Under the pieces are notes generated by a model. The model was not told where the DNA came from, did no database searches, and saw nothing but the letters and a program-made list of their open reading frames with translations. A DNA stretch of 64,000 nucleotides from Duganella zoogloeoides (lineage in GTDB: Bacteria; Pseudomonadota; Gammaproteobacteria; Burkholderiales; Burkholderiaceae_D): NCBI RefSeq assembly GCF_034479515.1, contig NZ_CP140152.1, forward strand, positions 2,542,001-2,606,000, given 5' to 3'. Each line of letters begins with the position of its first letter. Positions within the stretch are counted from its first letter, which is position 1. A program made the position numbers and the translations under genes. Of the stretch, positions 1 through 64,000 are shown piece by piece.

Positions 1-1
1 G

Positions 2-286
2 AATGCCCCAGCCGTCACGGCGATGGCTGTCGCTGCCGCGCCGGCGATCGATTTCAGCCGGTACCAGGCCGGGTCGAATGCTGGCACGGAGGTGATGGCT
101 GCGGCGATCAAGGAGCTGCAGGAAGAAGTGAAGGGCTTGCGCGCCGACCAGGCAAAACAAACTGGCGCCATGATCCAGTCGAACGAGCGTGCGAACGCCC
201 AGGCGGCTGACAAGGTGGTCGATGGCGTCGAGAAGTCGGCCAAGGTCTCGGCCTGGACATCTACTGTGAAAGGAGAATACGCATGA
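2..286 (+). CDS. C-terminal end of a phage tail protein (probably tape measure), partial
   Basis: The reading frame is open to the left edge of the window, so this is the tail of a longer gene and the ATG at 23 is probably internal. The visible 94 residues are Ala-rich, followed by a charged helical stretch with coiled-coil character and an Ala/Asn/Asp-rich end. The stop overlaps the start of the next gene by four bases (ATGA), as is usual in phage tail operons. Its position just before the tail-tip genes suggests the end of a tape-measure or another large tail protein. The assignment rests on position, not on a recognised domain. Confidence 0.5.
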   Translation, partial: NAPAVTAMAVAAAPAIDFSRYQAGSNAGTEVMAAAIKELQEEVKGLRADQAKQTGAMIQSNERANAQAADKVVDGVEKSAKVSAWTSTVKGEYA

Positions 287-1773
287 CCGATGAGCAATTC
301 ATGGCCTGGCTGAAAAACCCAGCCGCAGTGCGCATGGTGCTGATCGAGGCGGAGGTGAATGTGGCCGGCGCCGAGGTGACGCGCTACATCGCCTCGCGTG
401 AGTACGTCACCGGACCGGCCGACTTGCCGGCCAACACGGTCTATCTGCCCCTTGCAAAGGGCGGCCTAGCGTTCACCGAGCAGGTCAGCCTGACCGGTGA
501 GGCCTCGCTGTCGAGCGGCGACATCGAGCTGGACAACGGCGACGGCGCGCTCGACAGCTGGCTGGGCGACGTGTGGCGCAACCGCCGCATTCGCGCATGG
601 TCCGGCGACCCGGCCTGGCCGCGCGCGGAATTTCGGCTGGTGTTCGACGGCATCGTCGACGACGTGGGCAGTTCGAGCCGCGACACGGTGAACCTGGTGC
701 TGCGCGACAAATTGCAGCGCCTGAATACGCCAATCAGTGAGGCCAAGCTGGGCGGCACATCGCCCAATAAGGACGCGGTGCTGCCGATTCCGTTCGGCGC
801 GTGTTCCAACGTCACGCCATTGTTGAAGAATCCCGGGACACTCGAATATGGTTTCGGCTGTCAAGTCGAAGGAATTATGGGTGGGATTGAATACGGCAGC
901 GAGGCCCGCTACAACGGAAAGCCTGTCGCAATCGATGCCAATTTCGCTGCAGGCAGTTTCAAGCTCCTGCTCAATCCGAACGGGAACACCATCACGTGTA
1001 GCGTGTTGGGGGACAACGGCAGCGGGTATGCGCCCCGCATCGCGCCGCTGGTACGCCGCATCGCCACGGCGTACGGCAAGCCGGGCGACCGGTTCACCGA
1101 CGCCGACTTGGATCTGACCAATCTCGCCGCGTTCGATGCCGCCCACACGCAGCCGGTCGGCCTGTATGTGGCCGATCGTATCAATCAAGCGCTGGCCATC
1201 CAGCAGTTGGCCGCCAGCGTCGGTGCGCAAGCGGTCATGTCGGCCACTGGGCAGCTGCGCCTGATTCAGATCGCGCTGCCGGCGCGGGGCGTGCCCGTAG
1301 AGATCGGTCCCGACCAGATGCTGGCGAACTCACTACGTCCGGCCGAGCGTCTGCCGGTGGTAGCCGCGGTAAAAATTGCTTTCGACCGAAACTACACGGT
1401 GCAGACTGGGTTGGCCGCAGGCTTGCTCCCGTGGCACGCCGACCTGTACGCCACCGAGTGGCTGACCGAGACGGTGGTGGACGAGGCGGTGCAGGCGCGG
1501 TACCGGCTGACGGACGATCCGGTGCAGATCGAAACATGCCTGAAAACCCGGGCCGACGCGCGCGGCGAGGCTCAGCGGCGCCTGGCGCTGCGCAGCGTGC
1601 CGCGCACCATTTATGAGTTGGACGGAGAGCCAGAGCTGGCCGTGCTTCAGCTGGGCGCGCCGGTAGTGCTACGTGACGACCGCTGGGGCCTGGCTGCTGG
1701 CGCGCCGGGTGTGGTGGTGATGATGCAACGAAACTGGCTGACCGGCCGTGTAACTGTAGGAGTAATGGTATGA
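283..1773 (+). CDS. Phage tail protein (tail-tip/baseplate type)
   Basis: A 496-residue protein translationally coupled to its neighbours by ATGA overlaps at both ends. It begins with a short region about imposing a value on tail attachments, then mixed alpha/beta segments rich in Val, Asp and Leu, with no signal peptide or membrane segment. It lies directly upstream of a J-like tip fibre gene, the position where siphophages encode proteins that connect the tail tube tip to the host-specificity protein. No catalytic motif was recognised. The tail-tip role comes from order and size and is not proven by a domain. Confidence 0.6.
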   Translation: MTDEQFMAWLKNPAAVRMVLIEAEVNVAGAEVTRYIASREYVTGPADLPANTVYLPLAKGGLAFTEQVSLTGEASLSSGDIELDNGDGALDSWLGDVWRNRRIRAWSGDPAWPRAEFRLVFDGIVDDVGSSSRDTVNLVLRDKLQRLNTPISEAKLGGTSPNKDAVLPIPFGACSNVTPLLKNPGTLEYGFGCQVEGIMGGIEYGSEARYNGKPVAIDANFAAGSFKLLLNPNGNTITCSVLGDNGSGYAPRIAPLVRRIATAYGKPGDRFTDADLDLTNLAAFDAAHTQPVGLYVADRINQALAIQQLAASVGAQAVMSATGQLRLIQIALPARGVPVEIGPDQMLANSLRPAERLPVVAAVKIAFDRNYTVQTGLAAGLLPWHADLYATEWLTETVVDEAVQARYRLTDDPVQIETCLKTRADARGEAQRRLALRSVPRTIYELDGEPELAVLQLGAPVVLRDDRWGLAAGAPGVVVMMQRNWLTGRVTVGVMV

Positions 1774-4259
1774 CGGCAATCGTAGGCGAACGCGACAACT
1801 TGATCATGAACACCGTGCCGCGCTACGCCGCGCCCATTGATCGCGCGCTGCGGATCACGGCCAGTTCGACCACGTTCGAGGTGTCGCTGACCGGACAGCC
1901 AGCGCCGGCGACGATCACGTTCTCCGCGCTGATGCTGGGCGCCGTCGGCGAGATCATGTTCTCGTCGGAGCCACCGGTGGCGCTGGCTGTGACCAATGGC
2001 GACGCGGTACTCAAATTCGAGGACATGACCTCAAGCATCGTGACGGTCACGGCCACCACGGTCATCGACGGCCTGACCTATTTCGATCGCCAGACCGTGG
2101 ATAAACGCCAGGCGCTCGACCTGCGCCCGCCGCCGGCGCCGACTGGCCTGGCCACCACCGGCCAGCCGGCCGCGATTCGCCTGAATTGGGCCGCTGCGCC
2201 GGCCAATTACGCTAACCTCGACTACACCGAGATCTGGCGCGCGCCCGTCAACGACATTGCCCAGGCCGCGCCGGTGGCGCGCGCGGACGCGCGCGAATTC
2301 ACCGATCCAGTGGGGCCGGGCAAAACGCTCTACTACTGGATCCGGTACGTCTCGCGCGCGTCGATCCCGGGGCCGTTCAACAACAGCACCGGTACAGTAG
2401 GCGCTTCGGCCATCGAGGTCGAGCACCTGCTCCAGGTGTTGACAGGGCAGATCACCGAGTCGCAGCTGTACGCCGACCTGGGAGCGAAAATTGACAAGAT
2501 CGAACAGCTTGAGGATGTTTTCGGTGATGCTGTCAGCGCCGCCCAGTCAGCGGCTGCTGCTGAACTCGCGCGTGCTGCTGCGGACCAGGCCGCCGGCCTG
2601 GCTGTCCAGTATCGCGACGCGTCCGCGCAGTCAGCGATCTCAGCCGAGACGGATGCCGCCAAGGCCACGTCGCAAGCTGCCGAATCGGCGCAGTCGTCAA
2701 CAAACGCGGGTACCTCGGCAGCGGCTGCATCGAGATCGAAAGACCTGGCCGTGCAGGCTGCAAACGGTGCTGGGCAGAGCGCTGTCGGTGCAGCACAAAG
2801 TAGCAGCAGCGCATCGGGCTTTGCGAATGCGGCCGGCCAGTCGGCGACGGCGGCCAGCGGCTCGGCCACCATGGCGAACACGAATGCCGGCCAGGCCGGC
2901 ACCTACGCGGGACAGGCCGCCAGTTCGGCCACCGCCGCTAACGGCAGTGCTACGGCGGCGGCCTCATTTCTCCAGCAGGCGCAGGCAATCCTCAACGATC
3001 CAATCACAGGTCTGGTCGATAAATATGCAGCCGTGAAAGTGCTGGCCGACGCCACGGCCAGCGCGCTCGATGGTGCGCGGGCGCGGTATGCCGTGCAACT
3101 CGATGCGGATGGTGTGGCTGGCGGGTTTGAGCTGATCGGCGGCGGCGGACGCATCGATTTTGGCGTGCGCGCCACGTCGTTTTTCATCGCTGGTCCTTCT
3201 GGTGGCCCGGTGGCGCCCTCGGTGCCGTTCATCGTGCGCACCACGGAAACGGTGATCGATGGCGTCACCATCCCGATCGGCACCTACATCGCCAACGCAT
3301 TCATCCAGAACGCTTCGATCACCAACGCCAAAATTGCCGGCGACATCTGGTCGAGCAACTGGGCGCCAGGCGCCAATGGCAGCGGCTGGTATCTGCAGCG
3401 CAGTGGGGATTTCTATGCCAACAGCGTGCGCCTGCGCGGCAACATCGCCGGTGGCGCGTACACCGGCTACTCCTGGCCGGCCAACAACGGTACCGGCTAC
3501 TACCTGGGTCCTGAGGGGCTGTTGCTGGGCAACCCTAGCACCGGGCGATATCTCCAGGTGGAAGGGGACGGGACCCTGCACGCTCCTGGGTTCTCGATAG
3601 AGAACGGCCGCGCCAATTTCTCCGGCAACGTGAACACCGGCATAGGAGCGGGTTTTCGCATCGAGATGGGGCCTGACGATCCGGTGTACGCAATGTGGGC
3701 CGGCGCCGGAACAAAAAACGATACGAATGCCATTTTTTACCTGAAGCGCAGCGGTGCCGGCTATTTTGGAGGCGCACTGTCGGCGGGCACCTTGCGCACG
3801 GCGGTGACCAATCCATCCATTTCTGCGAACGTTGAACTGGTGGACGGTCCGTTCGGCACCAACGGCGGCGCGATTGCGGTCGTATGTAGCTACAACTACC
3901 TGGAATTTAGGGGGCGTGATGGGGGCAGTTATTCAGTATCCGGGCCTGAGTCCAGCGCGACCGTGAGGCTGTATCGCACCATCGGGACGGCCGCAGAAAC
4001 GCTCGTTCAAACATTCATCATCACAGGCTCGACAACAGTGACTAACTCAGGGATAGCCTCGGAATTGTCATTCTACCAGCGCGAGATGGGTGGTTCATTC
4101 ACCTACACCGACAATGCCGGCAGTAGCGAAAATCGAACCTATCGCGCAGTGCTGTCGGATCGGAACCTGAAAACGGTGACATTCAATCCAGTTTCCGGGG
4201 GGCTCGGAGCAAGCGTCTCGACCCTCAATCAAACCCTGACGATAGTGACCACGGAATGA
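1770..4259 (+). CDS. Phage tip attachment/central tail fibre protein (J-like)
   Basis: An 829-residue protein likely to sit at the tail tip and contact the host surface. Residues about 118-205 look like a fibronectin type III domain (Pro-rich entry, then alternating strands with conserved Trp and Tyr). Residues about 215-245 form a helical stretch like the one before the central region of lambda-J relatives. Residues about 250-410 are an extreme Ala/Ser/Gln/Thr-rich segment, probably a long trimeric coiled coil. After that comes a J-like core with a PFIV segment and an IQNASITNAKI motif, typical of the strand-rich J centre, and a strand-rich distal end. The last 150 residues are less Ala-rich and probably receptor-specific. 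Start and stop both overlap neighbouring genes. Confidence 0.75.
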   Translation: MTAIVGERDNLIMNTVPRYAAPIDRALRITASSTTFEVSLTGQPAPATITFSALMLGAVGEIMFSSEPPVALAVTNGDAVLKFEDMTSSIVTVTATTVIDGLTYFDRQTVDKRQALDLRPPPAPTGLATTGQPAAIRLNWAAAPANYANLDYTEIWRAPVNDIAQAAPVARADAREFTDPVGPGKTLYYWIRYVSRASIPGPFNNSTGTVGASAIEVEHLLQVLTGQITESQLYADLGAKIDKIEQLEDVFGDAVSAAQSAAAAELARAAADQAAGLAVQYRDASAQSAISAETDAAKATSQAAESAQSSTNAGTSAAAASRSKDLAVQAANGAGQSAVGAAQSSSSASGFANAAGQSATAASGSATMANTNAGQAGTYAGQAASSATAANGSATAAASFLQQAQAILNDPITGLVDKYAAVKVLADATASALDGARARYAVQLDADGVAGGFELIGGGGRIDFGVRATSFFIAGPSGGPVAPSVPFIVRTTETVIDGVTIPIGTYIANAFIQNASITNAKIAGDIWSSNWAPGANGSGWYLQRSGDFYANSVRLRGNIAGGAYTGYSWPANNGTGYYLGPEGLLLGNPSTGRYLQVEGDGTLHAPGFSIENGRANFSGNVNTGIGAGFRIEMGPDDPVYAMWAGAGTKNDTNAIFYLKRSGAGYFGGALSAGTLRTAVTNPSISANVELVDGPFGTNGGAIAVVCSYNYLEFRGRDGGSYSVSGPESSATVRLYRTIGTAAETLVQTFIITGSTTVTNSGIASELSFYQREMGGSFTYTDNAGSSENRTYRAVLSDRNLKTVTFNPVSGGLGASVSTLNQTLTIVTTE

Positions 4260-5110
4260 ACAATCTACGAATCCTGCACGACAACGCCGTCGACCGCGCG
4301 GTGCTGACGGCATCGAGTCAGGCCGGCGCGCTCGGCCCCGCGAACCTGCAGCGCGACGAGCGGTCGGCGGTGCTGCGCGCGGTCGGCACCAGCGTCATGA
4401 TCACGGCCACGTGGCCGACGCAGGAACTCATCGCTTGCGTGGCACCGATCCGCACGAACATGAACAGTTCGGCGCGCATGCGCGTGCGGGGGTATGAGCG
4501 CGTCGGCGACGCCGTGCCGGTGATCGATACCGGCGTGATGCTCCCATGCCCCGAGGCGCCGCTGGGGGACTCACCATTCGGCTACTTGCCGCTGGGTTGG
4601 AACGGCTACACATGGGGCGGTGTGAATACCTGGGCGCGCGGGGGCGGCTCGGACGGCGTGGCCTGGTTCGAGCCGGTCAGCGTGCGGCAGCTGGTGATCG
4701 AGCTGTCGTCGGTGGACAACCCGGATGGGTACATCGAGATCTCGCGCCTGGTTGCCGGCATGTACTGGGCGCCGGAATACAACCCCAGCTACGGCGCCAG
4801 CCTGACGGCAGTGGACACCAGCGAGGGGTATCGAACTGCTGCCGGTGCCGCCAAAACGAATGTCGGTACCCGGCACCGGCTGCTCAACATAAACCTGGAA
4901 TTCCTGACGCGGCACGACCGCGCGCGCCTGGCTCGCATCGTGGACGAATGCGGAACAGTGCGCCCACTGCTGTGCAGCTTGTTCCCCGAACACGCCGACC
5001 CGGTGCTCGAACAGCAGCACATGGTCTATGGCCGCGTTGCAAATATCGACGCCATCAGCGCATCGAGTTTCGACATCTATTCCGCTCCACTCCAAATCGA
5101 AGGGTATTAA
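4256..5110 (+). CDS. Phage tail-associated protein of unknown function
   Basis: 284 residues, beginning inside the stop of the tip-fibre gene (ATGA). The protein opens with a repeated Leu/Asn/Ala-rich region, then strand-rich segments with many Gly, Trp and Tyr residues (a Gly-Tyr-Thr-Trp-Gly-Gly stretch near residue 120). There is no signal peptide or membrane segment. I do not recognise a named domain. Because it is coupled to the fibre gene and followed by a second fibre-like gene, it is most likely a structural part of the tail tip or a fibre accessory protein. Confidence 0.55.
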   Translation: MNNLRILHDNAVDRAVLTASSQAGALGPANLQRDERSAVLRAVGTSVMITATWPTQELIACVAPIRTNMNSSARMRVRGYERVGDAVPVIDTGVMLPCPEAPLGDSPFGYLPLGWNGYTWGGVNTWARGGGSDGVAWFEPVSVRQLVIELSSVDNPDGYIEISRLVAGMYWAPEYNPSYGASLTAVDTSEGYRTAAGAAKTNVGTRHRLLNINLEFLTRHDRARLARIVDECGTVRPLLCSLFPEHADPVLEQQHMVYGRVANIDAISASSFDIYSAPLQIEGY

Positions 5111-5111
5111 C

Positions 5112-6035
5112 GTGGCAAATATATTCAAACCTGGCATGACCAATTTTGTCGAGGTGCTGAACCAGATGTGGGCAGCTTTCGTGGTCGGTCCATATAACGC
5201 ACTGTCCCTCGCCGGCGGCACCATGACCGGACCGCTCGCCAGCATCAGCACGATTGGCGCGGAAGGCGAGGTAACGTCGCGACACCGATTGCTCTCTCCC
5301 AAGCTTCACATCGGCGTGGTCGGTGCTGACCCGGATATCAGCGTCATCGCGCGCATCGGTTCGATAGAGGGAGCAGAGGTTCTCGCCCTGGCAAACGTGG
5401 GATCGTTTTTCCACGGGGACGGTGGGCTGGGCAACGGGCTGCCTACATGCCTCAACATCTCGCGTAATGGCCCTACGGGGCGAGGCGTCACGTCGAAGGG
5501 CACGTTCAACGGCAATGGCGCCGACTACGCCGAGTACCTGATCAAGGGGCTCCTGTGCGGCACCATCGTGCCCGGGCAGATTATCGGCATCGACGCCGAC
5601 GGCCGCCTCACCGATAAATGGGATCTGGCGATCTCGTTCGCCGTCAAATCGACCAATCCGTGCATGGTGGGCGGCGATACCTGGGCGGCTCACCTCGGGC
5701 CGCGCCCGATCGCGCCAGTGCGCCAGGACGGCGATACCGACGAACAGTGGGTCGATGCGCTGGCCGCCGCGCAGGTGGGCCAGCAGGTTTTCGACGCTGA
5801 GCTCGAGCAGGCGCGCCGGCAGGTGGACCGCATCGCGTTCGCCGGCCAGGTTCCGGTCAACCTGCAGGGGGCCGCGCCCGGCCAGTTCATCGTGCCGGTG
5901 CAGGATGGCGACGGCATCGGCGGCCTGGCCATCGACGAGGCCGATATCACCCTTCGCCAATATATGCGCGCCCTCGGCCGCGTGATCGCTATTGAGGACG
6001 ACGGCCGAGCGCGGATCATCGTCAAGGTCGCATAG
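5112..6035 (+). CDS. Phage tail fibre-like protein with possible C-terminal chaperone/cleavage domain
   Basis: The GTG at 5112, right after the stop of the preceding gene and behind a GAAGGG ribosome-binding site, is preferred to an upstream in-frame start at 5028 that would overlap it heavily. The 307-residue protein has a short N-terminal segment, a GGTMTGPL motif common near the start of fibre repeats, then a DYAEYL motif followed by GxIxGID. DYAEY-type motifs mark the self-cleaving intramolecular chaperone (peptidase G2-like) ends of many phage appendage proteins. That similarity is by eye and weak. A terminator follows at 6055. Confidence 0.55.
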   Translation: MANIFKPGMTNFVEVLNQMWAAFVVGPYNALSLAGGTMTGPLASISTIGAEGEVTSRHRLLSPKLHIGVVGADPDISVIARIGSIEGAEVLALANVGSFFHGDGGLGNGLPTCLNISRNGPTGRGVTSKGTFNGNGADYAEYLIKGLLCGTIVPGQIIGIDADGRLTDKWDLAISFAVKSTNPCMVGGDTWAAHLGPRPIAPVRQDGDTDEQWVDALAAAQVGQQVFDAELEQARRQVDRIAFAGQVPVNLQGAAPGQFIVPVQDGDGIGGLAIDEADITLRQYMRALGRVIAIEDDGRARIIVKVA

Positions 6036-6054
6036 GCACCACCCATACCATCAC

Positions 6055-6077
6055 AACCCGCTCCGGCGGGTTTTTTT
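6055..6077 (+). terminator. Intrinsic terminator after the tail operon
   Basis: A CCCGC stem, TCCG loop and GCGGG stem are followed by seven T residues. It sits 20 bases after the last fibre gene and before the lysis cassette, so it probably separates tail transcription from lysis transcription. Confidence 0.85.
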
Positions 6078-6098
6078 ACGTCCCACGAAAGGGGAAAC

Positions 6099-6419
6099 AT
6101 GCCAGCAGATGAGGCAGTAGAAGACGCGCGCCACGCGGACAACCAGCATCGAATCAAAGCGCTGGAGGAAGAGTTGGCAGCGGCTGTAGCAACGATTAAT
6201 CGCCTGGACGCGCGCGCACAAGAGACGCTGGACGTGCTTGGCGCCATCAAGGGTCTGATCGACCAGCTGGACGTTCCGGCGCTGCGCGAGATGGCCGACG
6301 CGATGAACACGATGAAGGGCGGGGTCCGGGTGCTGGGCTGGCTCGAACGGCCAGCCAAGTGGCTGACGGTAATGGCGGCTCTGGCCGCTTCAATTTATGG
6401 ACTGTGGAAACTCAAATGA
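6099..6419 (+). CDS. Small phage membrane protein with coiled coil (lysis cassette)
   Basis: 106 residues: an acidic N-terminus, a long heptad-like helix (about residues 15-70) and one C-terminal hydrophobic segment (about 84-103) ending in Lys. The stop overlaps the next start (ATGA). It precedes a second small membrane protein and the endolysin, so it may be a holin partner or antiholin. A ribosome-binding site (AAAGGGG) lies before the ATG. No family was recognised with certainty. Confidence 0.55.
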   Translation: MPADEAVEDARHADNQHRIKALEEELAAAVATINRLDARAQETLDVLGAIKGLIDQLDVPALREMADAMNTMKGGVRVLGWLERPAKWLTVMAALAASIYGLWKLK

Positions 6420-6655
6420 AAAAACTCGAACTGATCGAAGACTGGCGGGCGGTGCTTACGCGCGCCTGGTCGATGAAATTCAGCATCCTGGCCGCCATCC
6501 TCGGCGGCCTGGAGGTGGGCGTCCAGTATGTGCAGCCGGCCGGCATCCCGAACGGCGTGTTCGCAGGAATCGCCTCGGCCGTGTCGCTGTCCGCCGCCGT
6601 GGCGCGCCTGGTGGCGCAGCGTGAACTGTCGGGAGGCGCCAATGGCAACGCCTAA
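6416..6655 (+). CDS. Putative holin
   Basis: 79 residues starting at the ATG within the previous gene's stop. An upstream in-frame start at 6359 is rejected because it would lie deep in the preceding gene. A basic and acidic N-terminus of about 18 residues precedes two short hydrophobic segments (about 20-36 and 47-65), followed by an Arg/Glu-containing tail. Size, topology and position immediately before the endolysin fit a small holin that permeabilises the inner membrane. The reading frame overlaps the endolysin start by 14 bases. Confidence 0.6.
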   Translation: MKKLELIEDWRAVLTRAWSMKFSILAAILGGLEVGVQYVQPAGIPNGVFAGIASAVSLSAAVARLVAQRELSGGANGNA

Positions 6656-7121
6656 ACAACGTGCAGCGGCCGCTGCGGTGCTGGCCACGATCATCGCCGT
6701 ACCTGCCGAGGGCATCCGTCAGATCGCCTACTACGACCCGCCCGGCATCCTGACCGTGTGCTACGGACACACCGGCGCCGACGTGGTGGCGAAGCGCCTG
6801 TACTCGATGGACGAATGCCGCGCGCTGCTGACGGCCGACATGCAGAAGGCGGTGGCCACAGTCGAGCGCTGCGTGCCAGGCCTGCCGGTACCGGTGCTGG
6901 CTGCCTTCGCCGACGCGGTATTCAATCTGGGCCCGACGCTGGTTTGCAGCCGCGCCAGCTCGACGGCCGCGCGCATGCTGTACGCCGGCGACCTGGTCGG
7001 CGCGTGCAACCAGCTGCCGCGCTGGGACAAGGCGCGCGTGCTGGGCGCCATGGTGGCTTTGCCGGGGCTGACCAAGCGCCGCGCCGCTGAGCGCAGCCTG
7101 TGCCTGACGGGGACGACATGA
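6642..7121 (+). CDS. GH24 phage lysozyme (SAR-like endolysin)
   Basis: Muramidase that cleaves the MurNAc-GlcNAc bond of peptidoglycan at the end of the lytic cycle. The 159-residue protein carries the T4-lysozyme-type catalytic triad with canonical spacing: Glu23, Asp32 and Thr38, followed by CYGHTG. The N-terminal stretch (about residues 8-22) is Ala-rich and weakly hydrophobic with no clear cleavage site, as in signal-anchor-release endolysins such as R of phage 21. The ATG at 6642 gives this form. The longer in-frame extension overlaps the holin and is probably not used. Four-base overlap with the next gene. Confidence 0.9.
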   Translation: MATPKQRAAAAAVLATIIAVPAEGIRQIAYYDPPGILTVCYGHTGADVVAKRLYSMDECRALLTADMQKAVATVERCVPGLPVPVLAAFADAVFNLGPTLVCSRASSTAARMLYAGDLVGACNQLPRWDKARVLGAMVALPGLTKRRAAERSLCLTGTT

Positions 7122-7483
7122 GCGCCGGCATCAAGGCCGCGCCGATGAGCGACAACCAGGTGGCGTTCGATTGCCCCGGTTGCGGCGAGGTGCACGTGCT
7201 GCCGGTCGGCCCTGCCGCCGACGGCCACCAGCGGCCTATCTGGGGCTACAACGGCGACCCGGTGCGGCCGACATTCACGCCGTCGGTACTGGCACGCAAC
7301 GGGCACCACATGGACGGCGACAAACAGGAGTGTTGGTGCAACTACGAGGCCCGCACCTGCCGCAAGTCGCCGTTCAAGTGCGGCGTGTGCCATTCGTTCG
7401 TCACCGACGGCCAGATCCAGTTCCTCAGCGATTGCACGCACGCGCTGGCCGGCCAGACCGTTCCTCTACCTGATTGGAGTTGA
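7118..7483 (+). CDS. DUF6527-like zinc-binding phage protein
   Basis: 121 residues starting inside the endolysin stop (ATGA). The protein has a CPGCGEVH motif near the N-terminus, a WGYNGD segment, a PTFTPSVL segment and a C-terminal CHSFVTDGQIQFLSDCTH block with conserved Cys and His. This matches my recollection of a small family found in phage lysis regions (DUF6527, sometimes mislabelled as ammonia monooxygenase). The Cys/His pattern suggests a structural zinc site. Function is unknown. Its place between endolysin and spanins suggests a role late in infection. Confidence 0.65.
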   Translation: MSAGIKAAPMSDNQVAFDCPGCGEVHVLPVGPAADGHQRPIWGYNGDPVRPTFTPSVLARNGHHMDGDKQECWCNYEARTCRKSPFKCGVCHSFVTDGQIQFLSDCTHALAGQTVPLPDWS

Positions 7484-7485
7484 CC

Positions 7486-7881
7486 ATGGATGCATTTAGC
7501 CTGGCCGGTGGCGCCGTCGTCGCCGGCATATGGAAAATCGCGGCGGTGGTGCTGGCCATCCTGCTGCTGGTAGTGATCACCGGCGCCGGTATGGGCTGGT
7601 GGCTGGCGGCCGCCGCGCGCGACCAGGCGCTGGCCAAGCTGGTGACGGAGCAGGGCGCCAGCGCCGCGCTGCGCGCCTCGATCGGCGTCCAAAACGAGGC
7701 GGTGGAATCGATGCAGCGCGCCACCGCCCAGGCCCAAGCGCGCGGCGCGGCTGCTCGAGCAGCGGCAGTGGCCGCCGCCCGGCGGTACGACGCCGCGCAG
7801 GCCAAACTGGCTGGAGTGCGCGCCACCACCTGCGACGAGGCCATGCCGTTTGTCGATCAGCTACTGAAGGACGTCAAATGA
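7486..7881 (+). CDS. Rz-like inner-membrane spanin (i-spanin)
   Basis: 131 residues with one N-terminal membrane segment (about 15-38) and a long Ala/Gln/Arg-rich helical periplasmic domain that ends near DEAMPFVDQLLK. The ATG at 7486, behind a GGAG site, is chosen over an in-frame alternative at 7474. Spanins link the inner and outer membranes and disrupt the outer membrane at lysis. The partner Rz1-like gene starts in its stop codon (ATGA). Confidence 0.75.
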   Translation: MDAFSLAGGAVVAGIWKIAAVVLAILLLVVITGAGMGWWLAAAARDQALAKLVTEQGASAALRASIGVQNEAVESMQRATAQAQARGAAARAAAVAAARRYDAAQAKLAGVRATTCDEAMPFVDQLLKDVK

Positions 7882-8129
7882 AAATCGCAATCATCTTGGG
7901 TACGCTGCTCCTGTCGGGCTGCGGCAGCGCGCCGCCGGTCACGCAAACCGTCTACGTGCCGTTGCACACGCCGTGCGTGAAGGACGTGCCGGCGCGGCCG
8001 GACTACGAATTCGACAAGCTGGCACTTGACTCGTCGGCTGGTGAGAAGGTTCTGGCGCTGGCGCGAGACTGGACATCCGGGCGAAAATACCTGGAATTGC
8101 TTGAAGCAGTAGTCGCTGGTTGTTTATAG
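7878..8129 (+). CDS. Rz1-like outer-membrane spanin lipoprotein (o-spanin)
   Basis: 83 residues beginning at the ATG that overlaps the i-spanin stop. A short signal peptide ends in LLLSGC, a good lipobox, so Cys would be lipidated and the protein anchored in the outer membrane. A Pro-containing stretch and two Cys-containing segments follow. With the upstream Rz-like gene it should form the spanin pair. This is the last phage gene in the + direction before the AT-rich cargo. Confidence 0.8.
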   Translation: MKIAIILGTLLLSGCGSAPPVTQTVYVPLHTPCVKDVPARPDYEFDKLALDSSAGEKVLALARDWTSGRKYLELLEAVVAGCL

Positions 8130-8145
8130 GAAATGAAATCCTTCC

Positions 8146-8838
8146 TCAGCAGGGGGCGCGGTGCTGTTCAAGCTCGCTTTCATTTTCCTCCAGCCATACT
8201 TCGAGCTTTAAAAACAAATCCTCTGAATGCTCGTACTCGTTTTCGAACATACTCATCGACAGAATCGTCCCTTCAATCTGCATTCCTGAATATAGTTCAC
8301 GTGTTTTATTGTTGAACGACGTGATCATCGTTTTCGGGTCTGTGTCAGAATATGATAATCTCATGCCTTCGTAGTTCGGATGGGCGCTTTCCGACAACCA
8401 GTTATATATTTTTTCAATTCCCTTGTATCGCTTTTCGCAGTGCTTTAACACTGTGACGATATTAATGGCTACCCACGCTGTGGATTCGTTCTTGGAGCCA
8501 TGCATCAGTGCAAGCACCTTCTCCTCGAACTGGAGAAAGCTAAGTTTTCTTGTGGTTACGTCGCCGATCAATTTATCTTGATATATGAGTAGGGAAATTG
8601 TTTCAATTGCACTGCGAAGTAATATTCTTGCCCCCATCGGTTTGTGTTGAGAATGTAAAAACCAAGACTGCTCCAGAAGATCAACGAATCGCCATGCCAC
8701 GGTTTCCCTATTGCATAAGACGTAATAAGTCACTTTCCATTTATGTGCAATGGGATTGCGCTCCCGCAAAGCGATGATATCTATCTGCTTGCAGAGAGTG
8801 TTTTGATAATCATTAATTGCTTGCTTTATGCTATCCAT
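8146..8838 (-). CDS. Hypothetical AT-rich prophage cargo protein
   Basis: 230 residues on the strand opposite the lysis genes and much richer in A+T than its surroundings, which marks it as a separately acquired moron. The protein looks soluble and largely helical. It has an N-terminal region with Lys/Gln/Asn, a central AIETISLL block, a SESAHPNYEGM segment, and an acidic C-terminus rich in Glu ending in EQHRAPC. No signal peptide or membrane segment is visible and I recognise no catalytic motif. A clear Shine-Dalgarno is not visible before the ATG. A role in lysogenic conversion or phage defence is possible from position only. Confidence 0.6.
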   Translation of the reverse strand: MDSIKQAINDYQNTLCKQIDIIALRERNPIAHKWKVTYYVLCNRETVAWRFVDLLEQSWFLHSQHKPMGARILLRSAIETISLLIYQDKLIGDVTTRKLSFLQFEEKVLALMHGSKNESTAWVAINIVTVLKHCEKRYKGIEKIYNWLSESAHPNYEGMRLSYSDTDPKTMITSFNNKTRELYSGMQIEGTILSMSMFENEYEHSEDLFLKLEVWLEENESELEQHRAPC

Positions 8839-9159
8839 AATTAACCAAGAATAATTTCTTCAATGGATCGGGTGGGGCGTATGGCAACGGCCTTCCGGCA
8901 CTGCAGCGTGCCCATATAGCATAGCTGTTCGATGCCGAGCCAAGCAGTGAGCGCCACCCCTTCGAAATTTGCGCCTAAGCTCAAACCTATTCGGACCTCA
9001 GCAAACCATCGGCCTTTGCAACCAGCCAGACGTTATCAAGTTTTGGCAAGGTCGCTCAAGGCCTGAGCGCTGCACCCTTCATTTTCTTGTAATTTCTTTG
9101 AATATTATACTTATTAAAACTTAAATTCGAGCAGAAACATTCGCCTTATTATTTCCGGT
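8839..9159. other. Gap of 321 bases between two cargo genes
   Basis: No reading frame worth calling lies here. The left part (about 8870-9060) is higher in GC than the flanking genes, and the right part (about 9080-9140) is AT-rich. The stretch should contain the promoter of the reverse-strand gene that starts at 8838. I see no clear hairpin, repeat or terminator. Confidence 0.5.
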
Positions 9160-9990
9160 TCAAGTTGCGATACCAATTTCATTTTGTCTCCATTCCATGC
9201 CGGTTTCTGAGCAATAAATCCCAATCCCTGGACTGCTCAGAACGCTATCAGAAATTCTCATTTTACCTATTGTTGATCCAGTCGGCGTGAGTTGGACATT
9301 GGTTCCTCCGATGGCCATATTTATTTCTATCGCAGTCATGGGAAAATCATCGCGATATTTTTCAACCATATTTTTTTTGTATCTTTTCTCTGCCTCCGCT
9401 AAATTTTTTATGACCAAAAATCTTAAATGCAAATAATCTCCGTTCGCATATTTTATTTCCAGTTCCTTTCCTTGCGGCGGGCAACGAAGGTCGATCGGAT
9501 TGCCAATATTTTCCCATGAGTGAGATTTAATAACTAATCTTTCTTCTGGGAGTAAACTTAGTAGATTTACTGTTAACCGCAAATAACCTAATTCGTCACG
9601 ATTGAAAGCAATGACATCATATTCATCAATAACTAAAATCCTATAGGTTTCATAAAAAACATTTCCTCCTACAACCGCGAGTAGTTTGTTGCGGAGCCAT
9701 TCGAGATCACCTTTTACCTTTTCTGAATTTACCCTATTCGCTTTTAGTGCGTGTAGTTGCTCATTGGTGTAATTTCCGCCATCAGCTTTTGCATGATGAA
9801 CCGCGCACAAGGCAATCATGCCAGATGGTTCATTATGTGCGCGAATATTAACCGGCGGATCAAAATGATGGTACTCTAAAAAGGGAATGCCACATCCCTC
9901 GACAGGGCATCCGAAACCCACTTCTTCGCGCAATGCATGTTTCACTGCATCAGGAATAGATGTTCGTTTGTTTTTTAAGTTATTGTTCAT
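9160..9990 (-). CDS. HNH-type nuclease-like cargo protein
   Basis: 276 residues if translation begins at the ATG at 9990, which has an AGGGCGG site six bases upstream. An in-frame ATG at 10047 would add 19 residues. The N-terminal module carries Cys28, Cys33, a YHHFDP motif (His41-His42) and a later ALCAVHH motif (Cys62, His65-His66), the zinc-finger HNH pattern of a beta-beta-alpha-metal nuclease. Residues from about 90 on form a strand-rich region of unknown function, more than half the protein. The gene is AT-rich and lies opposite the phage genes, so it is probably transferred cargo. Phage defence, DNA processing or a non-nuclease use of the fold are all possible. Confidence 0.7.
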   Translation of the reverse strand: MNNNLKNKRTSIPDAVKHALREEVGFGCPVEGCGIPFLEYHHFDPPVNIRAHNEPSGMIALCAVHHAKADGGNYTNEQLHALKANRVNSEKVKGDLEWLRNKLLAVVGGNVFYETYRILVIDEYDVIAFNRDELGYLRLTVNLLSLLPEERLVIKSHSWENIGNPIDLRCPPQGKELEIKYANGDYLHLRFLVIKNLAEAEKRYKKNMVEKYRDDFPMTAIEINMAIGGTNVQLTPTGSTIGKMRISDSVLSSPGIGIYCSETGMEWRQNEIGIAT

Positions 9991-10255
9991 GTCCGCCCTA
10001 AGTGATTTTGAATTTTTTTTCATTTCTGAATATTCGATATGTATCATGCACCTGCATTTCTCCCTCTACTCAAACGTGTCTGAAGCGGTTCGATTATTCC
10101 GATTCTTGCCGCCTTACCGCCTGTGAGGATGACGAACTTCGAAGAAGGTTTAGCCTGTTCTTAACTTGCCAAACTTACACCCTCTTCAACCCACACGAAG
10201 GTACCAGTTTTCGATCAACATTTGGAGGTTTAAACGTCGGAACACCTATTTGTTA

Positions 10256-10275
10256 TACTGTATTTATATACAGTA
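10256..10275 (+). promoter_or_regulatory. LexA (SOS) box
   Basis: TACTGTATTTATATACAGTA differs at one position from the E. coli consensus TACTGTATATATATACAGTA and is an almost perfect palindrome with CTGT-N8-ACAG ends. It ends 15 bases before the start codon of the next gene, where LexA would block transcription. A -10-like TATACT overlaps its left end. Confidence 0.85.
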
Positions 10276-10290
10276 TTTATGGAGGGGGAG

Positions 10291-10971
10291 ATGAGGGCTT
10301 GGATCTTGCGCCGGCGCGAGGGCGGTGCATACCTGCCCGAGCCGGTCCGGGTGGGCGTCGAGCCGGCGCCGTTCGAACTGCTGGTGGTCGAGGTCACGGA
10401 CCAGGGCAAGCGCCGGCCGTCGAAGGTCGCGCGCCTCTACGCGCCCGGCACGAAGATCATCGTGGCCGAGCTGGCCAGCGTGCAGCTGCTGTGGCTGAAA
10501 GGATTCGAGTTCGTGCTGCACGGCGTGGACGTTACTGCCAGCGAGCGCGGGCCGGTCCACGCGGCCCAGTCTTGGATGTGCAAGCTGGATGAGCCGCTCC
10601 ACGCGGTGGGGTACAGGATGCGCGGCATTTACGATCGCGGCCTAGTGCTACCGCGTCGCCAGCTCATGGATCGACCGTCCTATGTCAGCGAGGGCAAGCT
10701 GACGGTTGGCGGCGCCGTGGACGAGCGCATTGGCCGCCACGCTATGCGGGCAGAATTCACCAATGCCAGCCGACACGTCGGCACGCTGCTCGACTGCGAC
10801 CTGGAATGGATGAGCGAGGAGCGATTCCAGTTGTCCGGGTTCCAGCACTACGACGCCTACGGCGACGCACCGGCGCGGCTGCTGCGCCAGGGTTGGCTGA
10901 TCGAGTTCGACATTAAGACCCCAGAGCAGGTTGCATTCATTCGCTCGCTGGCGCCAAAGCCGCAGCGGTAG
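10291..10971 (+). CDS. SOS-controlled prophage protein of unknown function
   Basis: 226 residues from the ATG at 10291, placed five bases after a strong GGAGG site. An in-frame ATG at 10279 lies upstream of that site and is less likely. The protein is soluble, rich in Arg, Val and Leu, with an N-terminal strand-rich half and a C-terminal half containing a WMSEERFQL segment and an IEFDIKTPEQ segment. I do not recognise a family. GC content returns to the high level of the phage structural genes. The LexA box at 10256 implies expression on DNA damage, together with prophage induction. An SOS-linked function such as DNA processing or modulation of induction is inference only. Confidence 0.7.
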   Translation: MRAWILRRREGGAYLPEPVRVGVEPAPFELLVVEVTDQGKRRPSKVARLYAPGTKIIVAELASVQLLWLKGFEFVLHGVDVTASERGPVHAAQSWMCKLDEPLHAVGYRMRGIYDRGLVLPRRQLMDRPSYVSEGKLTVGGAVDERIGRHAMRAEFTNASRHVGTLLDCDLEWMSEERFQLSGFQHYDAYGDAPARLLRQGWLIEFDIKTPEQVAFIRSLAPKPQR

Positions 10972-11054
10972 TCCCAAAAGCCTGTGTAAATCCCAGTGTA
11001 ATCCGGTGCAATTCAATGGACTTTCTTGGCCCCCACCAAAGAACTCTCCCTATG

Positions 11055-11130
11055 AGAGCACTGCATTTTGGTGGCGGCAATGGCATTCACACTGCAGGGG
11101 TCGCAAGTTCGAAACTTGCACTTCCCACCA
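11055..11130 (+). other. tRNA-Val(CAC)-like remnant, probable attachment site
   Basis: The 3' half of a tRNA is clear: anticodon positions CAC then AC, TGCAG (3' anticodon strand), GGGTC, a GCAAG/CTTGC T-stem with TTCGAAA loop, ACTTCCC acceptor strand and ACCA end at 11130. A matching 5' piece GAGAGCA-CTGCA-TT (about 11054-11067) is present but separated by 20 extra bases (11068-11087) inside the anticodon loop. No acceptor 5' strand (expected GGGAAGT) is found. The gene is therefore not functional here. It probably marks the crossover region, with the intact tRNA expected at the other prophage end. Confidence 0.6.
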
Positions 11131-11214
11131 AGAATATCCTTTAATTTCAACGGGTTGCATCGCGCAGGCGAGCTCTGTTACAAATTTGGGCAATGCGAAA
11201 TTCGCTGCCCTATG

Positions 11215-11242
11215 AAAAAACCGGCCGAGGCCGGTTTTTTTT
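11215..11242. terminator. Bidirectional intrinsic terminator
   Basis: AAAAAA, then a CCGGCC stem, GA loop, GGCCGG stem and eight T residues. The A-run and T-run make it usable from both strands. It lies between the tRNA-like remnant and the integrase stump. Confidence 0.85.
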
Positions 11243-11246
11243 CGCC

Positions 11247-11456
11247 CTAATTCTCGTCAGATCTGGGGAACTCATCCACGCGTTTTTCATTGCTTTGCTG
11301 ATATAGCTGGAGCAGGCGCTGGCGCTTGTCATCCTCCAGCCCGGCGTGCACCCATTTGCCATAGGTACGCATGACCAGTGTCGTATCAGCGTGGCCCAGC
11401 CGGCTCACGACATACAGCGGGTTGGCGCCGAGCATGAGCGGGCCCTGGCGGCACAT
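11247..11456 (-). pseudogene. C-terminal stump of a phage-type tyrosine integrase
   Basis: 69 residues containing the end of a tyrosine recombinase: a LGHADTT block (third catalytic motif) followed by MRTYGKWVH with the nucleophilic Tyr. The catalytic Arg and the core- and arm-binding domains are missing, and the frame closes upstream. The stump lies just outside the probable attachment site of the prophage. It may come from an older element integrated at the same tRNA. Confidence 0.75.
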
Positions 11457-11590
11457 GCATGCCGCGCAGCCGAATAATCATCGACGCGACTCGTTGGCGC
11501 TTAAAATCCCGCGCCCGATTCGCTAATGTGCGGGAACTAATATATTAGTGCTTTCTAGCACTCCAATCATTACCGGTCACCGGCAGACAC

Positions 11591-13418
11591 ATGAACATAC
11601 CCGATCAAACGCCCGCCCGTGCGCGGCAACGGTTCGCCCTGGCCTTGCTGGCCATGGCGGGTCTGCCCTTGCTGGCGCTGGCTGCAGGGCCCACGGTGGC
11701 GCTGACGCCGCCGATGGGCTGGAATCCCTGGAATGCATTCCGTACCGAGGTCACCGAGGCGAAAATTTTGGCGGTGGCGGAAAAGCTCAGGCAGTCCGGC
11801 CTGGCTGATGCCGGCTACCGCTATGTCAATCTCGACGATGGCTGGTGGCTCAAGCGCCGCGCGGACGGGCGCATCGAAGTGCGCACCAGCATGTTCCCCA
11901 GCGCGACTGCCGGCAACGGCAATACCACGCTGCGCCCGTTCGTCGACCGCCTGCACGGCATGGGCCTGAAAGCCGGGATCTATACCGAGATCGGCCGCAA
12001 CGCCTGTTCGCAGGCCTGGGACGTCTAATCTCCCAACCTGCCGGTGGGCACCCGGGCCGAGCGCGAGGTGGGCACCTACGGCTACGGCGCACAGGACATG
12101 CAATTGCTGTTCGGCGAATGGAATTTCGATTACGTCAAGGTCGATGCCTGCGGCCTGGCGGACTACGCGGCCGGCCAGCGGCACGTGCGCGACGGCACGT
12201 ACCGCCCGCTGGGCCCCTACATCGTACGTGGCCGCCCGGAGGAGGCGGCGTCCGACCAGGTGGAGGCGCTGTACGCGGACCTAGCGCAGCAACTGGCCAA
12301 GGTGCGCCCGCAGGGCGACTACGTGCTGTCGATCTGCGCGTGGGGCGAAGCGCGCGTGGCCGACTGGGCAGGCAAGTACGGCAACATGTGGCGCACCAGC
12401 GCCGATATCCGCGGCACATGGAGTTCGATGCTGCATAACTTCGACAGCGCCGCCATCCGCCCGCTGTATGCCGGCCCCGGTCGCTGGAACGACCCGGACA
12501 TGCTCAAGGTGGGCATCGGCGAGTTCGATGGCGCGCACCTGGTCGCCGCCCGCGCCCACCTGTCGATGTGGGCGATCATCAACGCCCCGCTGATACTGGG
12601 CGCGGACCTGCCCCGGGTGCCGCAGACGATCCTCGACATCATGGGCAACCGCGACGTCATCGCCATCAACCAGGATCCGGCGGGCCACCAGGGCGTGACG
12701 GCGGCGCGCAATGGAGACACGCAAGTCATCGTCAAGACCCTGGCGCAACCGGGCCGCAAGGCGGTGGCGCTGATCAACCGTGGCGATCAGCCGCGCAGTG
12801 CGGCGATCTCGGTGGCGCAGCTGAACCTCGATCCCACGGCGCCGCTCACGGTGCGCAACGCGTGGACCGGCCGCGTGCTCGCGCTGGACGGCCAGCGCAT
12901 CGTCACCGGGCTGGCGCCGCGCGAAACCGTGCTGCTGGTGGTGGAAGGGCGTCCGCGCGTGGCTGGCGGCGCCTACGTGACCGAACTGCCGGCCCGCCTG
13001 CGCATCCTGGACGATGGCAGCGCCGCGCTGCCGATGGCCTTGCGCGCGCAGTGGGTGCCGGTACAGGCCAACGCGGCGCCGTCGGGCGCGCCGCTGGTCG
13101 TCGATGGCCAGCCGGTGAACCATGGCATCGGCGCCCTGGTCAACTCGCGGCTGCAGGTAAGGCTGGACGCGGAGTTCGGGCGCTTCCGGGCGCAGGCCGG
13201 CGTGATGGATGTGGCCACGCTGGGCGCCGCGCCGCGCCGCGCCGCGCAGCGTCACCTGGCAAGTGTATGGCGACGGCAAGCCGCTGTTCCGGCAGGCAGG
13301 CGCCCGCGCCGATATCGACGTGGACGTGCGCGGTGTCCGCCAGCTCGAGTTGCAGGCGGAAGCGCCGCCGGGTACGCCCGGCGTGATCGCGTGGGCGGGC
13401 GCCGAGGTGACGCCATGA
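11591..13418 (+). pseudogene. GH27 alpha-galactosidase with NPCBM-like domain, disrupted twice
   Basis: When intact the protein would be a secreted GH27 alpha-galactosidase: signal peptide at about residues 12-32, a TPPMGWNPWNAF block, a YVKVDACG nucleophile motif, an RWNDPDML acid/base motif, a C-terminal beta domain, and an NPCBM-like carbohydrate-binding end (TWQVYGDGK). Two lesions are visible. An in-frame TAA at 12026-12028 follows QAWDV, and coding homology continues immediately after it. The frame also shifts at the (GCCGC)4 repeat at 13226-13245, after which the NPCBM end continues in another frame to the stop at 13416-13418. The next gene starts inside that stop (ATGA), so the pair was once an operon for galactoside or hemicellulose side-chain removal. 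Confidence 0.85.
13226..13245 (+). repeat. (GCCGC)4 pentanucleotide repeat at a frameshift
   Basis: Four perfect tandem GCCGC units. Two units fewer, or one more, would restore the reading frame between the GH27 body and its NPCBM-like end, so slippage of the repeat explains the frameshift. Confidence 0.8.
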
Positions 13419-14746
13419 CGGTGCGGACAGAGGACGGCCTTGACCCCGCCGAACAGCATCCGGCCGATCGGCCGGTGCGGCGCCGAACGTTTGTCGTAGC
13501 GGTAGCCTCGGCCCTGGCCGCCGGTTGCACCCCGCTGGCGCGCAGGCAGCACGAGCGTCCGGTCGTGCTGGGCGTAATCGAATACGGCCAGTCCAATGGG
13601 GAAGCGCAGGCCATGAAGGCTGCTGCGGTGCTGCACCCGGACTATCCGGCGGGACTGCGCATGCCGCAGACCGCGTCCGCCAACGTGTGGCTGGGCCAGG
13701 CCACGGTGGGCGGCCGGTCGTTCGCGGCCGACGCCATCAGCGGGCTGGCGCCGCTGCGCGGCGCCATGGGCAGCGCCACCCATGGCACCACGGCAGGCGA
13801 AAGCATGGTGCTGCGCCTGGTCGATGGCGCTGCGCAGCCGCCCGGTCAGCCGGGCCGCGAGATCGTACTGTTCAACGCTGCCGAAGGCGGCCAGGCGATC
13901 CGCAATCTGCTGCCGGACGCCGCTGCGCAATATTTCGGGTTTCGCAACCTGCAGCGAGCGGTCACGGCCGTCACCGCCGCGCTCGAGCATGAACACAAGC
14001 GTTACGAGGTACGCGTTGTCATCATGGCCCAGGGCGAATCGGACGCCCGTAACCGGCAACTGGGCGCCTTGCAGGAACAGGTGCGCGCCGCAATCGAAGT
14101 CACCGTCAAGGCGGTTACCGGCCAGCGCGTACCGGTGTGGCTGCTGACAGTGCAGCCGTCGAGCTTCTCCACGCGCGAGACTGCCGGTGTACTCGCCATC
14201 CTGGACCAGCACGGGAACAGCCTGGCGCAGCGCGGCGCCTTTTTTTGCCTGGGACCGACCTATAATTTCCCGTTCGCCCACGATTTTCTGCACCACACCA
14301 CCACGGGACACGACATGCGGGGCGAACTGTACGCCGTCGCATACCAGGCCCTGCTGCGCGACGGCCGCTGGGACCCGCTGCGCGTACTGCGCGCCACGCT
14401 GGCAGGACCTCGCCGCATCGTGCTGGACCTGAGCGAAGCGGCAGCGGTGGAGCACATCGATGCTGCCGCGCCACCGCCGTGGCTCGGCATCGACGTGGTA
14501 GGCGGCGCGATTGCGGCAATCACGGTTGATGGCGCCGCCGTCGTGATCACCACGACCGGGCCGGCAGCGCAGGTGACTGCTGTGCGGGTGGGACTTGCCG
14601 GCCACGACGGCAAGCGCAGTGCCGCTACCGTGCCGCGCACCAGCATCCGGTCGGCATTTGCTTACGGGATCTATCGCAATGGTGACGTAATGCGAAAATG
14701 GCTGTGCCACGCCAGTATCGAATTGTCGCCGGTCGAGAGCTTTTAA
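13415..14746 (+). CDS. Secreted SGNH-type carbohydrate esterase (lipoprotein)
   Basis: A 443-residue protein starting in the stop of the GH27 pseudogene. The N-terminus has a twin-arginine-like RRRTF followed by a hydrophobic stretch and AAGC, so it may be a Tat-exported lipoprotein. SGNH blocks are visible: YGQSNGEA (nucleophilic Ser), NAAEGG, a QGESD block, and a late FPFAHDFLHHT segment holding the His. The pattern matches the sialate O-acetylesterase-like (SASA) family that deacetylates sugars. A role in removing acetyl groups from plant polysaccharides fits the linked alpha-galactosidase and the PL11 and GH2 genes further along. The C-terminal 100 residues look like a beta-domain. Confidence 0.7.
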   Translation: MTVRTEDGLDPAEQHPADRPVRRRTFVVAVASALAAGCTPLARRQHERPVVLGVIEYGQSNGEAQAMKAAAVLHPDYPAGLRMPQTASANVWLGQATVGGRSFAADAISGLAPLRGAMGSATHGTTAGESMVLRLVDGAAQPPGQPGREIVLFNAAEGGQAIRNLLPDAAAQYFGFRNLQRAVTAVTAALEHEHKRYEVRVVIMAQGESDARNRQLGALQEQVRAAIEVTVKAVTGQRVPVWLLTVQPSSFSTRETAGVLAILDQHGNSLAQRGAFFCLGPTYNFPFAHDFLHHTTTGHDMRGELYAVAYQALLRDGRWDPLRVLRATLAGPRRIVLDLSEAAAVEHIDAAAPPPWLGIDVVGGAIAAITVDGAAVVITTTGPAAQVTAVRVGLAGHDGKRSAATVPRTSIRSAFAYGIYRNGDVMRKWLCHASIELSPVESF

Positions 14747-14749
14747 AAC

Positions 14750-15003
14750 CTTGATGCGTTGCACGGCACGACTGGCACACAACACCGCGTACCACGCCGC
14801 CCGGATGATGAGCGTGTGGCGCAGATCCGCATCGCCAGCGGCAACCTCGACCGGTCGTGGCCGCCGCATATCTCCGTCAACTGCAAGTTCCGGACCGTGC
14901 TGGACGAACATACCAACATCGCACGAGCGATCGCTGCCGGTAACCCTACCGACGCCCGGCAGTGGATACGACGGCACGAGCGCTGTCCGCTCAGGCCGAA
15001 CCC
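14750..15003 (+). pseudogene. Remnant of a GntR (FCD) regulator C-terminus
   Basis: Fragments in two frames match the C-terminal ligand domain of the intact GntR gene at 21043: YHAARMMSVW in one frame, then SGNLDR and TVLDEHTNIARAIAAGNP in another. A frameshift lies near 14815 and the N-terminal HTH domain is absent. It begins directly after the esterase gene. Confidence 0.7.
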
Positions 15004-15065
15004 GGTGCTGGCGATGCAAGCGCACGACAATGGCGATCTGCCGGTCAGCTTCAGCCCGAAAGGCT

Positions 15066-15305
15066 TGCTGAACGTGCATCGCCTGCGGCAGCGACGCCCT
15101 GGTGCTGACCGTGGCCGACAACGGTCGCGGCACGGACGACAAGCAAGTCCGGCTGCGTCTGAAGGACCGCCACTTTGGCCTGGTGGGCATGCGCGAGCGG
15201 GCGCGCCGGGTGGGCGCTGTGCTCGGTATCGGCAACGCTCCCGGCCAGGGTACCATGGCCGCGCTGAAAGTGCCGGCGCGGCGGGTGCATGCGGAAGCGC
15301 TATAA
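15066..15305 (+). pseudogene. Remnant of a histidine kinase ATPase domain (NarL-partner type)
   Basis: The frame contains LTVADNGRG (N/G1 box region), then FGLVGMRERA and GQGTMAALKVP (G2-like end) and stops at 15303. These are the last 80 residues of a HATPase domain of the NarX/UhpB type. An in-frame stop lies immediately upstream and no dimerisation domain or sensor is present. The stop codon overlaps the end of the converging hmgA fragment. Confidence 0.7.
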
Positions 15306-15874
15306 GCCGGCCCGCACCGGATCGAAGCGCTTGCGCATGTCCATCCAGCATTGCGCATAGTCGGGCTGCAGCTGGGGCGACGCCAGCGCCTGGGCAGTGG
15401 GGTGGATCACGTGGCGCGTCTCGAACATGAAGGCCATGGTGTTATCGATCTTGTGGGGCGCGCTGGTGTCGCTGGTGCTGGCTTTTTCGAACGTCGGCGC
15501 GTCCGGACCGTGGCCGCTCATGCAGTTGTGCAGGCTGGCGCCGCCGGGACGAAAGCCGGTGGCCTTGGCGTCATACTGGCCGTGGATCAGGCCCATGATG
15601 TCGCTGGCCACGTTGCGGTGGAACCACGACGGACGGAACGTGTCCTCGGCCACCAGCCAGCGCGGCGGGAAAATCACGAAGTCAAGGTTATCGACGCCGG
15701 GCGTGTCGCTTGGCGACTGCAGCACCAGGAAAATCGACGGATCGGGATGGTCGTGGCTGATCGAGCCGATGGTGTTGAAGTGGCGCAGGTCGTATTTGTA
15801 CGGTGCGTAGCGGCGAATGGCCGATGGCGGCCCGCCAGAGGTTGCCGTAGAACTTGGCCACCAGTTCGAAGTCG
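15300..15874 (-). pseudogene. Truncated second copy of homogentisate 1,2-dioxygenase
   Basis: The C-terminal half of hmgA, closely matching the intact gene at 22069-23388: 10 differences over the last 140 residues. The N-terminal half is absent. Relative to the intact gene a 26-base segment is missing between 15810 and 15811, which breaks the frame. The iron-ligand Glu of the HRNVASE motif is Asp here. Homology ends near 15874. It cannot make an active enzyme. Confidence 0.9.
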
Positions 15875-16007
15875 GGTAGGTGACGGCTTTTTTTGTTCAT
15901 AACGAAGATACTGGCAACGGCCGCGCTAGCTACGCATCGACCCGTGTCCGCTTCATAGCTGTCCACTCCCATCGGTTCATCAACCCGTTTTAAATAGATC
16001 GGGCCTT

Positions 16008-16307
16008 CATTCACGCCAGCTGCGGTGGCCGGTCGTAGCGCCGACCAAGCTGGCCCAGGCCACCGGCCTGGCCGAGCGCGCAATGCCGTCGGTGGGTGCG
16101 ATCCATCCGGCGTACGCTATGTCGAACGGCAAGGCGTTGCTGTCCTGCCTGGCAGACGCGGCGGTCAGGGACTTCGTCTCGGTGATGCTGCCCACCGCGC
16201 TGTCCGAGCGCCAGCGGCCGGTCACCGAGGCGGCGCTGCGCGCAGCGTTGCCAGTGACGCCTACAGACAATGGAGTAAGCAATGCAGCAACGCTCTGCGG
16301 TAAATAG
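16008..16307 (+). pseudogene. Probable remnant of an IclR-family effector domain
   Basis: The frame reads an IHPAYAMSNGKALLSCL motif, which resembles the HPAYATSMGKALLA signature of IclR effector-binding domains, then LPTALSERQRPVTEAALRAAL, also IclR-like. The HTH domain is missing and the frame ends inside the next gene. It is probably a leftover of a catabolic regulator. No gene was recognised between 15875 and 16007. Confidence 0.5.
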
Positions 16308-16941
16308 CAATTTCCCCACCGTATGCGTGGGCGGCCCGGCAGGCGGCTTGGACGCCTATATGCGCCTGCTGCGGCATCTGCCTGCCGACATGGGCTTGGC
16401 GATCGTGATCGTCAATCGCATCACCATGGCGCCCACCATGCTGCGCCACGCGCTCGCGCATATCGCACCCATGCCGGTCGAGCTGATCGAGAACGGCATG
16501 GCGGTGGTGCCCGATCGCGTGTTTGTCATTCCGTCCAACCGCGACCTCCACATCGACGCAGCCAGCTTCCGGCTGGCGCCTGTCTCCAAGCCGCGCGGCT
16601 GGCCCGAGGTCATTACAGTGTTCCTGAAGTCGGTGGCGCGTAGCTGGGATGGCCAGATCGTGGCGGTGATCGTGTCCGGCTACGACGACGACGGCGCCGA
16701 TGCGCTGTGCGGCATCCGCGATGCGGGCGGCATCGCGGATGCCCAGCAACTGAGCACGGCCAGACAACCCGACATGCCGGAAAGCGCTATCGCCACCGGC
16801 TGCATCGACTTCATCCTGACCCCCGAGGGCATCGCCGCACACTTCGTTCGCATCGCGCGCGGCGACATGTCCGCCTGGCTCCGCAGCGACGCGCTGGTCA
16901 CCGTGCTCGCGTCCGGTCAGCCGGCCTTGGCCGCCAGCTGA
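16282..16941 (+). CDS. CheB-like methylesterase domain protein without catalytic Ser and His
   Basis: 219 residues starting after a GGAG site. The whole chain aligns with the CheB C-terminal methylesterase domain: a VGGPAGGLDA block, VIVNRI, DRVFVIPSNRDL, VIVSGYDDDGADAL and a C-terminal helix. In active CheB the first block is GASxGG and the second contains QH. Here the nucleophilic Ser is Pro19 and the catalytic His is Arg46, while the Asp of the third motif remains. No receiver domain and no chemotaxis neighbours are present. It is therefore probably a pseudoenzyme or a protein with a different role. The 3' end overlaps the convergent MFS gene by 25 bases. Confidence 0.75.
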   Translation: MQQRSAVNSNFPTVCVGGPAGGLDAYMRLLRHLPADMGLAIVIVNRITMAPTMLRHALAHIAPMPVELIENGMAVVPDRVFVIPSNRDLHIDAASFRLAPVSKPRGWPEVITVFLKSVARSWDGQIVAVIVSGYDDDGADALCGIRDAGGIADAQQLSTARQPDMPESAIATGCIDFILTPEGIAAHFVRIARGDMSAWLRSDALVTVLASGQPALAAS

Positions 16942-18263
16942 CCCGCCCCGTCCACCTTGGGCCGGCTGCGGGCAAACAGCACCGCGATGGCGCCCAGCAG
17001 CGACGCGCATGCCAGGCCGTACAAGCCGCCCTGGATCGAACCGGTGCGCTGTTCGAGCATGCCGAACGCGGCCGGCGCGACGAAGCCGCCGAGGTTGCCG
17101 ATCGAGTTGATCAGCGCGATCACGGCTGCGGCAATCCGCACGTCGAGGTACGACTGCGGAATCGGCCAGAACAGCGAGGACGCCGCCTTGAAACCGATCG
17201 CGGCAAAGCAGATCGCCACGAAGCCATACACATTGTTGCCAGTGGAGGCCGACGCAAACATGCCGATCCCGGCCACGGCAAACGCGGCGGCGGTCCAGCC
17301 CTGCTGGTGCTTGAAACGCTGCGCCAGCGCTGCAAAGATGTACATCGCCACGATGGAAATCAGCCATGGAATCGAGTTGAACAGGCCCACTTCGAATTCG
17401 GTGAAATGTCCCATCTTCTTGATGATGGTGGGCAGCCAGAACGTGGCGCCGTAAATGGTCAGCGCGATCATGAAGTAAATCGTGCAGAACAAAATGATTT
17501 GCGGATCGCGCAGCAGGCCCAGCATGCTGTGCTTGCCTTGCGTGCCCAGCGCCGCTTCGCGTTCCTTCTGTTCGGCCGCAATCGCGCCGGTCAGTGCGTC
17601 GCGCTCCGCGTCGGTCAGCCACCGGGCGTCGCGCGGCTCGTTATCGAGCAGGAACCATACGGCCACGCACAGCACCATCGAGAAGCCGCCTTCGATCAGG
17701 AACATCCACTGCCAGCCGTGCAGGCCCATGCCCTCGATTTGCAGCAGCCCGCCCGTGATCGGGCCGGACAGCACCGATGCCGCTGCCGAACCGCTGAGGA
17801 ACACCGCCATCGCCTTGCCGCGTTCGGCGCGTGGCATCCAGCGCGTGAAGTAATACACCACGCCGGGGAAGAAGCCCGCTTCGGCCACACCGAGCAGGAA
17901 GCGCAGCGCATAAAACGAGTGCGCACCCTGGACGAACGCCATGGCGGCCGCCGCCAGGCCCCAGGTAAACATGATGCGCGTGAGCCACGCCTTGGCGCCC
18001 ACTTTTTGCAGCATCATATTGGACGGCACTTCGAACAGCGCATAGCCGATGAAGAACAGGCCGGCGCCGAAGCCGAACGTGGCCGGATCGATGCCGAGAT
18101 CGGCGCTGAGGTGCGGCCGGACGAAGCCGATGTTGACGCGGTCGATGTAATTGGCGATGAACATGATGACCAGCAGCGGCAGGATGCGCCACTTGACCTT
18201 GCTGATCGCGCGCGCCAGCAGGGGATTGTGTCCCGGGGCGGTAGGGGCGGGGGTGTGTTGCAC
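16917..18263 (-). CDS. MFS transporter, anion:cation symporter family (sugar-acid uptake)
   Basis: 448 residues with about twelve hydrophobic segments and a hydrophilic central loop after residue 210. The N-terminal NYIDRVNIGF motif and the RGKAMAVFLSGS motif are typical of the ACS family (GudP/GarP, tartrate and phthalate carriers). The gene is followed upstream on the same strand by a porin and glucarate dehydratase, so glucarate or galactarate is the likely substrate, taken up across the inner membrane with protons. No binding-protein genes are linked. The order dehydratase, porin, transporter with short gaps suggests one operon. Confidence 0.85.
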   Translation of the reverse strand: MQHTPAPTAPGHNPLLARAISKVKWRILPLLVIMFIANYIDRVNIGFVRPHLSADLGIDPATFGFGAGLFFIGYALFEVPSNMMLQKVGAKAWLTRIMFTWGLAAAAMAFVQGAHSFYALRFLLGVAEAGFFPGVVYYFTRWMPRAERGKAMAVFLSGSAAASVLSGPITGGLLQIEGMGLHGWQWMFLIEGGFSMVLCVAVWFLLDNEPRDARWLTDAERDALTGAIAAEQKEREAALGTQGKHSMLGLLRDPQIILFCTIYFMIALTIYGATFWLPTIIKKMGHFTEFEVGLFNSIPWLISIVAMYIFAALAQRFKHQQGWTAAAFAVAGIGMFASASTGNNVYGFVAICFAAIGFKAASSLFWPIPQSYLDVRIAAAVIALINSIGNLGGFVAPAAFGMLEQRTGSIQGGLYGLACASLLGAIAVLFARSRPKVDGAGQLAAKAG

Positions 18264-18275
18264 GATGATCTCCGG

Positions 18276-19361
18276 TTAAAAGGTGAAGCGCATGCCGAGA
18301 TTGACGGCGCGGTCGCCGGTGCCGCCGTCGCTCGCATTGCCGAGTGTATAGCTGGCGCCGTTCTTGTTGCGCATGCGCGCGTAGATCGCATACAGATCGG
18401 TACGGCGCGACAGCGCGTAGCGGTAGCCGAGGCCCAATTGGTCGGCGTCCTGGTTGGCCGCTTCCTTGTCATCTTTGTGGATCCACGAGGCCAGCAGGGT
18501 GTGCGGGCCGAACGGCACGCTGACGCCCAGCAGGCGGTCGGTGCTGTCGCGGGTGACGCTGGTTGCCACCGGCGCCACCGTGTAGCCGTAGGGGTTGGTG
18601 GCGTTGCGCAGCGTGGAGCTGAGCGGGCCCTTGTTGACGCCGTATGCGAAGAACAGCTTGGCCGCTTTCAGGGTGTACGTGGCGGCCAGCAGCGTGTTGC
18701 GGGCGCTGGCGAGGCGGGTGGTGGCTGTGTCGTTGCTCTTGTCGTGGTACGTGAGGCGCACGGCCAGCGGACCGTCGGTGTAGTTGATGCCGGCGCCGCG
18801 CGAACTGGCGGCGGCAGTATCGCCGGCGATCTCGCCGGCCGCGTACACCAGGTCGGCGCTAAAGCCGTGGAACACGGCGCTCGCGTACTTGATGCTGTTG
18901 TCCAGGCGGCCGCCGTTCGACACGGCGTTGATCAGGTTTTTTTCGTCGGCCGAGGTGCCGCTGGTGAACGGATCGGCCATCACCGCCGCCAAATAGTGCG
19001 GCGCGTACTGGCGGCCGAAGGTGAGCGTGCCCAGTGCGGTGTTGCCGATGCCGACGAACGCCTGGCGGCCGAACAGCACGCCGCCCTGGCCGGAGGCGCC
19101 GGTGTCGGCCTGCACACCGCTTTCCAGCACGAACAGCGCGGTGCTGCCGCCGCCGAGGTCTTCCGTACCCTTGAAGCCGAGCCGCGAACCGGACGAAATG
19201 CCGCCGGTAAGCTTGGTGATGGAACCGGCCTTGTTGCCGCCTTCGAAGGACAGGCCGGCGTCGAGCACGCCGTAGACGGTGATGTTCGACTGGCTCCAAG
19301 CGGTCGGCGCGGTCGAGGCAAGCAGCAGCCATGCGGCTGCTGCCAGGGTTTTCTGATGCAT
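18276..19361 (-). CDS. Gram-negative general porin (betaproteobacterial type)
   Basis: 361 residues with a signal peptide (MHQKTLAAAAWLLL... cleaved near AWSQ) followed by SNITVYGVLDAGLSF, the usual mature start of Burkholderiales trimeric porins. Sixteen amphipathic strands are plausible from the alternating pattern, and the chain ends in RFTF with the terminal Phe needed for outer-membrane insertion. It lies 12 bases upstream of the MFS gene and probably provides outer-membrane passage for the same sugar acid. Substrate selectivity cannot be read from the sequence. Confidence 0.9.
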   Translation of the reverse strand: MHQKTLAAAAWLLLASTAPTAWSQSNITVYGVLDAGLSFEGGNKAGSITKLTGGISSGSRLGFKGTEDLGGGSTALFVLESGVQADTGASGQGGVLFGRQAFVGIGNTALGTLTFGRQYAPHYLAAVMADPFTSGTSADEKNLINAVSNGGRLDNSIKYASAVFHGFSADLVYAAGEIAGDTAAASSRGAGINYTDGPLAVRLTYHDKSNDTATTRLASARNTLLAATYTLKAAKLFFAYGVNKGPLSSTLRNATNPYGYTVAPVATSVTRDSTDRLLGVSVPFGPHTLLASWIHKDDKEAANQDADQLGLGYRYALSRRTDLYAIYARMRNKNGASYTLGNASDGGTGDRAVNLGMRFTF

Positions 19362-19462
19362 GTGCGTCTCCAGATTAGTTATAGTTGTTTATAGTTTTAG
19401 TGAGTCGGTGCTTGTCATTGACGTGGACGCCGCACCGCCCGAAGGCGTCCACGGTATGAAAA

Positions 19463-20824
19463 TCAGCGTTTGAAGCTCGGCTGCTTCGGATCGTAAGTCC
19501 AGTCCGGCACCAGGTAGCGCATGGCGGCGGCATCGTCGCGGGCGCCCCCGGCCACGCGCTTGTACAGTTCGTGGGCGGCGTGGATGCGTTCCATGTCGGG
19601 CGTAATGCCCAGGCCCGGCCGGTCCGGCACCGCCACCTGGCCGCCGACGATCTGCAGCGGTTCTTCGGTCAGGCGTTCCTGGCCTTCCTGCCAGATCCAG
19701 TGGGTGTCGATCGCCGTGATTATCCCGGGGGCGGCGGCAGCTACGTGGGTAAACATCGCCAGCGACACGTCGAAATGGTTGTTCGAGTGCGAGCCCCAGG
19801 TCAGGCCCCATTCGTGGCACAGCTGCGCCAGCCGCACCGAGCCCTGCATGGTCCAGAAATGCGGGTCGGCCAGCGGAATGTCCACCGCGCCCAGCAGGTG
19901 CGAATGGGCCATCTGGCGCCAGTCGGTGGCGACCATGTTGGTGGCGGTGGCAATGCCGGTGGCGCGCTTGAACTCGGCCATGATCTCGCGGCCCGAGTAA
20001 CCGTTTTCGGGGCCGCACGGGTCTTCCGCGTAAGCCAGCACGTGACCCTGGCCGCGGCAGGCGGCAATCGCTTGCTCCAGCGACCAGGCGCCGTTGGGGT
20101 CGAGCGTGGCGCGGGCGTCGGGGAAGCGCTGCTTGATCGCCGCCACGGCCGCCACTTCTTCCTCCGGCCGCATCACGCCGCCCTTCAGTTTGAAGTCGCG
20201 GAAGCCGTAGCGCTCCACGCTGGCCGAGGCCAGGTCGGCAATCGCCTCGGGGGTCAGCGCTTCCTGGTGGCGCAGGCCGTACCAGCCGGACTGGCCGTCG
20301 CCAGCCAGGTAGGGCAGGTCGGTGCGCTGGCGGTCGCCGATGTAGAACAGGTAAGCGAGCATCGGCACGTGGGTGCGCTGCTGGCCGGCGCCGAGCAGTT
20401 CGCACACGGGCACGCCGAGGTGCTGGCCCAGCAGGTCGAGCAGTCCCGCTTCCACTGCCGTCACCACGTTTTCCAGGCGCAGGTTGATTTCGTGCGGCTG
20501 CTTCATGACCGCCTGCTCGCCGGCATTGGTGACCTGATGGTTGTCCTTGCCGGCAATCGCTTGGCGCATGGTGTTCAGGGTGCGGTTGTAGCGGCCGACC
20601 TCGGTACCGACAACGAGCGGGACAGCTTTTTCCAGCGCACGCAGGATGCCAGCGGAACCGGGCACTTCGCCCATGCCGGTGTGGCCCGAGCTGTCCTTGA
20701 GCAAGACCAGGATGCGCGTAAACCAGGGCGCGTGGGCGCCGCACAGGTTCAGCAGCATGCTGTCGTAGCCGGCGACGGGGATAACTTGCATTTCGGTAAT
20801 AACCGGGGTGTTCGATTGTTGCAT
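19463..20824 (-). CDS. gudD: Glucarate dehydratase
   Basis: Enolase-superfamily enzyme that converts D-glucarate (or L-idarate) to 5-keto-4-deoxyglucarate, in the cytoplasm. 453 residues from the ATG at 20824 (MQQSNTP), close to E. coli GudD. A longer in-frame start at 20905 would put upstream sequence into the protein and cross the palindrome at 20851, so it is rejected. Conserved blocks are visible: FKLKGG (Lys base), TLDPNGAW (metal Asp), YAEDPCG (metal Glu), ATNMVATDW (metal Asn) and [10 protein letters not shown] (His base). It is the first gene of a glucarate operon with porin and transporter, divergent from a GntR regulator. Confidence 0.93.
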
Positions 20825-20850
20825 ATGAGTTTTAATCCACGAAAGTTGAG

Positions 20851-20862
20851 CTAGGATCCTAG
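20851..20862. promoter_or_regulatory. Palindrome in the gudD/GntR divergent region, candidate operator
   Basis: CTAGGATCCTAG is a perfect 12-base palindrome, 27 bases upstream of the gudD start and 180 bases upstream of the GntR gene. Position in a divergent regulator/enzyme interval makes it a candidate GntR operator. Specificity is not shown by the sequence. Confidence 0.45.
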
Positions 20863-21042
20863 GTAGCGGAGTCGAGTGTAACGCATGTTTTACTGCGCAC
20901 GCCATCGAAATTTGAAGATTTCAGCATGCAATGTTGTGTCGCCACTGCATGCCAGCACCGGTGGTGGCCGGGCCGCGCGGGGCCTGCGCCCGGGGCGCCA
21001 TGCTAGAATCGGCGCCTCCACGACCAACTTCGACGTCCCACA

Positions 21043-21771
21043 ATGAGTTTAGACAGCCTGACCGCTTCGTTCCGCCTCGACCGTTCGCGCAGCGCCGCTT
21101 CCCAGGTGTATGAACATTTGCGCGAGGCCATCGTCACGCTGGCGCTGGAACCGGGCACGTCGCTCTCGCGCACCCAGGTGGCCGAAGCGCTCGACCTGTC
21201 GCCGATGCCGGTGCGCGACGCGCTGTCGCGGCTGGAAAAAGAGGGGCTGGTGGAGATTTTTCCGCAGCATCTGACGCGCGTGCGCGCCATCGACCTCGAC
21301 TCGGCGCGCCAGGCCCACGTGTTGCGGTTATCGGTCGAGCTGGAAATCGTGCACGGTCTGGCCAGCACCCGCAGCGCCGGCATCGACAAACTGTTGATGG
21401 GCGCCGTGATCAAGCAGCGCGCGTGCCTGGAGGCGGACGATATCGGCGGCTTCATCCTGTTCGACCAGGAATTCCACAAGACCATGTACCACGCGGCCCA
21501 GTTGATGAGCGTGTGGCACATGATCCGTGGCGCCAGTGGCAACCTCGACCGATTGCGGCGGCTGCACGTGCCCGTCAACGGCAAGGCCCAGACCGTGCTG
21601 GAAGAACACACCGGCATTGCGCAAGCGATCGCCGCCGGCGACCCGGCGGGCGCCCAGCAGTGGGTGCGGCGCCACCTGTCCGGCACCTTGACCGAACTCG
21701 ACAGCTTGCGCGAACGGTATCCCGACTACATCTTGCCGATGGCGGATTTTACGGACCGCGCGCCTGCATAG
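21043..21771 (+). CDS. GntR-family regulator with FCD ligand domain (FadR/VanR group)
   Basis: 242 residues. The winged-helix region (about 15-80) has the GntR signature, with YEHLREAIV, PGTSLSRTQVAEALDLSPMPVRDALSRLEKEGLV. Residues about 95-225 form a helical FCD domain with His residues that normally bind a metal and the effector (HKTMYH, RRH). It is transcribed away from gudD and most likely represses the glucarate operon until the sugar acid or a product is bound. A diverged C-terminal copy occurs as a remnant at 14750. Confidence 0.88.
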   Translation: MSLDSLTASFRLDRSRSAASQVYEHLREAIVTLALEPGTSLSRTQVAEALDLSPMPVRDALSRLEKEGLVEIFPQHLTRVRAIDLDSARQAHVLRLSVELEIVHGLASTRSAGIDKLLMGAVIKQRACLEADDIGGFILFDQEFHKTMYHAAQLMSVWHMIRGASGNLDRLRRLHVPVNGKAQTVLEEHTGIAQAIAAGDPAGAQQWVRRHLSGTLTELDSLRERYPDYILPMADFTDRAPA

Positions 21772-22665
21772 GCGAACGGAGCGGGGTTACAACTGTCGGT
21801 GGATTTTTCAGGCGACGACAGAACGAGTGCTGTCGATATCCTGCGATGTCTCGACCAATTCCGCCCTTCACTGATTCAAACTCTTGCCTGACCTTGTACG
21901 ATAAAGGCAACTTTACCCGGGTACGACGTCGCCGCCGTCGGGCTGGAAACCGGTGTTTTTCCGGGGCAGCAACTGGACGTGGGCGCCGCGCTCGAGATTG
22001 GCGGCGCCGCCGGCCAGGGTACCGTGGTCGAACTGAAAGTGTCGGCGCGGCTGGTGTATGCGGAAGCGTTATAAGTTGGCGCGCACTGGATCGAAGCGCT
22101 TGCGCATGCCCATCCAGCATTGCGCGTAGTCGGGTTGCAGCTGGGGCGACGCCAGCGCCTGGGCGGTGGGATGGATCACGTGGCGGGTCTCGAACATGAA
22201 GGCCATGGTGTCATCGACCTTGTGCGGCACGCTGGTGTCGCTGGCGCTGGCTTTTTCGAACGTCGGCGCGTCCGGGCCGTGGCCGCTCATGCAGTTGTGC
22301 AGGCTGGCGCCGCCGGGACGAAAACCGGTGGACTTGGCGTCGTACTGGCCGTGGATCAGGCCCATGAACTCGCTGGCCACGTTGCGGTGGAACCAGGGCG
22401 GACGGAACGTGTCCTCGGCCACCAGCCAGCGCGGCGGGAAGATCACGAAGTCGAGGTTGTCAACGCCGGGCGTGTCGCTTGGCGACTGCAGCACCAGGAA
22501 AATCGACGGATCGGGATGGTCGTGGCTGATCGAGCCGATGGTGTTGAAGTGGCGCAGGTCGTATTTATACGGCGCGTAGTTGCCGTGCCAGGCCACCACG
22601 TCGAGCGGCGAATGGCCGATGGCGGCGCGCCAGAGGTTGCCGCAGAACTTGGCCACCAGCTCGAA
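21490..22665. repeat. Diverged direct repeat, copy 2 (GntR tail, kinase tail, hmgA tail)
   Basis: This contains the C-terminus of the intact GntR gene, a kinase remnant and the C-terminal half of the intact hmgA, in the same order and orientation as copy 1 at 14750-15874. The roughly 5.6 kb between the two holds the glucarate module. Confidence 0.6.
21922..22074 (+). pseudogene. Remnant of a histidine kinase ATPase C-terminus
   Basis: The frame reads [30 protein letters not shown] and a stop at 22072. It parallels the end of the kinase remnant at 15305, including the YAEAL-type end. Upstream sequence back to the GntR stop has no recognisable kinase motifs. The end overlaps the convergent hmgA stop by a few bases. 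Confidence 0.5.
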
Positions 22666-23388
22666 GTCGCCTTCCATATCCTCGTAGTGCGCGCACGGCG
22701 TCAGGAAGTCGCGCGGATTGGCCAGGCCGTTCGAACCGATCGGTCCCAAGTCGGGCAGGCGCAGCAGGGCGCCGAAATTCTCGCAAACATAGCCGCGCGC
22801 CGCGCCATCCGGCAGCAGCACCTGGAAGCGGACGCCGCGCGGGATTACGGCAATCTCCTGCGGCGCGATCTCAAGCACGCCCAGCTCGGTGCGCAGCAGC
22901 AGCCGGCCTTCCTGCGGGACGATCAGCAGTTCGCCGTCGGCCGAGTAGAAATAGCGGCCAGCCATATCGCGGTTGGCGGCGTACAGGTGGATTGCGCAGC
23001 CCGATTGCGACGCGGGCGAACCATTGCCCGCCATCGTCACCCAGCCGTCGATGAAGTCGTTGGGCTGCTCCGGCATCGGCAGCGGATCCCAGCGCAACTG
23101 GTTCGGCGGCGTCTCGACGAGGCCGAAGTCGGCCACGATGCGGCCGTTGTCGCGGCGCTGGAACGGCTGGTGCATGGCGGCCGGGCGGATGCGGTACAGC
23201 CACGAGCGCCGGTTGTGGCTGCGCGGCGCCGTGAAAGCGGTGCCCGACACCTGTTCGGCGTACAGCCCGTAGGCGGCATTCTGCGGCGAGTTGCGGTGCG
23301 CAGGCAGCGCGCCGGGCAGGGCTTCGGTGGCGAGTTCGTTGCCGAAGCCGGATTGGTAAGTGGCAGTCATGGCGGTCTCCGTGGTCAT
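22069..23388 (-). CDS. hmgA: Homogentisate 1,2-dioxygenase
   Basis: Cytoplasmic Fe(II) enzyme that opens the ring of homogentisate to maleylacetoacetate in tyrosine and phenylalanine breakdown. 439 residues from the ATG at 23388, the usual length. The YQSGFGNE start and the conserved C-terminal blocks are present: [26 protein letters not shown] with the iron-binding His and Glu, and [15 protein letters not shown] with the third His ligand. The usual partners fumarylacetoacetase and maleylacetoacetate isomerase are not adjacent in this window. A LysR gene is divergent at 120 bases and is the likely regulator. A longer in-frame start upstream runs through the LysR gene and is rejected. Confidence 0.95.
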
Positions 23389-23403
23389 GTTTTTGCCATC
23401 ACT

Positions 23404-23427
23404 GTAAAACTTCGAACAGGGTTTTAC
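23404..23427. promoter_or_regulatory. Inverted repeat GTAAAAC-N10-GTTTTAC, candidate LysR site
   Basis: A perfect 7-base inverted repeat lies 16 bases upstream of the hmgA start. LysR-type regulators bind such spaced, AT-rich dyads in intervals they share with a divergent target. Confidence 0.5.
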
Positions 23428-23451
23428 GAGGTAAATGAATGAATACAGACT

Positions 23452-23466
23452 ATTTACAATGTAAAT
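23452..23466. promoter_or_regulatory. Palindrome ATTTACAATGTAAAT, candidate LysR site
   Basis: A perfect palindrome with T-N11-A form (ATTTAC-AAT-GTAAAT), placed 44 bases upstream of the LysR start and 64 upstream of hmgA. It is a good candidate for the primary LysR recognition site. Confidence 0.55.
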
Positions 23467-23509
23467 AATGGTAGCCTGTGGCCGGAACTTCATTTTCCCG
23501 GAACCTGAC

Positions 23510-24415
23510 ATGATCGACATCCGCAATATCGACCTCAACTTGCTGGTGGTCTTCCACGAGGTGTACCGCGAGCGGCAGATTTCCCTGGCTGCCAGGCGCC
23601 TGCACCTGACGCAATCGGCGGTCAGCAATGCGCTGGCGCGGTTGCGGCGCACGTTCGACGACGAGCTGTTCGTGCGCACCGCGCAGGGCATGCAGCCGAC
23701 GCCGTTTGCCGGGCAACTGGCCGATCCGGTGGCTGGCGCCCTGGCCAGCATTACCGATGCGGTCAACCCGCCGCAGGCGTTCGACGCCGCCACCAGCGCG
23801 CGCCACTTCCGCCTGGCCATGACCGACGTGGGCGAGGTGTATTTCATGCCGGTGCTGATCGACCTGTTGCGCCGGCGCGCGCCCCAGGTCCAGGTCAGCA
23901 CCGTGCGCGCCGGCGCCATCGACCTCAAGACCGAGATGGAGGCGGGCAGGGTGGACCTGGCCATCGGCGCTTTCGATGACGTGTCGGCATCGCTGTACCA
24001 GCGGCGGCTGTTCGAGCAGGAATACGTGACCATGTTCCGCCAGGACCACGCGCTGGCCCGTGGCACGCCCACGCTCAAACGCTTCCTGGCAGCCGAGCAC
24101 CTGGTGGTGGCGTCGTCCGAAAGCCCGTACGACCGCATCAACATGCTGCTGGAAGAGGCCGGCGTGCGCGCGGCCGCCACGTTCCAGGTGCCGCACTTTA
24201 CGGCCGTGCCCTATATCGTGGGCAGTACCGACCTGGTGGTGACGGTGCCGGAAAAGCTGGCGCAGCGCGCCGCCGCGCCATTTCAGCTCGCGTACGTGCG
24301 GCCGCCGCTGGCGCTGCCAACCTTGCAGACCCGGCTGTTCTGGCACCGGCGCTACAGCCAGGATGCGGGCAACCAGTGGTTGCGCAACCTGGTGGCGCAG
24401 ACGTTTGCGGAATAG
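23510..24415 (+). CDS. LysR-family regulator, probable activator of hmgA
   Basis: 301 residues from the ATG at 23510 ([12 protein letters not shown]). An upstream in-frame ATG at 23468 would add 14 residues without HTH character. The HTH region (about 20-45) has [25 protein letters not shown], typical of the NodD/NahR-like branch. The rest is a periplasmic-binding-protein-like effector domain with IGAF and VPYIVG segments. It is divergent from hmgA with two dyads between, so regulation of homogentisate breakdown, perhaps with homogentisate or a related aromatic as coinducer, is likely but inferred. Confidence 0.85.
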
Positions 24416-24421
24416 TCCCGG

Positions 24422-25669
24422 TTAGCGTAGTTTCTCGCGCGCCGCCTCGATCCGCCGCACGGCCTGATCGGTATCGTGGGGCGGCTCGAGGAAGCGGCGC
24501 AGGTTGTCGTAGGTAGGCGCCACCAGGCCGGCCCTGGCGTCGCGGTCGAAGAAATAGGTGTGGCCGGCCGCCCGGCGCCAGGCGGCGGCCGTGGCCGCGC
24601 CCAGCAGCACGGCCGGTGACGTGGCTCCTGCCTGCGGCGCCAGGGTCTGGTCTGCCTCGGCGATGCGGCGCAGTGCGTCGCCTTCGGCCAGGAACGCCAG
24701 GAAGCGGTTGCGCGCCTTGGGATGGCGGCCGCGCGCCGGCAGTACCAGCACATCGAGCGGCGCTTCCTCGTAGACTGGCTGGACGGGGCGCATCACGGGG
24801 AACGGGAAGAATCCCATGTCGGGCGCGATGACGTTGGGAAAGCGGGCCGCGATGAAACTGCCGGCCACCATCATGCCCACGCGGTTGCGGTACATATAGG
24901 GCAGCACCCGTTCATGCTCCTGGTCGATGGTAGGGGCAAAGAAGTAATCGCGGCGCAGCAGGGCGCCCCAGGTATCGAATACCTGCCTGACCCGGGCATC
25001 GGTAAAGGCGATGTCGCCGCGCAGCAGCTTGCGATGAAACGCCGCGCCGTTCAGGCGCAGGTTCAGGTAGTCGAACCAGGCGGCAGCCGGCCAGGCGCTG
25101 CGTGCGCCCAGGCCCAGCGGCGTCACGCCCGCCGCTTGCAGGCGCGCGCACACTTGCAGGAATTCGTCCCAGGTGGCTGGCGCTTGCAGGCATAGTTGCC
25201 GGAACAGCGACTTGCGGTAAATAAAACCCCACACGTAGTAATACAGCGGAAAGCCGTACACCTGGCCTTCGATGCGGGTGCCATCGAGCGTGCCGGGCAA
25301 AAACTTTTTGCTTGCCAGGAGCGCCAGCATGCCGGCGTCGAGCGGCACCAGCAGCTTGTGGCCGGCGGCGTCGCGCAGGCGCTCGCCCGCGTACCAGAAT
25401 GCCAGGTCAGCATGGCCCTCCCTGAGCCGGGCGCTGAAATCGCGCTTGTACTGCTCTTGCGGGAAGCCGTTGTTGATGACTTCGATGTCGGGATTGGCGG
25501 TGGCAAACTGGTCGATGATGGTGAGCCAGGCGCTGCGCTGGGGACTGTTGGAAATGACATAGTCGATCACCAGTTGCTCAGCGGCGCATGGCGGGCAGAG
25601 CACCAAAAACACGGCCCATAACCATCCCCTGGCATGTCGGCGGCGCGGACGCATGAATATGCTGGGCAT
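24422..25669 (-). CDS. Periplasmic solute-binding protein, sugar ABC type (orphan)
   Basis: About 415 residues from the ATG at 25669. In-frame ATGs at 25678 and 25654 are alternatives and none has a convincing ribosome-binding site. A basic stretch and hydrophobic segment (WLWAVFLVLCPPCAAE) form a signal peptide. The mature chain has the bacterial extracellular solute-binding family 1 features: NPDIEVINNGFPQEQYK, DLAFWYAGERL, and a YGFPLYYYVWGFIYRKSLF segment, common in sugar-binding proteins. No permease or ATPase gene is near. It may serve distant transporter genes or feed a sensor. Confidence 0.7.
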   Translation of the reverse strand: MPSIFMRPRRRHARGWLWAVFLVLCPPCAAEQLVIDYVISNSPQRSAWLTIIDQFATANPDIEVINNGFPQEQYKRDFSARLREGHADLAFWYAGERLRDAAGHKLLVPLDAGMLALLASKKFLPGTLDGTRIEGQVYGFPLYYYVWGFIYRKSLFRQLCLQAPATWDEFLQVCARLQAAGVTPLGLGARSAWPAAAWFDYLNLRLNGAAFHRKLLRGDIAFTDARVRQVFDTWGALLRRDYFFAPTIDQEHERVLPYMYRNRVGMMVAGSFIAARFPNVIAPDMGFFPFPVMRPVQPVYEEAPLDVLVLPARGRHPKARNRFLAFLAEGDALRRIAEADQTLAPQAGATSPAVLLGAATAAAWRRAAGHTYFFDRDARAGLVAPTYDNLRRFLEPPHDTDQAVRRIEAAREKLR

Positions 25670-25900
25670 CGATGTCATTGCAGTGACCGGTTTGGACGCA
25701 GTTGGCAGGATACGCTGATACTGTCTCAGAGCCATTTTAATTGTGCAAGTTTTAAATGTATGTGGACGTCTGATGGCAATGGACGACATGGCTGCTTGCC
25801 CCAATCCTACTTGCCACTACGCGTCCGTCCTACGCAAACCGGCCTCGGGCAGGCGCACAATCTCCCTGCATGTGAGAGATCATCTACAAGGAGTACCGAC

Positions 25901-26308
25901 ATGAACCTGACCACACCAACCACCATCGGCGAACTGCGCCGCCTGATTGCCGAAGCGGATGACCTTGCTGGCGCGCACGTATTGTGGATCGATACCGGCG
26001 GCGAGGTACACCTGTCGGCCAATGGCGGCAACCATGACGACAGCGCCGTGCGGCTGCGGTTTGCACCGTTCCAGGCCGGCGCCGGCATGGTCGGTCCGAT
26101 GGCCGCGCACGACGACCGCCTGATCGGCAAGATGTATTTCAGTATCTTGCACCACTGGCTGCACGCCGGCGACGCGCCACCGGGACCGCTGGACGCTCAG
26201 CTCGACGATTTCGAGCGCGAGGGCGGCTGGAATGTGTCTGGCAAAACCGGCGCACATGTGATGAACATGGCGCCACGCCACGGCGCATTCGGTGCCAGGT
26301 GCCACTAA
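25901..26308 (+). CDS. Hypothetical protein
   Basis: 135 residues from the ATG at 25901, preceded by AAGGAG eight bases upstream. An upstream in-frame start at 25634 would overlap the divergent gene and is rejected. The sequence is soluble and acidic, with a central LRFAPFQ segment, a MYFSILHHWLH segment and a C-terminal Gly/Asn/His-rich tail. No family, signal peptide or catalytic motif was recognised. Monocistronic: no gene follows on the same strand for 5.8 kb. Confidence 0.6.
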   Translation: MNLTTPTTIGELRRLIAEADDLAGAHVLWIDTGGEVHLSANGGNHDDSAVRLRFAPFQAGAGMVGPMAAHDDRLIGKMYFSILHHWLHAGDAPPGPLDAQLDDFEREGGWNVSGKTGAHVMNMAPRHGAFGARCH

Positions 26309-26399
26309 TGCTGTTTCTCGGCTGCTTCTCAGCTGTTTCTTGCCGGAAGGCCATTCCGGCGGGGAGCGGGAGCTGATCGCGACTGCACCGATACAGGCG

Positions 26400-27893
26400 C
26401 TACCGCGTTGTAGCGCCAGTGCGCCATCCCAGTTGCAAGCACAGCAATCCAACCGCGACAAACGCGGTGTCGAAGCTGACAAACAGTGCGCTCGAAGGCA
26501 GGCCAGGCAGACTCGCATCAAGCAAAGGCAGCGCCACCCACAGCATTGCCCCCAGCCACCATAGCCCGCGCCAGGCCGCCGCGCCGCCGCGCCACCCCGA
26601 ATACACGGCTGTGGCGCCCCAGCACAGGAAAAAACCGTGCACCTCCCACTGCTCGCGGTTGGCCAACCCGAGCGGCAACAGCCTATTGCTTAACAGGAAA
26701 ACGGCCACTGCCACCGGTAACCCCGCCACGCATGCCGCATTGCCGGCCTGCGTAAAGCGCAGCCATGCCAGTGAAGTCGTGGCCTTGCTGCGCCGCTTGA
26801 CCGTCCACAGCACCAGCCCGGTCGCTACCATCGCCGCCCCCAGCATGCTGCTGCCGAAGTACAGCCAGCGCAACGCCGGATCGGCATAACGCCCCAGGTG
26901 CAAGCCGTAGGCCGCGCCCCAGGCGGTGAGCGCCGGCCCGCTGTGTGCGCGCTCGTCGAGCAAGGCGCCGCTCGCGCCATCGAACAGCACATACGCCGGC
27001 GCGACCGAGATCCGGCCGCCATCGCCGCGCACGATCGCCACGCGCGACGCCGCATCGCCGGGATGAGTCATGATCACGCGGCCGATGCTGCCGTCGCCCC
27101 AGCGCGCAGTGGCCTGCGCCATCAATGGTGCAAGGGGAGCGGGCGGCACCATCACGCCAGTGCGTTTCGGCGTTTCGAATCGCGCCTGCATCGCCTGCGC
27201 CATCGCCGGCCGCGCCTGCTGCTGGCCGAATGCCGCCACCGCGCCCCACGGCATATAGGTCAGCATCAGCGTCACCAGACCGGTATACACGATCATCAGG
27301 TAAAACGGCAAGCCCAGCACCGAGCTGATGTTGTGGGCGTCAAGCCACGAGCGCTGGCCCTTGCCGGGGCGGAAGGTGAAAAAATCGCTGAAGATGCGCC
27401 GGTGCACGATCACGCCGCTGATCAGCACCACCAGCGCCATCATCGCGCACAGGCCGACGATCCAGCGCCCGAGCGTGCCGGGCAGGTAGTGCAGGGAAAA
27501 ATGGAAGTAATAAAAGAATTCGCCGCCGTGCGTTGCGCGTGGATGGAGCACGGCGCCGTCGGCCGCGGACAGCAGCGCCCGTTTACGGTGGTCACCGCTT
27601 TCCCACGAGGCGTCGATCACGTTGTGGCGCGGGCCGGGCAGGTCGATCTGCCAGCGGTCGGCGCCGGCCGCCAGTTGCGACAGCGTGGCCAGCGCGCGCT
27701 GCGCTGCCGCCGCCTGGTCGAGCACGGTTGGGCGCGCCGGCAGTTCCGGCCGCAGCCACTGGGTCAGCTCTTCGCGGAAGTAGCTGATGCCGCCGGTAAC
27801 GAAAATCGCGTACAGCAGCCAGCCGGCCAGCACGCCGGCCCACGCGTGCAGGCCGGCCATGTGCTGGCGCAGGCCGGGCGCCCTGGTTTCCAT
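26400..27893 (-). CDS. PepSY-associated membrane protein (iron-uptake linked)
   Basis: 497 residues from the ATG at 27893, which overlaps the stop of the upstream receptor gene (ATGA). The chain has an N-terminal membrane helix after HMAGLHAWAGVLAGWLLY, a periplasmic section, then further helices. The HFSLHY and HNISSVLGLPFYL motifs are typical of the PiuB/PepSY_TM family, whose conserved His residues are thought to bind haem or metal. Such proteins often accompany TonB-dependent siderophore receptors and may help reduce or release iron in the periplasm. Longer upstream frames run through the receptor gene and are rejected. Confidence 0.8.
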   Translation of the reverse strand: METRAPGLRQHMAGLHAWAGVLAGWLLYAIFVTGGISYFREELTQWLRPELPARPTVLDQAAAAQRALATLSQLAAGADRWQIDLPGPRHNVIDASWESGDHRKRALLSAADGAVLHPRATHGGEFFYYFHFSLHYLPGTLGRWIVGLCAMMALVVLISGVIVHRRIFSDFFTFRPGKGQRSWLDAHNISSVLGLPFYLMIVYTGLVTLMLTYMPWGAVAAFGQQQARPAMAQAMQARFETPKRTGVMVPPAPLAPLMAQATARWGDGSIGRVIMTHPGDAASRVAIVRGDGGRISVAPAYVLFDGASGALLDERAHSGPALTAWGAAYGLHLGRYADPALRWLYFGSSMLGAAMVATGLVLWTVKRRSKATTSLAWLRFTQAGNAACVAGLPVAVAVFLLSNRLLPLGLANREQWEVHGFFLCWGATAVYSGWRGGAAAWRGLWWLGAMLWVALPLLDASLPGLPSSALFVSFDTAFVAVGLLCLQLGWRTGATTR

Positions 27894-30292
27894 CAGAAGC
27901 GGTAGCTGGCGCTCACGTTGACGGTACGCTCGGCGCTGCGGTAGCAGAAGGTGCCGTCGCAATCGAGCAGTACCTGCTTGTCGAGCACATTGTTGAAGTT
28001 GAGCGCATAGCGCCATGACTTTTTCTCGAGCCCGAACGCCAGGTCCAGCATGCCGAACGACGGATTGGTCAGATTGACGTTGCCGTAGTCGAGCGACGAG
28101 CGCGCCTTGCCGTAGTAGCGCAGGCCCAGGCCGGCATTGGCCAGCCAGGTATCGTTCAGCTTGTGCTGGTACCGCGTCCATACCGAGGCGCTGTGCTTGA
28201 CCGCGCCTTGCTGCGGCAGGCCGCGGTCGCCGTTGTTGCTCTCGGTGATGTCGGTATCCAGGTAGGTGTACTGTGCCACCACGCTCAGGTTGCGCGCCAG
28301 GTCGGCGCGCGCTTCCAGTTCCAGCCCGCGCGAGCGCACTTCGCCGCTTTGCACCAGCGCATCCGGGTCTTGCGCGGCGGCGGTGGTAACGTTCTTGCGC
28401 ACCAGGTTGAACACCGACGCCGTGTAGCTGACATTGCCCTGGTCCGGCTGGTAGCGCAGGCCTGCTTCCAGCTGGCGGCCGGTCGAAGGCTTGAGCAGAT
28501 TGTTGTTGATGTCGCGGCCGATCTCGGGCGAGAACGAGGTTGACCAGCTGACGTACGGCGCCCAGCCCGACGGCATCAGGTACACCGCGCCCACGCGGCC
28601 GGTGGTCTTGCTGGCCGACTGGTCGTAGGTCTGGCTGGCCGTGCCTGCCCGTGGCAGTTCCCGGGTGTTCGAGTTGTCGGCGCGGTCGCGGCGCAGGCCG
28701 GCCGTCACCACCCACTGGTCCCATTTCACCTGGTCCTGCACATACAGGCCGACCTGCTTGAGCGGGTAGCGTTCGTTGCGCGGGTTGGCTGAGGCCACCG
28801 GCGCCTGGCGGTCGCCATAGACCGGGTTGTACAGGTCCATGGCCGGCATGGGCGAGATCGCGTACGGGAAGCGGTCGACGGTCTTGTTGTCGGCGTAATC
28901 GACCCCGACGAGCACATTATGCGCGAGGGCGCCGGTGCGGAAGGCTGCCTGCGCGCGCGTATCGGCCTGCAGGCCGCGCCAGTGCGAGCTGCGCGGGTAG
29001 AACAGGCGCGTCATGGTGCCGTTGGCTTGCAGCACGCGCGGGAAGACGTTGGTTTCGTGGCGATCCAGCTTGGTGTAGCGCACATTCTGCTGCACGCTCC
29101 AGATGTCGTTGAAGCGATGCTCGAATTCGTAGCCGAGTGCGACATTCTCGCGCTTCCAGCGGTTGTCGCGCCCGCCCAGGTTGACGCTGGGCGCGGCCTG
29201 GCCGCGTGGCCCCGGATTTTGCAGCTGGTTGGGCCAGGCATAAGCCTGGTCGTCTTTCTGGTACTGGCCCAGCAAGGTCAGGCGCGTGTTGGCGTCCGGC
29301 TGCCAGGTCAGTGCCGGGGCGAAGAACACGCGGTCGTCGCGGTCGAGGTCGAGGCGGGTGCCCGCTTCGCGCGCCAGCATGGTCACGCGCCAGAGCCAGG
29401 CGCCCTGATCGTCGATGGCGCCGCCCAGGTCGGCCTTGACCTGCTTGCGGTCGTAGGTGCCGTATTCGATGCCCATCTCGCGCATCGCGCTGGCCGACGG
29501 CTGCTTGGACACGGCGTTGATCATGCCGCCCGGCGGCGACTGGCCGTACAGCACCGAGGCCGGGCCGCGCAGTACTTCCAGGCGTTCCAGGCCATATGGT
29601 TCGATCGGTGCGGCGTAGGCGCGGCCCGAGGTCAGCAGGCCGTCGCGAAAGATGCCGGCCGTGCCCAGCTCGAAGCCGCGCAACATCGAAAATTCATCGA
29701 CCGCCCATGGCTTCATGTTCGGCGTCACGCCGGCGGTGTAGCGCAGCGCCTCGTCCAGCGTTTCCACCTTGCGGTCGGCCAGTTCGTCGGCCGTCACCAC
29801 CGATACCGATTGCGGATTGTCGATCAGGCGGCTGTCGGTCTTGGTGGCGGTGGCGCTGCGGCGGGCCACGTAGCCGTCCACGTGGCCGAGAGCGGTTTCG
29901 CGCTCGCCGCTGACGGTCACGGCCGGCAGCGATGGCAACGGTGCGGCTGCCGGCACGCCGGTACGAATGGCCGCCTGCGGCGCCGCGCCCTGGCGCACGA
30001 TATAGCGGCCGGCGCCTTGCGGTACTGCTTCCAGGCCGCTGCCGGCCAGCAGGCGGGTCAACGCGTCGTGCGGCGCCAGCGTTGCTTGCACGCCAGGGCT
30101 GGTCTTGTCGCCGGTGAGGGCGCCGTCGGCCGCCACGTACACGCCCGATTCCACCGAGAAGCGGGCGATCACGGCGTTCAGCGGGCCGGCGGGAATGTTG
30201 TAGGTGCGCGGAACCGCATCGGCAGCGCAGGCCAGGGTGGCGGTGGTGGCGGCCAGCAGGCCGAGCAGGGGACGGGGAGCGAAATAAGTCAT
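27893..30292 (-). CDS. TonB-dependent siderophore receptor with signalling (STN) domain
   Basis: 799 residues. A signal peptide (to about ACAAD) is followed by an STN-type signalling domain (about 30-105: YNIPAGPLNAVIARFSVESGV). A TonB-box-like stretch comes next, then a plug with RNIDNPQSV-like text and a 22-stranded barrel ending in SASYRF. STN plus plug is the FpvA/FhuE pattern of ferric-siderophore transducers that signal occupancy to a FecR/FecI pair. The pair lies directly upstream. The siderophore cannot be named. A Fur box precedes the whole operon. Confidence 0.9.
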   Translation of the reverse strand: MTYFAPRPLLGLLAATTATLACAADAVPRTYNIPAGPLNAVIARFSVESGVYVAADGALTGDKTSPGVQATLAPHDALTRLLAGSGLEAVPQGAGRYIVRQGAAPQAAIRTGVPAAAPLPSLPAVTVSGERETALGHVDGYVARRSATATKTDSRLIDNPQSVSVVTADELADRKVETLDEALRYTAGVTPNMKPWAVDEFSMLRGFELGTAGIFRDGLLTSGRAYAAPIEPYGLERLEVLRGPASVLYGQSPPGGMINAVSKQPSASAMREMGIEYGTYDRKQVKADLGGAIDDQGAWLWRVTMLAREAGTRLDLDRDDRVFFAPALTWQPDANTRLTLLGQYQKDDQAYAWPNQLQNPGPRGQAAPSVNLGGRDNRWKRENVALGYEFEHRFNDIWSVQQNVRYTKLDRHETNVFPRVLQANGTMTRLFYPRSSHWRGLQADTRAQAAFRTGALAHNVLVGVDYADNKTVDRFPYAISPMPAMDLYNPVYGDRQAPVASANPRNERYPLKQVGLYVQDQVKWDQWVVTAGLRRDRADNSNTRELPRAGTASQTYDQSASKTTGRVGAVYLMPSGWAPYVSWSTSFSPEIGRDINNNLLKPSTGRQLEAGLRYQPDQGNVSYTASVFNLVRKNVTTAAAQDPDALVQSGEVRSRGLELEARADLARNLSVVAQYTYLDTDITESNNGDRGLPQQGAVKHSASVWTRYQHKLNDTWLANAGLGLRYYGKARSSLDYGNVNLTNPSFGMLDLAFGLEKKSWRYALNFNNVLDKQVLLDCDGTFCYRSAERTVNVSASYRF

Positions 30293-30377
30293 GCGTGCTT
30301 TCGGAAAAGGAGGATATCGGTCTTCACAGAGCTTTCCGAACCACGCGGCAAAAAGGGAACCGAATTTCTGAAAATAT

Positions 30378-31364
30378 TTATGCAGGGGCGACCGTCACCC
30401 ACCACGGCAGCGTGAATTTCACCCGCACCGGCAGCGCCGCTTCCAGCATGGCCAGCGCCTGGCCGGTATCGCGCAGCGGGAAGGCGCCCACCACGCGCAA
30501 GCCGGCGATCGCCGGGTCGCAGCCCAGGTGACCGGGCCGGTAGCGCGACAGCTCCGCCAGGAACTGCGCCAGCGGCATGTCCTCGGCGATCAGCATGCCC
30601 TGGGTCCAGGCCTGGCGTGCCGGTTCCAGCGCGTCGGCGGCGGCGATGGCGTGCCGGGTAAAACGGGTTTGTTCGCCGGCAGCGATCACCCGCGCCGGCG
30701 CGTCGAACGGGGTGATCTCGACCCGGCCCTGGCTCACGCCCAGCTCGGTATTGCCGTGGTACTGGCGCACTGCGAAACGCGTGCCCAGTGCGCGCATGGC
30801 GCCCTGGCGGCTGTGCACGATGAAGGGGCGCGCCGGATGCGTGGTATCGGCATGGGTTTCTACCAGGATCACCCCCCGGTGCAGCACCAGCAGGCGCTGG
30901 CTGTCGTCGTATCGCTCGTCGAGCACGGTATCGGTATCGAGCCACAGCCGGGTGCCGTCGGCCAGCACCACCTGGCGGCTTTCACCGGTGCCGGTGCGGT
31001 GGGCGGCGCCCAGGCCGGCTACCAGCGTTTGCACGCTGTCCTGGCGCGCCACCTGCCAGCCCGCGCCCACCGTTACCGCTGCCAGCGCCATCGCCTTGAG
31101 CAGTTTGCGGCGCTGGCGCACCTGGCTGGCCGCATGCAGGGCGGCGCTGGCCGCTTGCGGCGCTTCGCGGGCGATGGCAACGCCGTCGCTGATCGCTTCC
31201 ACCCGGGCCCAGGCCTGGCGATGGCCGGCATCGGCCGCCAGCCAGTCCTGCCAGCGCCGGCGCTCGTCGTCTTCGACGCGGCCGGAACGGAACACGGCAA
31301 ACCATTCGGCGGCCTGTTCCAGCGTGGCGTACGGTATCTCCTGCTCGTGGCGTTGCATGGCCAT
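30378..31364 (-). CDS. FecR-family anti-sigma regulator
   Basis: 328 residues with a cytoplasmic N-terminal part (AAEWFAVFRSGRVED, the FecR N domain), one membrane segment (about 88-105, KAMALAAVTVGAGW), then the FecR periplasmic domain with LADGTRLWLDTDTVL and VHSRQGAMRALGTRFAV. It would receive the signal from the STN domain of the receptor and control the adjacent ECF sigma factor. It starts three bases after the sigma stop. Confidence 0.88.
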   Translation of the reverse strand: MAMQRHEQEIPYATLEQAAEWFAVFRSGRVEDDERRRWQDWLAADAGHRQAWARVEAISDGVAIAREAPQAASAALHAASQVRQRRKLLKAMALAAVTVGAGWQVARQDSVQTLVAGLGAAHRTGTGESRQVVLADGTRLWLDTDTVLDERYDDSQRLLVLHRGVILVETHADTTHPARPFIVHSRQGAMRALGTRFAVRQYHGNTELGVSQGRVEITPFDAPARVIAAGEQTRFTRHAIAAADALEPARQAWTQGMLIAEDMPLAQFLAELSRYRPGHLGCDPAIAGLRVVGAFPLRDTGQALAMLEAALPVRVKFTLPWWVTVAPA

Positions 31365-31367
31365 CGA

Positions 31368-31895
31368 TCAGGCCAGCGCGGCGCGGAAGGCGGCGCCCGC
31401 CGACAGGCAGTGCAGCATCGCCTGCGCCATGTATTTTTTGACCATGCGCTCGGACACGCCCAGCTGCGTGCCGATCTCGGCGTAGGTCAGCTCGTGCAAT
31501 TGCGCCAGCAGGAAGGCCTGGCGCGGTTTGTCGGCCAGGCTGGCCAGGATGCGATCGACCTCGATCAGCGTTTCCACGACGATGGCCTGGTGCTCGGCCG
31601 ACGGCTGCGTGGCTTCGGGACGTTCCAGCATGGCCGCCATCCACACCCGTTCGATTTCGGCGCGGCGCCAGTGGTCCACCACCAGGCCCTGGGCAATGGT
31701 GGTGAGATAGGCGCGTGGATGTTGCCCGGCATCGAGTTCGCGCGGCCGCACGACCAGGCGCAAGAACGTGTCCTGCGCCAGGTCTTGCGCGGTAAACAGG
31801 CACCCGAGCCTGTTGCGCAGCCACGCCTGCAACCAGTCGTGGTGCTCGGCGTACAGCGTATGCAATTGTGGCTGCCCGGGAGAAGATGCCGTCAT
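31368..31895 (-). CDS. FecI-type ECF sigma factor
   Basis: 175 residues with region 2 (DLAQDTFLRLV) and region 4 (LHELTYAEIGTQLGVSERMVKKYMAQ). The KKYMAQAM end is typical of FecI-like factors for iron-responsive receptor operons. It is the first gene of the sigma/FecR/receptor/PepSY operon, and a Fur box lies just upstream. It should direct transcription of the receptor under iron limitation. Confidence 0.9.
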   Translation of the reverse strand: MTASSPGQPQLHTLYAEHHDWLQAWLRNRLGCLFTAQDLAQDTFLRLVVRPRELDAGQHPRAYLTTIAQGLVVDHWRRAEIERVWMAAMLERPEATQPSAEHQAIVVETLIEVDRILASLADKPRQAFLLAQLHELTYAEIGTQLGVSERMVKKYMAQAMLHCLSAGAAFRAALA

Positions 31896-31912
31896 GCGTC
31901 GTCACCATGGTT

Positions 31913-31931
31913 GAGAATAATTCTCATTATA
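31913..31931 (-). promoter_or_regulatory. Fur box upstream of the iron-uptake operon
   Basis: Read on the minus strand, TATAATGAGAATTATTCTC matches the 19-base Fur consensus GATAATGATAATCATTATC at 15 positions. It sits 18 bases upstream of the sigma factor start. Confidence 0.8.
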
Positions 31932-32160
31932 GATTCATTCGTGGCGGCGCCACAAGCTTTGCGGGGTGGCGACTGCCCGCCGATCAGTTCGCTGCCATCG
32001 ATCCGCGCGAGCATCCATGCCCGCACTGGGTTACTGCCGGGCGACGCCGCTGCGCGCCGAGGCGACGAGCACGAGGGGGCGACTCGAAGCAGGGGTGCAA
32101 CAACAGTTATCTTAAGTTAAACTGCTGCACCGACTTTCGATCCTTGTGCTCCCTGATTCC

Positions 32161-34362
32161 ATGCTTCCTCGTTCCCGGCGTACCTGGCCCCTGCGGCACC
32201 TGTTGATCATGCTCACCGCGATCGGACTGCTGCCGCTGGCGCTGCTGGGGGCGTGGAGCATCCACAGCGCCAGCGAATACCAGCAGCGTGAACAAAAACG
32301 CCTGATGCTGGACCTGGCGCGGGCCTTGTCCAGCGCCGCTGATGCCGAGCTCGACAGCGCGGTGGCCATCCTCACCGGGCTGGGCCGGGCGCCGGAATTG
32401 CAGGATGGCGACCTGCGCGCCTTTCACGGCGTGGCCAGCATCCTGGTCAAGGCGCAGCCGGAATGGCTGGGGGTGATCCTGAGCGACCAGGCCGGCAAAC
32501 CGCTGTTGCGTACCATGGCCGATTACGGCGCGCCGCCGGCGCCCGTCGCCGATCCCGACAGCCTGCGCGAAGCGCTTACCACGCGTCAGCCGGTGGTGGG
32601 CCGCATCGCCCGCGGCCAGCGCGGCCAGCCGGCGTTTCCGGTGCGGGTGCCGGTGATCACCGCGTCCGGCAAACTGTATATATTGACTGCCGTGATCCGG
32701 CCCGACCGCATGGTGCGCCTGCTCGACCGCCAGCAGGCGCTGGGCGGCGCCGTGACGGCGATCCGCGACAGCAGCCAGGCGGTGGTGGCGCGCTCGCGCA
32801 ACCAGGATGGCAGCGTGGGCGGTCCGCCCAGCGATTCCCTGATCGAACTGATGGCGCAGCACGGCGCCGAAGGCGTGGGCTCCGCCCGCACCACCGAGGG
32901 CCGCGACATGGTCACCGCCTATACCACCTTGTCGCACTTTAACTGGCTCGCGGTCGTCGGCCGCCCCGCCGAGCAACTGACCACCGCCTCGATGCAGGGA
33001 TTGGGCATGTACGGCGCCGGCATCGCCGTGTCGCTGCTGGTGGCCATGGTGCTGGCGTCGCTGCTGGCGGCGCGGCTGGTCGATACCATCCGCGCCTTGC
33101 AGCAGAACGCCGCTGCGCTCGGGTCGGGCGCTGCGCTCACGCCGTCGCCTTCGTCGATTACCGAGGTCGAACAGATCAGTCGCGCGTTGGCGCTGGCCGA
33201 CGCCCAGCGCAATACCCGCGAGCATGAGCGCAAGCTGCTGCTCGATTCGCTCAACCAGGCTCTCACCAGCCACCAGGCGGCGCTGGCCGATGCGCGCCAG
33301 GCCGGGCGCGCCAAGGATGAATTCCTGGCCGTGCTGGGCCACGAGCTGCGCAATCCCTTGAGTCCCATCGTCACCTCGCTCGATTTGCTCGACCTGCGCA
33401 ACGACACGGCCAGCCGGCGCGAACGCGGCGTGATGCGGCGCCAGGTCAACCATCTGCGGCGCCTGGTGGACGACCTGCTCGACGTCTCGCGCATCATCTC
33501 CGGCAAGCTGCAAATCGAGGTCCGTCCGCTCAACCTGACCGACGTGGTGCGGCACGCGGTGGCGGCTGTGGCCGACCAGCCGGTGTCGTCCAGCCTGCCG
33601 CAGGCGGTGTGGGTGCAGGGCGACGACAGCCGCCTGACCCAGGTACTGAACAACCTGCTGTCGAACGCCGCGCGCTTCGGCAGCACCGCCACGCACGTCA
33701 CCCTGACCGCCGACGCGGCCGAGGGTGTTGCCCGGCTGGTGGTCAGCGACGACGGCATCGGCATGAATACCGAGCTGCTGGCCCGCGTGTTCGAACCGTT
33801 CCAGCAGGCGCCGCAATCGCTGGCGCGCCGCACCGGCGGCCTCGGCCTCGGCCTGGCGATCGTGCGCAAGATCGTGGAACTGCACGGCGGCCAGGTCACG
33901 GCCAGCAGCGCCGGCCTGGGCGAGGGCAGCCGCTTCGAGGTGGTGTTGCCGCTGGCGGCGGCGCCCGAAGCCGTGGCGCCGGGCGGCGCCGGTGCGGCGC
34001 AGGCGGCACTGCACGTGCTGCTGGTGGACGATAACGTCGATGCGGCCAACGCCGGCGCCGAACTGCTGACCCTGATGGGCCACACGGTGCGCACGGCCCA
34101 CAGCGGTGCGGCAGCGCTGGCGGCCGTGCGCGAGCACATGCCGCAGGTGGCCATCCTCGATATCGGCCTGCCCGACATGGATGGCTACGCGCTGGCCGGG
34201 GCGATTCGGGCCGAAGCCGGCGGCAGGGCGGTGCGGCTGGTGGCGCTGACCGGTTACGGCCAGAAAGAAGACGTGGAACGCGCGTATGCGGCCAGTTTCG
34301 ACCTGCACCTGACCAAGCCGGCGTCGCTCGAGGATTTGCAGTTGGCGACAGCGACCGTGTAG
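32161..34362 (+). CDS. Hybrid sensor histidine kinase with receiver domain
   Basis: 733 residues from the ATG at 32161. An in-frame GTG at 32146 would add five residues. A membrane segment (about 13-33), a periplasmic dCache-like sensor region, and a second membrane segment (about 282-305) lead into a coiled region. The HisKA domain has FLAVLGHELRNPLSP with His394 as phosphorylation site. Next come a HATPase domain (DDSRLTQVLNNLLSNAARF, SDDGIGM, GLGLGLAIV) and a C-terminal receiver with LLVDDN and Asp667 in LDIGLPDMDGY. No response-regulator gene is adjacent. The input signal is unknown. Confidence 0.88.
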   Translation: MLPRSRRTWPLRHLLIMLTAIGLLPLALLGAWSIHSASEYQQREQKRLMLDLARALSSAADAELDSAVAILTGLGRAPELQDGDLRAFHGVASILVKAQPEWLGVILSDQAGKPLLRTMADYGAPPAPVADPDSLREALTTRQPVVGRIARGQRGQPAFPVRVPVITASGKLYILTAVIRPDRMVRLLDRQQALGGAVTAIRDSSQAVVARSRNQDGSVGGPPSDSLIELMAQHGAEGVGSARTTEGRDMVTAYTTLSHFNWLAVVGRPAEQLTTASMQGLGMYGAGIAVSLLVAMVLASLLAARLVDTIRALQQNAAALGSGAALTPSPSSITEVEQISRALALADAQRNTREHERKLLLDSLNQALTSHQAALADARQAGRAKDEFLAVLGHELRNPLSPIVTSLDLLDLRNDTASRRERGVMRRQVNHLRRLVDDLLDVSRIISGKLQIEVRPLNLTDVVRHAVAAVADQPVSSSLPQAVWVQGDDSRLTQVLNNLLSNAARFGSTATHVTLTADAAEGVARLVVSDDGIGMNTELLARVFEPFQQAPQSLARRTGGLGLGLAIVRKIVELHGGQVTASSAGLGEGSRFEVVLPLAAAPEAVAPGGAGAAQAALHVLLVDDNVDAANAGAELLTLMGHTVRTAHSGAAALAAVREHMPQVAILDIGLPDMDGYALAGAIRAEAGGRAVRLVALTGYGQKEDVERAYAASFDLHLTKPASLEDLQLATATV

Positions 34363-34372
34363 CAGAGCAGAC

Positions 34373-34708
34373 CTACGGTTGCCGTGGCGCGGCCGATCCC
34401 GGTGCTTGCGCCGTGGCTGGTGCGGGTTGGGTGTAGATGGTGATTGGTGCACCAGGTGCCGGCGGTACTTTCGGTGTGGCGTTGTTGAGCACGAAGGTGA
34501 TGATGGTGATACCGGCCACGCCGAGGCCGATGCCCATGCCGACGATCCAGCGGATGGTTTCGTTGGCGCTGCGGTGGACTTCGGCCCGCAACTCCGCCAG
34601 GTCGGCCTTGGTGGCCATATCTTCAAGGCGCGCCTCGATCCGCGCCAGCCGTTCGCCGGTAACGGCAGCAAATTCCTCCAGGTTGACCACGCGATGTTCG
34701 ATGTCCAT
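34373..34708 (-). CDS. Small coiled-coil membrane protein
   Basis: 111 residues from the ATG at 34708. A TTG upstream at 34747 is less likely. A heptad-rich region (about 5-50, NLEEFAAVTGERLARIEARLEDMATK) is followed by one membrane helix (about 55-77) and a Pro/Ala-rich tail. The pattern resembles XhlA/DUF1640-like proteins. It is convergent with the kinase gene. Function unknown. Confidence 0.6.
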   Translation of the reverse strand: MDIEHRVVNLEEFAAVTGERLARIEARLEDMATKADLAELRAEVHRSANETIRWIVGMGIGLGVAGITIITFVLNNATPKVPPAPGAPITIYTQPAPATAQAPGSAAPRQP

Positions 34709-34782
34709 CCAGCCATCGTAGAACGCAGGCTTGCGATCGTCAAGCAACCTCGAGCCTGCAAAACACGCGCCGTATCAAACGC

Positions 34783-36630
34783 TTACTGCGCCGTCACCTG
34801 CACCGGTTCCTGCGGGAACGAGGTGGCGCCATGGCCCAGGTAGAAGCTCGGGTTCGGCGGCTGGTTGTAGCCGGCGTTCTGGCCCGCCACCTGGCTGCGG
34901 TACTGCGGGTTGTGCATCAGCGTGGTGATGCGGGTAGCGGTCGGAATCGTGGTGCTGAACACCAGCAGCGCGGTATTGCTGCTGTTGCGCACCACGATTT
35001 CCTCGCGCCAGTCGCCGAACAGGTCGGCGGTCAGCACCGGCGTGGCCTTGGTGCCGTTGTTGGTGGCGCCGCCATAGGCGCCCAGGTCGAGCAGGTTGTT
35101 CATGCTGGACGTGGCCGGATTCCACTTCTGCACGATGGTGCTGCCCAGCGGTTCGCGCAGCAGATCGCCGTCCCACCAGACGCCGAAGTTCATCGAACTG
35201 GGCGCGCTGGTGCTCAACTGGGTGCCGGTGACCGTGCGCAGGCCGCCCCGGCTGGCCCAGCATTCGGCGCCGGCGTGATTCGGGTCGATGTCGAAGCACA
35301 CGCCGCGACCGACGTCGGTATTCGAGCCGCTGGCGCCCCAGATCAGCGCGCCGGTGGCGGCGTCGTGCAGGCCGGAACCGCTGGCGCCATAGCTGCTCGG
35401 GCTTTCGTGGACCATGTAGATTTGCTGGCCGCTGCGGTTCGGGTCGAATTTGCCGAAGTGCAGGGCGTCGCCGTGACCGAGGCCGGTGGTGTACAGCAGC
35501 TGGCCGTTGCTGCCGATGGTGGCCGCGCCATACACGATGTCGTCCTTGCCGTCGCCATCGGCGTCGCCAGTGGCGAACCAGTGCGCACCCTGGCCGCGCG
35601 CCGCGCTGCCGGCCACGTCGGTATCAAACACCCAGCGGCTGGTCAGGTTGCCGTTGCGCCAGTCCCACGCTGCGATCACGGCGCGCGTGTAGTAGCCGCG
35701 CGAAAACACCGCGCTCGGGCGGGCGCCGTCGAGGTTGGCCGCGCCGCCGAGGAAACGGTCCACCCGGTTGCCGTAATTGTCGCCCCAGCTCGACACCGTG
35801 CCGCGCGCCGGCAGGTAGTTGACGGTTTTCATGGCAGCGCCGGTCTGGCCGTTGAACACGGTGAGGAATTCCGGCCCGGTCAGGATGTAGCCGGCGCTGG
35901 AGCGGTAGTCGGCGGTGGCCGAACCGATGGTCGTGCCCTGGCCATCGACGGTGCCGTCGGCCGTTTTCGCCATCACCTCGGCCTTGCCGTCGCCGTCGAA
36001 ATCGTAGGCCAGGAAGGTGGTGTAGTGGGCGCCGGCGCGGATGTTCTTGCCCAGGTTGATGCGCCACAGCAGGGTGCCGTCGAGTTTATACGCGTCCAGG
36101 TAGGTGTTGCCGGTGTAGCCGGACTGCGAATTGTCCTTGGCATTGGTCGGCTGCCACTTGACGACGATTTCATACGTGCCGTCGCCATCGAGGTCGGCGG
36201 GCGCGCCGTCGTTGAGCTCATACGTGTAGGCCACGCCGTCGGGTGTGGTGCCGCCGGCCGGCGCCTGCACCGGGATCGATTTGTAGGGCTGGCTCCAGGT
36301 GGCGCCGGCGCTGAACTGCGAGCTGGCCTGTTCCACGCCGCCCACTACCGCACGCACCGCGTACTGGTTGCCGGCGTTGCCGGCGCTGTCGCTGTAATTG
36401 AGCGCGTTCAACGGCGTGGCAGTGATCTTGATGCCGTCGCGATAGACATTAAAGGTGGTGCCAGCGGCGTCGGTGGACAGCTGGCGCCAGCTGACGAACA
36501 CGCCGTTGCCCGACGTAACGGCCACGGCGCCGCGATTGAGTCGTTCGATCTGCTTGTTCGCTGCCGTGGCCGTGCCGGCCGCAAGCGTGGCGATCAGGAT
36601 GGATACCGCTGAGGCGATGCGTAAATTCAT
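34783..36630 (-). CDS. Rhamnogalacturonan lyase, family PL11
   Basis: Secreted enzyme that cleaves the rhamnogalacturonan I backbone of pectin by beta-elimination. 615 residues with a signal peptide (to about GTATA). The body is a beta-propeller rich in calcium-binding repeats: DLDGDGTYEIVVKW, DFDGDGKAEVMAKT and DADGDGKDDIVYGA. Family features include YTYELNDGAPADLDG, WGDNYGNRVDRFL and FDIDPNHAGAECWASRGG. The length fits single-domain YesW-like members. It heads a group with two TonB-dependent receptors, which could import the oligosaccharides. Confidence 0.93.
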   Translation of the reverse strand: MNLRIASAVSILIATLAAGTATAANKQIERLNRGAVAVTSGNGVFVSWRQLSTDAAGTTFNVYRDGIKITATPLNALNYSDSAGNAGNQYAVRAVVGGVEQASSQFSAGATWSQPYKSIPVQAPAGGTTPDGVAYTYELNDGAPADLDGDGTYEIVVKWQPTNAKDNSQSGYTGNTYLDAYKLDGTLLWRINLGKNIRAGAHYTTFLAYDFDGDGKAEVMAKTADGTVDGQGTTIGSATADYRSSAGYILTGPEFLTVFNGQTGAAMKTVNYLPARGTVSSWGDNYGNRVDRFLGGAANLDGARPSAVFSRGYYTRAVIAAWDWRNGNLTSRWVFDTDVAGSAARGQGAHWFATGDADGDGKDDIVYGAATIGSNGQLLYTTGLGHGDALHFGKFDPNRSGQQIYMVHESPSSYGASGSGLHDAATGALIWGASGSNTDVGRGVCFDIDPNHAGAECWASRGGLRTVTGTQLSTSAPSSMNFGVWWDGDLLREPLGSTIVQKWNPATSSMNNLLDLGAYGGATNNGTKATPVLTADLFGDWREEIVVRNSSNTALLVFSTTIPTATRITTLMHNPQYRSQVAGQNAGYNQPPNPSFYLGHGATSFPQEPVQVTAQ

Positions 36631-36821
36631 GGGTTGTCTCCATTGGCTATGGTTATGGGCCCGTCGCGCGGGCCTGCCTACGTTACCTCAGTAAAAATGC
36701 AAGTCACCGCCGCAAACCCGGCAGCAGCGTAATAGTCAACTTGTCGAGCAATGTTGTTGTTTTCGGTAGCGCAACCATGAAAACCGTTGTGACCGGCTGG
36801 GGGTTGCGTTACATTGCGGAA

Positions 36822-39800
36822 ATGAAAAGGCGCGGCTTGACGATGGCGGTTTCCCTGGCGTGGAGCGTCGCTTCCGTGCTGCCGGTGCTGGCGGCACTGG
36901 CCGCGCCAACCGCCGTGGCCGAGGTCGGGCCACAGCACCCGCTTGATGGCAATGCCGGTGCCGGCGTAACCTCTGCCGTGAACGCCAACGCCAACGCCAA
37001 CGCCAACGCGAGAACGAACGCCAACGCTAATGCCAGCGCCAGCGCTAATGCAGGTGCCAAAGTCAGCGCCAACGCCGCCGTCAGTATCAACGTCGCCGCC
37101 GGCGCCGCCGCAATTGCCGTGCCAGAACTGGCGCGCCAGCTTGGCGTGCGGGTACTGGCCAGTGGTGACGACCTGGCCGGCGTGTCCACGCCAGCGTTGC
37201 TGGGCGCCTACCGCCCTAGCCAGGCGCCTCAGGCACTGGCGGCGCTGCTGGCCGGTACCGGCCTGGTCGTGCGCAGCCAGGGCGGCAGCCTGCTGATCGA
37301 GCGTCCGGCCAGCCACCAACCGTCAACCGCATCCGAACCCGCACCGGTGATCGTGGAAGTGGCCGGCGTGCGCGCCGCCCAGCAAACGTCGATCGACCGC
37401 AAGAAGCACGCCGCCACCGCGCTCGATGCGGTGGTGGCCGAAGATGTCGGCACTTTCCCCGACCGTAACGCCGCCGAGGCCATTTCGCGCATCGCCGGCG
37501 TCACGCTCGAGCGCGGTGACTATGGCGAAGGCACCACTGTCAACGTGCGCGGCAGCCAGGCCGGCTACACCCGGGTGGAAATCGACGGCGTCGGCGTGCA
37601 GACCGGCGGCGGCTCCGACCTCAACGGCGGCGGCGGCGGGCGGGGTGTCGATTTGCGCGAGCTCTCCACCGACCTGATCAAGAGTATCGACATGGTCAAG
37701 GGCGCCACCGCCGACATGACCGAAGGCTCGCTGGGCGGCAGCATCGTGATCCGCACCCGCAACGGCCTCGATTTCGAGCGCCGCCACGTGTCGCTGCGCC
37801 TGGCCGGCCAGCAAAACTCGATCAACGGCAAGACCACGCCCAACGTGAATTTTGTATTTGCGGACAAGTTCCTCGACCAGCGCCTGGGCGTGATCGTCAA
37901 CCTCGGCGGCGCCCGCGCGCGTAACGAAAATCACACAATGTCGGTGTCGAACCGCGACCTCGGCATGAGCCGGCTGATCGACTTCGACCAGTCGCCGGAG
38001 AAAACCTTCAGCTTCCAGCCCGCCACCGTTTCCACCACCGATCCGGCAGCCACCGCGCCGTTGCAGCGCTGGGCGCGCGCCGGTGGCGGCACGGTCGATT
38101 CGCTCAGTCCTCTGGAAATCGTCACCCGCGCCGCCAACGCTGCCAGCAAGGATGACTGCCGCGCCGCCTTTCCCGCCTATACCGCCACCGAGCTGGCGAT
38201 GTTCGGCTCGGCCAGCGCCCGGGCAGGCGCGCAGAACCAGCGCGGCAACGAACTGCTCAGCTGCCTGAACCAGTGGAACGACTACACGCCGCAAAACCTG
38301 CGCTACCAGGTGCGGCGCCAGCACGAGCGGCGCTGGTCGGGCGATATCCGGCTCGACTTCAAGGTCAGCCAGGCGTTGTCGGTGTACGCCCGGGTCACCC
38401 GCACCACGCGCCACATCGACGACGACCAGCTGTTCTTCTCGGCCGGCGGCATCAATATCAATGGCGCCGGCCGCTACACCGATACGCCCGCCAGCGATGG
38501 CGTCATCCGCGTACCGGGTTCCGGCAGCGGCAGCTACTGGTATGCCACGCCCGCCAATGGCGGCGTTGCCGATGGCCGGTGGCTGGGCTTGACGGACGGC
38601 ACGGTGGCCAATATCGTGCACGGTTCGGTGGCGGTGGACGCCAGCCACCACGTCACCGCCTACACCTTGAGCAACCCCAGCATCAATAACGACCAGATCT
38701 ACGACCGCATCGAGAGCCGTTCGCGCTACAACGAGGCCGGCGGCGCCTGGCGCTCGGGCCGCTTCCAGGCCGATTTCCTGGCGGGCCTGGTCAAGGCCGA
38801 GACGGCGCGCCTGCAATGGCGCACCAATCTCGCCTTTGCCGGCGGCCCCACCCGGGTCGCGCTGGACCCGGACGGCTGGTGGCTGGCGGCGTTGCCGGCG
38901 GACGTGGCCGCCATGCAGCTGGACCCCAACCGCTACGGCGCGGTGCAGTCCTCCGCCCCCGGCCTGCCGGCGATCTCCACAGCCACCCAGCTGACCCAGG
39001 CCAACCCGCGCCTGATGGCGCGGCGCGAGGCCACGGCCCGGCTCGACATGCGCTACGCCACCGCCGCGTGGGTGCCCTGGCTGTCACGGGTCAAATTCGG
39101 CGCCAGCCGGCGCGACTATCGCACCTCGGTGTGGAATGGCCAGGGTTACACGGTGCGCTCGGCCGCAGGGGACGAACCGGCCGTGGTGGTGCCGCGCGCT
39201 GCGCTCAACAGCAGTTTCCAGGCGTGCGAAAACACGCCCGCGTCGCTGGCGCCCGGCGGTACGCCGTGCCGCTATGGCACCACCTTCAGCAGTACGCCCG
39301 GGAACGTGCTCAGCAGCCTGATCGTCATGCCGCAGGCAACGTACCGCGACATCGTGGGCCAGGCGCTGCTGGCCAACCCGGTGGGGTTCTTCAACAGCCT
39401 GCCCGACCGGCCGGCCGCGCTGCTGACGGGCTGGAGCGAAATCGATGTGCGCCGCGTGATCGCCGCCAGCGGCGTGCAGAACTTCAACCTCGATTGCGTG
39501 CGCACCTGTCGCGGCAGCGATGGCCGCGTGTACGAGCAGCCGCGCACCGGCGTGCGCGAACGCATCGACGCGGCCTATGTCAGCGCCGATTTCGCGGTTG
39601 ACGATATGCCGCTGGGCGGCACCCTGGACGGCAACCTGGGCTGGCGCGTGGTGCGTACTGGCGTGGCCGCCACCGGCCTGATGACCTTGCAGTCGGTTGG
39701 CGCCGGCGCCACCAGTGCCGTCACGCGCAATACTGCGTTGAAGAACCGCGTTACTGACGTCATGCCCATGCTCAACCTGGCCTGGTGGGTGGCGCCAGAC

Positions 39801-40751
39801 CTGGTGCTGCGTTTTGGCCGCGCCAAGGCCATTGCCCGGCCGCCGGTGGAATACCTGTACAGCAACGGCGTGACCTGCACCAGCGCTGCCGGAACCGGCA
39901 CCGGAACCGGCACCGGGATCGGGACCGCAACTGACCTGCAATGCAGCGGCACCATGGGCAACCCCGGCCTGCGCCCATTGACCAACCGTAACGACAACCT
40001 GGCCGCCGAGTGGTACCCGAACCGCGATACGGTGCTGTCGCTGGCGGCGTTTCGCCAGCGCGGCCGGGTGGGCGCGCCGATGCGGGTGGCGGTGGCCGGC
40101 GCGCTGCCGTTCGCCGGCGCCGGCGTGCAGGACCCCGCCAGCGGCGCCGACCTCGGCGATGCACGCTATGCGTTTGCCACCTATGTCAACGGACCGGCGA
40201 TTACCCGCCACGGCGTGGAAGTGGCCGTAAAAACCGCGTTCACCGGCCTGTCCTGGCTGCTGCGTCACACCGGTATCGACGCCAACTACGCGCGCCAGCG
40301 GTCAAGCAGCGTCGATGGCGCCTTCCGCGACCTGGTCACCGGGGTTGCGCTGGCGCCGGCGGGCGAGATGCGCTACACCTGGAATACCTCGCTATGGTAC
40401 GACGACGGCCGCTGGCGTGCGCGGGTGGCGTGGCAGAGCGCGGCCGGCTATTTCCGCGGCCCGGCCACGCTGGCCAACAACTATCCGGCCGTGGGCATCA
40501 CCGGCACCACCTCGTTGCCGCTCAACCCGGGCTCGGCCACCTTCCGCGACGCCAGCCGTTTTATCGACGCCAAGGTGTCGTACCGCCTGCACCCGGGCCT
40601 GGAAGTGTTTGTCGAAGGCCGCAACCTGGGCCGGCGCACGGTAAGCAATTCGCAAACCGCGGTGCAGCCCCTGGCGGACGGCACCCCGAACCTGCTCGAC
40701 CGTGCGTACTACGGCGCCCAGTACATGGCAGGCATCAACCTCAAGTACTAG
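36822..40751 (+). CDS. TonB-dependent receptor with STN domain and Asn-Ala repeats (oligosaccharide type)
   Basis: About 1309 residues from the ATG at 36822 (MKRRGLTMAVS..., a good signal peptide ending near TAVAE). ATGs at 36741 and 36777 are in frame and possible. After the signal come Asn/Ala/Ser repeats (about residues 54-85), an STN-like domain (VPELARQLGVRVLASGDDLAG), then a plug with TGGGSDLNGGGGGRG and a large barrel ending in GINLKY. The plug is of the Xanthomonadales/Caulobacter oligosaccharide TBDR group (TIGR01782-like). A convergent paralogue follows at 40761, and the PL11 lyase is divergent, so pectin fragments are the probable ligand. Confidence 0.88.
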   Translation: MKRRGLTMAVSLAWSVASVLPVLAALAAPTAVAEVGPQHPLDGNAGAGVTSAVNANANANANARTNANANASASANAGAKVSANAAVSINVAAGAAAIAVPELARQLGVRVLASGDDLAGVSTPALLGAYRPSQAPQALAALLAGTGLVVRSQGGSLLIERPASHQPSTASEPAPVIVEVAGVRAAQQTSIDRKKHAATALDAVVAEDVGTFPDRNAAEAISRIAGVTLERGDYGEGTTVNVRGSQAGYTRVEIDGVGVQTGGGSDLNGGGGGRGVDLRELSTDLIKSIDMVKGATADMTEGSLGGSIVIRTRNGLDFERRHVSLRLAGQQNSINGKTTPNVNFVFADKFLDQRLGVIVNLGGARARNENHTMSVSNRDLGMSRLIDFDQSPEKTFSFQPATVSTTDPAATAPLQRWARAGGGTVDSLSPLEIVTRAANAASKDDCRAAFPAYTATELAMFGSASARAGAQNQRGNELLSCLNQWNDYTPQNLRYQVRRQHERRWSGDIRLDFKVSQALSVYARVTRTTRHIDDDQLFFSAGGININGAGRYTDTPASDGVIRVPGSGSGSYWYATPANGGVADGRWLGLTDGTVANIVHGSVAVDASHHVTAYTLSNPSINNDQIYDRIESRSRYNEAGGAWRSGRFQADFLAGLVKAETARLQWRTNLAFAGGPTRVALDPDGWWLAALPADVAAMQLDPNRYGAVQSSAPGLPAISTATQLTQANPRLMARREATARLDMRYATAAWVPWLSRVKFGASRRDYRTSVWNGQGYTVRSAAGDEPAVVVPRAALNSSFQACENTPASLAPGGTPCRYGTTFSSTPGNVLSSLIVMPQATYRDIVGQALLANPVGFFNSLPDRPAALLTGWSEIDVRRVIAASGVQNFNLDCVRTCRGSDGRVYEQPRTGVRERIDAAYVSADFAVDDMPLGGTLDGNLGWRVVRTGVAATGLMTLQSVGAGATSAVTRNTALKNRVTDVMPMLNLAWWVAPDLVLRFGRAKAIARPPVEYLYSNGVTCTSAAGTGTGTGTGIGTATDLQCSGTMGNPGLRPLTNRNDNLAAEWYPNRDTVLSLAAFRQRGRVGAPMRVAVAGALPFAGAGVQDPASGADLGDARYAFATYVNGPAITRHGVEVAVKTAFTGLSWLLRHTGIDANYARQRSSSVDGAFRDLVTGVALAPAGEMRYTWNTSLWYDDGRWRARVAWQSAAGYFRGPATLANNYPAVGITGTTSLPLNPGSATFRDASRFIDAKVSYRLHPGLEVFVEGRNLGRRTVSNSQTAVQPLADGTPNLLDRAYYGAQYMAGINLKY
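36981..37010 (+). repeat. Hexanucleotide (AACGCC) tandem repeat in a receptor gene
   Basis: Five tandem copies (the last AACGCG) encode Asn-Ala repeats, followed by degenerate copies to about 37060. Unit length is a multiple of three, so expansion or contraction changes length without breaking the frame. Confidence 0.85.
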
Positions 40752-40760
40752 CTCACATTG

Positions 40761-43700
40761 TTACTTGTTGCTGAAGTTGACCCCCACCGTAATGCGCCGC
40801 CCCGCATACGCATAGTTCTGCAGGTTGGGCGTGCCGTCCGCGTACGGCGCCGAGCCGATGCTGTCGGTCTGGGTGTTGTTGCCCAGGTTGCGACCCTCGA
40901 TGAAGACCTCCACGCCCGGGCTGAAGCGGTACGACAGCTTGCCGTCTATAAAGCTGCGGCGGTCGCGCCAGTTCGGCGAGCCGGGGTTCCACGCCAGGCT
41001 GCTGCTGTTGCTGAAGTTATACATCGGGTAGGTGTTCAAGCCGGTGCCGCTGTCGCCGCACGGCGCGATGCAGCGGAACTGCTCGCTCACGGTCTGCACT
41101 GCCACCCGCGCCTGGAACTTGCCGTCGTCATACCACAGCGTGTAGTTGAACGAGTAGCGCGAAGCGCCGGCCGGCGGCAGCGCGTTGCCGGTCAGCGGAT
41201 CGAGGTAAGGCCGCACGATGGCCGACTTCTGGCGCGTGAAATTGGCGTCGAAGCCGGTGTAGCGCAGGTGCCACGGCAACGACGTAAATGCCGTCTTCAT
41301 GCTGAACTCGTATCCCTTGCGGGTGGAGACGGGGCCGTTGCGGTACGTGTTGTAGTTGAACAGCAGGTCCGACAGCGGCTTGCCGGTGGCCGGATTGACC
41401 TCCGAGGTGCCGGCAAACACCGGCACGTCGAACACGCCCACCGTTTCGTTGGGACCGATGCGGCCTTCCTGGCGGTAGGTGGCGGCAGTGAACATGGTGT
41501 CGCGGTTCGGGTACCACTCCACGCTCAGGTTCTGGTTGAAGTTGCTCTGGCCGCGCAGGTCGGGGTTGCCCACCGTGGTGCAGGCCATGTTTTCCTCGTC
41601 GTCCTCGGCGCTGTTGTCGAGCCGGCGTTCGTCATACGTGCAGGTGCCGGCGGCAACCAGGCGCGAGGCCGGCGGCAGGGCCACGCTTTTCGCCGCGCTG
41701 TAGCGCACCACCGCCTTGTCCGGGATCACCCACAGCGCCAGGTTGTAGCTGGGCAGGAAGATGTGGTTGGAGGCGTTGAGCGTGGTGTTGCGAGTAATGC
41801 CGCTGGTGACCGTGCCGCCCGCCGCATCGGGATTGGACGGCTGGTAGTCGGCGGTTTTCAGGATGGTGCGGAACGTCATCTGGCCGGTGCCGCTCACCTT
41901 GCGCTTCACATAGCGGTAGCCGACATTGCCGTCGAGCTCCCAGCCGAAGGGCAGGGCGCGGTCGGTAAACGGAATCTTGTCGAAGGCGAAGTCGGCCATC
42001 AAATAGGCCGACTTGGTTTCCTCGCGGATGCGGGTGACCGGCTGCTCGTACACTTTGCCGTCGCTGGCGGTGCAGCGCTTGGTACAGTTGTAGTCGTAGT
42101 TGGGCAGGCCCAGCAGGTTGACCAGTTTCAGCACGTCGATCTGCTGCCAGTTATCGACCACGTTGTCGGGCCGGCCGCTGGCGCCGTTGAACAGCTTGGT
42201 GTCGGTGGCGCGCGCGCTGAGGATTTGCGACAGGTAGTTCTGGAAGTCCGGCATCGTCATCACGTACGTGCTCGACAGCGACGGCGCGGTACCCGGCTGC
42301 AGGCCGAACTGGCAGGCGCTGGCCGTCCCCAGCGAGGCCGGCGTATCCTGGCAACCGCGGATGGTGCCGCGCACCTCGGTGCTGGGCATGGTCACGGCGG
42401 GGATATAGCCCGGCGTGCCGGCGGTGCCCACGGCCGGCGATACCGTGTAGCCGCCGCCGCCCCAGCCGTCGCTGCCGTTGCGGCGCAGGTTGGCGCCGCC
42501 TTTCAGGCGGCTGAAGAACGGCACCGCTTCCGGCAGCGTCCAGGTCAGGTCTGCCTTGGCGGTGCGCTCGAAGGTTTCGCGGATTTGCGGCGCCTGCCAC
42601 AGGATGGTGCGGTCGCGCGTGACGATGGGCGCGCCCGGCACCGGTACGGCGGTCACTACTGGCTGCGTGTAGTTGGCCGGATTGGTCAGATCGGGCGGGG
42701 TGGCGAAATCATAGCCCCAGGTGCCGTTGGGGCCGACGCTGATGCGGGTTTCGGGCCCATACACGTAGCTGAGCGAGGTGCGCAGGTTGGACCGGTTGAA
42801 GTCCGAGCGGGCGTCGCCCACCAGGAATTCTGACAGCAGGCCACCCCGGCGCAGCTTGCCGCCCAGTTGCAGGTAGCGCGTGCTGGTCTGCATCAGGTTG
42901 CGGATCTGGTCGGTGCCCACGCTGCTGTTGGTGGTGGTAAAACTGGTCAGGTGGTGGTTCTTGTCCACCACGGCGGTGGCCGGGTTGAAATTGACCACCG
43001 CGCCCTGGACCGGCGCAACACCGTTTGCACCGCTGTAACTGCCCGGCAGCGTGTACCAGCCCGATCCGGGCACGGCGGTGCGCACGCCGTTCGCATCGGT
43101 GTATGCAGGCAGACCGTTCTGTTGGGTGCCGTTAGCGCCGAACTGGCCCAGCGAATACGTGAGGAAGTTGTCATCGACGGTGCGCTTGCTGTAGGCGCCC
43201 TTGGCGTACACCGTGAAATCGCGGTCGATCTGGAAGTCGGCGCGCAGGTCGATATTCTTGCGCTCATCGATCTGGCGCTTGACGAACGAGCGCAGCAATT
43301 GCGGCGTGTAGTCGTTCCACTGGTTCAGGCAGGTGAGCAGCTCGCCGCTGCGCTGGTTGACGGCGTTGGTGCGGTTGGCGGCGCTGAGCGCGGCCAGCGC
43401 CGGCGACGACGTGGCCAGCGCCGGGAATGCGCCGTAACAGTCCTGCTTGGTCTGCGCCGCAGCCGACTTGGTCAAGAGGTCGAGCGGCGTGGCGCCGCGG
43501 AAAATCACCTGGTTGTTGGCCGAATAGCTGTTGATCGGCAGGGTGGCGGCCGGATTGCTCAGGTCCAGCGTCGAGGGCTGGAACGTGAAGGTCTTTTCCG
43601 GCGAGTTGTCGATATCGACAAAGCGGCCATAGCCCTGGCGGCCGTTGCCCGAGGTTTGGAACTGGTGCGACTCGTTGTTGAGCCTTTGCAGCGAGGTATT

Positions 43701-44438
43701 GAGCAGCAGCCCGAGCCGGCCTTCCAGGAATTTGTCGGACAGGATCAGGTTGACGTCCGGCGTCCACTTTTTGTTCAGGCTGCTCTGGGTGCCCGACGTG
43801 CGCACCGACACGAACGGCTTCTTGAAGTCCAGTCCGTTGCGGGTTTCGATGCGGATGCCGCCGCCCAGCGAACCTTCGGTCATGTCGGCGGTCTGGCCCT
43901 TGATCACGTCCACGCTCTTGATCAGGTCGGCAGACAGCTGGCGGAATTCCGAACCGCGGCCGTCGCCGCCGCCATTGAGGTCGCTGCCGCCGGCCGATTG
44001 CACGGCCATGCCGTCCAGTTCCACCCGGGTCAGCTCGGGACCGTTGCCGCGCACGGCCACGCTCACGCCCTCGCCATAGTCGCCACGGTCGATGGCGATG
44101 CCGGCCATGCGCGAGATCGCCTCGCCGATATTGCGGTCGGGCAGGGAGCCGACGTCTTCGGCCACCACCGAATCGACTGCCGTGGCGGCATTTTTCTTGC
44201 GGTCGATCGACGACTGCTGCGAGCGGCGGGTGCTGACGATGACCTTGGTGACTTCGTCGTCGGTGGCGGCCGGGGCTGGGCTGGCCGGGCGGGCCGGGGC
44301 AGCGGTGTCCTGCGCCGCGGCGCCCGGCGCGGCCAGCAGCGACAGCGAAGCGAGGGCCAGCGATACGGCGTAGGTCAGGCGCTTGATGCGGATGCGGCCC
44401 TGCTGGTGCCGGCACTGGTGCTGATCGATCTCATGCAT
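40761..44438 (-). CDS. TonB-dependent receptor (large oligosaccharide type)
   Basis: 1225 residues with an N-terminal extension and signal segment (LTYAVSLALASLSLLAAPGAAAQ). The GGAG site before the ATG supports the start at 44438. The plug starts after a short Ala/Pro-rich region (SSIDRKKNAATAVDSVVAED) and has a GGSDLNGGGDGRG block. The barrel is long and ends in VGVNFSNK. It lacks the STN domain of its paralogue at 36822, with which it shares the plug text nearly word for word, so the two arose by duplication. An ECF sigma/FecR pair lies upstream on the same strand. Likely import of plant oligosaccharides. Confidence 0.88.
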   Translation of the reverse strand: MHEIDQHQCRHQQGRIRIKRLTYAVSLALASLSLLAAPGAAAQDTAAPARPASPAPAATDDEVTKVIVSTRRSQQSSIDRKKNAATAVDSVVAEDVGSLPDRNIGEAISRMAGIAIDRGDYGEGVSVAVRGNGPELTRVELDGMAVQSAGGSDLNGGGDGRGSEFRQLSADLIKSVDVIKGQTADMTEGSLGGGIRIETRNGLDFKKPFVSVRTSGTQSSLNKKWTPDVNLILSDKFLEGRLGLLLNTSLQRLNNESHQFQTSGNGRQGYGRFVDIDNSPEKTFTFQPSTLDLSNPAATLPINSYSANNQVIFRGATPLDLLTKSAAAQTKQDCYGAFPALATSSPALAALSAANRTNAVNQRSGELLTCLNQWNDYTPQLLRSFVKRQIDERKNIDLRADFQIDRDFTVYAKGAYSKRTVDDNFLTYSLGQFGANGTQQNGLPAYTDANGVRTAVPGSGWYTLPGSYSGANGVAPVQGAVVNFNPATAVVDKNHHLTSFTTTNSSVGTDQIRNLMQTSTRYLQLGGKLRRGGLLSEFLVGDARSDFNRSNLRTSLSYVYGPETRISVGPNGTWGYDFATPPDLTNPANYTQPVVTAVPVPGAPIVTRDRTILWQAPQIRETFERTAKADLTWTLPEAVPFFSRLKGGANLRRNGSDGWGGGGYTVSPAVGTAGTPGYIPAVTMPSTEVRGTIRGCQDTPASLGTASACQFGLQPGTAPSLSSTYVMTMPDFQNYLSQILSARATDTKLFNGASGRPDNVVDNWQQIDVLKLVNLLGLPNYDYNCTKRCTASDGKVYEQPVTRIREETKSAYLMADFAFDKIPFTDRALPFGWELDGNVGYRYVKRKVSGTGQMTFRTILKTADYQPSNPDAAGGTVTSGITRNTTLNASNHIFLPSYNLALWVIPDKAVVRYSAAKSVALPPASRLVAAGTCTYDERRLDNSAEDDEENMACTTVGNPDLRGQSNFNQNLSVEWYPNRDTMFTAATYRQEGRIGPNETVGVFDVPVFAGTSEVNPATGKPLSDLLFNYNTYRNGPVSTRKGYEFSMKTAFTSLPWHLRYTGFDANFTRQKSAIVRPYLDPLTGNALPPAGASRYSFNYTLWYDDGKFQARVAVQTVSEQFRCIAPCGDSGTGLNTYPMYNFSNSSSLAWNPGSPNWRDRRSFIDGKLSYRFSPGVEVFIEGRNLGNNTQTDSIGSAPYADGTPNLQNYAYAGRRITVGVNFSNK

Positions 44439-44554
44439 TATTGGTCTCCATTATTTTTGATGTCTCTCTGCGAGCGTGGGTTCCATCCCAGCCTCGCCAT
44501 CAAGACGGTCAGCCGTATGGATTCCGCCGCCACCGCGATGAACGGTCAGCAGCG

Positions 44555-44582
44555 TGACCGTTTGCACGGTTATCTTTTTTTT
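44555..44582 (+). terminator. Terminator-like hairpin 1 in the leader of the Cys-rich gene
   Basis: An ACCGT/ACGGT stem with a TTGC loop, extended by T-A and G-T pairs, is followed after three bases by eight T residues. There is no upstream gene on this strand, so it lies in the leader of the gene at 44697. Confidence 0.55.
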
Positions 44583-44655
44583 CGCTTGCGCGGCGGATTT
44601 GGCGCGCCGGCGCGTCTTATCGTCGTATCTCCTCCTCCCGATCCCGGGATTTCGG

Positions 44656-44683
44656 CGCGGCTGGTCCGCGTCATTTTTTTTTT
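44656..44683 (+). terminator. Terminator-like hairpin 2 in the leader of the Cys-rich gene
   Basis: A CGCGG/CCGCG stem with CTGGT loop is followed by TCA and ten T residues. The T-run abuts the GGAG ribosome-binding site at 44684, so folding could stop transcription or occlude translation of the next gene. Confidence 0.5.
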
Positions 44684-44696
44684 GGAGCGAAGAATA

Positions 44697-45272
44697 ATGA
44701 CAATCGAGACCATGGAGACGGGCGGCGGCGCCGTGCCCGCAATGCTGCACAGCGCACCACGCGGCCGTCCACCCGCCGCCAGCGCCATGCCGTACCTGTT
44801 GACGATGCTGGCGCTGGAGCGTTGCGGCCACCAGAGCGCCGATGCGCAGCGCCACGCCCGCGCTCACGCCGAGCGCTGCTGCCACCTGTGCCACCTGCCG
44901 TATGCGAGCGCCAACCTGGCATGCCCGTGTCCGCACTGGCTGCTGATGCCCTGGCCGGACGTGGCGGGTTTCGGCGCCGTGTTCGCGCTGTCCGGGCTGG
45001 GCGGCGTGCTGCACTATTTGCTGGAATATGCCCGGGCCGACAGCACGGGCGGGCAGCCGCGTGGCGTGGTTGCCGTCGGCCAAGGGGCGGGGCGGCAGCG
45101 CGTACTGATCAAGCTGCGCGGGCGGCGGTGGCTGTTCGAGCTGCGCGCGGACGGCCAACTGTCGCTGGAGCTGCAGTCGCGTTCACAGAGGCGGCCGCAT
45201 CTGGTGGTGATGGCGACCGCCGACGATGTCGTGGTGATGGACGCGGTGGTGGCTGCCGTCGGCAACGCGTAA
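44697..45272 (+). CDS. Cys-rich protein of unknown function
   Basis: 191 residues from the ATG at 44697, nine bases after GGAG. A longer frame upstream runs antisense through the receptor gene and is rejected. Residues 61-80 hold a dense Cys/His cluster (Cys61, Cys62, Cys65, Cys76, Cys78 with His63, His66, His80), a likely metal site. The N-terminal third is Met/Ala/Pro-rich, the middle has a hydrophobic segment GFGAVFALSGLGGVL (about 91-105), and the end has a strand-rich domain. No signal peptide and no family recognised. It lies between a receptor and a FecR/sigma pair, on the opposite strand. Confidence 0.65.
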   Translation: MTIETMETGGGAVPAMLHSAPRGRPPAASAMPYLLTMLALERCGHQSADAQRHARAHAERCCHLCHLPYASANLACPCPHWLLMPWPDVAGFGAVFALSGLGGVLHYLLEYARADSTGGQPRGVVAVGQGAGRQRVLIKLRGRRWLFELRADGQLSLELQSRSQRRPHLVVMATADDVVVMDAVVAAVGNA

Positions 45273-45377
45273 GCCGTAACACCAGGTAGTACCCGCCCGG
45301 GCCGACCGCAGCGGGACCTGCGCCCAGGCTGGCTCCGAATGCCGGCGGGCTGGCCGCGGCCGGCATGGAGGATACGG

Positions 45378-46556
45378 CTACCGTCCACCGATCCTGATCT
45401 GCTCTGCCGACACCCGCACCGGCACCTTGAGCAGCGTCTGCACGTCGTTGGCGAACTGCTCCGCCTCGTACACGCGGTACCTGCCCACCAGGGTCTTGCT
45501 GCGCAGGGTCGGGTCGGCAATTATCAGCTGGCGCCGGTTGTAGCGGTTGAATTGGGCCACGGCCCGCGCCAGCGTGTCGTTTTGCAGCACGATCATGCCT
45601 TCGCGCCAGGCCAGCTGGCGGGTGGCCGCGTCGGCCTGGCGGCGCACGGCGATGGCGCCGCCCTGTTCGGCAACGTAGGCCTGTTGACCGGCGGCGATCC
45701 GCACTGGGGCGTGGTCGGCGCCGCGCCGGACTTCGACCACGCCTTCGGTCACCACCACGTCGGCGCCGCCGGGCTGGCGCTGCACGGCAAACGCCGTTCC
45801 CACCGCCGTCACGCTCACTGCGCCGGCCGACACCACGAACGGCCGCTGGGCATCCTTGGCCACCTGGAACCAGGCTTGGCCCTTGAGCAGGCCGATGCGG
45901 CGCTGGCGCGCGTCGATGCTCACTTCGAGCCGGGTGGCGCTGTCGATACTGGCCAGCGAGCGGTCGGCCAGCGGCACCTTGCGTAATTCGCCGAGGGCGG
46001 TTTCCAGTACCAGGACCGGTGTCGGCGTTGGCGCTGCTGCCTGCAGCGGCGGCTTGGGCAGCCCGTCGCTGGCCGCCATCCGGAAGGCAATGCCAACCGC
46101 CATGGCCAGTATTGCCATGCCAGCCAGCGCGGCGACACGGGCATTGCTCCGGGGGCGAGGATCGGTTGACGTTGCTGGTACGGGTGCGGGTCCAGGCGCC
46201 AATGATGTGGTTGGCCAGCGCGTCGTAGCACCAGAATCGCCACCAGCTCCGGAAGCATCGGCAAATTTTGCTTCGTTGGCAGTGTGAGCGGGATCAGAAT
46301 CCGCTGCGCCAAAGCCGTCAGCCTCTCCACCATCGATTGCATGGGCGCCATCGAAGGCGAAGGCAGCCGGCCTCACCGCTTCGGGCAACAGCGCCTGCCT
46401 GAGTGTATGGTCGAGCGCGTGCGCGCGCAGCCAGGCGCCCTGGTGGCGCGGGTTGGCTGCCAGCCAGGCGTCGAGCGCGGCCTGTTCGGCGGCCGCGAGC
46501 GGTCCCCGGGCCTGGCGCGCCAGCCATTCCAGCGCTTGATGATCGATATTAGACAT
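45378..46556 (-). CDS. FecR-family anti-sigma regulator with long linker
   Basis: 392 residues from the ATG at 46556 (MSNIDHQALEWL), overlapping the end of the sigma gene by eight bases. It has an N-terminal FecR domain, an unusually long Ala/Gly/Asp-rich linker (about 65-140), a membrane segment (about 145-165), and the FecR domain with GELRKVPLADRSLASIDSATRLEV and VTAVGTAFAVQ. A C-terminal STN-like partner-binding section follows. It would control the adjacent ECF factor in response to a TonB-dependent receptor. Confidence 0.85.
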   Translation of the reverse strand: MSNIDHQALEWLARQARGPLAAAEQAALDAWLAANPRHQGAWLRAHALDHTLRQALLPEAVRPAAFAFDGAHAIDGGEADGFGAADSDPAHTANEAKFADASGAGGDSGATTRWPTTSLAPGPAPVPATSTDPRPRSNARVAALAGMAILAMAVGIAFRMAASDGLPKPPLQAAAPTPTPVLVLETALGELRKVPLADRSLASIDSATRLEVSIDARQRRIGLLKGQAWFQVAKDAQRPFVVSAGAVSVTAVGTAFAVQRQPGGADVVVTEGVVEVRRGADHAPVRIAAGQQAYVAEQGGAIAVRRQADAATRQLAWREGMIVLQNDTLARAVAQFNRYNRRQLIIADPTLRSKTLVGRYRVYEAEQFANDVQTLLKVPVRVSAEQIRIGGR

Positions 46557-47133
46557 ATGGTTTCTTGTCCGCCGCAGCGCCTTGTCTGGTTTGTTGCAAT
46601 TGTTCGGCCTGGTCCACGCCCACCCGGGCAATCATGTCCGACAGCAGTTTCAAGCCGCGCATGGTTTCTTTCTCCACCACGTTTTCCGTTACTCTTAGGC
46701 ACTGCGCGGTCTCGTTCTGCGACATGCCGTAAATCCGGCGCGCGCGGAACACTTGCCGGCAGCGGTCGGGCAATTCGCCGATCAGCCCCAGCACCCACTT
46801 CAGCTCGGCCCTGGCCATGGCCACCCGTTCCGGCGACGGATCGACATCGGCGATATGCTCGATGGCGGCGGCCGGATCAATGTGCACCACGGCATCCCGG
46901 CGGGCGCGGTCGATGATCAGATTCTTGGCGATCTGCATCACGAACGCGCGCGGCTCGCGCACGTGCTCCACCGACTCCGCCTGCAATAGCCGGAAGTAGA
47001 TGTCCTGCATGAGGTCATCAGCCTCGGCCGGGTTGCGGCACAGGCGGCGCAACCGCGCGCGCATCTCGGCCTCGAACGGAATCACATGGGCGCTCACCCA
47101 GGCCACCCGGTCCTGATCTATTGTTGACTGCAT
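46549..47133 (-). CDS. ECF RNA polymerase sigma factor (FecI-like)
   Basis: 194 residues from the ATG at 47133, supported by GGGGAGAC nine bases upstream. Region 2 has DDLMQDIYFRLL and region 4 has RIYGMSQNETAQCLRVTENVVEK. It is coupled to FecR and probably drives the TonB-dependent receptor at 40761 and/or 36822 in response to ligand. It has a longer C-terminal tail than the iron-type factor at 31368. Confidence 0.88.
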   Translation of the reverse strand: MQSTIDQDRVAWVSAHVIPFEAEMRARLRRLCRNPAEADDLMQDIYFRLLQAESVEHVREPRAFVMQIAKNLIIDRARRDAVVHIDPAAAIEHIADVDPSPERVAMARAELKWVLGLIGELPDRCRQVFRARRIYGMSQNETAQCLRVTENVVEKETMRGLKLLSDMIARVGVDQAEQLQQTRQGAAADKKPYV

Positions 47134-47258
47134 ATATTTTTGTCTCCCCCATGGCACCAGACGAACGGGCGCAGGATTTCCGCCGAAATTCTAGCGCATG
47201 GCCCGATTTTGCCGGCAGACCGGGCGTGGTATCATCGACATCCGCCTTTTTGCTTTAG

Positions 47259-47456
47259 ATGAATACCATGTCCTCCCAGAAGTTATCCAAGATTCTCATC
47301 CTCGGCGCCATGGCCGCCGTGGCGCTGTCCGTCGTCGGCTACGTGTTCGTGGTGGTGGCGGATTACACCGACTGCGAGCGCATCGAGGCTGCCGAGCTCA
47401 AAAAAGGCAACAAAGTGTCTTGTCGCGACGTCAAGGCGGGCATGGCTGCCGAATAA
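47259..47456 (+). CDS. Small single-pass membrane protein
   Basis: 65 residues. An ATG at 47268 would give 62. One membrane segment (about 12-34) with a short Lys/Gln N-terminus, then a periplasmic tail with two Cys residues (DCERIEAAELKKGNKVSCRD). It might be a small inner-membrane or secretion-linked protein. No family recognised. Located between the sigma gene and the oxidoreductase operon, and divergent from the former. Confidence 0.5.
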   Translation: MNTMSSQKLSKILILGAMAAVALSVVGYVFVVVADYTDCERIEAAELKKGNKVSCRDVKAGMAAE

Positions 47457-47552
47457 TTGAGGTGAGGGACGGGGCAGCGTTAGTTGTCCCACAAAGCGCG
47501 GCGACGCGCGGGGCTACAGTGGGGTTAATCCATTTTACCTGGCGAAGCCCCC

Positions 47553-48107
47553 ATGAATGCTCCCGAAACCCTCGCGCCCTTGGGCGCAGTAGCGCAAACG
47601 TATCCGCTTACCCTGCACATCAACGGTAGCCAGCACGACTTCAAGGTCGAAGCGTGGGTTACGCTGCTGGACCTGTTGCGCGAACATGCCGGCCTGACCG
47701 GCTCCAAGAAAGGCTGCGACCACGGCCAGTGCGGCGCGTGTACCGTGCTGGTCGGTGGCCGCCGCATCAATTCCTGCCTGACCCTGGCTGTGATGCAAAA
47801 CGGTAAGGAAGTCACCACCGTCGAAGGATTGGCCGACGGCAACCAGTTGCATCCGCTGCAGCAGGCCTTCATCGACCACGATGCCTTCCAGTGCGGCTAC
47901 TGCACCTCGGGCCAGCTGTGTTCGGCCGTGGGCTTGATGAACGAAGGCAAAGCCTGCACCGCCGGCCAGGTGCGCGAACTGATGAGCGGCAACGTTTGCC
48001 GCTGCGGCGCCTATCCCGGCATCGTTGCCGCCGTTACCGAGGTGATGGGCATCCCGGGTCGCGACGATCCGGCCCGTCCGTTCCAGCCTGGTACGGTGCC
48101 CGCATGA
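47553..48107 (+). CDS. paoA: PaoA-like 2Fe-2S subunit of aldehyde oxidoreductase
   Basis: 184 residues of the xanthine oxidase family. Two [2Fe-2S] clusters are indicated: GCDHGQCGACTVL with a later SCL, and CGYCTSGQLC with NVCRCGAYPG. It is the electron-transfer subunit of a heterotrimer with the FAD and molybdenum subunits encoded next (ATGA overlap). E. coli PaoA carries a Tat signal peptide for periplasmic export. No such signal is seen here. Confidence 0.9.
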   Translation: MNAPETLAPLGAVAQTYPLTLHINGSQHDFKVEAWVTLLDLLREHAGLTGSKKGCDHGQCGACTVLVGGRRINSCLTLAVMQNGKEVTTVEGLADGNQLHPLQQAFIDHDAFQCGYCTSGQLCSAVGLMNEGKACTAGQVRELMSGNVCRCGAYPGIVAAVTEVMGIPGRDDPARPFQPGTVPA

Positions 48108-49153
48108 ACCCGATCACCTATTTTTCTGCCGAAGACGTGAGCGGTGCGCTGGCCCACCTGTACGCGGGCGTCGATGCCAACGCCGGCCCCTCCAAGGTCA
48201 TCGCCGGCGGCACCAACCTGCTCGACCTGATGAAGGAACGCGTGATGGGACCGCAGCAGCTGGTGGACATCAATGCGTTGCCGCTCGACCAGATCACGCC
48301 CACGCCCGACGGCGGTGTGCGCCTGGGCGCCATCGCCCGCAATGCCGATACAGCGTATCACCCGCTGGTGCGCGCACAGTACCCGGTGCTGACGGCCGCG
48401 ATCCTGGCCGGCGCCTCGCCGCAGATCCGCAACATGGCCAGCAACGGCGGCAACCTGCTGCAGCGCACGCGCTGCCACTATTTCTACGATACGACCACGC
48501 CGTGCAACAAGCGCGCCCCGGGCACCGGCTGCTCGGCCATCGGCGGCCTCACGCGCCAGCACGCGATCCTGGGCGCCAGCGCCCATTGCATCGCCACGCA
48601 TCCGTCCGACATGTGCGTGGCGCTCGCTGCCTTGGGCGCCGTGGTGGGCGTACGTTCGAGCGCCGGCGAACGGCGCATCGACTTTGCCGACTTCCACCGC
48701 CTGCCTGGCGAACAGCCCGAGCGCGACACCGTGCTCGCTGCCGGCGACCTGATTACCTATATCGACCTGCCGCCGGCCGCACAATTCGCCCGCCATTCGG
48801 CCTATTTGAAGTTCCGCGACCGGGCGTCGTACGCGTTTGCGCTGGTCTCGGTGGCCGTCATGCTCGACATGGGCGAGGACGGCATGGTGCGCGACGCCCG
48901 CATTGCGCTGGGCAGCGTGGCCCACAAGCCATGGCGCGTGCCGGCCGCCGAAGCGGTGCTGATCGGCCGCCAGGTCGATGAAGCGGCGTTTGCCGAAGCG
49001 GCCGACCTCCTGCTGGCCGGCGCCCAGGGGCAGGGCCAGAACAACTTCAAGCTCACCATGGCGCGCCGCGCCGTGATCCGCGCCCTCACGCAAGCAGTCG
49101 AGGGCACCCATGACAACACCGAAGAACTGACCGACGACGAGGCATCACTGTGA
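48104..49153 (+). CDS. paoB: PaoB-like FAD subunit of aldehyde oxidoreductase
   Basis: 349 residues from the ATG at 48104, overlapping the paoA stop. The FAD-binding text VIAGGTNLLDLMKE and the RNMASNGGNLLQRTRC segment are typical. The added HYFYDTTTPCNKRAPGTGCSA motif with Cys residues is the one that binds a 4Fe-4S cluster in PaoB-type proteins. It links the 2Fe-2S subunit to the molybdenum subunit. A longer frame upstream runs through paoA and is rejected. Confidence 0.9.
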   Translation: MNPITYFSAEDVSGALAHLYAGVDANAGPSKVIAGGTNLLDLMKERVMGPQQLVDINALPLDQITPTPDGGVRLGAIARNADTAYHPLVRAQYPVLTAAILAGASPQIRNMASNGGNLLQRTRCHYFYDTTTPCNKRAPGTGCSAIGGLTRQHAILGASAHCIATHPSDMCVALAALGAVVGVRSSAGERRIDFADFHRLPGEQPERDTVLAAGDLITYIDLPPAAQFARHSAYLKFRDRASYAFALVSVAVMLDMGEDGMVRDARIALGSVAHKPWRVPAAEAVLIGRQVDEAAFAEAADLLLAGAQGQGQNNFKLTMARRAVIRALTQAVEGTHDNTEELTDDEASL

Positions 49154-51441
49154 CCGAATTGATCCACGCATTGCGCACCCCGAGCGCGGACCCCGGCACC
49201 GGCCAGGTCCAAATCGGCGACGCCGTCTCGCGCGTGGACGGCCGCGACAAGGTAACCGGACAGGCGCGCTATGCCGCCGAATACATGCCCGACGCCACCG
49301 AAGCCGGCCTGCTGTACGGCGTGGTCGTGAGCGGCGCCATCGCCAGGGGCCATATCAAGGCCATCGACACCGGTGCCGCGCTGGCAGTACCCGGCGTGGT
49401 GGACGTGATCTGGCACCACAACCGCCCCAAGATCCGCTCGTTCGACATTTTTTACAAGGACATGACGGCGCCGGGCGGCTCGCCGTACCGGCCCCTGTAC
49501 GACAACGAGGTGCACTACAGCGGCCAGCCGGTGGCGCTGGTGGTGGCCGAAACCTTCGAGGCGGCCCGCCACGCGGCAGCGCTGGTGCGCGTCGAGTACG
49601 ATGTGCAGCCGCACGAAACCTACCTGCTCGAACACCAGGGCCGCGCCAAGAAGCCGAGCCGCCTGAAGGCCGGCTACACGCCGCCGCCCGACGTCAAGGG
49701 CCATCCCGACGAAGTGTGGGACAAGGCGGCCGTGAAAGTCGAGGCGTCGTACTACAGCGGCGTGGAACACCACAATCCGCTCGAGATGTTCGCCACCACC
49801 GTGATTCACGGCGCAGACGGCCATCTCACCATCTACGACAAGACGCAAAGCTCGCAGAACAGCCGCTGGTACGTCTCGCACGTCTTCGGACTGTCGAAAG
49901 ACAAGGTCACCGTGCGCAACCCTTACGTGGGCGGCGCCTTCGGCTCCGGTCTGCGGCCGCAGTACCAGCTGCCGCTGGCAGTCATGGCTGCGCTCAAGCT
50001 CGAGCGCTCGGTGCGCGTGGTGCTTACGCGCCAGCAGATGTTCACCTTCGGCCACCGGCCGGAAACCCAGCAGCGATTAAAACTGTCGGCCGACGCCGAT
50101 GGCACGCTGACCTCGATCGTGCACGAAGCGGTGGCCGAAACCTCGCGCTACGAAGACTACGTGGAAGTGGTGGTCAACTGGTCGGGCGAGCTGTATGCGT
50201 GCGAGCATATCCGCCTCGGCTACAAGATCGTCGATCTCGACCACGCCAGCCCGATGGACATGCGCGCCCCGGGCGCCGCCCATGGCGTGCATGCGCTGGA
50301 AGTGGCGATGGACGAACTGTCGTATGCACTGAACATGGATCCGCTGGCGCTGCGCCTGAAAAACTACGCCGAGATCGATCCCACCCACGGCCTGCCATAT
50401 TCCACCAAGGAGCTGCGCGAGTGCTACCTGCAGGGTGCGCAGCGCTTCGGCTGGGAAAACCGTCCACTGGAACCCGGTACCATGCGCGAGGGCCGCGAAT
50501 TGATCGGCTGGGGCATGGCCACCGGCATGTGGGACGCGATGCAGATGTTCGCCCGCGCCAGCGCCGTGCTGCACGCGGACGGCAGCCTGGTGGTCAGCAG
50601 CGCCGCCTCAGACATCGGCACCGGCACCTATACCGCCATGTCCATCATCGCTGCCGAGGCCATGGGCCTGCCGCTCGAAAAAGTGCGCTTCCAGCTCGGT
50701 GACTCCACCTTGCCGGTGGCGCCCATCGAGGGCGGATCGTCGCACGTGGCCACCGTCGGTTCGGCCGTGGCGGGCGTATGTGAAAAACTCCAGAAGACCG
50801 TGTTCAAGCGGGCGAAGGACCTGCCCGGTTCGCCGCTGGCCACCGCGCGCCTGGCCGACGTGGAGTTCGTCGACGGCGTCATCCGGCTGCGCAATATCCC
50901 CGGCACCAGCGTGTCGCTCACCCAGGTACTGGCCGGCATCGAGGAGCCGCTCGAGGAAAAATACCTGATGTTGCCCAATATGCTCAAGCAGATGAAGTAC
51001 CAGCGCGCCACGCACTCGGCGGTATTCGTCGAGGTGCGCGTCGATCCCGAGTTCGGCACCGTGCGCGTGACGCGCGTGGTCAGCGCGGTGGCGGCAGGGC
51101 GCATCATCAACGCCAAGACCGCGCGCAGCCAGGTCATCGGCGGCGTGGTGTGGGGCATCGGCCAGGCCCTGCACGAGGAAACCCATTGCGACCACCGGCT
51201 GGGGCGCTTCATGAATCACAACCTGTCCGAGTACCACGTCTCGGTCAACGCCGACATTCACGACATCGACGTGATTTTCGTGAAAGAGGACGACCGGATT
51301 GTTAGCCGCATCGGCGCCAAGGGCGTGGGGGAAATCGGCCAGGTGGGGGTGGCCGCAGCCGTGTGCAACGCCATCTACCACGCCACCGGCCAGCGCGTGC
51401 GCAGCACGCCGATGACGCCGGAAAAGGTGATGCGCGGCTGA
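49150..51441 (+). CDS. paoC: PaoC-like molybdenum subunit of aldehyde oxidoreductase
   Basis: 763 residues starting at a GTG that overlaps the paoB stop (GTGA). It has the xanthine-dehydrogenase large-subunit layout, with GGAFGSG and MDMRAPGAAHG cofactor-binding segments and the catalytic Glu728 in KGVGEIGQVG. The complex oxidises aldehydes to carboxylic acids, with a molybdopterin cytosine dinucleotide cofactor in characterised members. The PaoD maturation gene is not in this window. Aldehydes from lignocellulose are a possible substrate, inferred from the plant-polymer genes nearby. Confidence 0.9.
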   Translation: MTELIHALRTPSADPGTGQVQIGDAVSRVDGRDKVTGQARYAAEYMPDATEAGLLYGVVVSGAIARGHIKAIDTGAALAVPGVVDVIWHHNRPKIRSFDIFYKDMTAPGGSPYRPLYDNEVHYSGQPVALVVAETFEAARHAAALVRVEYDVQPHETYLLEHQGRAKKPSRLKAGYTPPPDVKGHPDEVWDKAAVKVEASYYSGVEHHNPLEMFATTVIHGADGHLTIYDKTQSSQNSRWYVSHVFGLSKDKVTVRNPYVGGAFGSGLRPQYQLPLAVMAALKLERSVRVVLTRQQMFTFGHRPETQQRLKLSADADGTLTSIVHEAVAETSRYEDYVEVVVNWSGELYACEHIRLGYKIVDLDHASPMDMRAPGAAHGVHALEVAMDELSYALNMDPLALRLKNYAEIDPTHGLPYSTKELRECYLQGAQRFGWENRPLEPGTMREGRELIGWGMATGMWDAMQMFARASAVLHADGSLVVSSAASDIGTGTYTAMSIIAAEAMGLPLEKVRFQLGDSTLPVAPIEGGSSHVATVGSAVAGVCEKLQKTVFKRAKDLPGSPLATARLADVEFVDGVIRLRNIPGTSVSLTQVLAGIEEPLEEKYLMLPNMLKQMKYQRATHSAVFVEVRVDPEFGTVRVTRVVSAVAAGRIINAKTARSQVIGGVVWGIGQALHEETHCDHRLGRFMNHNLSEYHVSVNADIHDIDVIFVKEDDRIVSRIGAKGVGEIGQVGVAAAVCNAIYHATGQRVRSTPMTPEKVMRG

Positions 51442-51566
51442 GCGGGCGAGTGAGGCGCAGCTTCGCCTTTTGAGGGAGGCACGGCTGCGTGGCGGACGGT
51501 ATTCTTCGGGCCTGGTGCCGGGCGGTTTGCCCGCGCCACGCCAATTCACGAAGAAAGAGATACGCT

Positions 51567-52010
51567 ATGCCGCTAAACAAACAGACGGAAAACCTCGGAG
51601 TTGCCTGGGAAAAAGCCTTTGGCTATGTGCAGGCGGTCAAGGTCAAGGACACCATCTATATTTCCGGCCAGTTGAGCCATGACGATGCCGGCGCGCTGGT
51701 GGCGCCGGCCCAGCTCGATGCTGACGGCAAGCCCATCGATTTTTCCAACATGGAAGCGCAGCTGCATCAGACCTATGTCAATGCGATTGCGCTGCTGGCC
51801 CGGTATGGCGCCACGCTCGACGACGTGGTGGAAGAAACCTTGTATGTGCTCGACGTCGACGCCGCGTTTACCGCCGGCGCCAAGGTCCGCAAGGCGATGT
51901 ACGGCTGCGAACAGCCGCAGTGCGCCAGCAATATCATCGGCATCTCGCGCTTGGCGTTCGCTGCCCAGCTGGTAGAGGTAACGTTCCGGGCGGTGGTGGC
52001 CGACCAGTGA
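51567..52010 (+). CDS. RidA/YjgF-family protein without the canonical Arg
   Basis: 147 residues from the ATG at 51567. The YISGQLSHD, VVEETLYVLDVD and NIIGISRLA blocks place it in the RidA superfamily. In RidA imine deaminases a PAR(S/T) motif supplies an Arg that binds the substrate carboxylate. Here the segment reads QCASNI, so that Arg is missing. It may belong to a divergent Rid subgroup. Its stop overlaps the start of an amidase gene, so the two are probably co-translated. Confidence 0.8.
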   Translation: MPLNKQTENLGVAWEKAFGYVQAVKVKDTIYISGQLSHDDAGALVAPAQLDADGKPIDFSNMEAQLHQTYVNAIALLARYGATLDDVVEETLYVLDVDAAFTAGAKVRKAMYGCEQPQCASNIIGISRLAFAAQLVEVTFRAVVADQ

Positions 52011-53410
52011 CGGATCTGGACTCCCTGCTGATGACCGGCACCGCTCGGTCCATTGGCGCTGCAATCGCTGCGCGCACGGTCAAGGCCGTCGATGTGACCA
52101 CGTGGTACCTGCAACGCATCACCCGGCTCAATGACGGTCCGGCAGGGCTCAACTGCGTGCGCAGCCTGTCGCCGCTGGCGTTGGCACAGGCGGCCCTGGC
52201 CGATGCCGAACTCGAACAAGGGCGCTGGCGCGGTCCGCTGCACGGGGTGCCATTCCTGGTCAAGGACAATGTGTTCACGGCCGACGGCACGGCCGCTTCG
52301 GCGGGAAGCCGGGCGCTGGCGGACTTCGTGCCGCCATACGAAGCGACGCTGGTGCGGCGCTTGCGGGAGGCTGGCGCAATCTTGCTGGGGAAAACCAACC
52401 TGACCGAGTTCGCCGATTTCGTCTCCGATACCATGCCCGCCGAGTTCAGTGGCGCCGGCGGCGTGGTACGCCACCCGCTGGGGCACCGGTTCGGGCGCGG
52501 GCTTGGCTCCAGCGTGGGTTCGGCAGCAGCAGTGGCTGCGCGGCTGTGCGCTTTCGCGATCGGCAGCGAGACCCAGAACTCGATCCAGGCACCAGCCCTG
52601 CACACGTCCATCGTCGGCTTCAAGCCCAGCGTCGGGCGGGTCGGCTGCCATGGCGTGGTGCCACTGGTGCCAAGCCAGGACTCGCCCGGGCCGCTGACTA
52701 TCACGGTCGATGACGCCATGCTGGTCTACCGGGCCATGGCCGGCGCCGACGCTGGCAACGAGCAAGCGCCCGCCGCGCGCCCGGTGGGCGGCTGGAGAAT
52801 CGGCGTGCCGCGCAGTCACATGGCAGACGCGGCCGATCCCGCCTCGAACCGGGCTTTTGCGCAGGCGCTGGCGAGCCTGGCCAACGCCGGCGCCGAAATT
52901 GTCGACCCCTGCGACCTGCCAGCGGCGCAGCAATTGAGCGAGGTGCGTTCGAGCGTGTTCCGCACGGAATTCAAGGAAAGCCTCAACGTTCTGCTGCAAG
53001 CGCATCGTCCCGGCGGCATCGCGTCACTGCAGGACATCATCGACTGGAACCAGCTCCACCCGGAAGCGATACCGTACGGCCAGTCGCTGCTGGAAGCGGC
53101 CAATGCCACGGCCGGCACCGGGGCGTCGCAGTACGTCGCGGACCGCCAGCGCGATATCGCGCTCAGTCTCGACCAGGGCATCTGCGCGGCTTTGGCTGCC
53201 GGCTCGGTCGACGTGCTGCTCGTGCCCATGGCGGTCGCTGCCAGGTGCACGGGCAAGGCCGGTGCACCGGTGGTGGCCGTGCCTGTCGGACAGGATGAAA
53301 CCGGCCTGCCTTTCGGCGTGACCGTGTTTGCCGCGCCCGGCAGCGACGAACTGGTGCTTGCCGCCGCTGCGGCGATCGAACGCGTGATCGGGCGGCGCAT
53401 GCTGCCCTGA
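52007..53410 (+). CDS. Amidase-signature hydrolase
   Basis: 467 residues from a GTG at 52007 that overlaps the ridA stop (GTGA). Upstream in-frame starts lie inside ridA. The Ser-cisSer-Lys triad is traceable: Lys in PFLVKDNV, cis-Ser in GSSVGSAAAV and nucleophile Ser in ETQNSIQAPA. In most members the last motif has GGSIR, so the Gln/Asn here is unusual. It hydrolyses an amide in the cytoplasm. Substrate unknown. Confidence 0.85.
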   Translation: MTDLDSLLMTGTARSIGAAIAARTVKAVDVTTWYLQRITRLNDGPAGLNCVRSLSPLALAQAALADAELEQGRWRGPLHGVPFLVKDNVFTADGTAASAGSRALADFVPPYEATLVRRLREAGAILLGKTNLTEFADFVSDTMPAEFSGAGGVVRHPLGHRFGRGLGSSVGSAAAVAARLCAFAIGSETQNSIQAPALHTSIVGFKPSVGRVGCHGVVPLVPSQDSPGPLTITVDDAMLVYRAMAGADAGNEQAPAARPVGGWRIGVPRSHMADAADPASNRAFAQALASLANAGAEIVDPCDLPAAQQLSEVRSSVFRTEFKESLNVLLQAHRPGGIASLQDIIDWNQLHPEAIPYGQSLLEAANATAGTGASQYVADRQRDIALSLDQGICAALAAGSVDVLLVPMAVAARCTGKAGAPVVAVPVGQDETGLPFGVTVFAAPGSDELVLAAAAAIERVIGRRMLP

Positions 53411-53515
53411 CATTGGCGCCAGCACGCCGTATAACAAAGTTATCGCCATCCATGAATAATTTGTATACGCCCCGCGCCCCAAATCAATACTCGATATACT
53501 GCGCCGTGATAACTG

Positions 53516-53540
53516 GACCGGGCGTCGCTGGCGCCCGGTC
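53516..53540 (+). promoter_or_regulatory. Hairpin in the leader of the GH2 gene
   Basis: A perfect 9-base stem GACCGGGCG/CGCCCGGTC with a 7-base loop, followed 29 bases later by eight T residues (53570-53577) that abut the GGGAG site. No T-run follows the stem directly, so it is not a standard terminator. It could be an operator or RNA structure. Confidence 0.5.
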
Positions 53541-53593
53541 GCAGTTCGTCCGATCCTAGTCATGCGGTATTTTTTTTGGGAGTTCCAGGCACT

Positions 53594-55924
53594 ATGACCA
53601 GTTTTATCTTGAGGCTTACGAAGCAGTTTCCGACCATCGGTGTGCTGGCGCTGGCAGTGGCATCGTCCGCCAGTGCAGCCACCATCGCCGCCACCAGCCT
53701 CAATCAGTCCTGGGACTTTTACCGCGACGACGCCAAGGTCGCCGCCACCGTGGACAAGGTGCCGGCCAATGGCTGGAGCCGCGTCAACCTGCCGCACACG
53801 GCGCGCCTGGAAGCCAAGGTCCCGGTCAATTCCTGGCAGGGCACGGCGTTCTACAAAAAGAGTTTCGATGCCAAGGTGGCGCCCGGCGAACAGGCGATCT
53901 TGCGCTTCGAAGGTGCGATGAACGTGGCCGATGTGTGGGTCAATGGCAAACACCTGGGCCAGCACCTGGGCGGCTACCTGCCGTTTTCGTACGACGTCAC
54001 GCCGCACCTGAAAGCGGGCGGCGGCAACGAGCTGGTGGTGCGCATCAATAACGAAGACAATGCCATCACCGGTCCCAAGCCGCTCAAAGACCTCGACTAC
54101 ATCCAGTACGGCGGCATCTACCGCGACGTCACGCTCACCATCAAGCCTGCCGTCCATATCAGCGACGAGATGCTGTCCAATACCGCAGCGGGCGGCGGCA
54201 TTTTTGTCACCTATCCGCAGATCGACAAGGCGTCGGCCACCGTGCGCGTCAAGGCCGAAGTGTGCAACACCGCGGCCGAGCCGCGCACTGCCGAACTGCG
54301 CCACCGCCTGCTGAGCAAAAATACCCGCGTGGCCGATGGCGTTGACAACGTCAGCCTGGCCGCCGGCGAGTGCAAACATGTCACGCGCGACCTCAAGGTC
54401 GACCGGCCGCAATTGTGGTCACCAAAGGCGCCAAACCTGTATGCACTGGAAACCACGGTCGCCAGCCGCGGCCAATCGGACCTGGTGAAAACCCGCATCG
54501 GCATCCGCCGCATCGAGATGGCCAAGGGCAAGCTGCTGATCAACGGTGAACAGACCTTCCTGCGCGGCGTCAACCGCCACCAGGAATATCCATACGTGGG
54601 CTATGCGCTGTCGCCGCAGGCCGAGTACCGCGACGCGCTGCTGATCAAGCGCGCCGGTTTCGATTACATCCGCCTGTCGCACTACCCGCATTCGCCGGCC
54701 TTCATGGCTGCCGCCGATGAACTGGGCATCATGGTGGTGCCGGGCATTCCTGGCTGGCAGTACTTCAATCCCGATCCGGCCTTCACGACCCAGGTGGTAA
54801 AAACCTGTACCGACATGGTGCGCCGCGACCGCAATCACGCCAGCGTGCTGGCCTGGGAATGCTCGCTCAACGAAACGCAAATGCCGGACGCACTGGTCGA
54901 AAAACTGCACCAGACCGTGCACACCGAGTTCCCCGGCGGCCAGGCCTATTCGGCCGGCTGGGTGCCGCAAACCTACGACGTGTATTTGCAGGCGCGCCAG
55001 CACCGCCTGGAAGACAAGCGTCCGTTGCCCGACAAGGCGCTGATCGTGTCCGAGTACGGCGACTGGGAATACTATGCGATGAACGCGGGCTTCAACCAGA
55101 CTGCCTGGGGCGACCTGAAAGCGGCCGACCGCAGCAGCCGGCAGCTGCTGGCCGACGGCGAAACCCGCCTGCTGCAGCAGGCGAAAAACCTGGCCGAATC
55201 GCACGACGACAACTTCAACACCGGCGCCGTCGCCGATGGCTACTGGGTGATGTTCGACTACGGCCGCGGCTACGCACCGGACCTTGAGTCGTCCGGCATC
55301 ATGACCATCGACCGCCTGCCGAAATTCTCGAATGAATTCTTCCGCTCGCAGCGCAGCGCGCTCGAGTCCAGCAAGTGGGGCGGCGGGCCGATGGTGTTCA
55401 TCGCCAGCCACTGGAACAAGGATTCGTCGCCACAGGTGCGCGTGTTCTCGAACACCGACGAAGTGGAGCTGTTCCTGAACGGTCAAAGCCTGGGCCGCGT
55501 GAAGAGCGCGCCGACCAAGCTGCACCCGAACCTCAAGCATCCGCCGCTGGAATTCAACGCCGGCCAGTACGCTGCCGGTGAACTGAAAGCGATTGCCTGG
55601 CTGGGCGGCAAGAAGGTTGCCGAACACGTGGTGCGCACGGCCAGCGAGGCGGCCAAGCTGGACGTCTCCGTGGACGACCTCGGTGTGAAATCGACGGCTG
55701 GCGACCTGGTATTCATCCGCGCCAAGACGGTCGATGCCAAGGGCAACCTGGTGGCCGGCAGCGGCCAGTCGGTGAAGTTTACTGCCGGCGGCGCCTACGA
55801 AATCGTCGGCCCTGCCACGGTGACCACCGAAGGCGGCATCGCCAGCGTGCTGGTACGCGTGGGCGCCAATGGCGGCAAGGGTTCGATCACGGCCGATGGC
55901 GGCACCGTGCGCGGCAAGCTGTAA
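53594..55924 (+). CDS. GH2 glycoside hydrolase (beta-galactosidase/glucuronidase type)
   Basis: 776 residues from the ATG at 53594 behind GGGAG. A signal peptide (to about ASSASAA) makes it exported. The GH2 layout is present: sugar-binding jelly roll, immunoglobulin-like domain, TIM barrel, then C-terminal beta domains. Catalytic residues are Glu427 (acid/base, SLNET) and Glu487 (nucleophile, VSEYGDW). In place of the common HHHNAG text there is an RLSHYPHSP motif. Substrate specificity between galactosides and glucuronides cannot be settled by eye. A role with rhamnogalacturonan side chains fits the PL11 lyase. Confidence 0.9.
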   Translation: MTSFILRLTKQFPTIGVLALAVASSASAATIAATSLNQSWDFYRDDAKVAATVDKVPANGWSRVNLPHTARLEAKVPVNSWQGTAFYKKSFDAKVAPGEQAILRFEGAMNVADVWVNGKHLGQHLGGYLPFSYDVTPHLKAGGGNELVVRINNEDNAITGPKPLKDLDYIQYGGIYRDVTLTIKPAVHISDEMLSNTAAGGGIFVTYPQIDKASATVRVKAEVCNTAAEPRTAELRHRLLSKNTRVADGVDNVSLAAGECKHVTRDLKVDRPQLWSPKAPNLYALETTVASRGQSDLVKTRIGIRRIEMAKGKLLINGEQTFLRGVNRHQEYPYVGYALSPQAEYRDALLIKRAGFDYIRLSHYPHSPAFMAAADELGIMVVPGIPGWQYFNPDPAFTTQVVKTCTDMVRRDRNHASVLAWECSLNETQMPDALVEKLHQTVHTEFPGGQAYSAGWVPQTYDVYLQARQHRLEDKRPLPDKALIVSEYGDWEYYAMNAGFNQTAWGDLKAADRSSRQLLADGETRLLQQAKNLAESHDDNFNTGAVADGYWVMFDYGRGYAPDLESSGIMTIDRLPKFSNEFFRSQRSALESSKWGGGPMVFIASHWNKDSSPQVRVFSNTDEVELFLNGQSLGRVKSAPTKLHPNLKHPPLEFNAGQYAAGELKAIAWLGGKKVAEHVVRTASEAAKLDVSVDDLGVKSTAGDLVFIRAKTVDAKGNLVAGSGQSVKFTAGGAYEIVGPATVTTEGGIASVLVRVGANGGKGSITADGGTVRGKL

Positions 55925-56004
55925 GACATCGTGACGCGGCGCGCAGGCAGCCGCTTATCGGTTAGCATGTCGCACACGATCACTTGAATAAGGGTAGTGT
56001 GCAC

Positions 56005-57246
56005 ATGATTACTTTCGGACGCGGTCAAAAAGGCAAGCTGGCGGACCTCGGTTGCGGCAGCAATGTGGCGGTGAACGTGGCGCTGCAGGCGCCGGGCGCC
56101 ACCATCGACCTGTCGTGCTTTGGGCTCGACGCGCAAGGCAAGCTGTCGGACGACCGCTACATGGTCTTCTACAACCAGCTGGCCAGCCCCGAAGGCGCTG
56201 TGCGCCTGACCCTGTCGGCTGGCGCGGCCACATTCCAGCTCAATCTCGACGCCTTGCCGGCCTCGATCGAGCGCCTGGTGTTTACCGGCGCGCTCGATGG
56301 CGGCGGCACCATGCGGACGATTGCTCCCGGCAGCATCGCCATCGGCGGCGCCGCCACTTTCCCGTTGAGCGGTGCGGACTTTGCCGATGAAAAGGCCGTG
56401 ATCCTGGCCGAGGTGTACCGCCGCGACGGCGCCTGGCGCTTTGGCGCCGTCGGCCAGGGATTCAACGGCGGCATGGCGGCGCTGCTGGCGCACTTTGGCG
56501 GCACCGAGGCGGCGTCGTCTGCTGCTGCAGCTGCGCCAGCGTCTGCTCCGACACCTGCTCCAGCTCCTGTGCCTGCGCCCGCGCCTGTGCCAAAAATTTC
56601 GCTCTCGAAAATCACGCTGGAAAAGCGCGGTGACAAGATTTCGCTCGAGAAGGGCGCCGGGCGCGGCTTCGGCAAGATCCGCGTCAACCTGAACTGGAAC
56701 CAGCGCCCGCAGGAGCATCCGGCCAAGACCGGCTTCTTCGCCAAGCTGACCGGCGGCGGCCAGCCCAAGGGCATCGACCTGGATTTGGCCTGCCTGTTCG
56801 AACTGCGCGACGGCACGCCGGGCGGCGTCCAGGCGCTGGGCGAGAGCTGGGGTGCGTTCGACCGTCCGCCGTACATCCACCTGGCCGGCGACGACCGCAG
56901 CGGCGCGGTCAGCGACGGCGAAAACATCTACATCAACGGCGACCGCTTCGACGAAATCGGCCGCGTGCTGATTTTCAGCTTCATCTACGAGGGCGTACCG
57001 AATTGGGCCGCCACCGACGGCGTGGTGCTGATCGAAGTGCCGAACCAGCCGCCGGTGGAAGTGCGGCTCGATCACGGCGGCGACCAGCCGATGTGCGCAA
57101 TCGCCATGATCGAAAACCAGGGCGGCAAGCTGCAGGTGACCAAGCTGGTGGACTACGTGTCCGGCGAAGGCAAGATCAGCGGCCACGAAGTGATCGGCAA
57201 CAAGTACGGCTTCAAGCTGCGCTGGCGCGCCGGCTCCAAGGGGTGA
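56005..57246 (+). CDS. TerD-TerA fusion protein (tellurite/stress family)
   Basis: 413 residues from the ATG at 56005. A TTG at 55984 is in frame but weak. The N-terminal part (about 1-170) is a TerD domain with SDDRYMVFYNQL and VYRRDGAWRFGAVGQGF. A Pro/Ala linker follows (about 173-200). The C-terminal part (about 200-413) is TerA-like: KIRVNLNWNQ, GIDLDLACLFEL, and DRFDEIGRVLIFSFIYEG. Two Ca-binding TerD-type folds in one chain. No other ter genes are nearby. Function beyond general stress or toxin resistance is unknown. Confidence 0.85.
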   Translation: MITFGRGQKGKLADLGCGSNVAVNVALQAPGATIDLSCFGLDAQGKLSDDRYMVFYNQLASPEGAVRLTLSAGAATFQLNLDALPASIERLVFTGALDGGGTMRTIAPGSIAIGGAATFPLSGADFADEKAVILAEVYRRDGAWRFGAVGQGFNGGMAALLAHFGGTEAASSAAAAAPASAPTPAPAPVPAPAPVPKISLSKITLEKRGDKISLEKGAGRGFGKIRVNLNWNQRPQEHPAKTGFFAKLTGGGQPKGIDLDLACLFELRDGTPGGVQALGESWGAFDRPPYIHLAGDDRSGAVSDGENIYINGDRFDEIGRVLIFSFIYEGVPNWAATDGVVLIEVPNQPPVEVRLDHGGDQPMCAIAMIENQGGKLQVTKLVDYVSGEGKISGHEVIGNKYGFKLRWRAGSKG

Positions 57247-57327
57247 CTTTTGTTTAGTAAGTTTGTCATGGGCGTGTAACACCGCGGCTCTAGAATCGTT
57301 GGCATTCCAACCTTTCCAGAGCCGTTC

Positions 57328-59424
57328 ATGCACAACGACGCCAAGTACGACACCACCAACGAACCAGCCAGCGAGCCACAGGCCAGCCGCCGCACGCTGC
57401 TGAAAATGGGGCTCGCTTCCGCCTCGACCCTGTCGGTCGGCAGCCTGCTGGCCGGTTGCGGCGGCGGCAGCGATCCGGTAAGCGCTGCCCCGGCCCCGGC
57501 CCCCACTCCCGCAGCGAAAATCTCGAGCTTCGCGCTGGCCGTGCTGCCCGACACCCAGTTCTATTCACGCTACGCCACCTCGGGCGAGAGCAACCAGTAC
57601 CAGCGCCACTACGGCAACGAGCCGTTTGCCGCCCAGACCAACTGGGTCGCCCGCAATGCCCAGGCGCTCAACATCCCGTTTCTGATCCACCTCGGCGACG
57701 TGGTGGACCAGGTGGGCAAGCCGGAACAATGGAAGGTGGCCGACAGCGCCATGCAGGTGCTGGAAGGGGCCAAGCTGCCGTACTCCATCCTGGCCGGCAA
57801 CCACGATGTGCTCAACGATCTCGATTACAGCGGCGACCAGTCGCGTGGCACCGACGCCCAGCGCGTGCTGGCCAACGAACCCTATCTGCAATGGTTCGGC
57901 ACGCGCCGCGCCCAGCGCCAGGCCACCTTCGGCGGCCGCGATGCCAGCGGCTTCCACGAGTACCACATCTTCACCGCGCAGGACCAGCGCTTCCTGGTGC
58001 TGTCGCTGTCGTGGCGCATCTCGGATGCGGGCATCGCCTGGGCACGCAAGGTCCTGGCCGACAACCCCACGCTGCCGGCCATCCTGGTCAACCACCAGTT
58101 GCTCAATATCGCGCCCGACGCCGTCAGCCCGCTGGAAACCGAGTACGGCAAGATGTTGTGGGAAAAGCTGATCCGCGATAACGACCAGATCTTCATGACT
58201 CTCAACGGCCACCACCACGGCGCCGCGCGCCTGACCAAGACCAACAACTTCGGCAACCCGGTCGAGGAAATGGTGGTCGATTACCAGATGGCCTACCAGG
58301 GCGGCAACGGCTTGATGCGCCTGTACGAGTTCGACCTGACCAACAAGCAGATCAAGGTGCTGTCGTTCTCGCCGTGGGTGCCGATGAAACCGGCCGACAC
58401 GCTCAACGCTTTCGATCGCGCCGTGCTCACCGAAACTAACGAGGTTTTCACCATCAGTCTCGATTTCGCCAAGCGCTTCGCGCGCTTCAACTCCACCTTC
58501 GGCACCGGCCAGGCCACGGTGGCGTCGTCGCTGGTGGACCAGGCCAAGGCATTGGTATTGAAGGGTTACACGGAACCGGCGGTGGTCACACCGGTCGCGC
58601 CCAAGGACGCAGACGACTACCCGAAAGTGGCATCGACCGTGGCGCACTGGCGCTTCTTCGGCGGCGCCGACGGCGCGGTCGTTGCGCCGGGTACGCGCAT
58701 TGCGGACGTCACCGGCGCCAACCCGCTGGTGCGCGACGCCCTCAATCGCGGCGGCGTGAAAAATGCGGAAGCAGGCGACATCGTGTGGAGCGCCGACCGC
58801 CACCGCCTGTCGTCGGCCCCGGGATCGGTCAGCTTCCTCAACACCGACAAGAATGTGCCGCGCCTGAGCTATTTCATCACCGACGCTTCGGCCGCGATCA
58901 ACGCCCAGACCTTTGCCACCAACGGTTACACCATCGAAGCCTTCATCAAGATCAATCCGGCCTGGGTCAACTCGAAACACGCATGGATGAACATCATGAC
59001 GCGCGACGGCGTACGCGGCAACCTGGTCGGCTTCAACGGCGGGGACGCCGAATCGCCGCCGCTGCTGTTTGCGATTTCGAGCCTGCGCGAAGTGCAGTGG
59101 GAAGTGGTGCCCGACGTGACGGGTACCCGCGGCGGCCTTGCCAGCTGGTCGGGCGAGATCATTGCCGGCACCTGGGTGCACATCGCCATCGTCAACGACC
59201 CGGTCACGCACGACACGGTGATGTACGTGGAAGGCGCGCCGGTACTGCGCAACAGCAGCAACGTCGTGGGTTTGGCGACACTGTCGGCGACGTCGCCGTG
59301 GGTGGTCGGTGGCGGCTCGTGGGATGGCGAACGGGCCGATGGCTTCTTCGGCAATATCGGCGAGATCCGCGTGGCGTCGGGCGCGTTGAAACCGGCGCAG
59401 TGGCTGACGGCGCGCCGTACCTGA
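57328..59424 (+). CDS. Secreted metallophosphoesterase with LamG-like domain
   Basis: 698 residues with a Tat-like signal (ASRRTLLKMGL) and lipobox (LLAGC), so probably a Tat-exported lipoprotein. The calcineurin-like phosphoesterase domain has the metal motifs LPDTQFYS, HLGDVVDQ, GNHDVL, VNHQ and NGHHHG. Residues about 420-698 form a concanavalin/LamG-like end (HWRFFG, SSAPGSVSFLNTD, YTIEAFIKIN, WVHIAIVND). The combination suggests a cell-surface phosphatase or phosphodiesterase that binds sugar. The substrate is unknown. Confidence 0.85.
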   Translation: MHNDAKYDTTNEPASEPQASRRTLLKMGLASASTLSVGSLLAGCGGGSDPVSAAPAPAPTPAAKISSFALAVLPDTQFYSRYATSGESNQYQRHYGNEPFAAQTNWVARNAQALNIPFLIHLGDVVDQVGKPEQWKVADSAMQVLEGAKLPYSILAGNHDVLNDLDYSGDQSRGTDAQRVLANEPYLQWFGTRRAQRQATFGGRDASGFHEYHIFTAQDQRFLVLSLSWRISDAGIAWARKVLADNPTLPAILVNHQLLNIAPDAVSPLETEYGKMLWEKLIRDNDQIFMTLNGHHHGAARLTKTNNFGNPVEEMVVDYQMAYQGGNGLMRLYEFDLTNKQIKVLSFSPWVPMKPADTLNAFDRAVLTETNEVFTISLDFAKRFARFNSTFGTGQATVASSLVDQAKALVLKGYTEPAVVTPVAPKDADDYPKVASTVAHWRFFGGADGAVVAPGTRIADVTGANPLVRDALNRGGVKNAEAGDIVWSADRHRLSSAPGSVSFLNTDKNVPRLSYFITDASAAINAQTFATNGYTIEAFIKINPAWVNSKHAWMNIMTRDGVRGNLVGFNGGDAESPPLLFAISSLREVQWEVVPDVTGTRGGLASWSGEIIAGTWVHIAIVNDPVTHDTVMYVEGAPVLRNSSNVVGLATLSATSPWVVGGGSWDGERADGFFGNIGEIRVASGALKPAQWLTARRT

Positions 59425-59425
59425 T

Positions 59426-60961
59426 CTACAGGTCGGCCAGGCTGGCGCGCGTGCGCGCCGCCTGTTCGCGCACCCCATCGAGCACCGGCCCATCCATGCG
59501 CCTGAGCTGCTGATACACCATCCCCAGGCGGTGGTTGCCGGCCAACCGATCCCGGTTGCGGTCGAAAAAATCCCAGTACAGCGCGTTGTACGGGCAGGCG
59601 CGCTCGCCGGTGCGCGCCTTTTTGTCGTAATGGCACCCCTTGCAGTAATCGCTCATCTTGTCGATATACGCGGCGCTCGAGACGTACGGCTTGGTCGCCA
59701 GCAGGCCGCCGTCGGCGAACTGGCTCATACCGAGGGTGTTGGGCAGTTCCACCCATTCGAAGGCGTCGATGTACACGCCCAGGTACCAGCCGTGCAGCGC
59801 CTGCGGCGACAGGCCGGCCAATAGCGAAAAATTCCCGATCACCATCAGGCGGTTGATGTGGTGCGCGTGCGCGTGTTCGAGCGACTGGCCGATGGCAGTC
59901 GCCAGGCAGCGCATGCGCGTGTCGCCGGACCAGAACCAGTGCGGCAGCGGCTCCTCGTGGCCGAAGGTGTTCAACTGGTCGTAACCGGGCATGCGGTGCC
60001 AGTACACGCCGCGCACGTACTCGCGCCAGCCGAGGATTTGCCGTACATAGCCTTCCACCGCCGCCAGCGGCGCCGCGCCATCGGCCAGTGCCTGCACCAC
60101 GCGATCCACCACCTCGTGCGGAGCGATCATTTTCACGTTCATCGCGAACGAAAGCAACGAGTGGAACAGGCGCCAGGCCTTGAAGCTCATCGCGTCCTGG
60201 TATTGGCCGAAGTGGGGCAGCGCGTGTTTGACGAAGCGTTCCAGTTGCGCCAGCGCTTCGTCGCGGTTCAGCGGCCAGCGCAGGTCGGCCGCATTGGGCG
60301 CGCCGAAACTATGCGCGCCGGATGCCTCGATGCTCGCCCACAGCGCGCTGTGGTCGTGCGACTCGCGCAGGTCGGCCGGTTCCCACGGGATGCCTTTCCA
60401 CGCCTCGCGGTTGTCGTGGTCGAAGTTCCACTGGCCGCCCGCCGGCTTGCCGGTGTCCGAGACCAGCACCTTGTGGCGCAGGCGCATGTGGCGATAAAAG
60501 TGTTCCATCACCCAGCTGGTGCGGCCGTCGAACAGCGCCGCCGCCTCGTGGCGCGCGGTGTAAAAATGCTCGGTATCGGCCATCGCGGACGCAATGGTCA
60601 AACCGGCTGCATACGCCGCCAGTTGCCGGTCGAGCCGGTACTCGTCCGGCGCCTGCCAGGCGAAGTTGCTGGCGCCATACAGCGCCAGCAACCGGTCCAG
60701 GTTGGCCGGCAGCGATTGCAGGTTGTCGGGATCGTCGATGGTCAGATAGTGCACCCGGTGGCCGGCGTCGCGCAGGCGCCGGGCGAAGTCGCGCATGGCG
60801 GCAAAGATGGCGATGATTTTTTGTGCATGGTGCAGCACGTAGTCGGTTTCCTGCCGCACCTCCATCAGCACGAACACTACGCCGGGGTCCGGCGCCCGGA
60901 ACCAGCTGTGCAGGCAGTTGAGCTGGTCGCCCAGCACCAGCTTGAGCGAGGCGGCGCTCAC
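59426..60961 (-). CDS. FeS-type bacterial cryptochrome/photolyase
   Basis: 511 residues starting at a GTG, four bases after the BLUF stop. The N-terminal alpha/beta domain has LVLGDQLN and the C-terminal helical FAD domain has WREYVRGVYWHRMPGY, GDTRMRCLATAI, LMVIGNFSLLAG and WVELPN. CKGCHYDKKARTGERACPYN carries three of the four Cys that bind a 4Fe-4S cluster in FeS-BCP proteins such as Agrobacterium PhrB. These repair (6-4) photoproducts in DNA or act as light sensors, and bind a lumazine antenna. Confidence 0.9.
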   Translation of the reverse strand: MSAASLKLVLGDQLNCLHSWFRAPDPGVVFVLMEVRQETDYVLHHAQKIIAIFAAMRDFARRLRDAGHRVHYLTIDDPDNLQSLPANLDRLLALYGASNFAWQAPDEYRLDRQLAAYAAGLTIASAMADTEHFYTARHEAAALFDGRTSWVMEHFYRHMRLRHKVLVSDTGKPAGGQWNFDHDNREAWKGIPWEPADLRESHDHSALWASIEASGAHSFGAPNAADLRWPLNRDEALAQLERFVKHALPHFGQYQDAMSFKAWRLFHSLLSFAMNVKMIAPHEVVDRVVQALADGAAPLAAVEGYVRQILGWREYVRGVYWHRMPGYDQLNTFGHEEPLPHWFWSGDTRMRCLATAIGQSLEHAHAHHINRLMVIGNFSLLAGLSPQALHGWYLGVYIDAFEWVELPNTLGMSQFADGGLLATKPYVSSAAYIDKMSDYCKGCHYDKKARTGERACPYNALYWDFFDRNRDRLAGNHRLGMVYQQLRRMDGPVLDGVREQAARTRASLADL

Positions 60962-60965
60962 CGGA

Positions 60966-61391
60966 TTACGCGCGGCCCAGGATCGAGGCAGCCGCCATCA
61001 GCTCGTCGATCAGCGCCAATGAGCTTTTGCCCGACAGCGCGTGCGGATTGAACTCGGGCAGCGCCGAGTAGCGCAGCAGGGTGCCGGGATTGAGCTTGTT
61101 CAGGTTGACCTGGCCCATGGTCCAGCCGGAATAGCGGCGCTCGCAGATTTCCTCGTAGTGCAGCAGGATGGCGTCGGTATGGCGCGGGTCGCGCAGGATC
61201 TTCGCATACAGCGCGTTGACCTGCTCGCGTCCTCCTTCGATCACTTGCAGGTACAGGCGGTCGCTGTGGCACAGCACCCCGGTGATGCCGTGCCTGGGGT
61301 TGTAGTTGTGCGACTGCTGCATGATGGCGGTAATGCCGCCCACGGGCGTATCCCTGGCGGCGTGGCTGGCGTACAGAAGGCGGACAAGCAT
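60966..61391 (-). CDS. Short BLUF blue-light receptor
   Basis: 141 residues. The FAD-binding BLUF domain has the residues expected for blue-light signalling: Tyr7, Asn31, Gln49 and Trp90. After it come about 50 residues without an output domain. Such short BLUF proteins act by binding partner proteins. The gene is embedded between FolE and photolyase on the same strand with gaps of 4-40 bases, in an operon with a MerR regulator. Confidence 0.92.
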   Translation of the reverse strand: MLVRLLYASHAARDTPVGGITAIMQQSHNYNPRHGITGVLCHSDRLYLQVIEGGREQVNALYAKILRDPRHTDAILLHYEEICERRYSGWTMGQVNLNKLNPGTLLRYSALPEFNPHALSGKSSLALIDELMAAASILGRA

Positions 61392-61431
61392 GCTGGTATC
61401 TCCCGGAGGTTGGAGGTTGATTAACGTTTGA

Positions 61432-62139
61432 TTAGCGTTTGATGAGCGAAAGGAACTCGCGGCGCAGCGCCGGGTCCTTGAGGAAGGAGCCGTGCATCAC
61501 ACTGTTGATCATACGCGCGTCCATGTCCTTGACGCCGCGCCACTGCATGCAAAAATGGTCCGCTTCCATGATCACGGCCAGGCCGTCCGGCTGCATTTTT
61601 TCCTGCAGCAGGTCGGCCAGCTGCACCACGGCTTCCTCCTGGATTTGCGGGCGGCTCATGATCCAGCTGGCCAGGCGCGCGTATTTCGACAGGCCGATCA
61701 GGTTCGAATGCTGGTTGGGCATCACGCCGATCCATACCTTGCCAATCACCGGGCACAAGTGGTGTGAGCACGCGCTGCGTACCGTGATCGGGCCGATGAT
61801 CATCAACTCGTTGAGGTTGGCGGCGTTGGGGAACTCGGTGACCGGCGGCATCTCGACATAGCGGCCGCCGAACACTTCGTTCATGTACATTTTGGCCACG
61901 CGGCGGGCGGTGTCCTGCGTATTGTGGTCGCTCACGGTGTCGATCACCAGGCTCTCGAGCACCTTCTGCATATGGCCGCTGACTTCATCGAGCAACTGGT
62001 CTAGCTCGCCAGGTTCGATATAGGCGGCGATATTGTCGTTGGCGTGGAAGCGCGTGTTGCTGGCCACCAGCCGTGCGCGGATGCGTTCGGAGGCGGTGGT
62101 GGTGACAGGCAGGTATGCCGGTTGCGGCTCGGTGGTCAT
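61432..62139 (-). CDS. folE: GTP cyclohydrolase I
   Basis: 235 residues from the ATG at 62139. A TTG at 62151 would extend it. First enzyme of the folate/pterin route, converting GTP to dihydroneopterin triphosphate. Zinc ligands are seen in ACSHHLCPV and HFCMQWRGV. In light-regulated clusters an extra copy of folE is commonly linked to photolyase, where it may supply pterin chromophore. The N-terminal 40 residues are extended compared with E. coli FolE. Confidence 0.92.
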   Translation of the reverse strand: MTTEPQPAYLPVTTTASERIRARLVASNTRFHANDNIAAYIEPGELDQLLDEVSGHMQKVLESLVIDTVSDHNTQDTARRVAKMYMNEVFGGRYVEMPPVTEFPNAANLNELMIIGPITVRSACSHHLCPVIGKVWIGVMPNQHSNLIGLSKYARLASWIMSRPQIQEEAVVQLADLLQEKMQPDGLAVIMEADHFCMQWRGVKDMDARMINSVMHGSFLKDPALRREFLSLIKR

Positions 62140-62167
62140 GCGAAAATCCAATCAAAAAAGAGAGTTG

Positions 62168-63163
62168 CTACTGCGGCGGCAGCGGCAGGCCTTCGGCATA
62201 GGCCAGCCGCTCCAGCGCCTGTTCCATCAGCATGCGCGCATGGCCGGCGCTGCGTGCCAGGTCCTGGTGCAGCTTGGCGTCGGCGGCATTGCGGCTCACG
62301 CACTGGGCGCTGTACCGCTCGAAGCTGGTCAACATCAGCAGTATATCCGCCAGGTGGCGCGGGCATTCGCAGTCGATGCTGGTGGACATGGCCGCCAGTT
62401 CCGCCAGTTGCTGGTCCTCGAGACGGCGCGGCGCGACGGGCAGGGCCGGCGGCGGCGGCGGACGACCGCCGCCGGCAAACGCGGTGGCGCACAGCAGCGC
62501 TACTTCGGCAACGTCCGATGGCGCCCGCGCCACCAGGCAGTCCTGCTCGCGCAGGCGGCGCACGGTGGCGCTGTCGCAAAAACGGTAGAGCACCACCACC
62601 GCGCGCACGTTCAGCGCGGCGCGCGTGGCCATTACTGCCGGCAGCGAGTCCGCATTCATCTCGGACGCTTCGATCAGCAGCAGGTCGGCCGTCACGCCGG
62701 CCAGCGCCTGCGGCGCCTGGTGCAGGTACTGGCAACTGGCCACGATGTCGAGCACGGGGGCAGTGCGCGCCGCCGCCAGCTGGCGGGTGAGGGCGCCGCC
62801 GGCGATCGCCAGGCGCAGCAGGCGCGGTTCGCTTTCCACCGGCGGCGCCACGCCGGCCAGGGCCAGCAGCTCGTCGATGTCGAGGCGGGCCACGGTGGAA
62901 ATCGCGTGGCCCTGGTCCACCGCGCGCTTGAGCAGGCCGAGGCGCCGTACCTGTTCGGAAGAATACAGGCGCTGGCCGCGCGGCGAACGGCCGGCGTCCG
63001 ACACGCCATAGCGCCGCTCCCACACGCGCAGCGTCTCCACCGGCAGGCCGGCCAGGCGTGCCGCCACCCCGCTGCGGTAGCCGGCGCTGGTGCTGGGCGA
63101 ATTGTCGTCGGAGTCTGTCACGTTGGTTCCTGTCGGTTGGTGGCCGCATTTTAACAGTTTCAT
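62168..63163 (-). CDS. MerR-family LitR/CarH-like regulator lacking the B12-binding motif
   Basis: 331 residues from the ATG at 63163. An in-frame GTG at 63121 would remove 14 residues. The MerR winged-helix region (about 30-95) has VETLRVWERRYGV, GQRLYSSEQV, and AVDQGHAISTVA, close to LitR/CarH. The C-terminal part is alpha/beta as in B12-binding regulators, but no DxHxxG motif for cobalamin is seen. It therefore cannot use adenosylcobalamin in the CarH manner. LitR relatives of this kind in pseudomonads depend on a separate photoreceptor. Probable repressor of the cluster. Confidence 0.8.
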   Translation of the reverse strand: MKLLKCGHQPTGTNVTDSDDNSPSTSAGYRSGVAARLAGLPVETLRVWERRYGVSDAGRSPRGQRLYSSEQVRRLGLLKRAVDQGHAISTVARLDIDELLALAGVAPPVESEPRLLRLAIAGGALTRQLAAARTAPVLDIVASCQYLHQAPQALAGVTADLLLIEASEMNADSLPAVMATRAALNVRAVVVLYRFCDSATVRRLREQDCLVARAPSDVAEVALLCATAFAGGGRPPPPPALPVAPRRLEDQQLAELAAMSTSIDCECPRHLADILLMLTSFERYSAQCVSRNAADAKLHQDLARSAGHARMLMEQALERLAYAEGLPLPPQ

Positions 63164-63283
63164 GCCTGTGAGCTACATTGTCCCGGTCATGAACCGCTTT
63201 TTAATCCTTTCTCACAGCTTTTCAGCATATCTTCGCCAGTATACTGGGACATCGGAAGAACAGGTAACCAAGAAAGTTTTGAA

Positions 63284-64000
63284 ATGATCGTTACGAGACC
63301 CAATGTTGCAGTCATCGGTGGCGGCCTGGCCGGGCTGTCGTGTGCCCGCCACTTGCAGGACGCCGGCTGCCGTACCACCGTGTTCGAGAAGGCGCGCGGC
63401 CCCGGTGGACGGATGAGCACGCGACGGGGCGCCGACTGGCAGTGCGACCACGGCGCCCAATATTTCACGGTGCGCGACAACCGCTTTCGCGACGAGGTGG
63501 CGCGCTGGGAAGCGGCTGGCGTGGCCGGCCTGTGGGAACCCCGGCTGGTGGAGCTGACGGCGGCAGGCACTTGCGCGAGAAAGGCGCCGGACAGCGTGGC
63601 GCGTTTCGTCGGCATTCCACGCATGAGCGCGCCGGCCGGCTGGCTGGCGTCGAACCTGTGCGTGCATAGTGGCCATACCATCGTCGATATGCAGCACGAT
63701 CGCGCCGGCTGGCGCCTGAAGTCGCAAGAGCATGGCATGCACGAGGACCGTTTCGACGCAGTGGTGCTGGCGGTGCCGGGGCCGCAGGCCACGGTGCTGC
63801 TCGCGCCGCTGTTGCCGCTCACGGCCCGGCAGACGCCAGCCGACATGCTGCCTTGCTGGACCCTGATGCTGCGCTACCGTACGCCAGGCATCCGTTTTGC
63901 GCCGGGCTACGATGCCGCTTTCGTCAACCACGGACCGCTAGCCTGGATTGCCCGCGATGGTTCGAAGCCGGGCCGGCAGGGCAGCGAAGCGTGGGTGCTG
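63284..64000 (+). CDS. FAD-dependent oxidoreductase, renalase/amine-oxidase type, partial
   Basis: The frame starts at the ATG at 63284 and runs to the window end, giving 239 residues. The dinucleotide-binding motif VIGGGLAGLSCA and an FEKARGPGGRMSTRR segment are present, then DHGAQYFTV, typical of the NAD(P)/FAD-dependent renalase-like family. It is divergent from the LitR-like regulator across 120 bases and is probably light-controlled. Such genes accompany photolyase clusters in many proteobacteria. Confidence 0.8.
   Translation, partial: MIVTRPNVAVIGGGLAGLSCARHLQDAGCRTTVFEKARGPGGRMSTRRGADWQCDHGAQYFTVRDNRFRDEVARWEAAGVAGLWEPRLVELTAAGTCARKAPDSVARFVGIPRMSAPAGWLASNLCVHSGHTIVDMQHDRAGWRLKSQEHGMHEDRFDAVVLAVPGPQATVLLAPLLPLTARQTPADMLPCWTLMLRYRTPGIRFAPGYDAAFVNHGPLAWIARDGSKPGRQGSEAWVL

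Follow-up and report, generated by a model that had tools for sequence, protein, structure and literature searches.

Gene organisation of the locus

The window analysed here is a stretch of 64,000 nt of the Duganella zoogloeoides genome, and four genes at its end are located on the minus strand. The first encodes a LitR-like MerR regulator (62168–63163), which is 331 aa as called, with a GTG at 63121 as its probable start (giving 317 aa), since in relative L034 the frame of the upstream ATG runs into a stop codon and a TGTTAAAAT-like box is located there. It is followed by a divergent GTP cyclohydrolase I (61432–62151, PF01227, alternative ATG at 62139), designated FolE*, a short BLUF protein of 141 aa (60966–61391, PF04940, 98.8 bits) and a 511 aa photolyase/cryptochrome of the FeS type (DPRP, 59426–60961). 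The spacing between these genes is 16 nt (28 nt with the FolE ATG at 62139), 40 nt and 4 nt, respectively. A NAD/FAD-dependent oxidoreductase gene (FADox) starts divergently at 63284 on the plus strand and extends beyond the window, with a length of 353 aa in stretch L032. All five genes of the original prediction were thus confirmed, together with their orientation. The order MerR-FolE-BLUF-photolyase was found again with the divergent FADox in G120, G089, G599 and G593 among the matches listed, and in G040, where the FADox was not detected; since the order recurs in these five genomes, the arrangement is not due to chance. The photolyase matches PF04244 and combines a DPRP domain with four conserved cysteines (Cys 352, 440, 443 and 456), a pattern which we take to be that of FeS-type enzymes, in agreement with its earlier assignment.

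The divergent promoter region contains an operator-like direct repeat with an 11-bp period (CGGTTCA-N4-CGGGACA, 63179–63196, minus strand), about which the original prediction was silent. A CGGTTCA-N4-CGGTTCA version is present in many relatives, and the operator-like repeat was detected at 34 of 52 close MerR loci, a count from which nine loci judged to be duplicates were excluded and in which some duplicates are still included. As the pattern was taken from Duganella-type promoters and then counted, the Duganella-type counts are circular, which does not apply to the sites in other genera. Another repeat count covered 164 loci, with some places included twice and a shuffled control based on single bases. 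At more distant MerR loci with a BLUF gene (200–280 bit class) the repeat was found in none of six, and LitR control of those loci is therefore unsupported.

The MerR protein resembles class III LitR regulators

The MerR protein consists of an HTH, a receiver-like domain (residues 113–232) and a C-terminal three-helix domain. For the HTH, CarH was one of two tied best PDB matches and ranked first in the Foldseek list, the middle domain has a known, receiver-like fold, and the C-terminal helical domain gave no Pfam match and no clear solved relative in the PDB. This last domain carries the signature C265-E-C267...Y284-S-x-x-C288...D295...H299, and nine residues (C265, E266, C267, Y284, S285, C288, D295, H299 and E314) were invariant in all 63 aligned MerR proteins, with identity down to 33%; rows L104, L133, L155 and L157 were excluded from alignment A2 because of internal stops. 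The DxHxxG motif of the adenosylcobalamin-binding class I CarH/LitR proteins is absent, and neither B12-binding Pfam domains in general nor PF02607 (B12-binding_2), a trait of class II LitR, matched any of the 63 members (the window protein and 62 aligned relatives) at E ≤ 0.1, which bears out the earlier description of a LitR/CarH-like MerR protein without B12 binding. A gene for a short LOV protein, the partner of class II LitR, was not found in the genome by an exact-motif scan, in which the sole NCRFLQ-type site belonged to a 575 aa LOV histidine kinase. With its CarH-like HTH and a C-terminus unlike known domains, though with a recognisable middle domain, the protein appears from its sequence to be most like the B12-less class III LitR proteins. 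Relatives in Burkholderia arboris and B. anthina (35.7% identity over residues 29–326 in a pairwise comparison) contain the C.CP.H motif, and the annotated one is located near genes for a photolyase, FAD oxidoreductase, SDR, GTP cyclohydrolase I and fasciclin.

FolE* and the short BLUF protein

The BLUF protein consists of the BLUF domain without the EAL fusion characteristic of BluF, and no other BLUF match was found in the window's genome. Residues Y7, N31, Q49 and W90 are intact in this short protein, as had been predicted, and so is M92. Its nearest solved relatives are of the PixD type (residues 3–131 aligned to Tll0078), and its BLUF domain, photoactive Tyr/Asn/Gln and short C-terminal part are those of a PixD-type short BLUF protein. 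In BLUF proteins linked to FolE, Y7, N31 and Q49 were invariant (55/55) and W90 and M92 conserved in 98%, and these proteins share C-terminal residues (N101, L105, L106, G121, E130, L131 and A135) that were rare in 19 unlinked BLUF proteins.

The FolE* protein matches PF01227 with 145.4 bits, which is below the NCBIfam folE cut-offs, but it aligns with solved bacterial FolE and has intact zinc/catalytic motifs (C-x-H-H, CSHH at 128; H-x-C, HFC at 199), as expected for a GTP cyclohydrolase I. Among the five 'canonical' FolE rows to which FolE* was compared, L179 represents a fragmentary FolE* copy. No other PF01227 match and no FolE2 were found in the window's genome, and in 55 of the 66 genomes examined, that of the window among them, no GTP cyclohydrolase I (PF01227) other than FolE* was found. 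An N-terminal extension was present in all 64 aligned FolE* sequences, ten of which have no BLUF gene in the fetched stretch; as these ten retain the extension, a role as BLUF-specific docking site was ruled out.

FolE* and BLUF genes are linked across the Burkholderiales

Within 195 genomes of the family, a BLUF gene was located directly 3′ of FolE* on the same strand at 53 of 59 FolE* loci, with 17–189 nt (median 25 nt) between the matched parts. Conversely, 53 of the 105 BLUF genes in these genomes were paired with FolE* and 52 were not. Two sets of 20 BLUF places gave 12 and 14 that were FolE-linked, but these were chosen by hand among the matches listed and were mostly short and high-scoring, so that the family-wide counts are less biased. 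FolE-linked BLUF proteins were found in at least ten family codes of the order. A FolE-BLUF pair is also present in Cupriavidus metallidurans CH34 (L236). On a BLUF tree (64 rows, quick method, with a long-branch warning), the FolE label required three changes compared with a mean of 16.6 after shuffling, with none of 500 shuffles as low, while the MerR label changed seven times among the FolE-linked rows, a count that cannot separate gain from loss. When the genes around 58 cassettes identified by homology were clustered, minus five loci skipped as duplicates, MerR was present in 17 loci, and no further gene was common to most neighbourhoods, leaving aside antisense and frame-shifted shadows as judged by letters and distance. 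BLUF proteins of this kind are usually encoded next to FolE and not MerR, which was not mentioned in the original prediction. A literature search did not find the FolE-BLUF cassette in print.

A LitR operon that may have acquired a FolE*-BLUF cassette

We propose, with a probability of roughly 45%, that a light-stress operon under a class III-type LitR took in a FolE*-BLUF cassette, with BLUF acting on FolE* and LitR on transcription. LitR would bind the 11-bp direct repeat and repress the divergent genes in the dark, it would control transcription of both FolE* and BLUF, and light would lift this repression via the Cys/His domain of LitR or indirectly. The central element is that FolE* would be the standing partner of BLUF, which may adjust the activity or assembly of GTP cyclohydrolase I in blue light, although the conserved pairing may reflect co-regulation alone. 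For the physical interaction we can offer an analogy in five-fold symmetry. PixD crystallises as a decamer of two pentameric rings (PMC5899715), and GTP cyclohydrolase GCH1 is a decamer of D5 symmetry with a GFRP pentamer on either side (PMC7750480); PixD-like BLUF rings might attach to the FolE decamer at its five-fold axis, in the way that GFRP binds the animal enzyme. A further-reaching and rather unlikely reading is that BLUF is a light-dependent regulatory subunit, whose rings cap FolE* and place the first step of folate/pterin synthesis under blue-light control in the many Burkholderiales in which no GTP cyclohydrolase I other than FolE* was detected, the unit being additionally controlled by a light-responsive LitR in Duganella and relatives. 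If the linkage reflects function, a blue-light receptor would be coupled in many Burkholderiales to the enzyme of the committed step towards folate, frequently where no other GTP cyclohydrolase I gene was found, and light may tune folate production. Short BLUF proteins would then gain a metabolic target, and light control of folate would be testable with two small proteins.

The original prediction had BLUF taking the place of the LOV partner of LitR. In this alternative, BLUF is an anti-repressor that binds the B12-less LitR in blue light, comparable to short LOV/class II LitR and BluF/BluR, and FolE is a mere member of the regulon. The lack of a short LOV gene in the exact-motif scan is consistent with this, as is the recurrence of MerR-FolE-BLUF in the same direction beyond the genus, in a second genus of the family (six genomes among the matches listed) and in at least four of family f46, of which G479 has an internal stop in its FolE copy. 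The seven changes of the MerR label, gain and loss not being separable, suggest that these neighbours may have met repeatedly, and the receiver-like domain of LitR recalls PixE, the PixD partner, which is response-regulator-like (PMC5899715). The expected co-occurrence of short BLUF and B12-less LitR thus held outside the genus, but only in part, as BLUF follows FolE* instead. Among the MerR matches listed (80 places in 66 genomes at approximately 95 bits or more, with HTH-only matches and second pieces dropped), MerR was located within 3 kb of just 11 of the 53 FolE*-BLUF pairs, and 39 of the 66 MerR genomes had no such pair and 24 no BLUF match at all. Moreover, MerR-FolE* occurs without BLUF in G003 and G108, and the invariant residues and Cys motif are identical whether or not an aligned relative has BLUF. 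We consider direct antagonism of LitR by BLUF unlikely.

A quite unlikely alternative is that LitR senses light itself, via a ligand or metal on the invariant C-terminal Cys/His residues, a mechanism suggested before for class III LitR, with BLUF and FolE* as light-induced targets that have separate roles. This is consistent with the invariance of the nine C-terminal residues and the two Burkholderia relatives, around which no BLUF gene was found in the fetched stretches, and one of which has the similar neighbourhood described above. Burkholderia class III LitR is reported to change its own absorption in light (PMC9758184) and to require a chromophore other than B12 (PMC6739363), so that by analogy the window MerR may sense light without a partner. 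However, LitR self-sensing leaves unexplained the adjacency of BLUF and FolE* in the 26 of 53 pair genomes that had no MerR match among those listed, and a helical domain without a clear solved relative makes a metal site a guess. Very improbable, finally, is that the target of BLUF is a third, unlinked one, its linkage to FolE* merely providing co-expression. BLUF partners do vary elsewhere (AppA-PpsR, BluF-BluR and PixD-PixE; PMC5899715), but the linkage holds at nearly all FolE* loci of the family and over at least ten family codes, with no other gene common to most neighbourhoods.

Comparison with known light-responsive systems

Direct antagonism of a MerR-type repressor by a BLUF protein, as originally proposed for this locus, is a principle already known from BluF/BluR of Escherichia coli, to which the locus is likened by description (PMC3509220); BluF is however a BLUF-EAL protein, and FolE is not named for BluF/BluR in the abstract. 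Similarly, PixD/PixE of Synechocystis shares the short BLUF type, but functions in phototaxis, and neither FolE nor MerR is named in the text seen of PMC5899715. In the GCH1-GFRP complex, a GTP cyclohydrolase I decamer has a partner with five-fold symmetry, which serves as a model for the working of the proposed complex, without a claim of similarity between GFRP and BLUF. The class III LitR of Burkholderia multivorans, as described in PMC9758184 and PMC6739363, shares a B12-less C-terminus unlike known domains, the likeness of motif and of one annotated neighbourhood coming from the other Burkholderia relatives; the difference is the BLUF gene joined to the operon here. Closest in layout is PmlR2/PmSB-LOV of Pseudomonas mendocina (class II, PMC9758184), where a B12-independent LitR/MerR repressor is encoded near a short blue-light receptor, and the two pmlR loci are also near genes for a photolyase, FAD oxidoreductase and folE. 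The receptor there is a LOV protein instead of a BLUF protein, the window MerR has receiver-like and Cys-helical domains in place of a B12-binding_2 match, and the published PmlR2 site is TGTACA-N12-TGTACA, as opposed to the 11-bp CGGTTCA repeat found here.

Organisation of the operon

Near the window end, genes for the B12-less LitR-like regulator (MerR, 62168–63163), a divergent GTP cyclohydrolase I type (FolE*, 61432–62151), BLUF (60966–61391) and a DPRP/FeS-type photolyase (59426–60961) follow each other on the minus strand, with gaps of 16 (28 when counted from ATG), 40 and 4 nt, and a FAD oxidoreductase gene is divergent from 63284, matching the arrangement originally described. The photoactive BLUF residues described as intact (Y7, N31, Q49 and W90) were present, as was M92. 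MerR probably starts at GTG 63121, since the frame of the upstream ATG hits a stop in a relative (L034) and a TGTTAAAAT-like box is located there. The window's genome (6.32 Mb, one contig) contained one BLUF match and a single match to MerR at E ≤ 0.001; the closest named relative among the matches listed, which may omit nearer ones, was the Duganella phyllosphaerae MerR (90% identical). A metallophosphatase-type gene with a Laminin_G_3 domain (57328–59424, plus strand) is convergent to the photolyase, and has the same position in five Duganella relatives. Elsewhere, positions 8001–12000 have a GC content of 0.509, versus 0.645–0.686 in the remaining window, with two foreign-looking minus-strand ORFs (230 and 295 aa), the longer with an HNH-like stretch by eye.

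Genomic linkage of BLUF, FolE* and MerR

A survey of 195 family genomes gave 105 BLUF matches in 78 genomes, 59 loci with window-type FolE (FolE*, E ≤ 1e-45) in 58, and 80 MerR matches that were near full length or large partial hits in 66. BLUF was directly downstream at 53/59 FolE* loci, the six others being in G003 (two), G108, G121, G008 and G086 (one each), with the G086 locus at the end of its contig; 52/105 BLUFs lacked a link to FolE*. Co-occurrence of BLUF and MerR was seen only in part: the order MerR-FolE-BLUF recurs, but MerR was within ≤3 kb of just 11 of the 53 FolE*-BLUF pairs (10 upstream on the same strand), 26 genomes had a pair and no counted MerR match, and BLUF was absent from 24 of the 66 MerR genomes. 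MerR-FolE* without BLUF was also found (G003, G108). FolE-linked BLUFs extended to nine further family codes, and MerR-FolE-BLUF was present in four genomes of another family in the order, f46 (G359, G322, G533 and G479, the last with an internal stop in FolE). FolE-BLUF also occurred in Cupriavidus metallidurans CH34 and Cupriavidus sp. EM10. On a BLUF tree of 64 rows, made by a quick method and with several long branches flagged, the FolE label required 3 changes versus 16.6 when shuffled, and the MerR label 7 changes within FolE-linked rows.

Several fetched loci had other arrangements. A TspO-like gene, as read from the letters, precedes FolE-BLUF in the same orientation in L108, L196, L202, L250, L251 and L256. 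In L255 (G609) the gene directly after FolE* encodes an FeS-type photolyase, and BLUF was found neither between the two nor nearby. Two records labelled as MAGs of Klebsiella pneumoniae and Rickettsia typhi (L116, L167) contain a relative of the window MerR and are probably mislabelled bins, and a 7-kb Psychrobacter plasmid (L239) carries two tandem BLUF genes.

FolE* as the GTP cyclohydrolase I

FolE* was the sole PF01227 match in the window's genome, where a FolE2 search, confined to the genus, found none. Canonical FolE (231–240 bits) was present in 35/40 genus genomes, one low-completeness genome had no FolE match, and four (G000, G089, G599 and G593) had only FolE* (about 146 bits), all within a MerR-FolE-BLUF-photolyase operon. 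Among 66 chosen genomes, 55 had a single PF01227 match of the FolE* type, adjoined by BLUF in 54 (exception G121); all 12 family genomes of this set with same-strand MerR upstream of FolE-BLUF lacked canonical FolE, and the four f46 genomes with MerR-FolE-BLUF retain it. The CxHH and HxC residues are conserved in FolE*, and an RFHANDNI-type N-terminal extension was present in 64/64 FolE* and missing in four full-length canonical copies aligned. GTP cyclohydrolase I is normally required for folate synthesis, and complete repression in the dark therefore seems unlikely in the window's host.

A possible BLUF-FolE* complex

FolE* is the usual neighbour of window-type BLUF, and we infer that it is also its partner. 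The closest solved BLUFs are PixD types; in crystals, PixD is described as a stack of two pentamers (PMC5899715), and GCH1 is described as a D5 decamer with a GFRP pentamer on either side, two in all (PMC7750480). Given these structures, a BLUF ring sitting on the FolE* decamer would be a natural model, likened to GCH1-GFRP, where the decamer has a five-fold partner. BLUF could alternatively act on MerR as a light-dependent anti-repressor, with FolE a mere regulon member, which we consider doubtful, at odds of about one in four; the recurring gene order would fit this, as would the receiver-like domain of MerR, since PixE, the partner of PixD, is response-regulator-like (PMC5899715). BLUF/MerR switching as such is already known from BluF/BluR (PMC3509220; also named in PMC9758184). 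Searching titles and abstract starts of the open-licence literature found neither a LitR, BLUF and MerR pairing nor FolE-BLUF (GTP cyclohydrolase, folate, pterin), and an earlier mention of the latter elsewhere is possible.

An operator-like repeat at MerR promoters

Aligned MerR promoters share the direct repeat CGGTTCA-N4-CGGTTCA (period 11 bp), with CGGTTCATGACCGGGACA as the window copy (63179–63196). The 164 MerR loci (2.5 Mb) contained 61 such sites, some places being counted twice, with a site near the MerR start in 45 loci; single-base shuffling predicted 1.3 sites in the full 2.9 Mb set. The repeat was present in 34/52, 3/32 and 0/70 loci of the closest, middle (200–280 bits) and most distant class of similarity to the window MerR. 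In the closest class it occurred in 13/14 loci with BLUF versus 21/38 without, and therefore tracks MerR rather than BLUF; none of the six middle-class loci with BLUF had it. A slightly relaxed pattern gave no sites in fetched loci without window-type MerR. At least three more sites precede genes for secreted proteins (L043, L053 and L060), which appear to be fasciclin-type as read from the letters.
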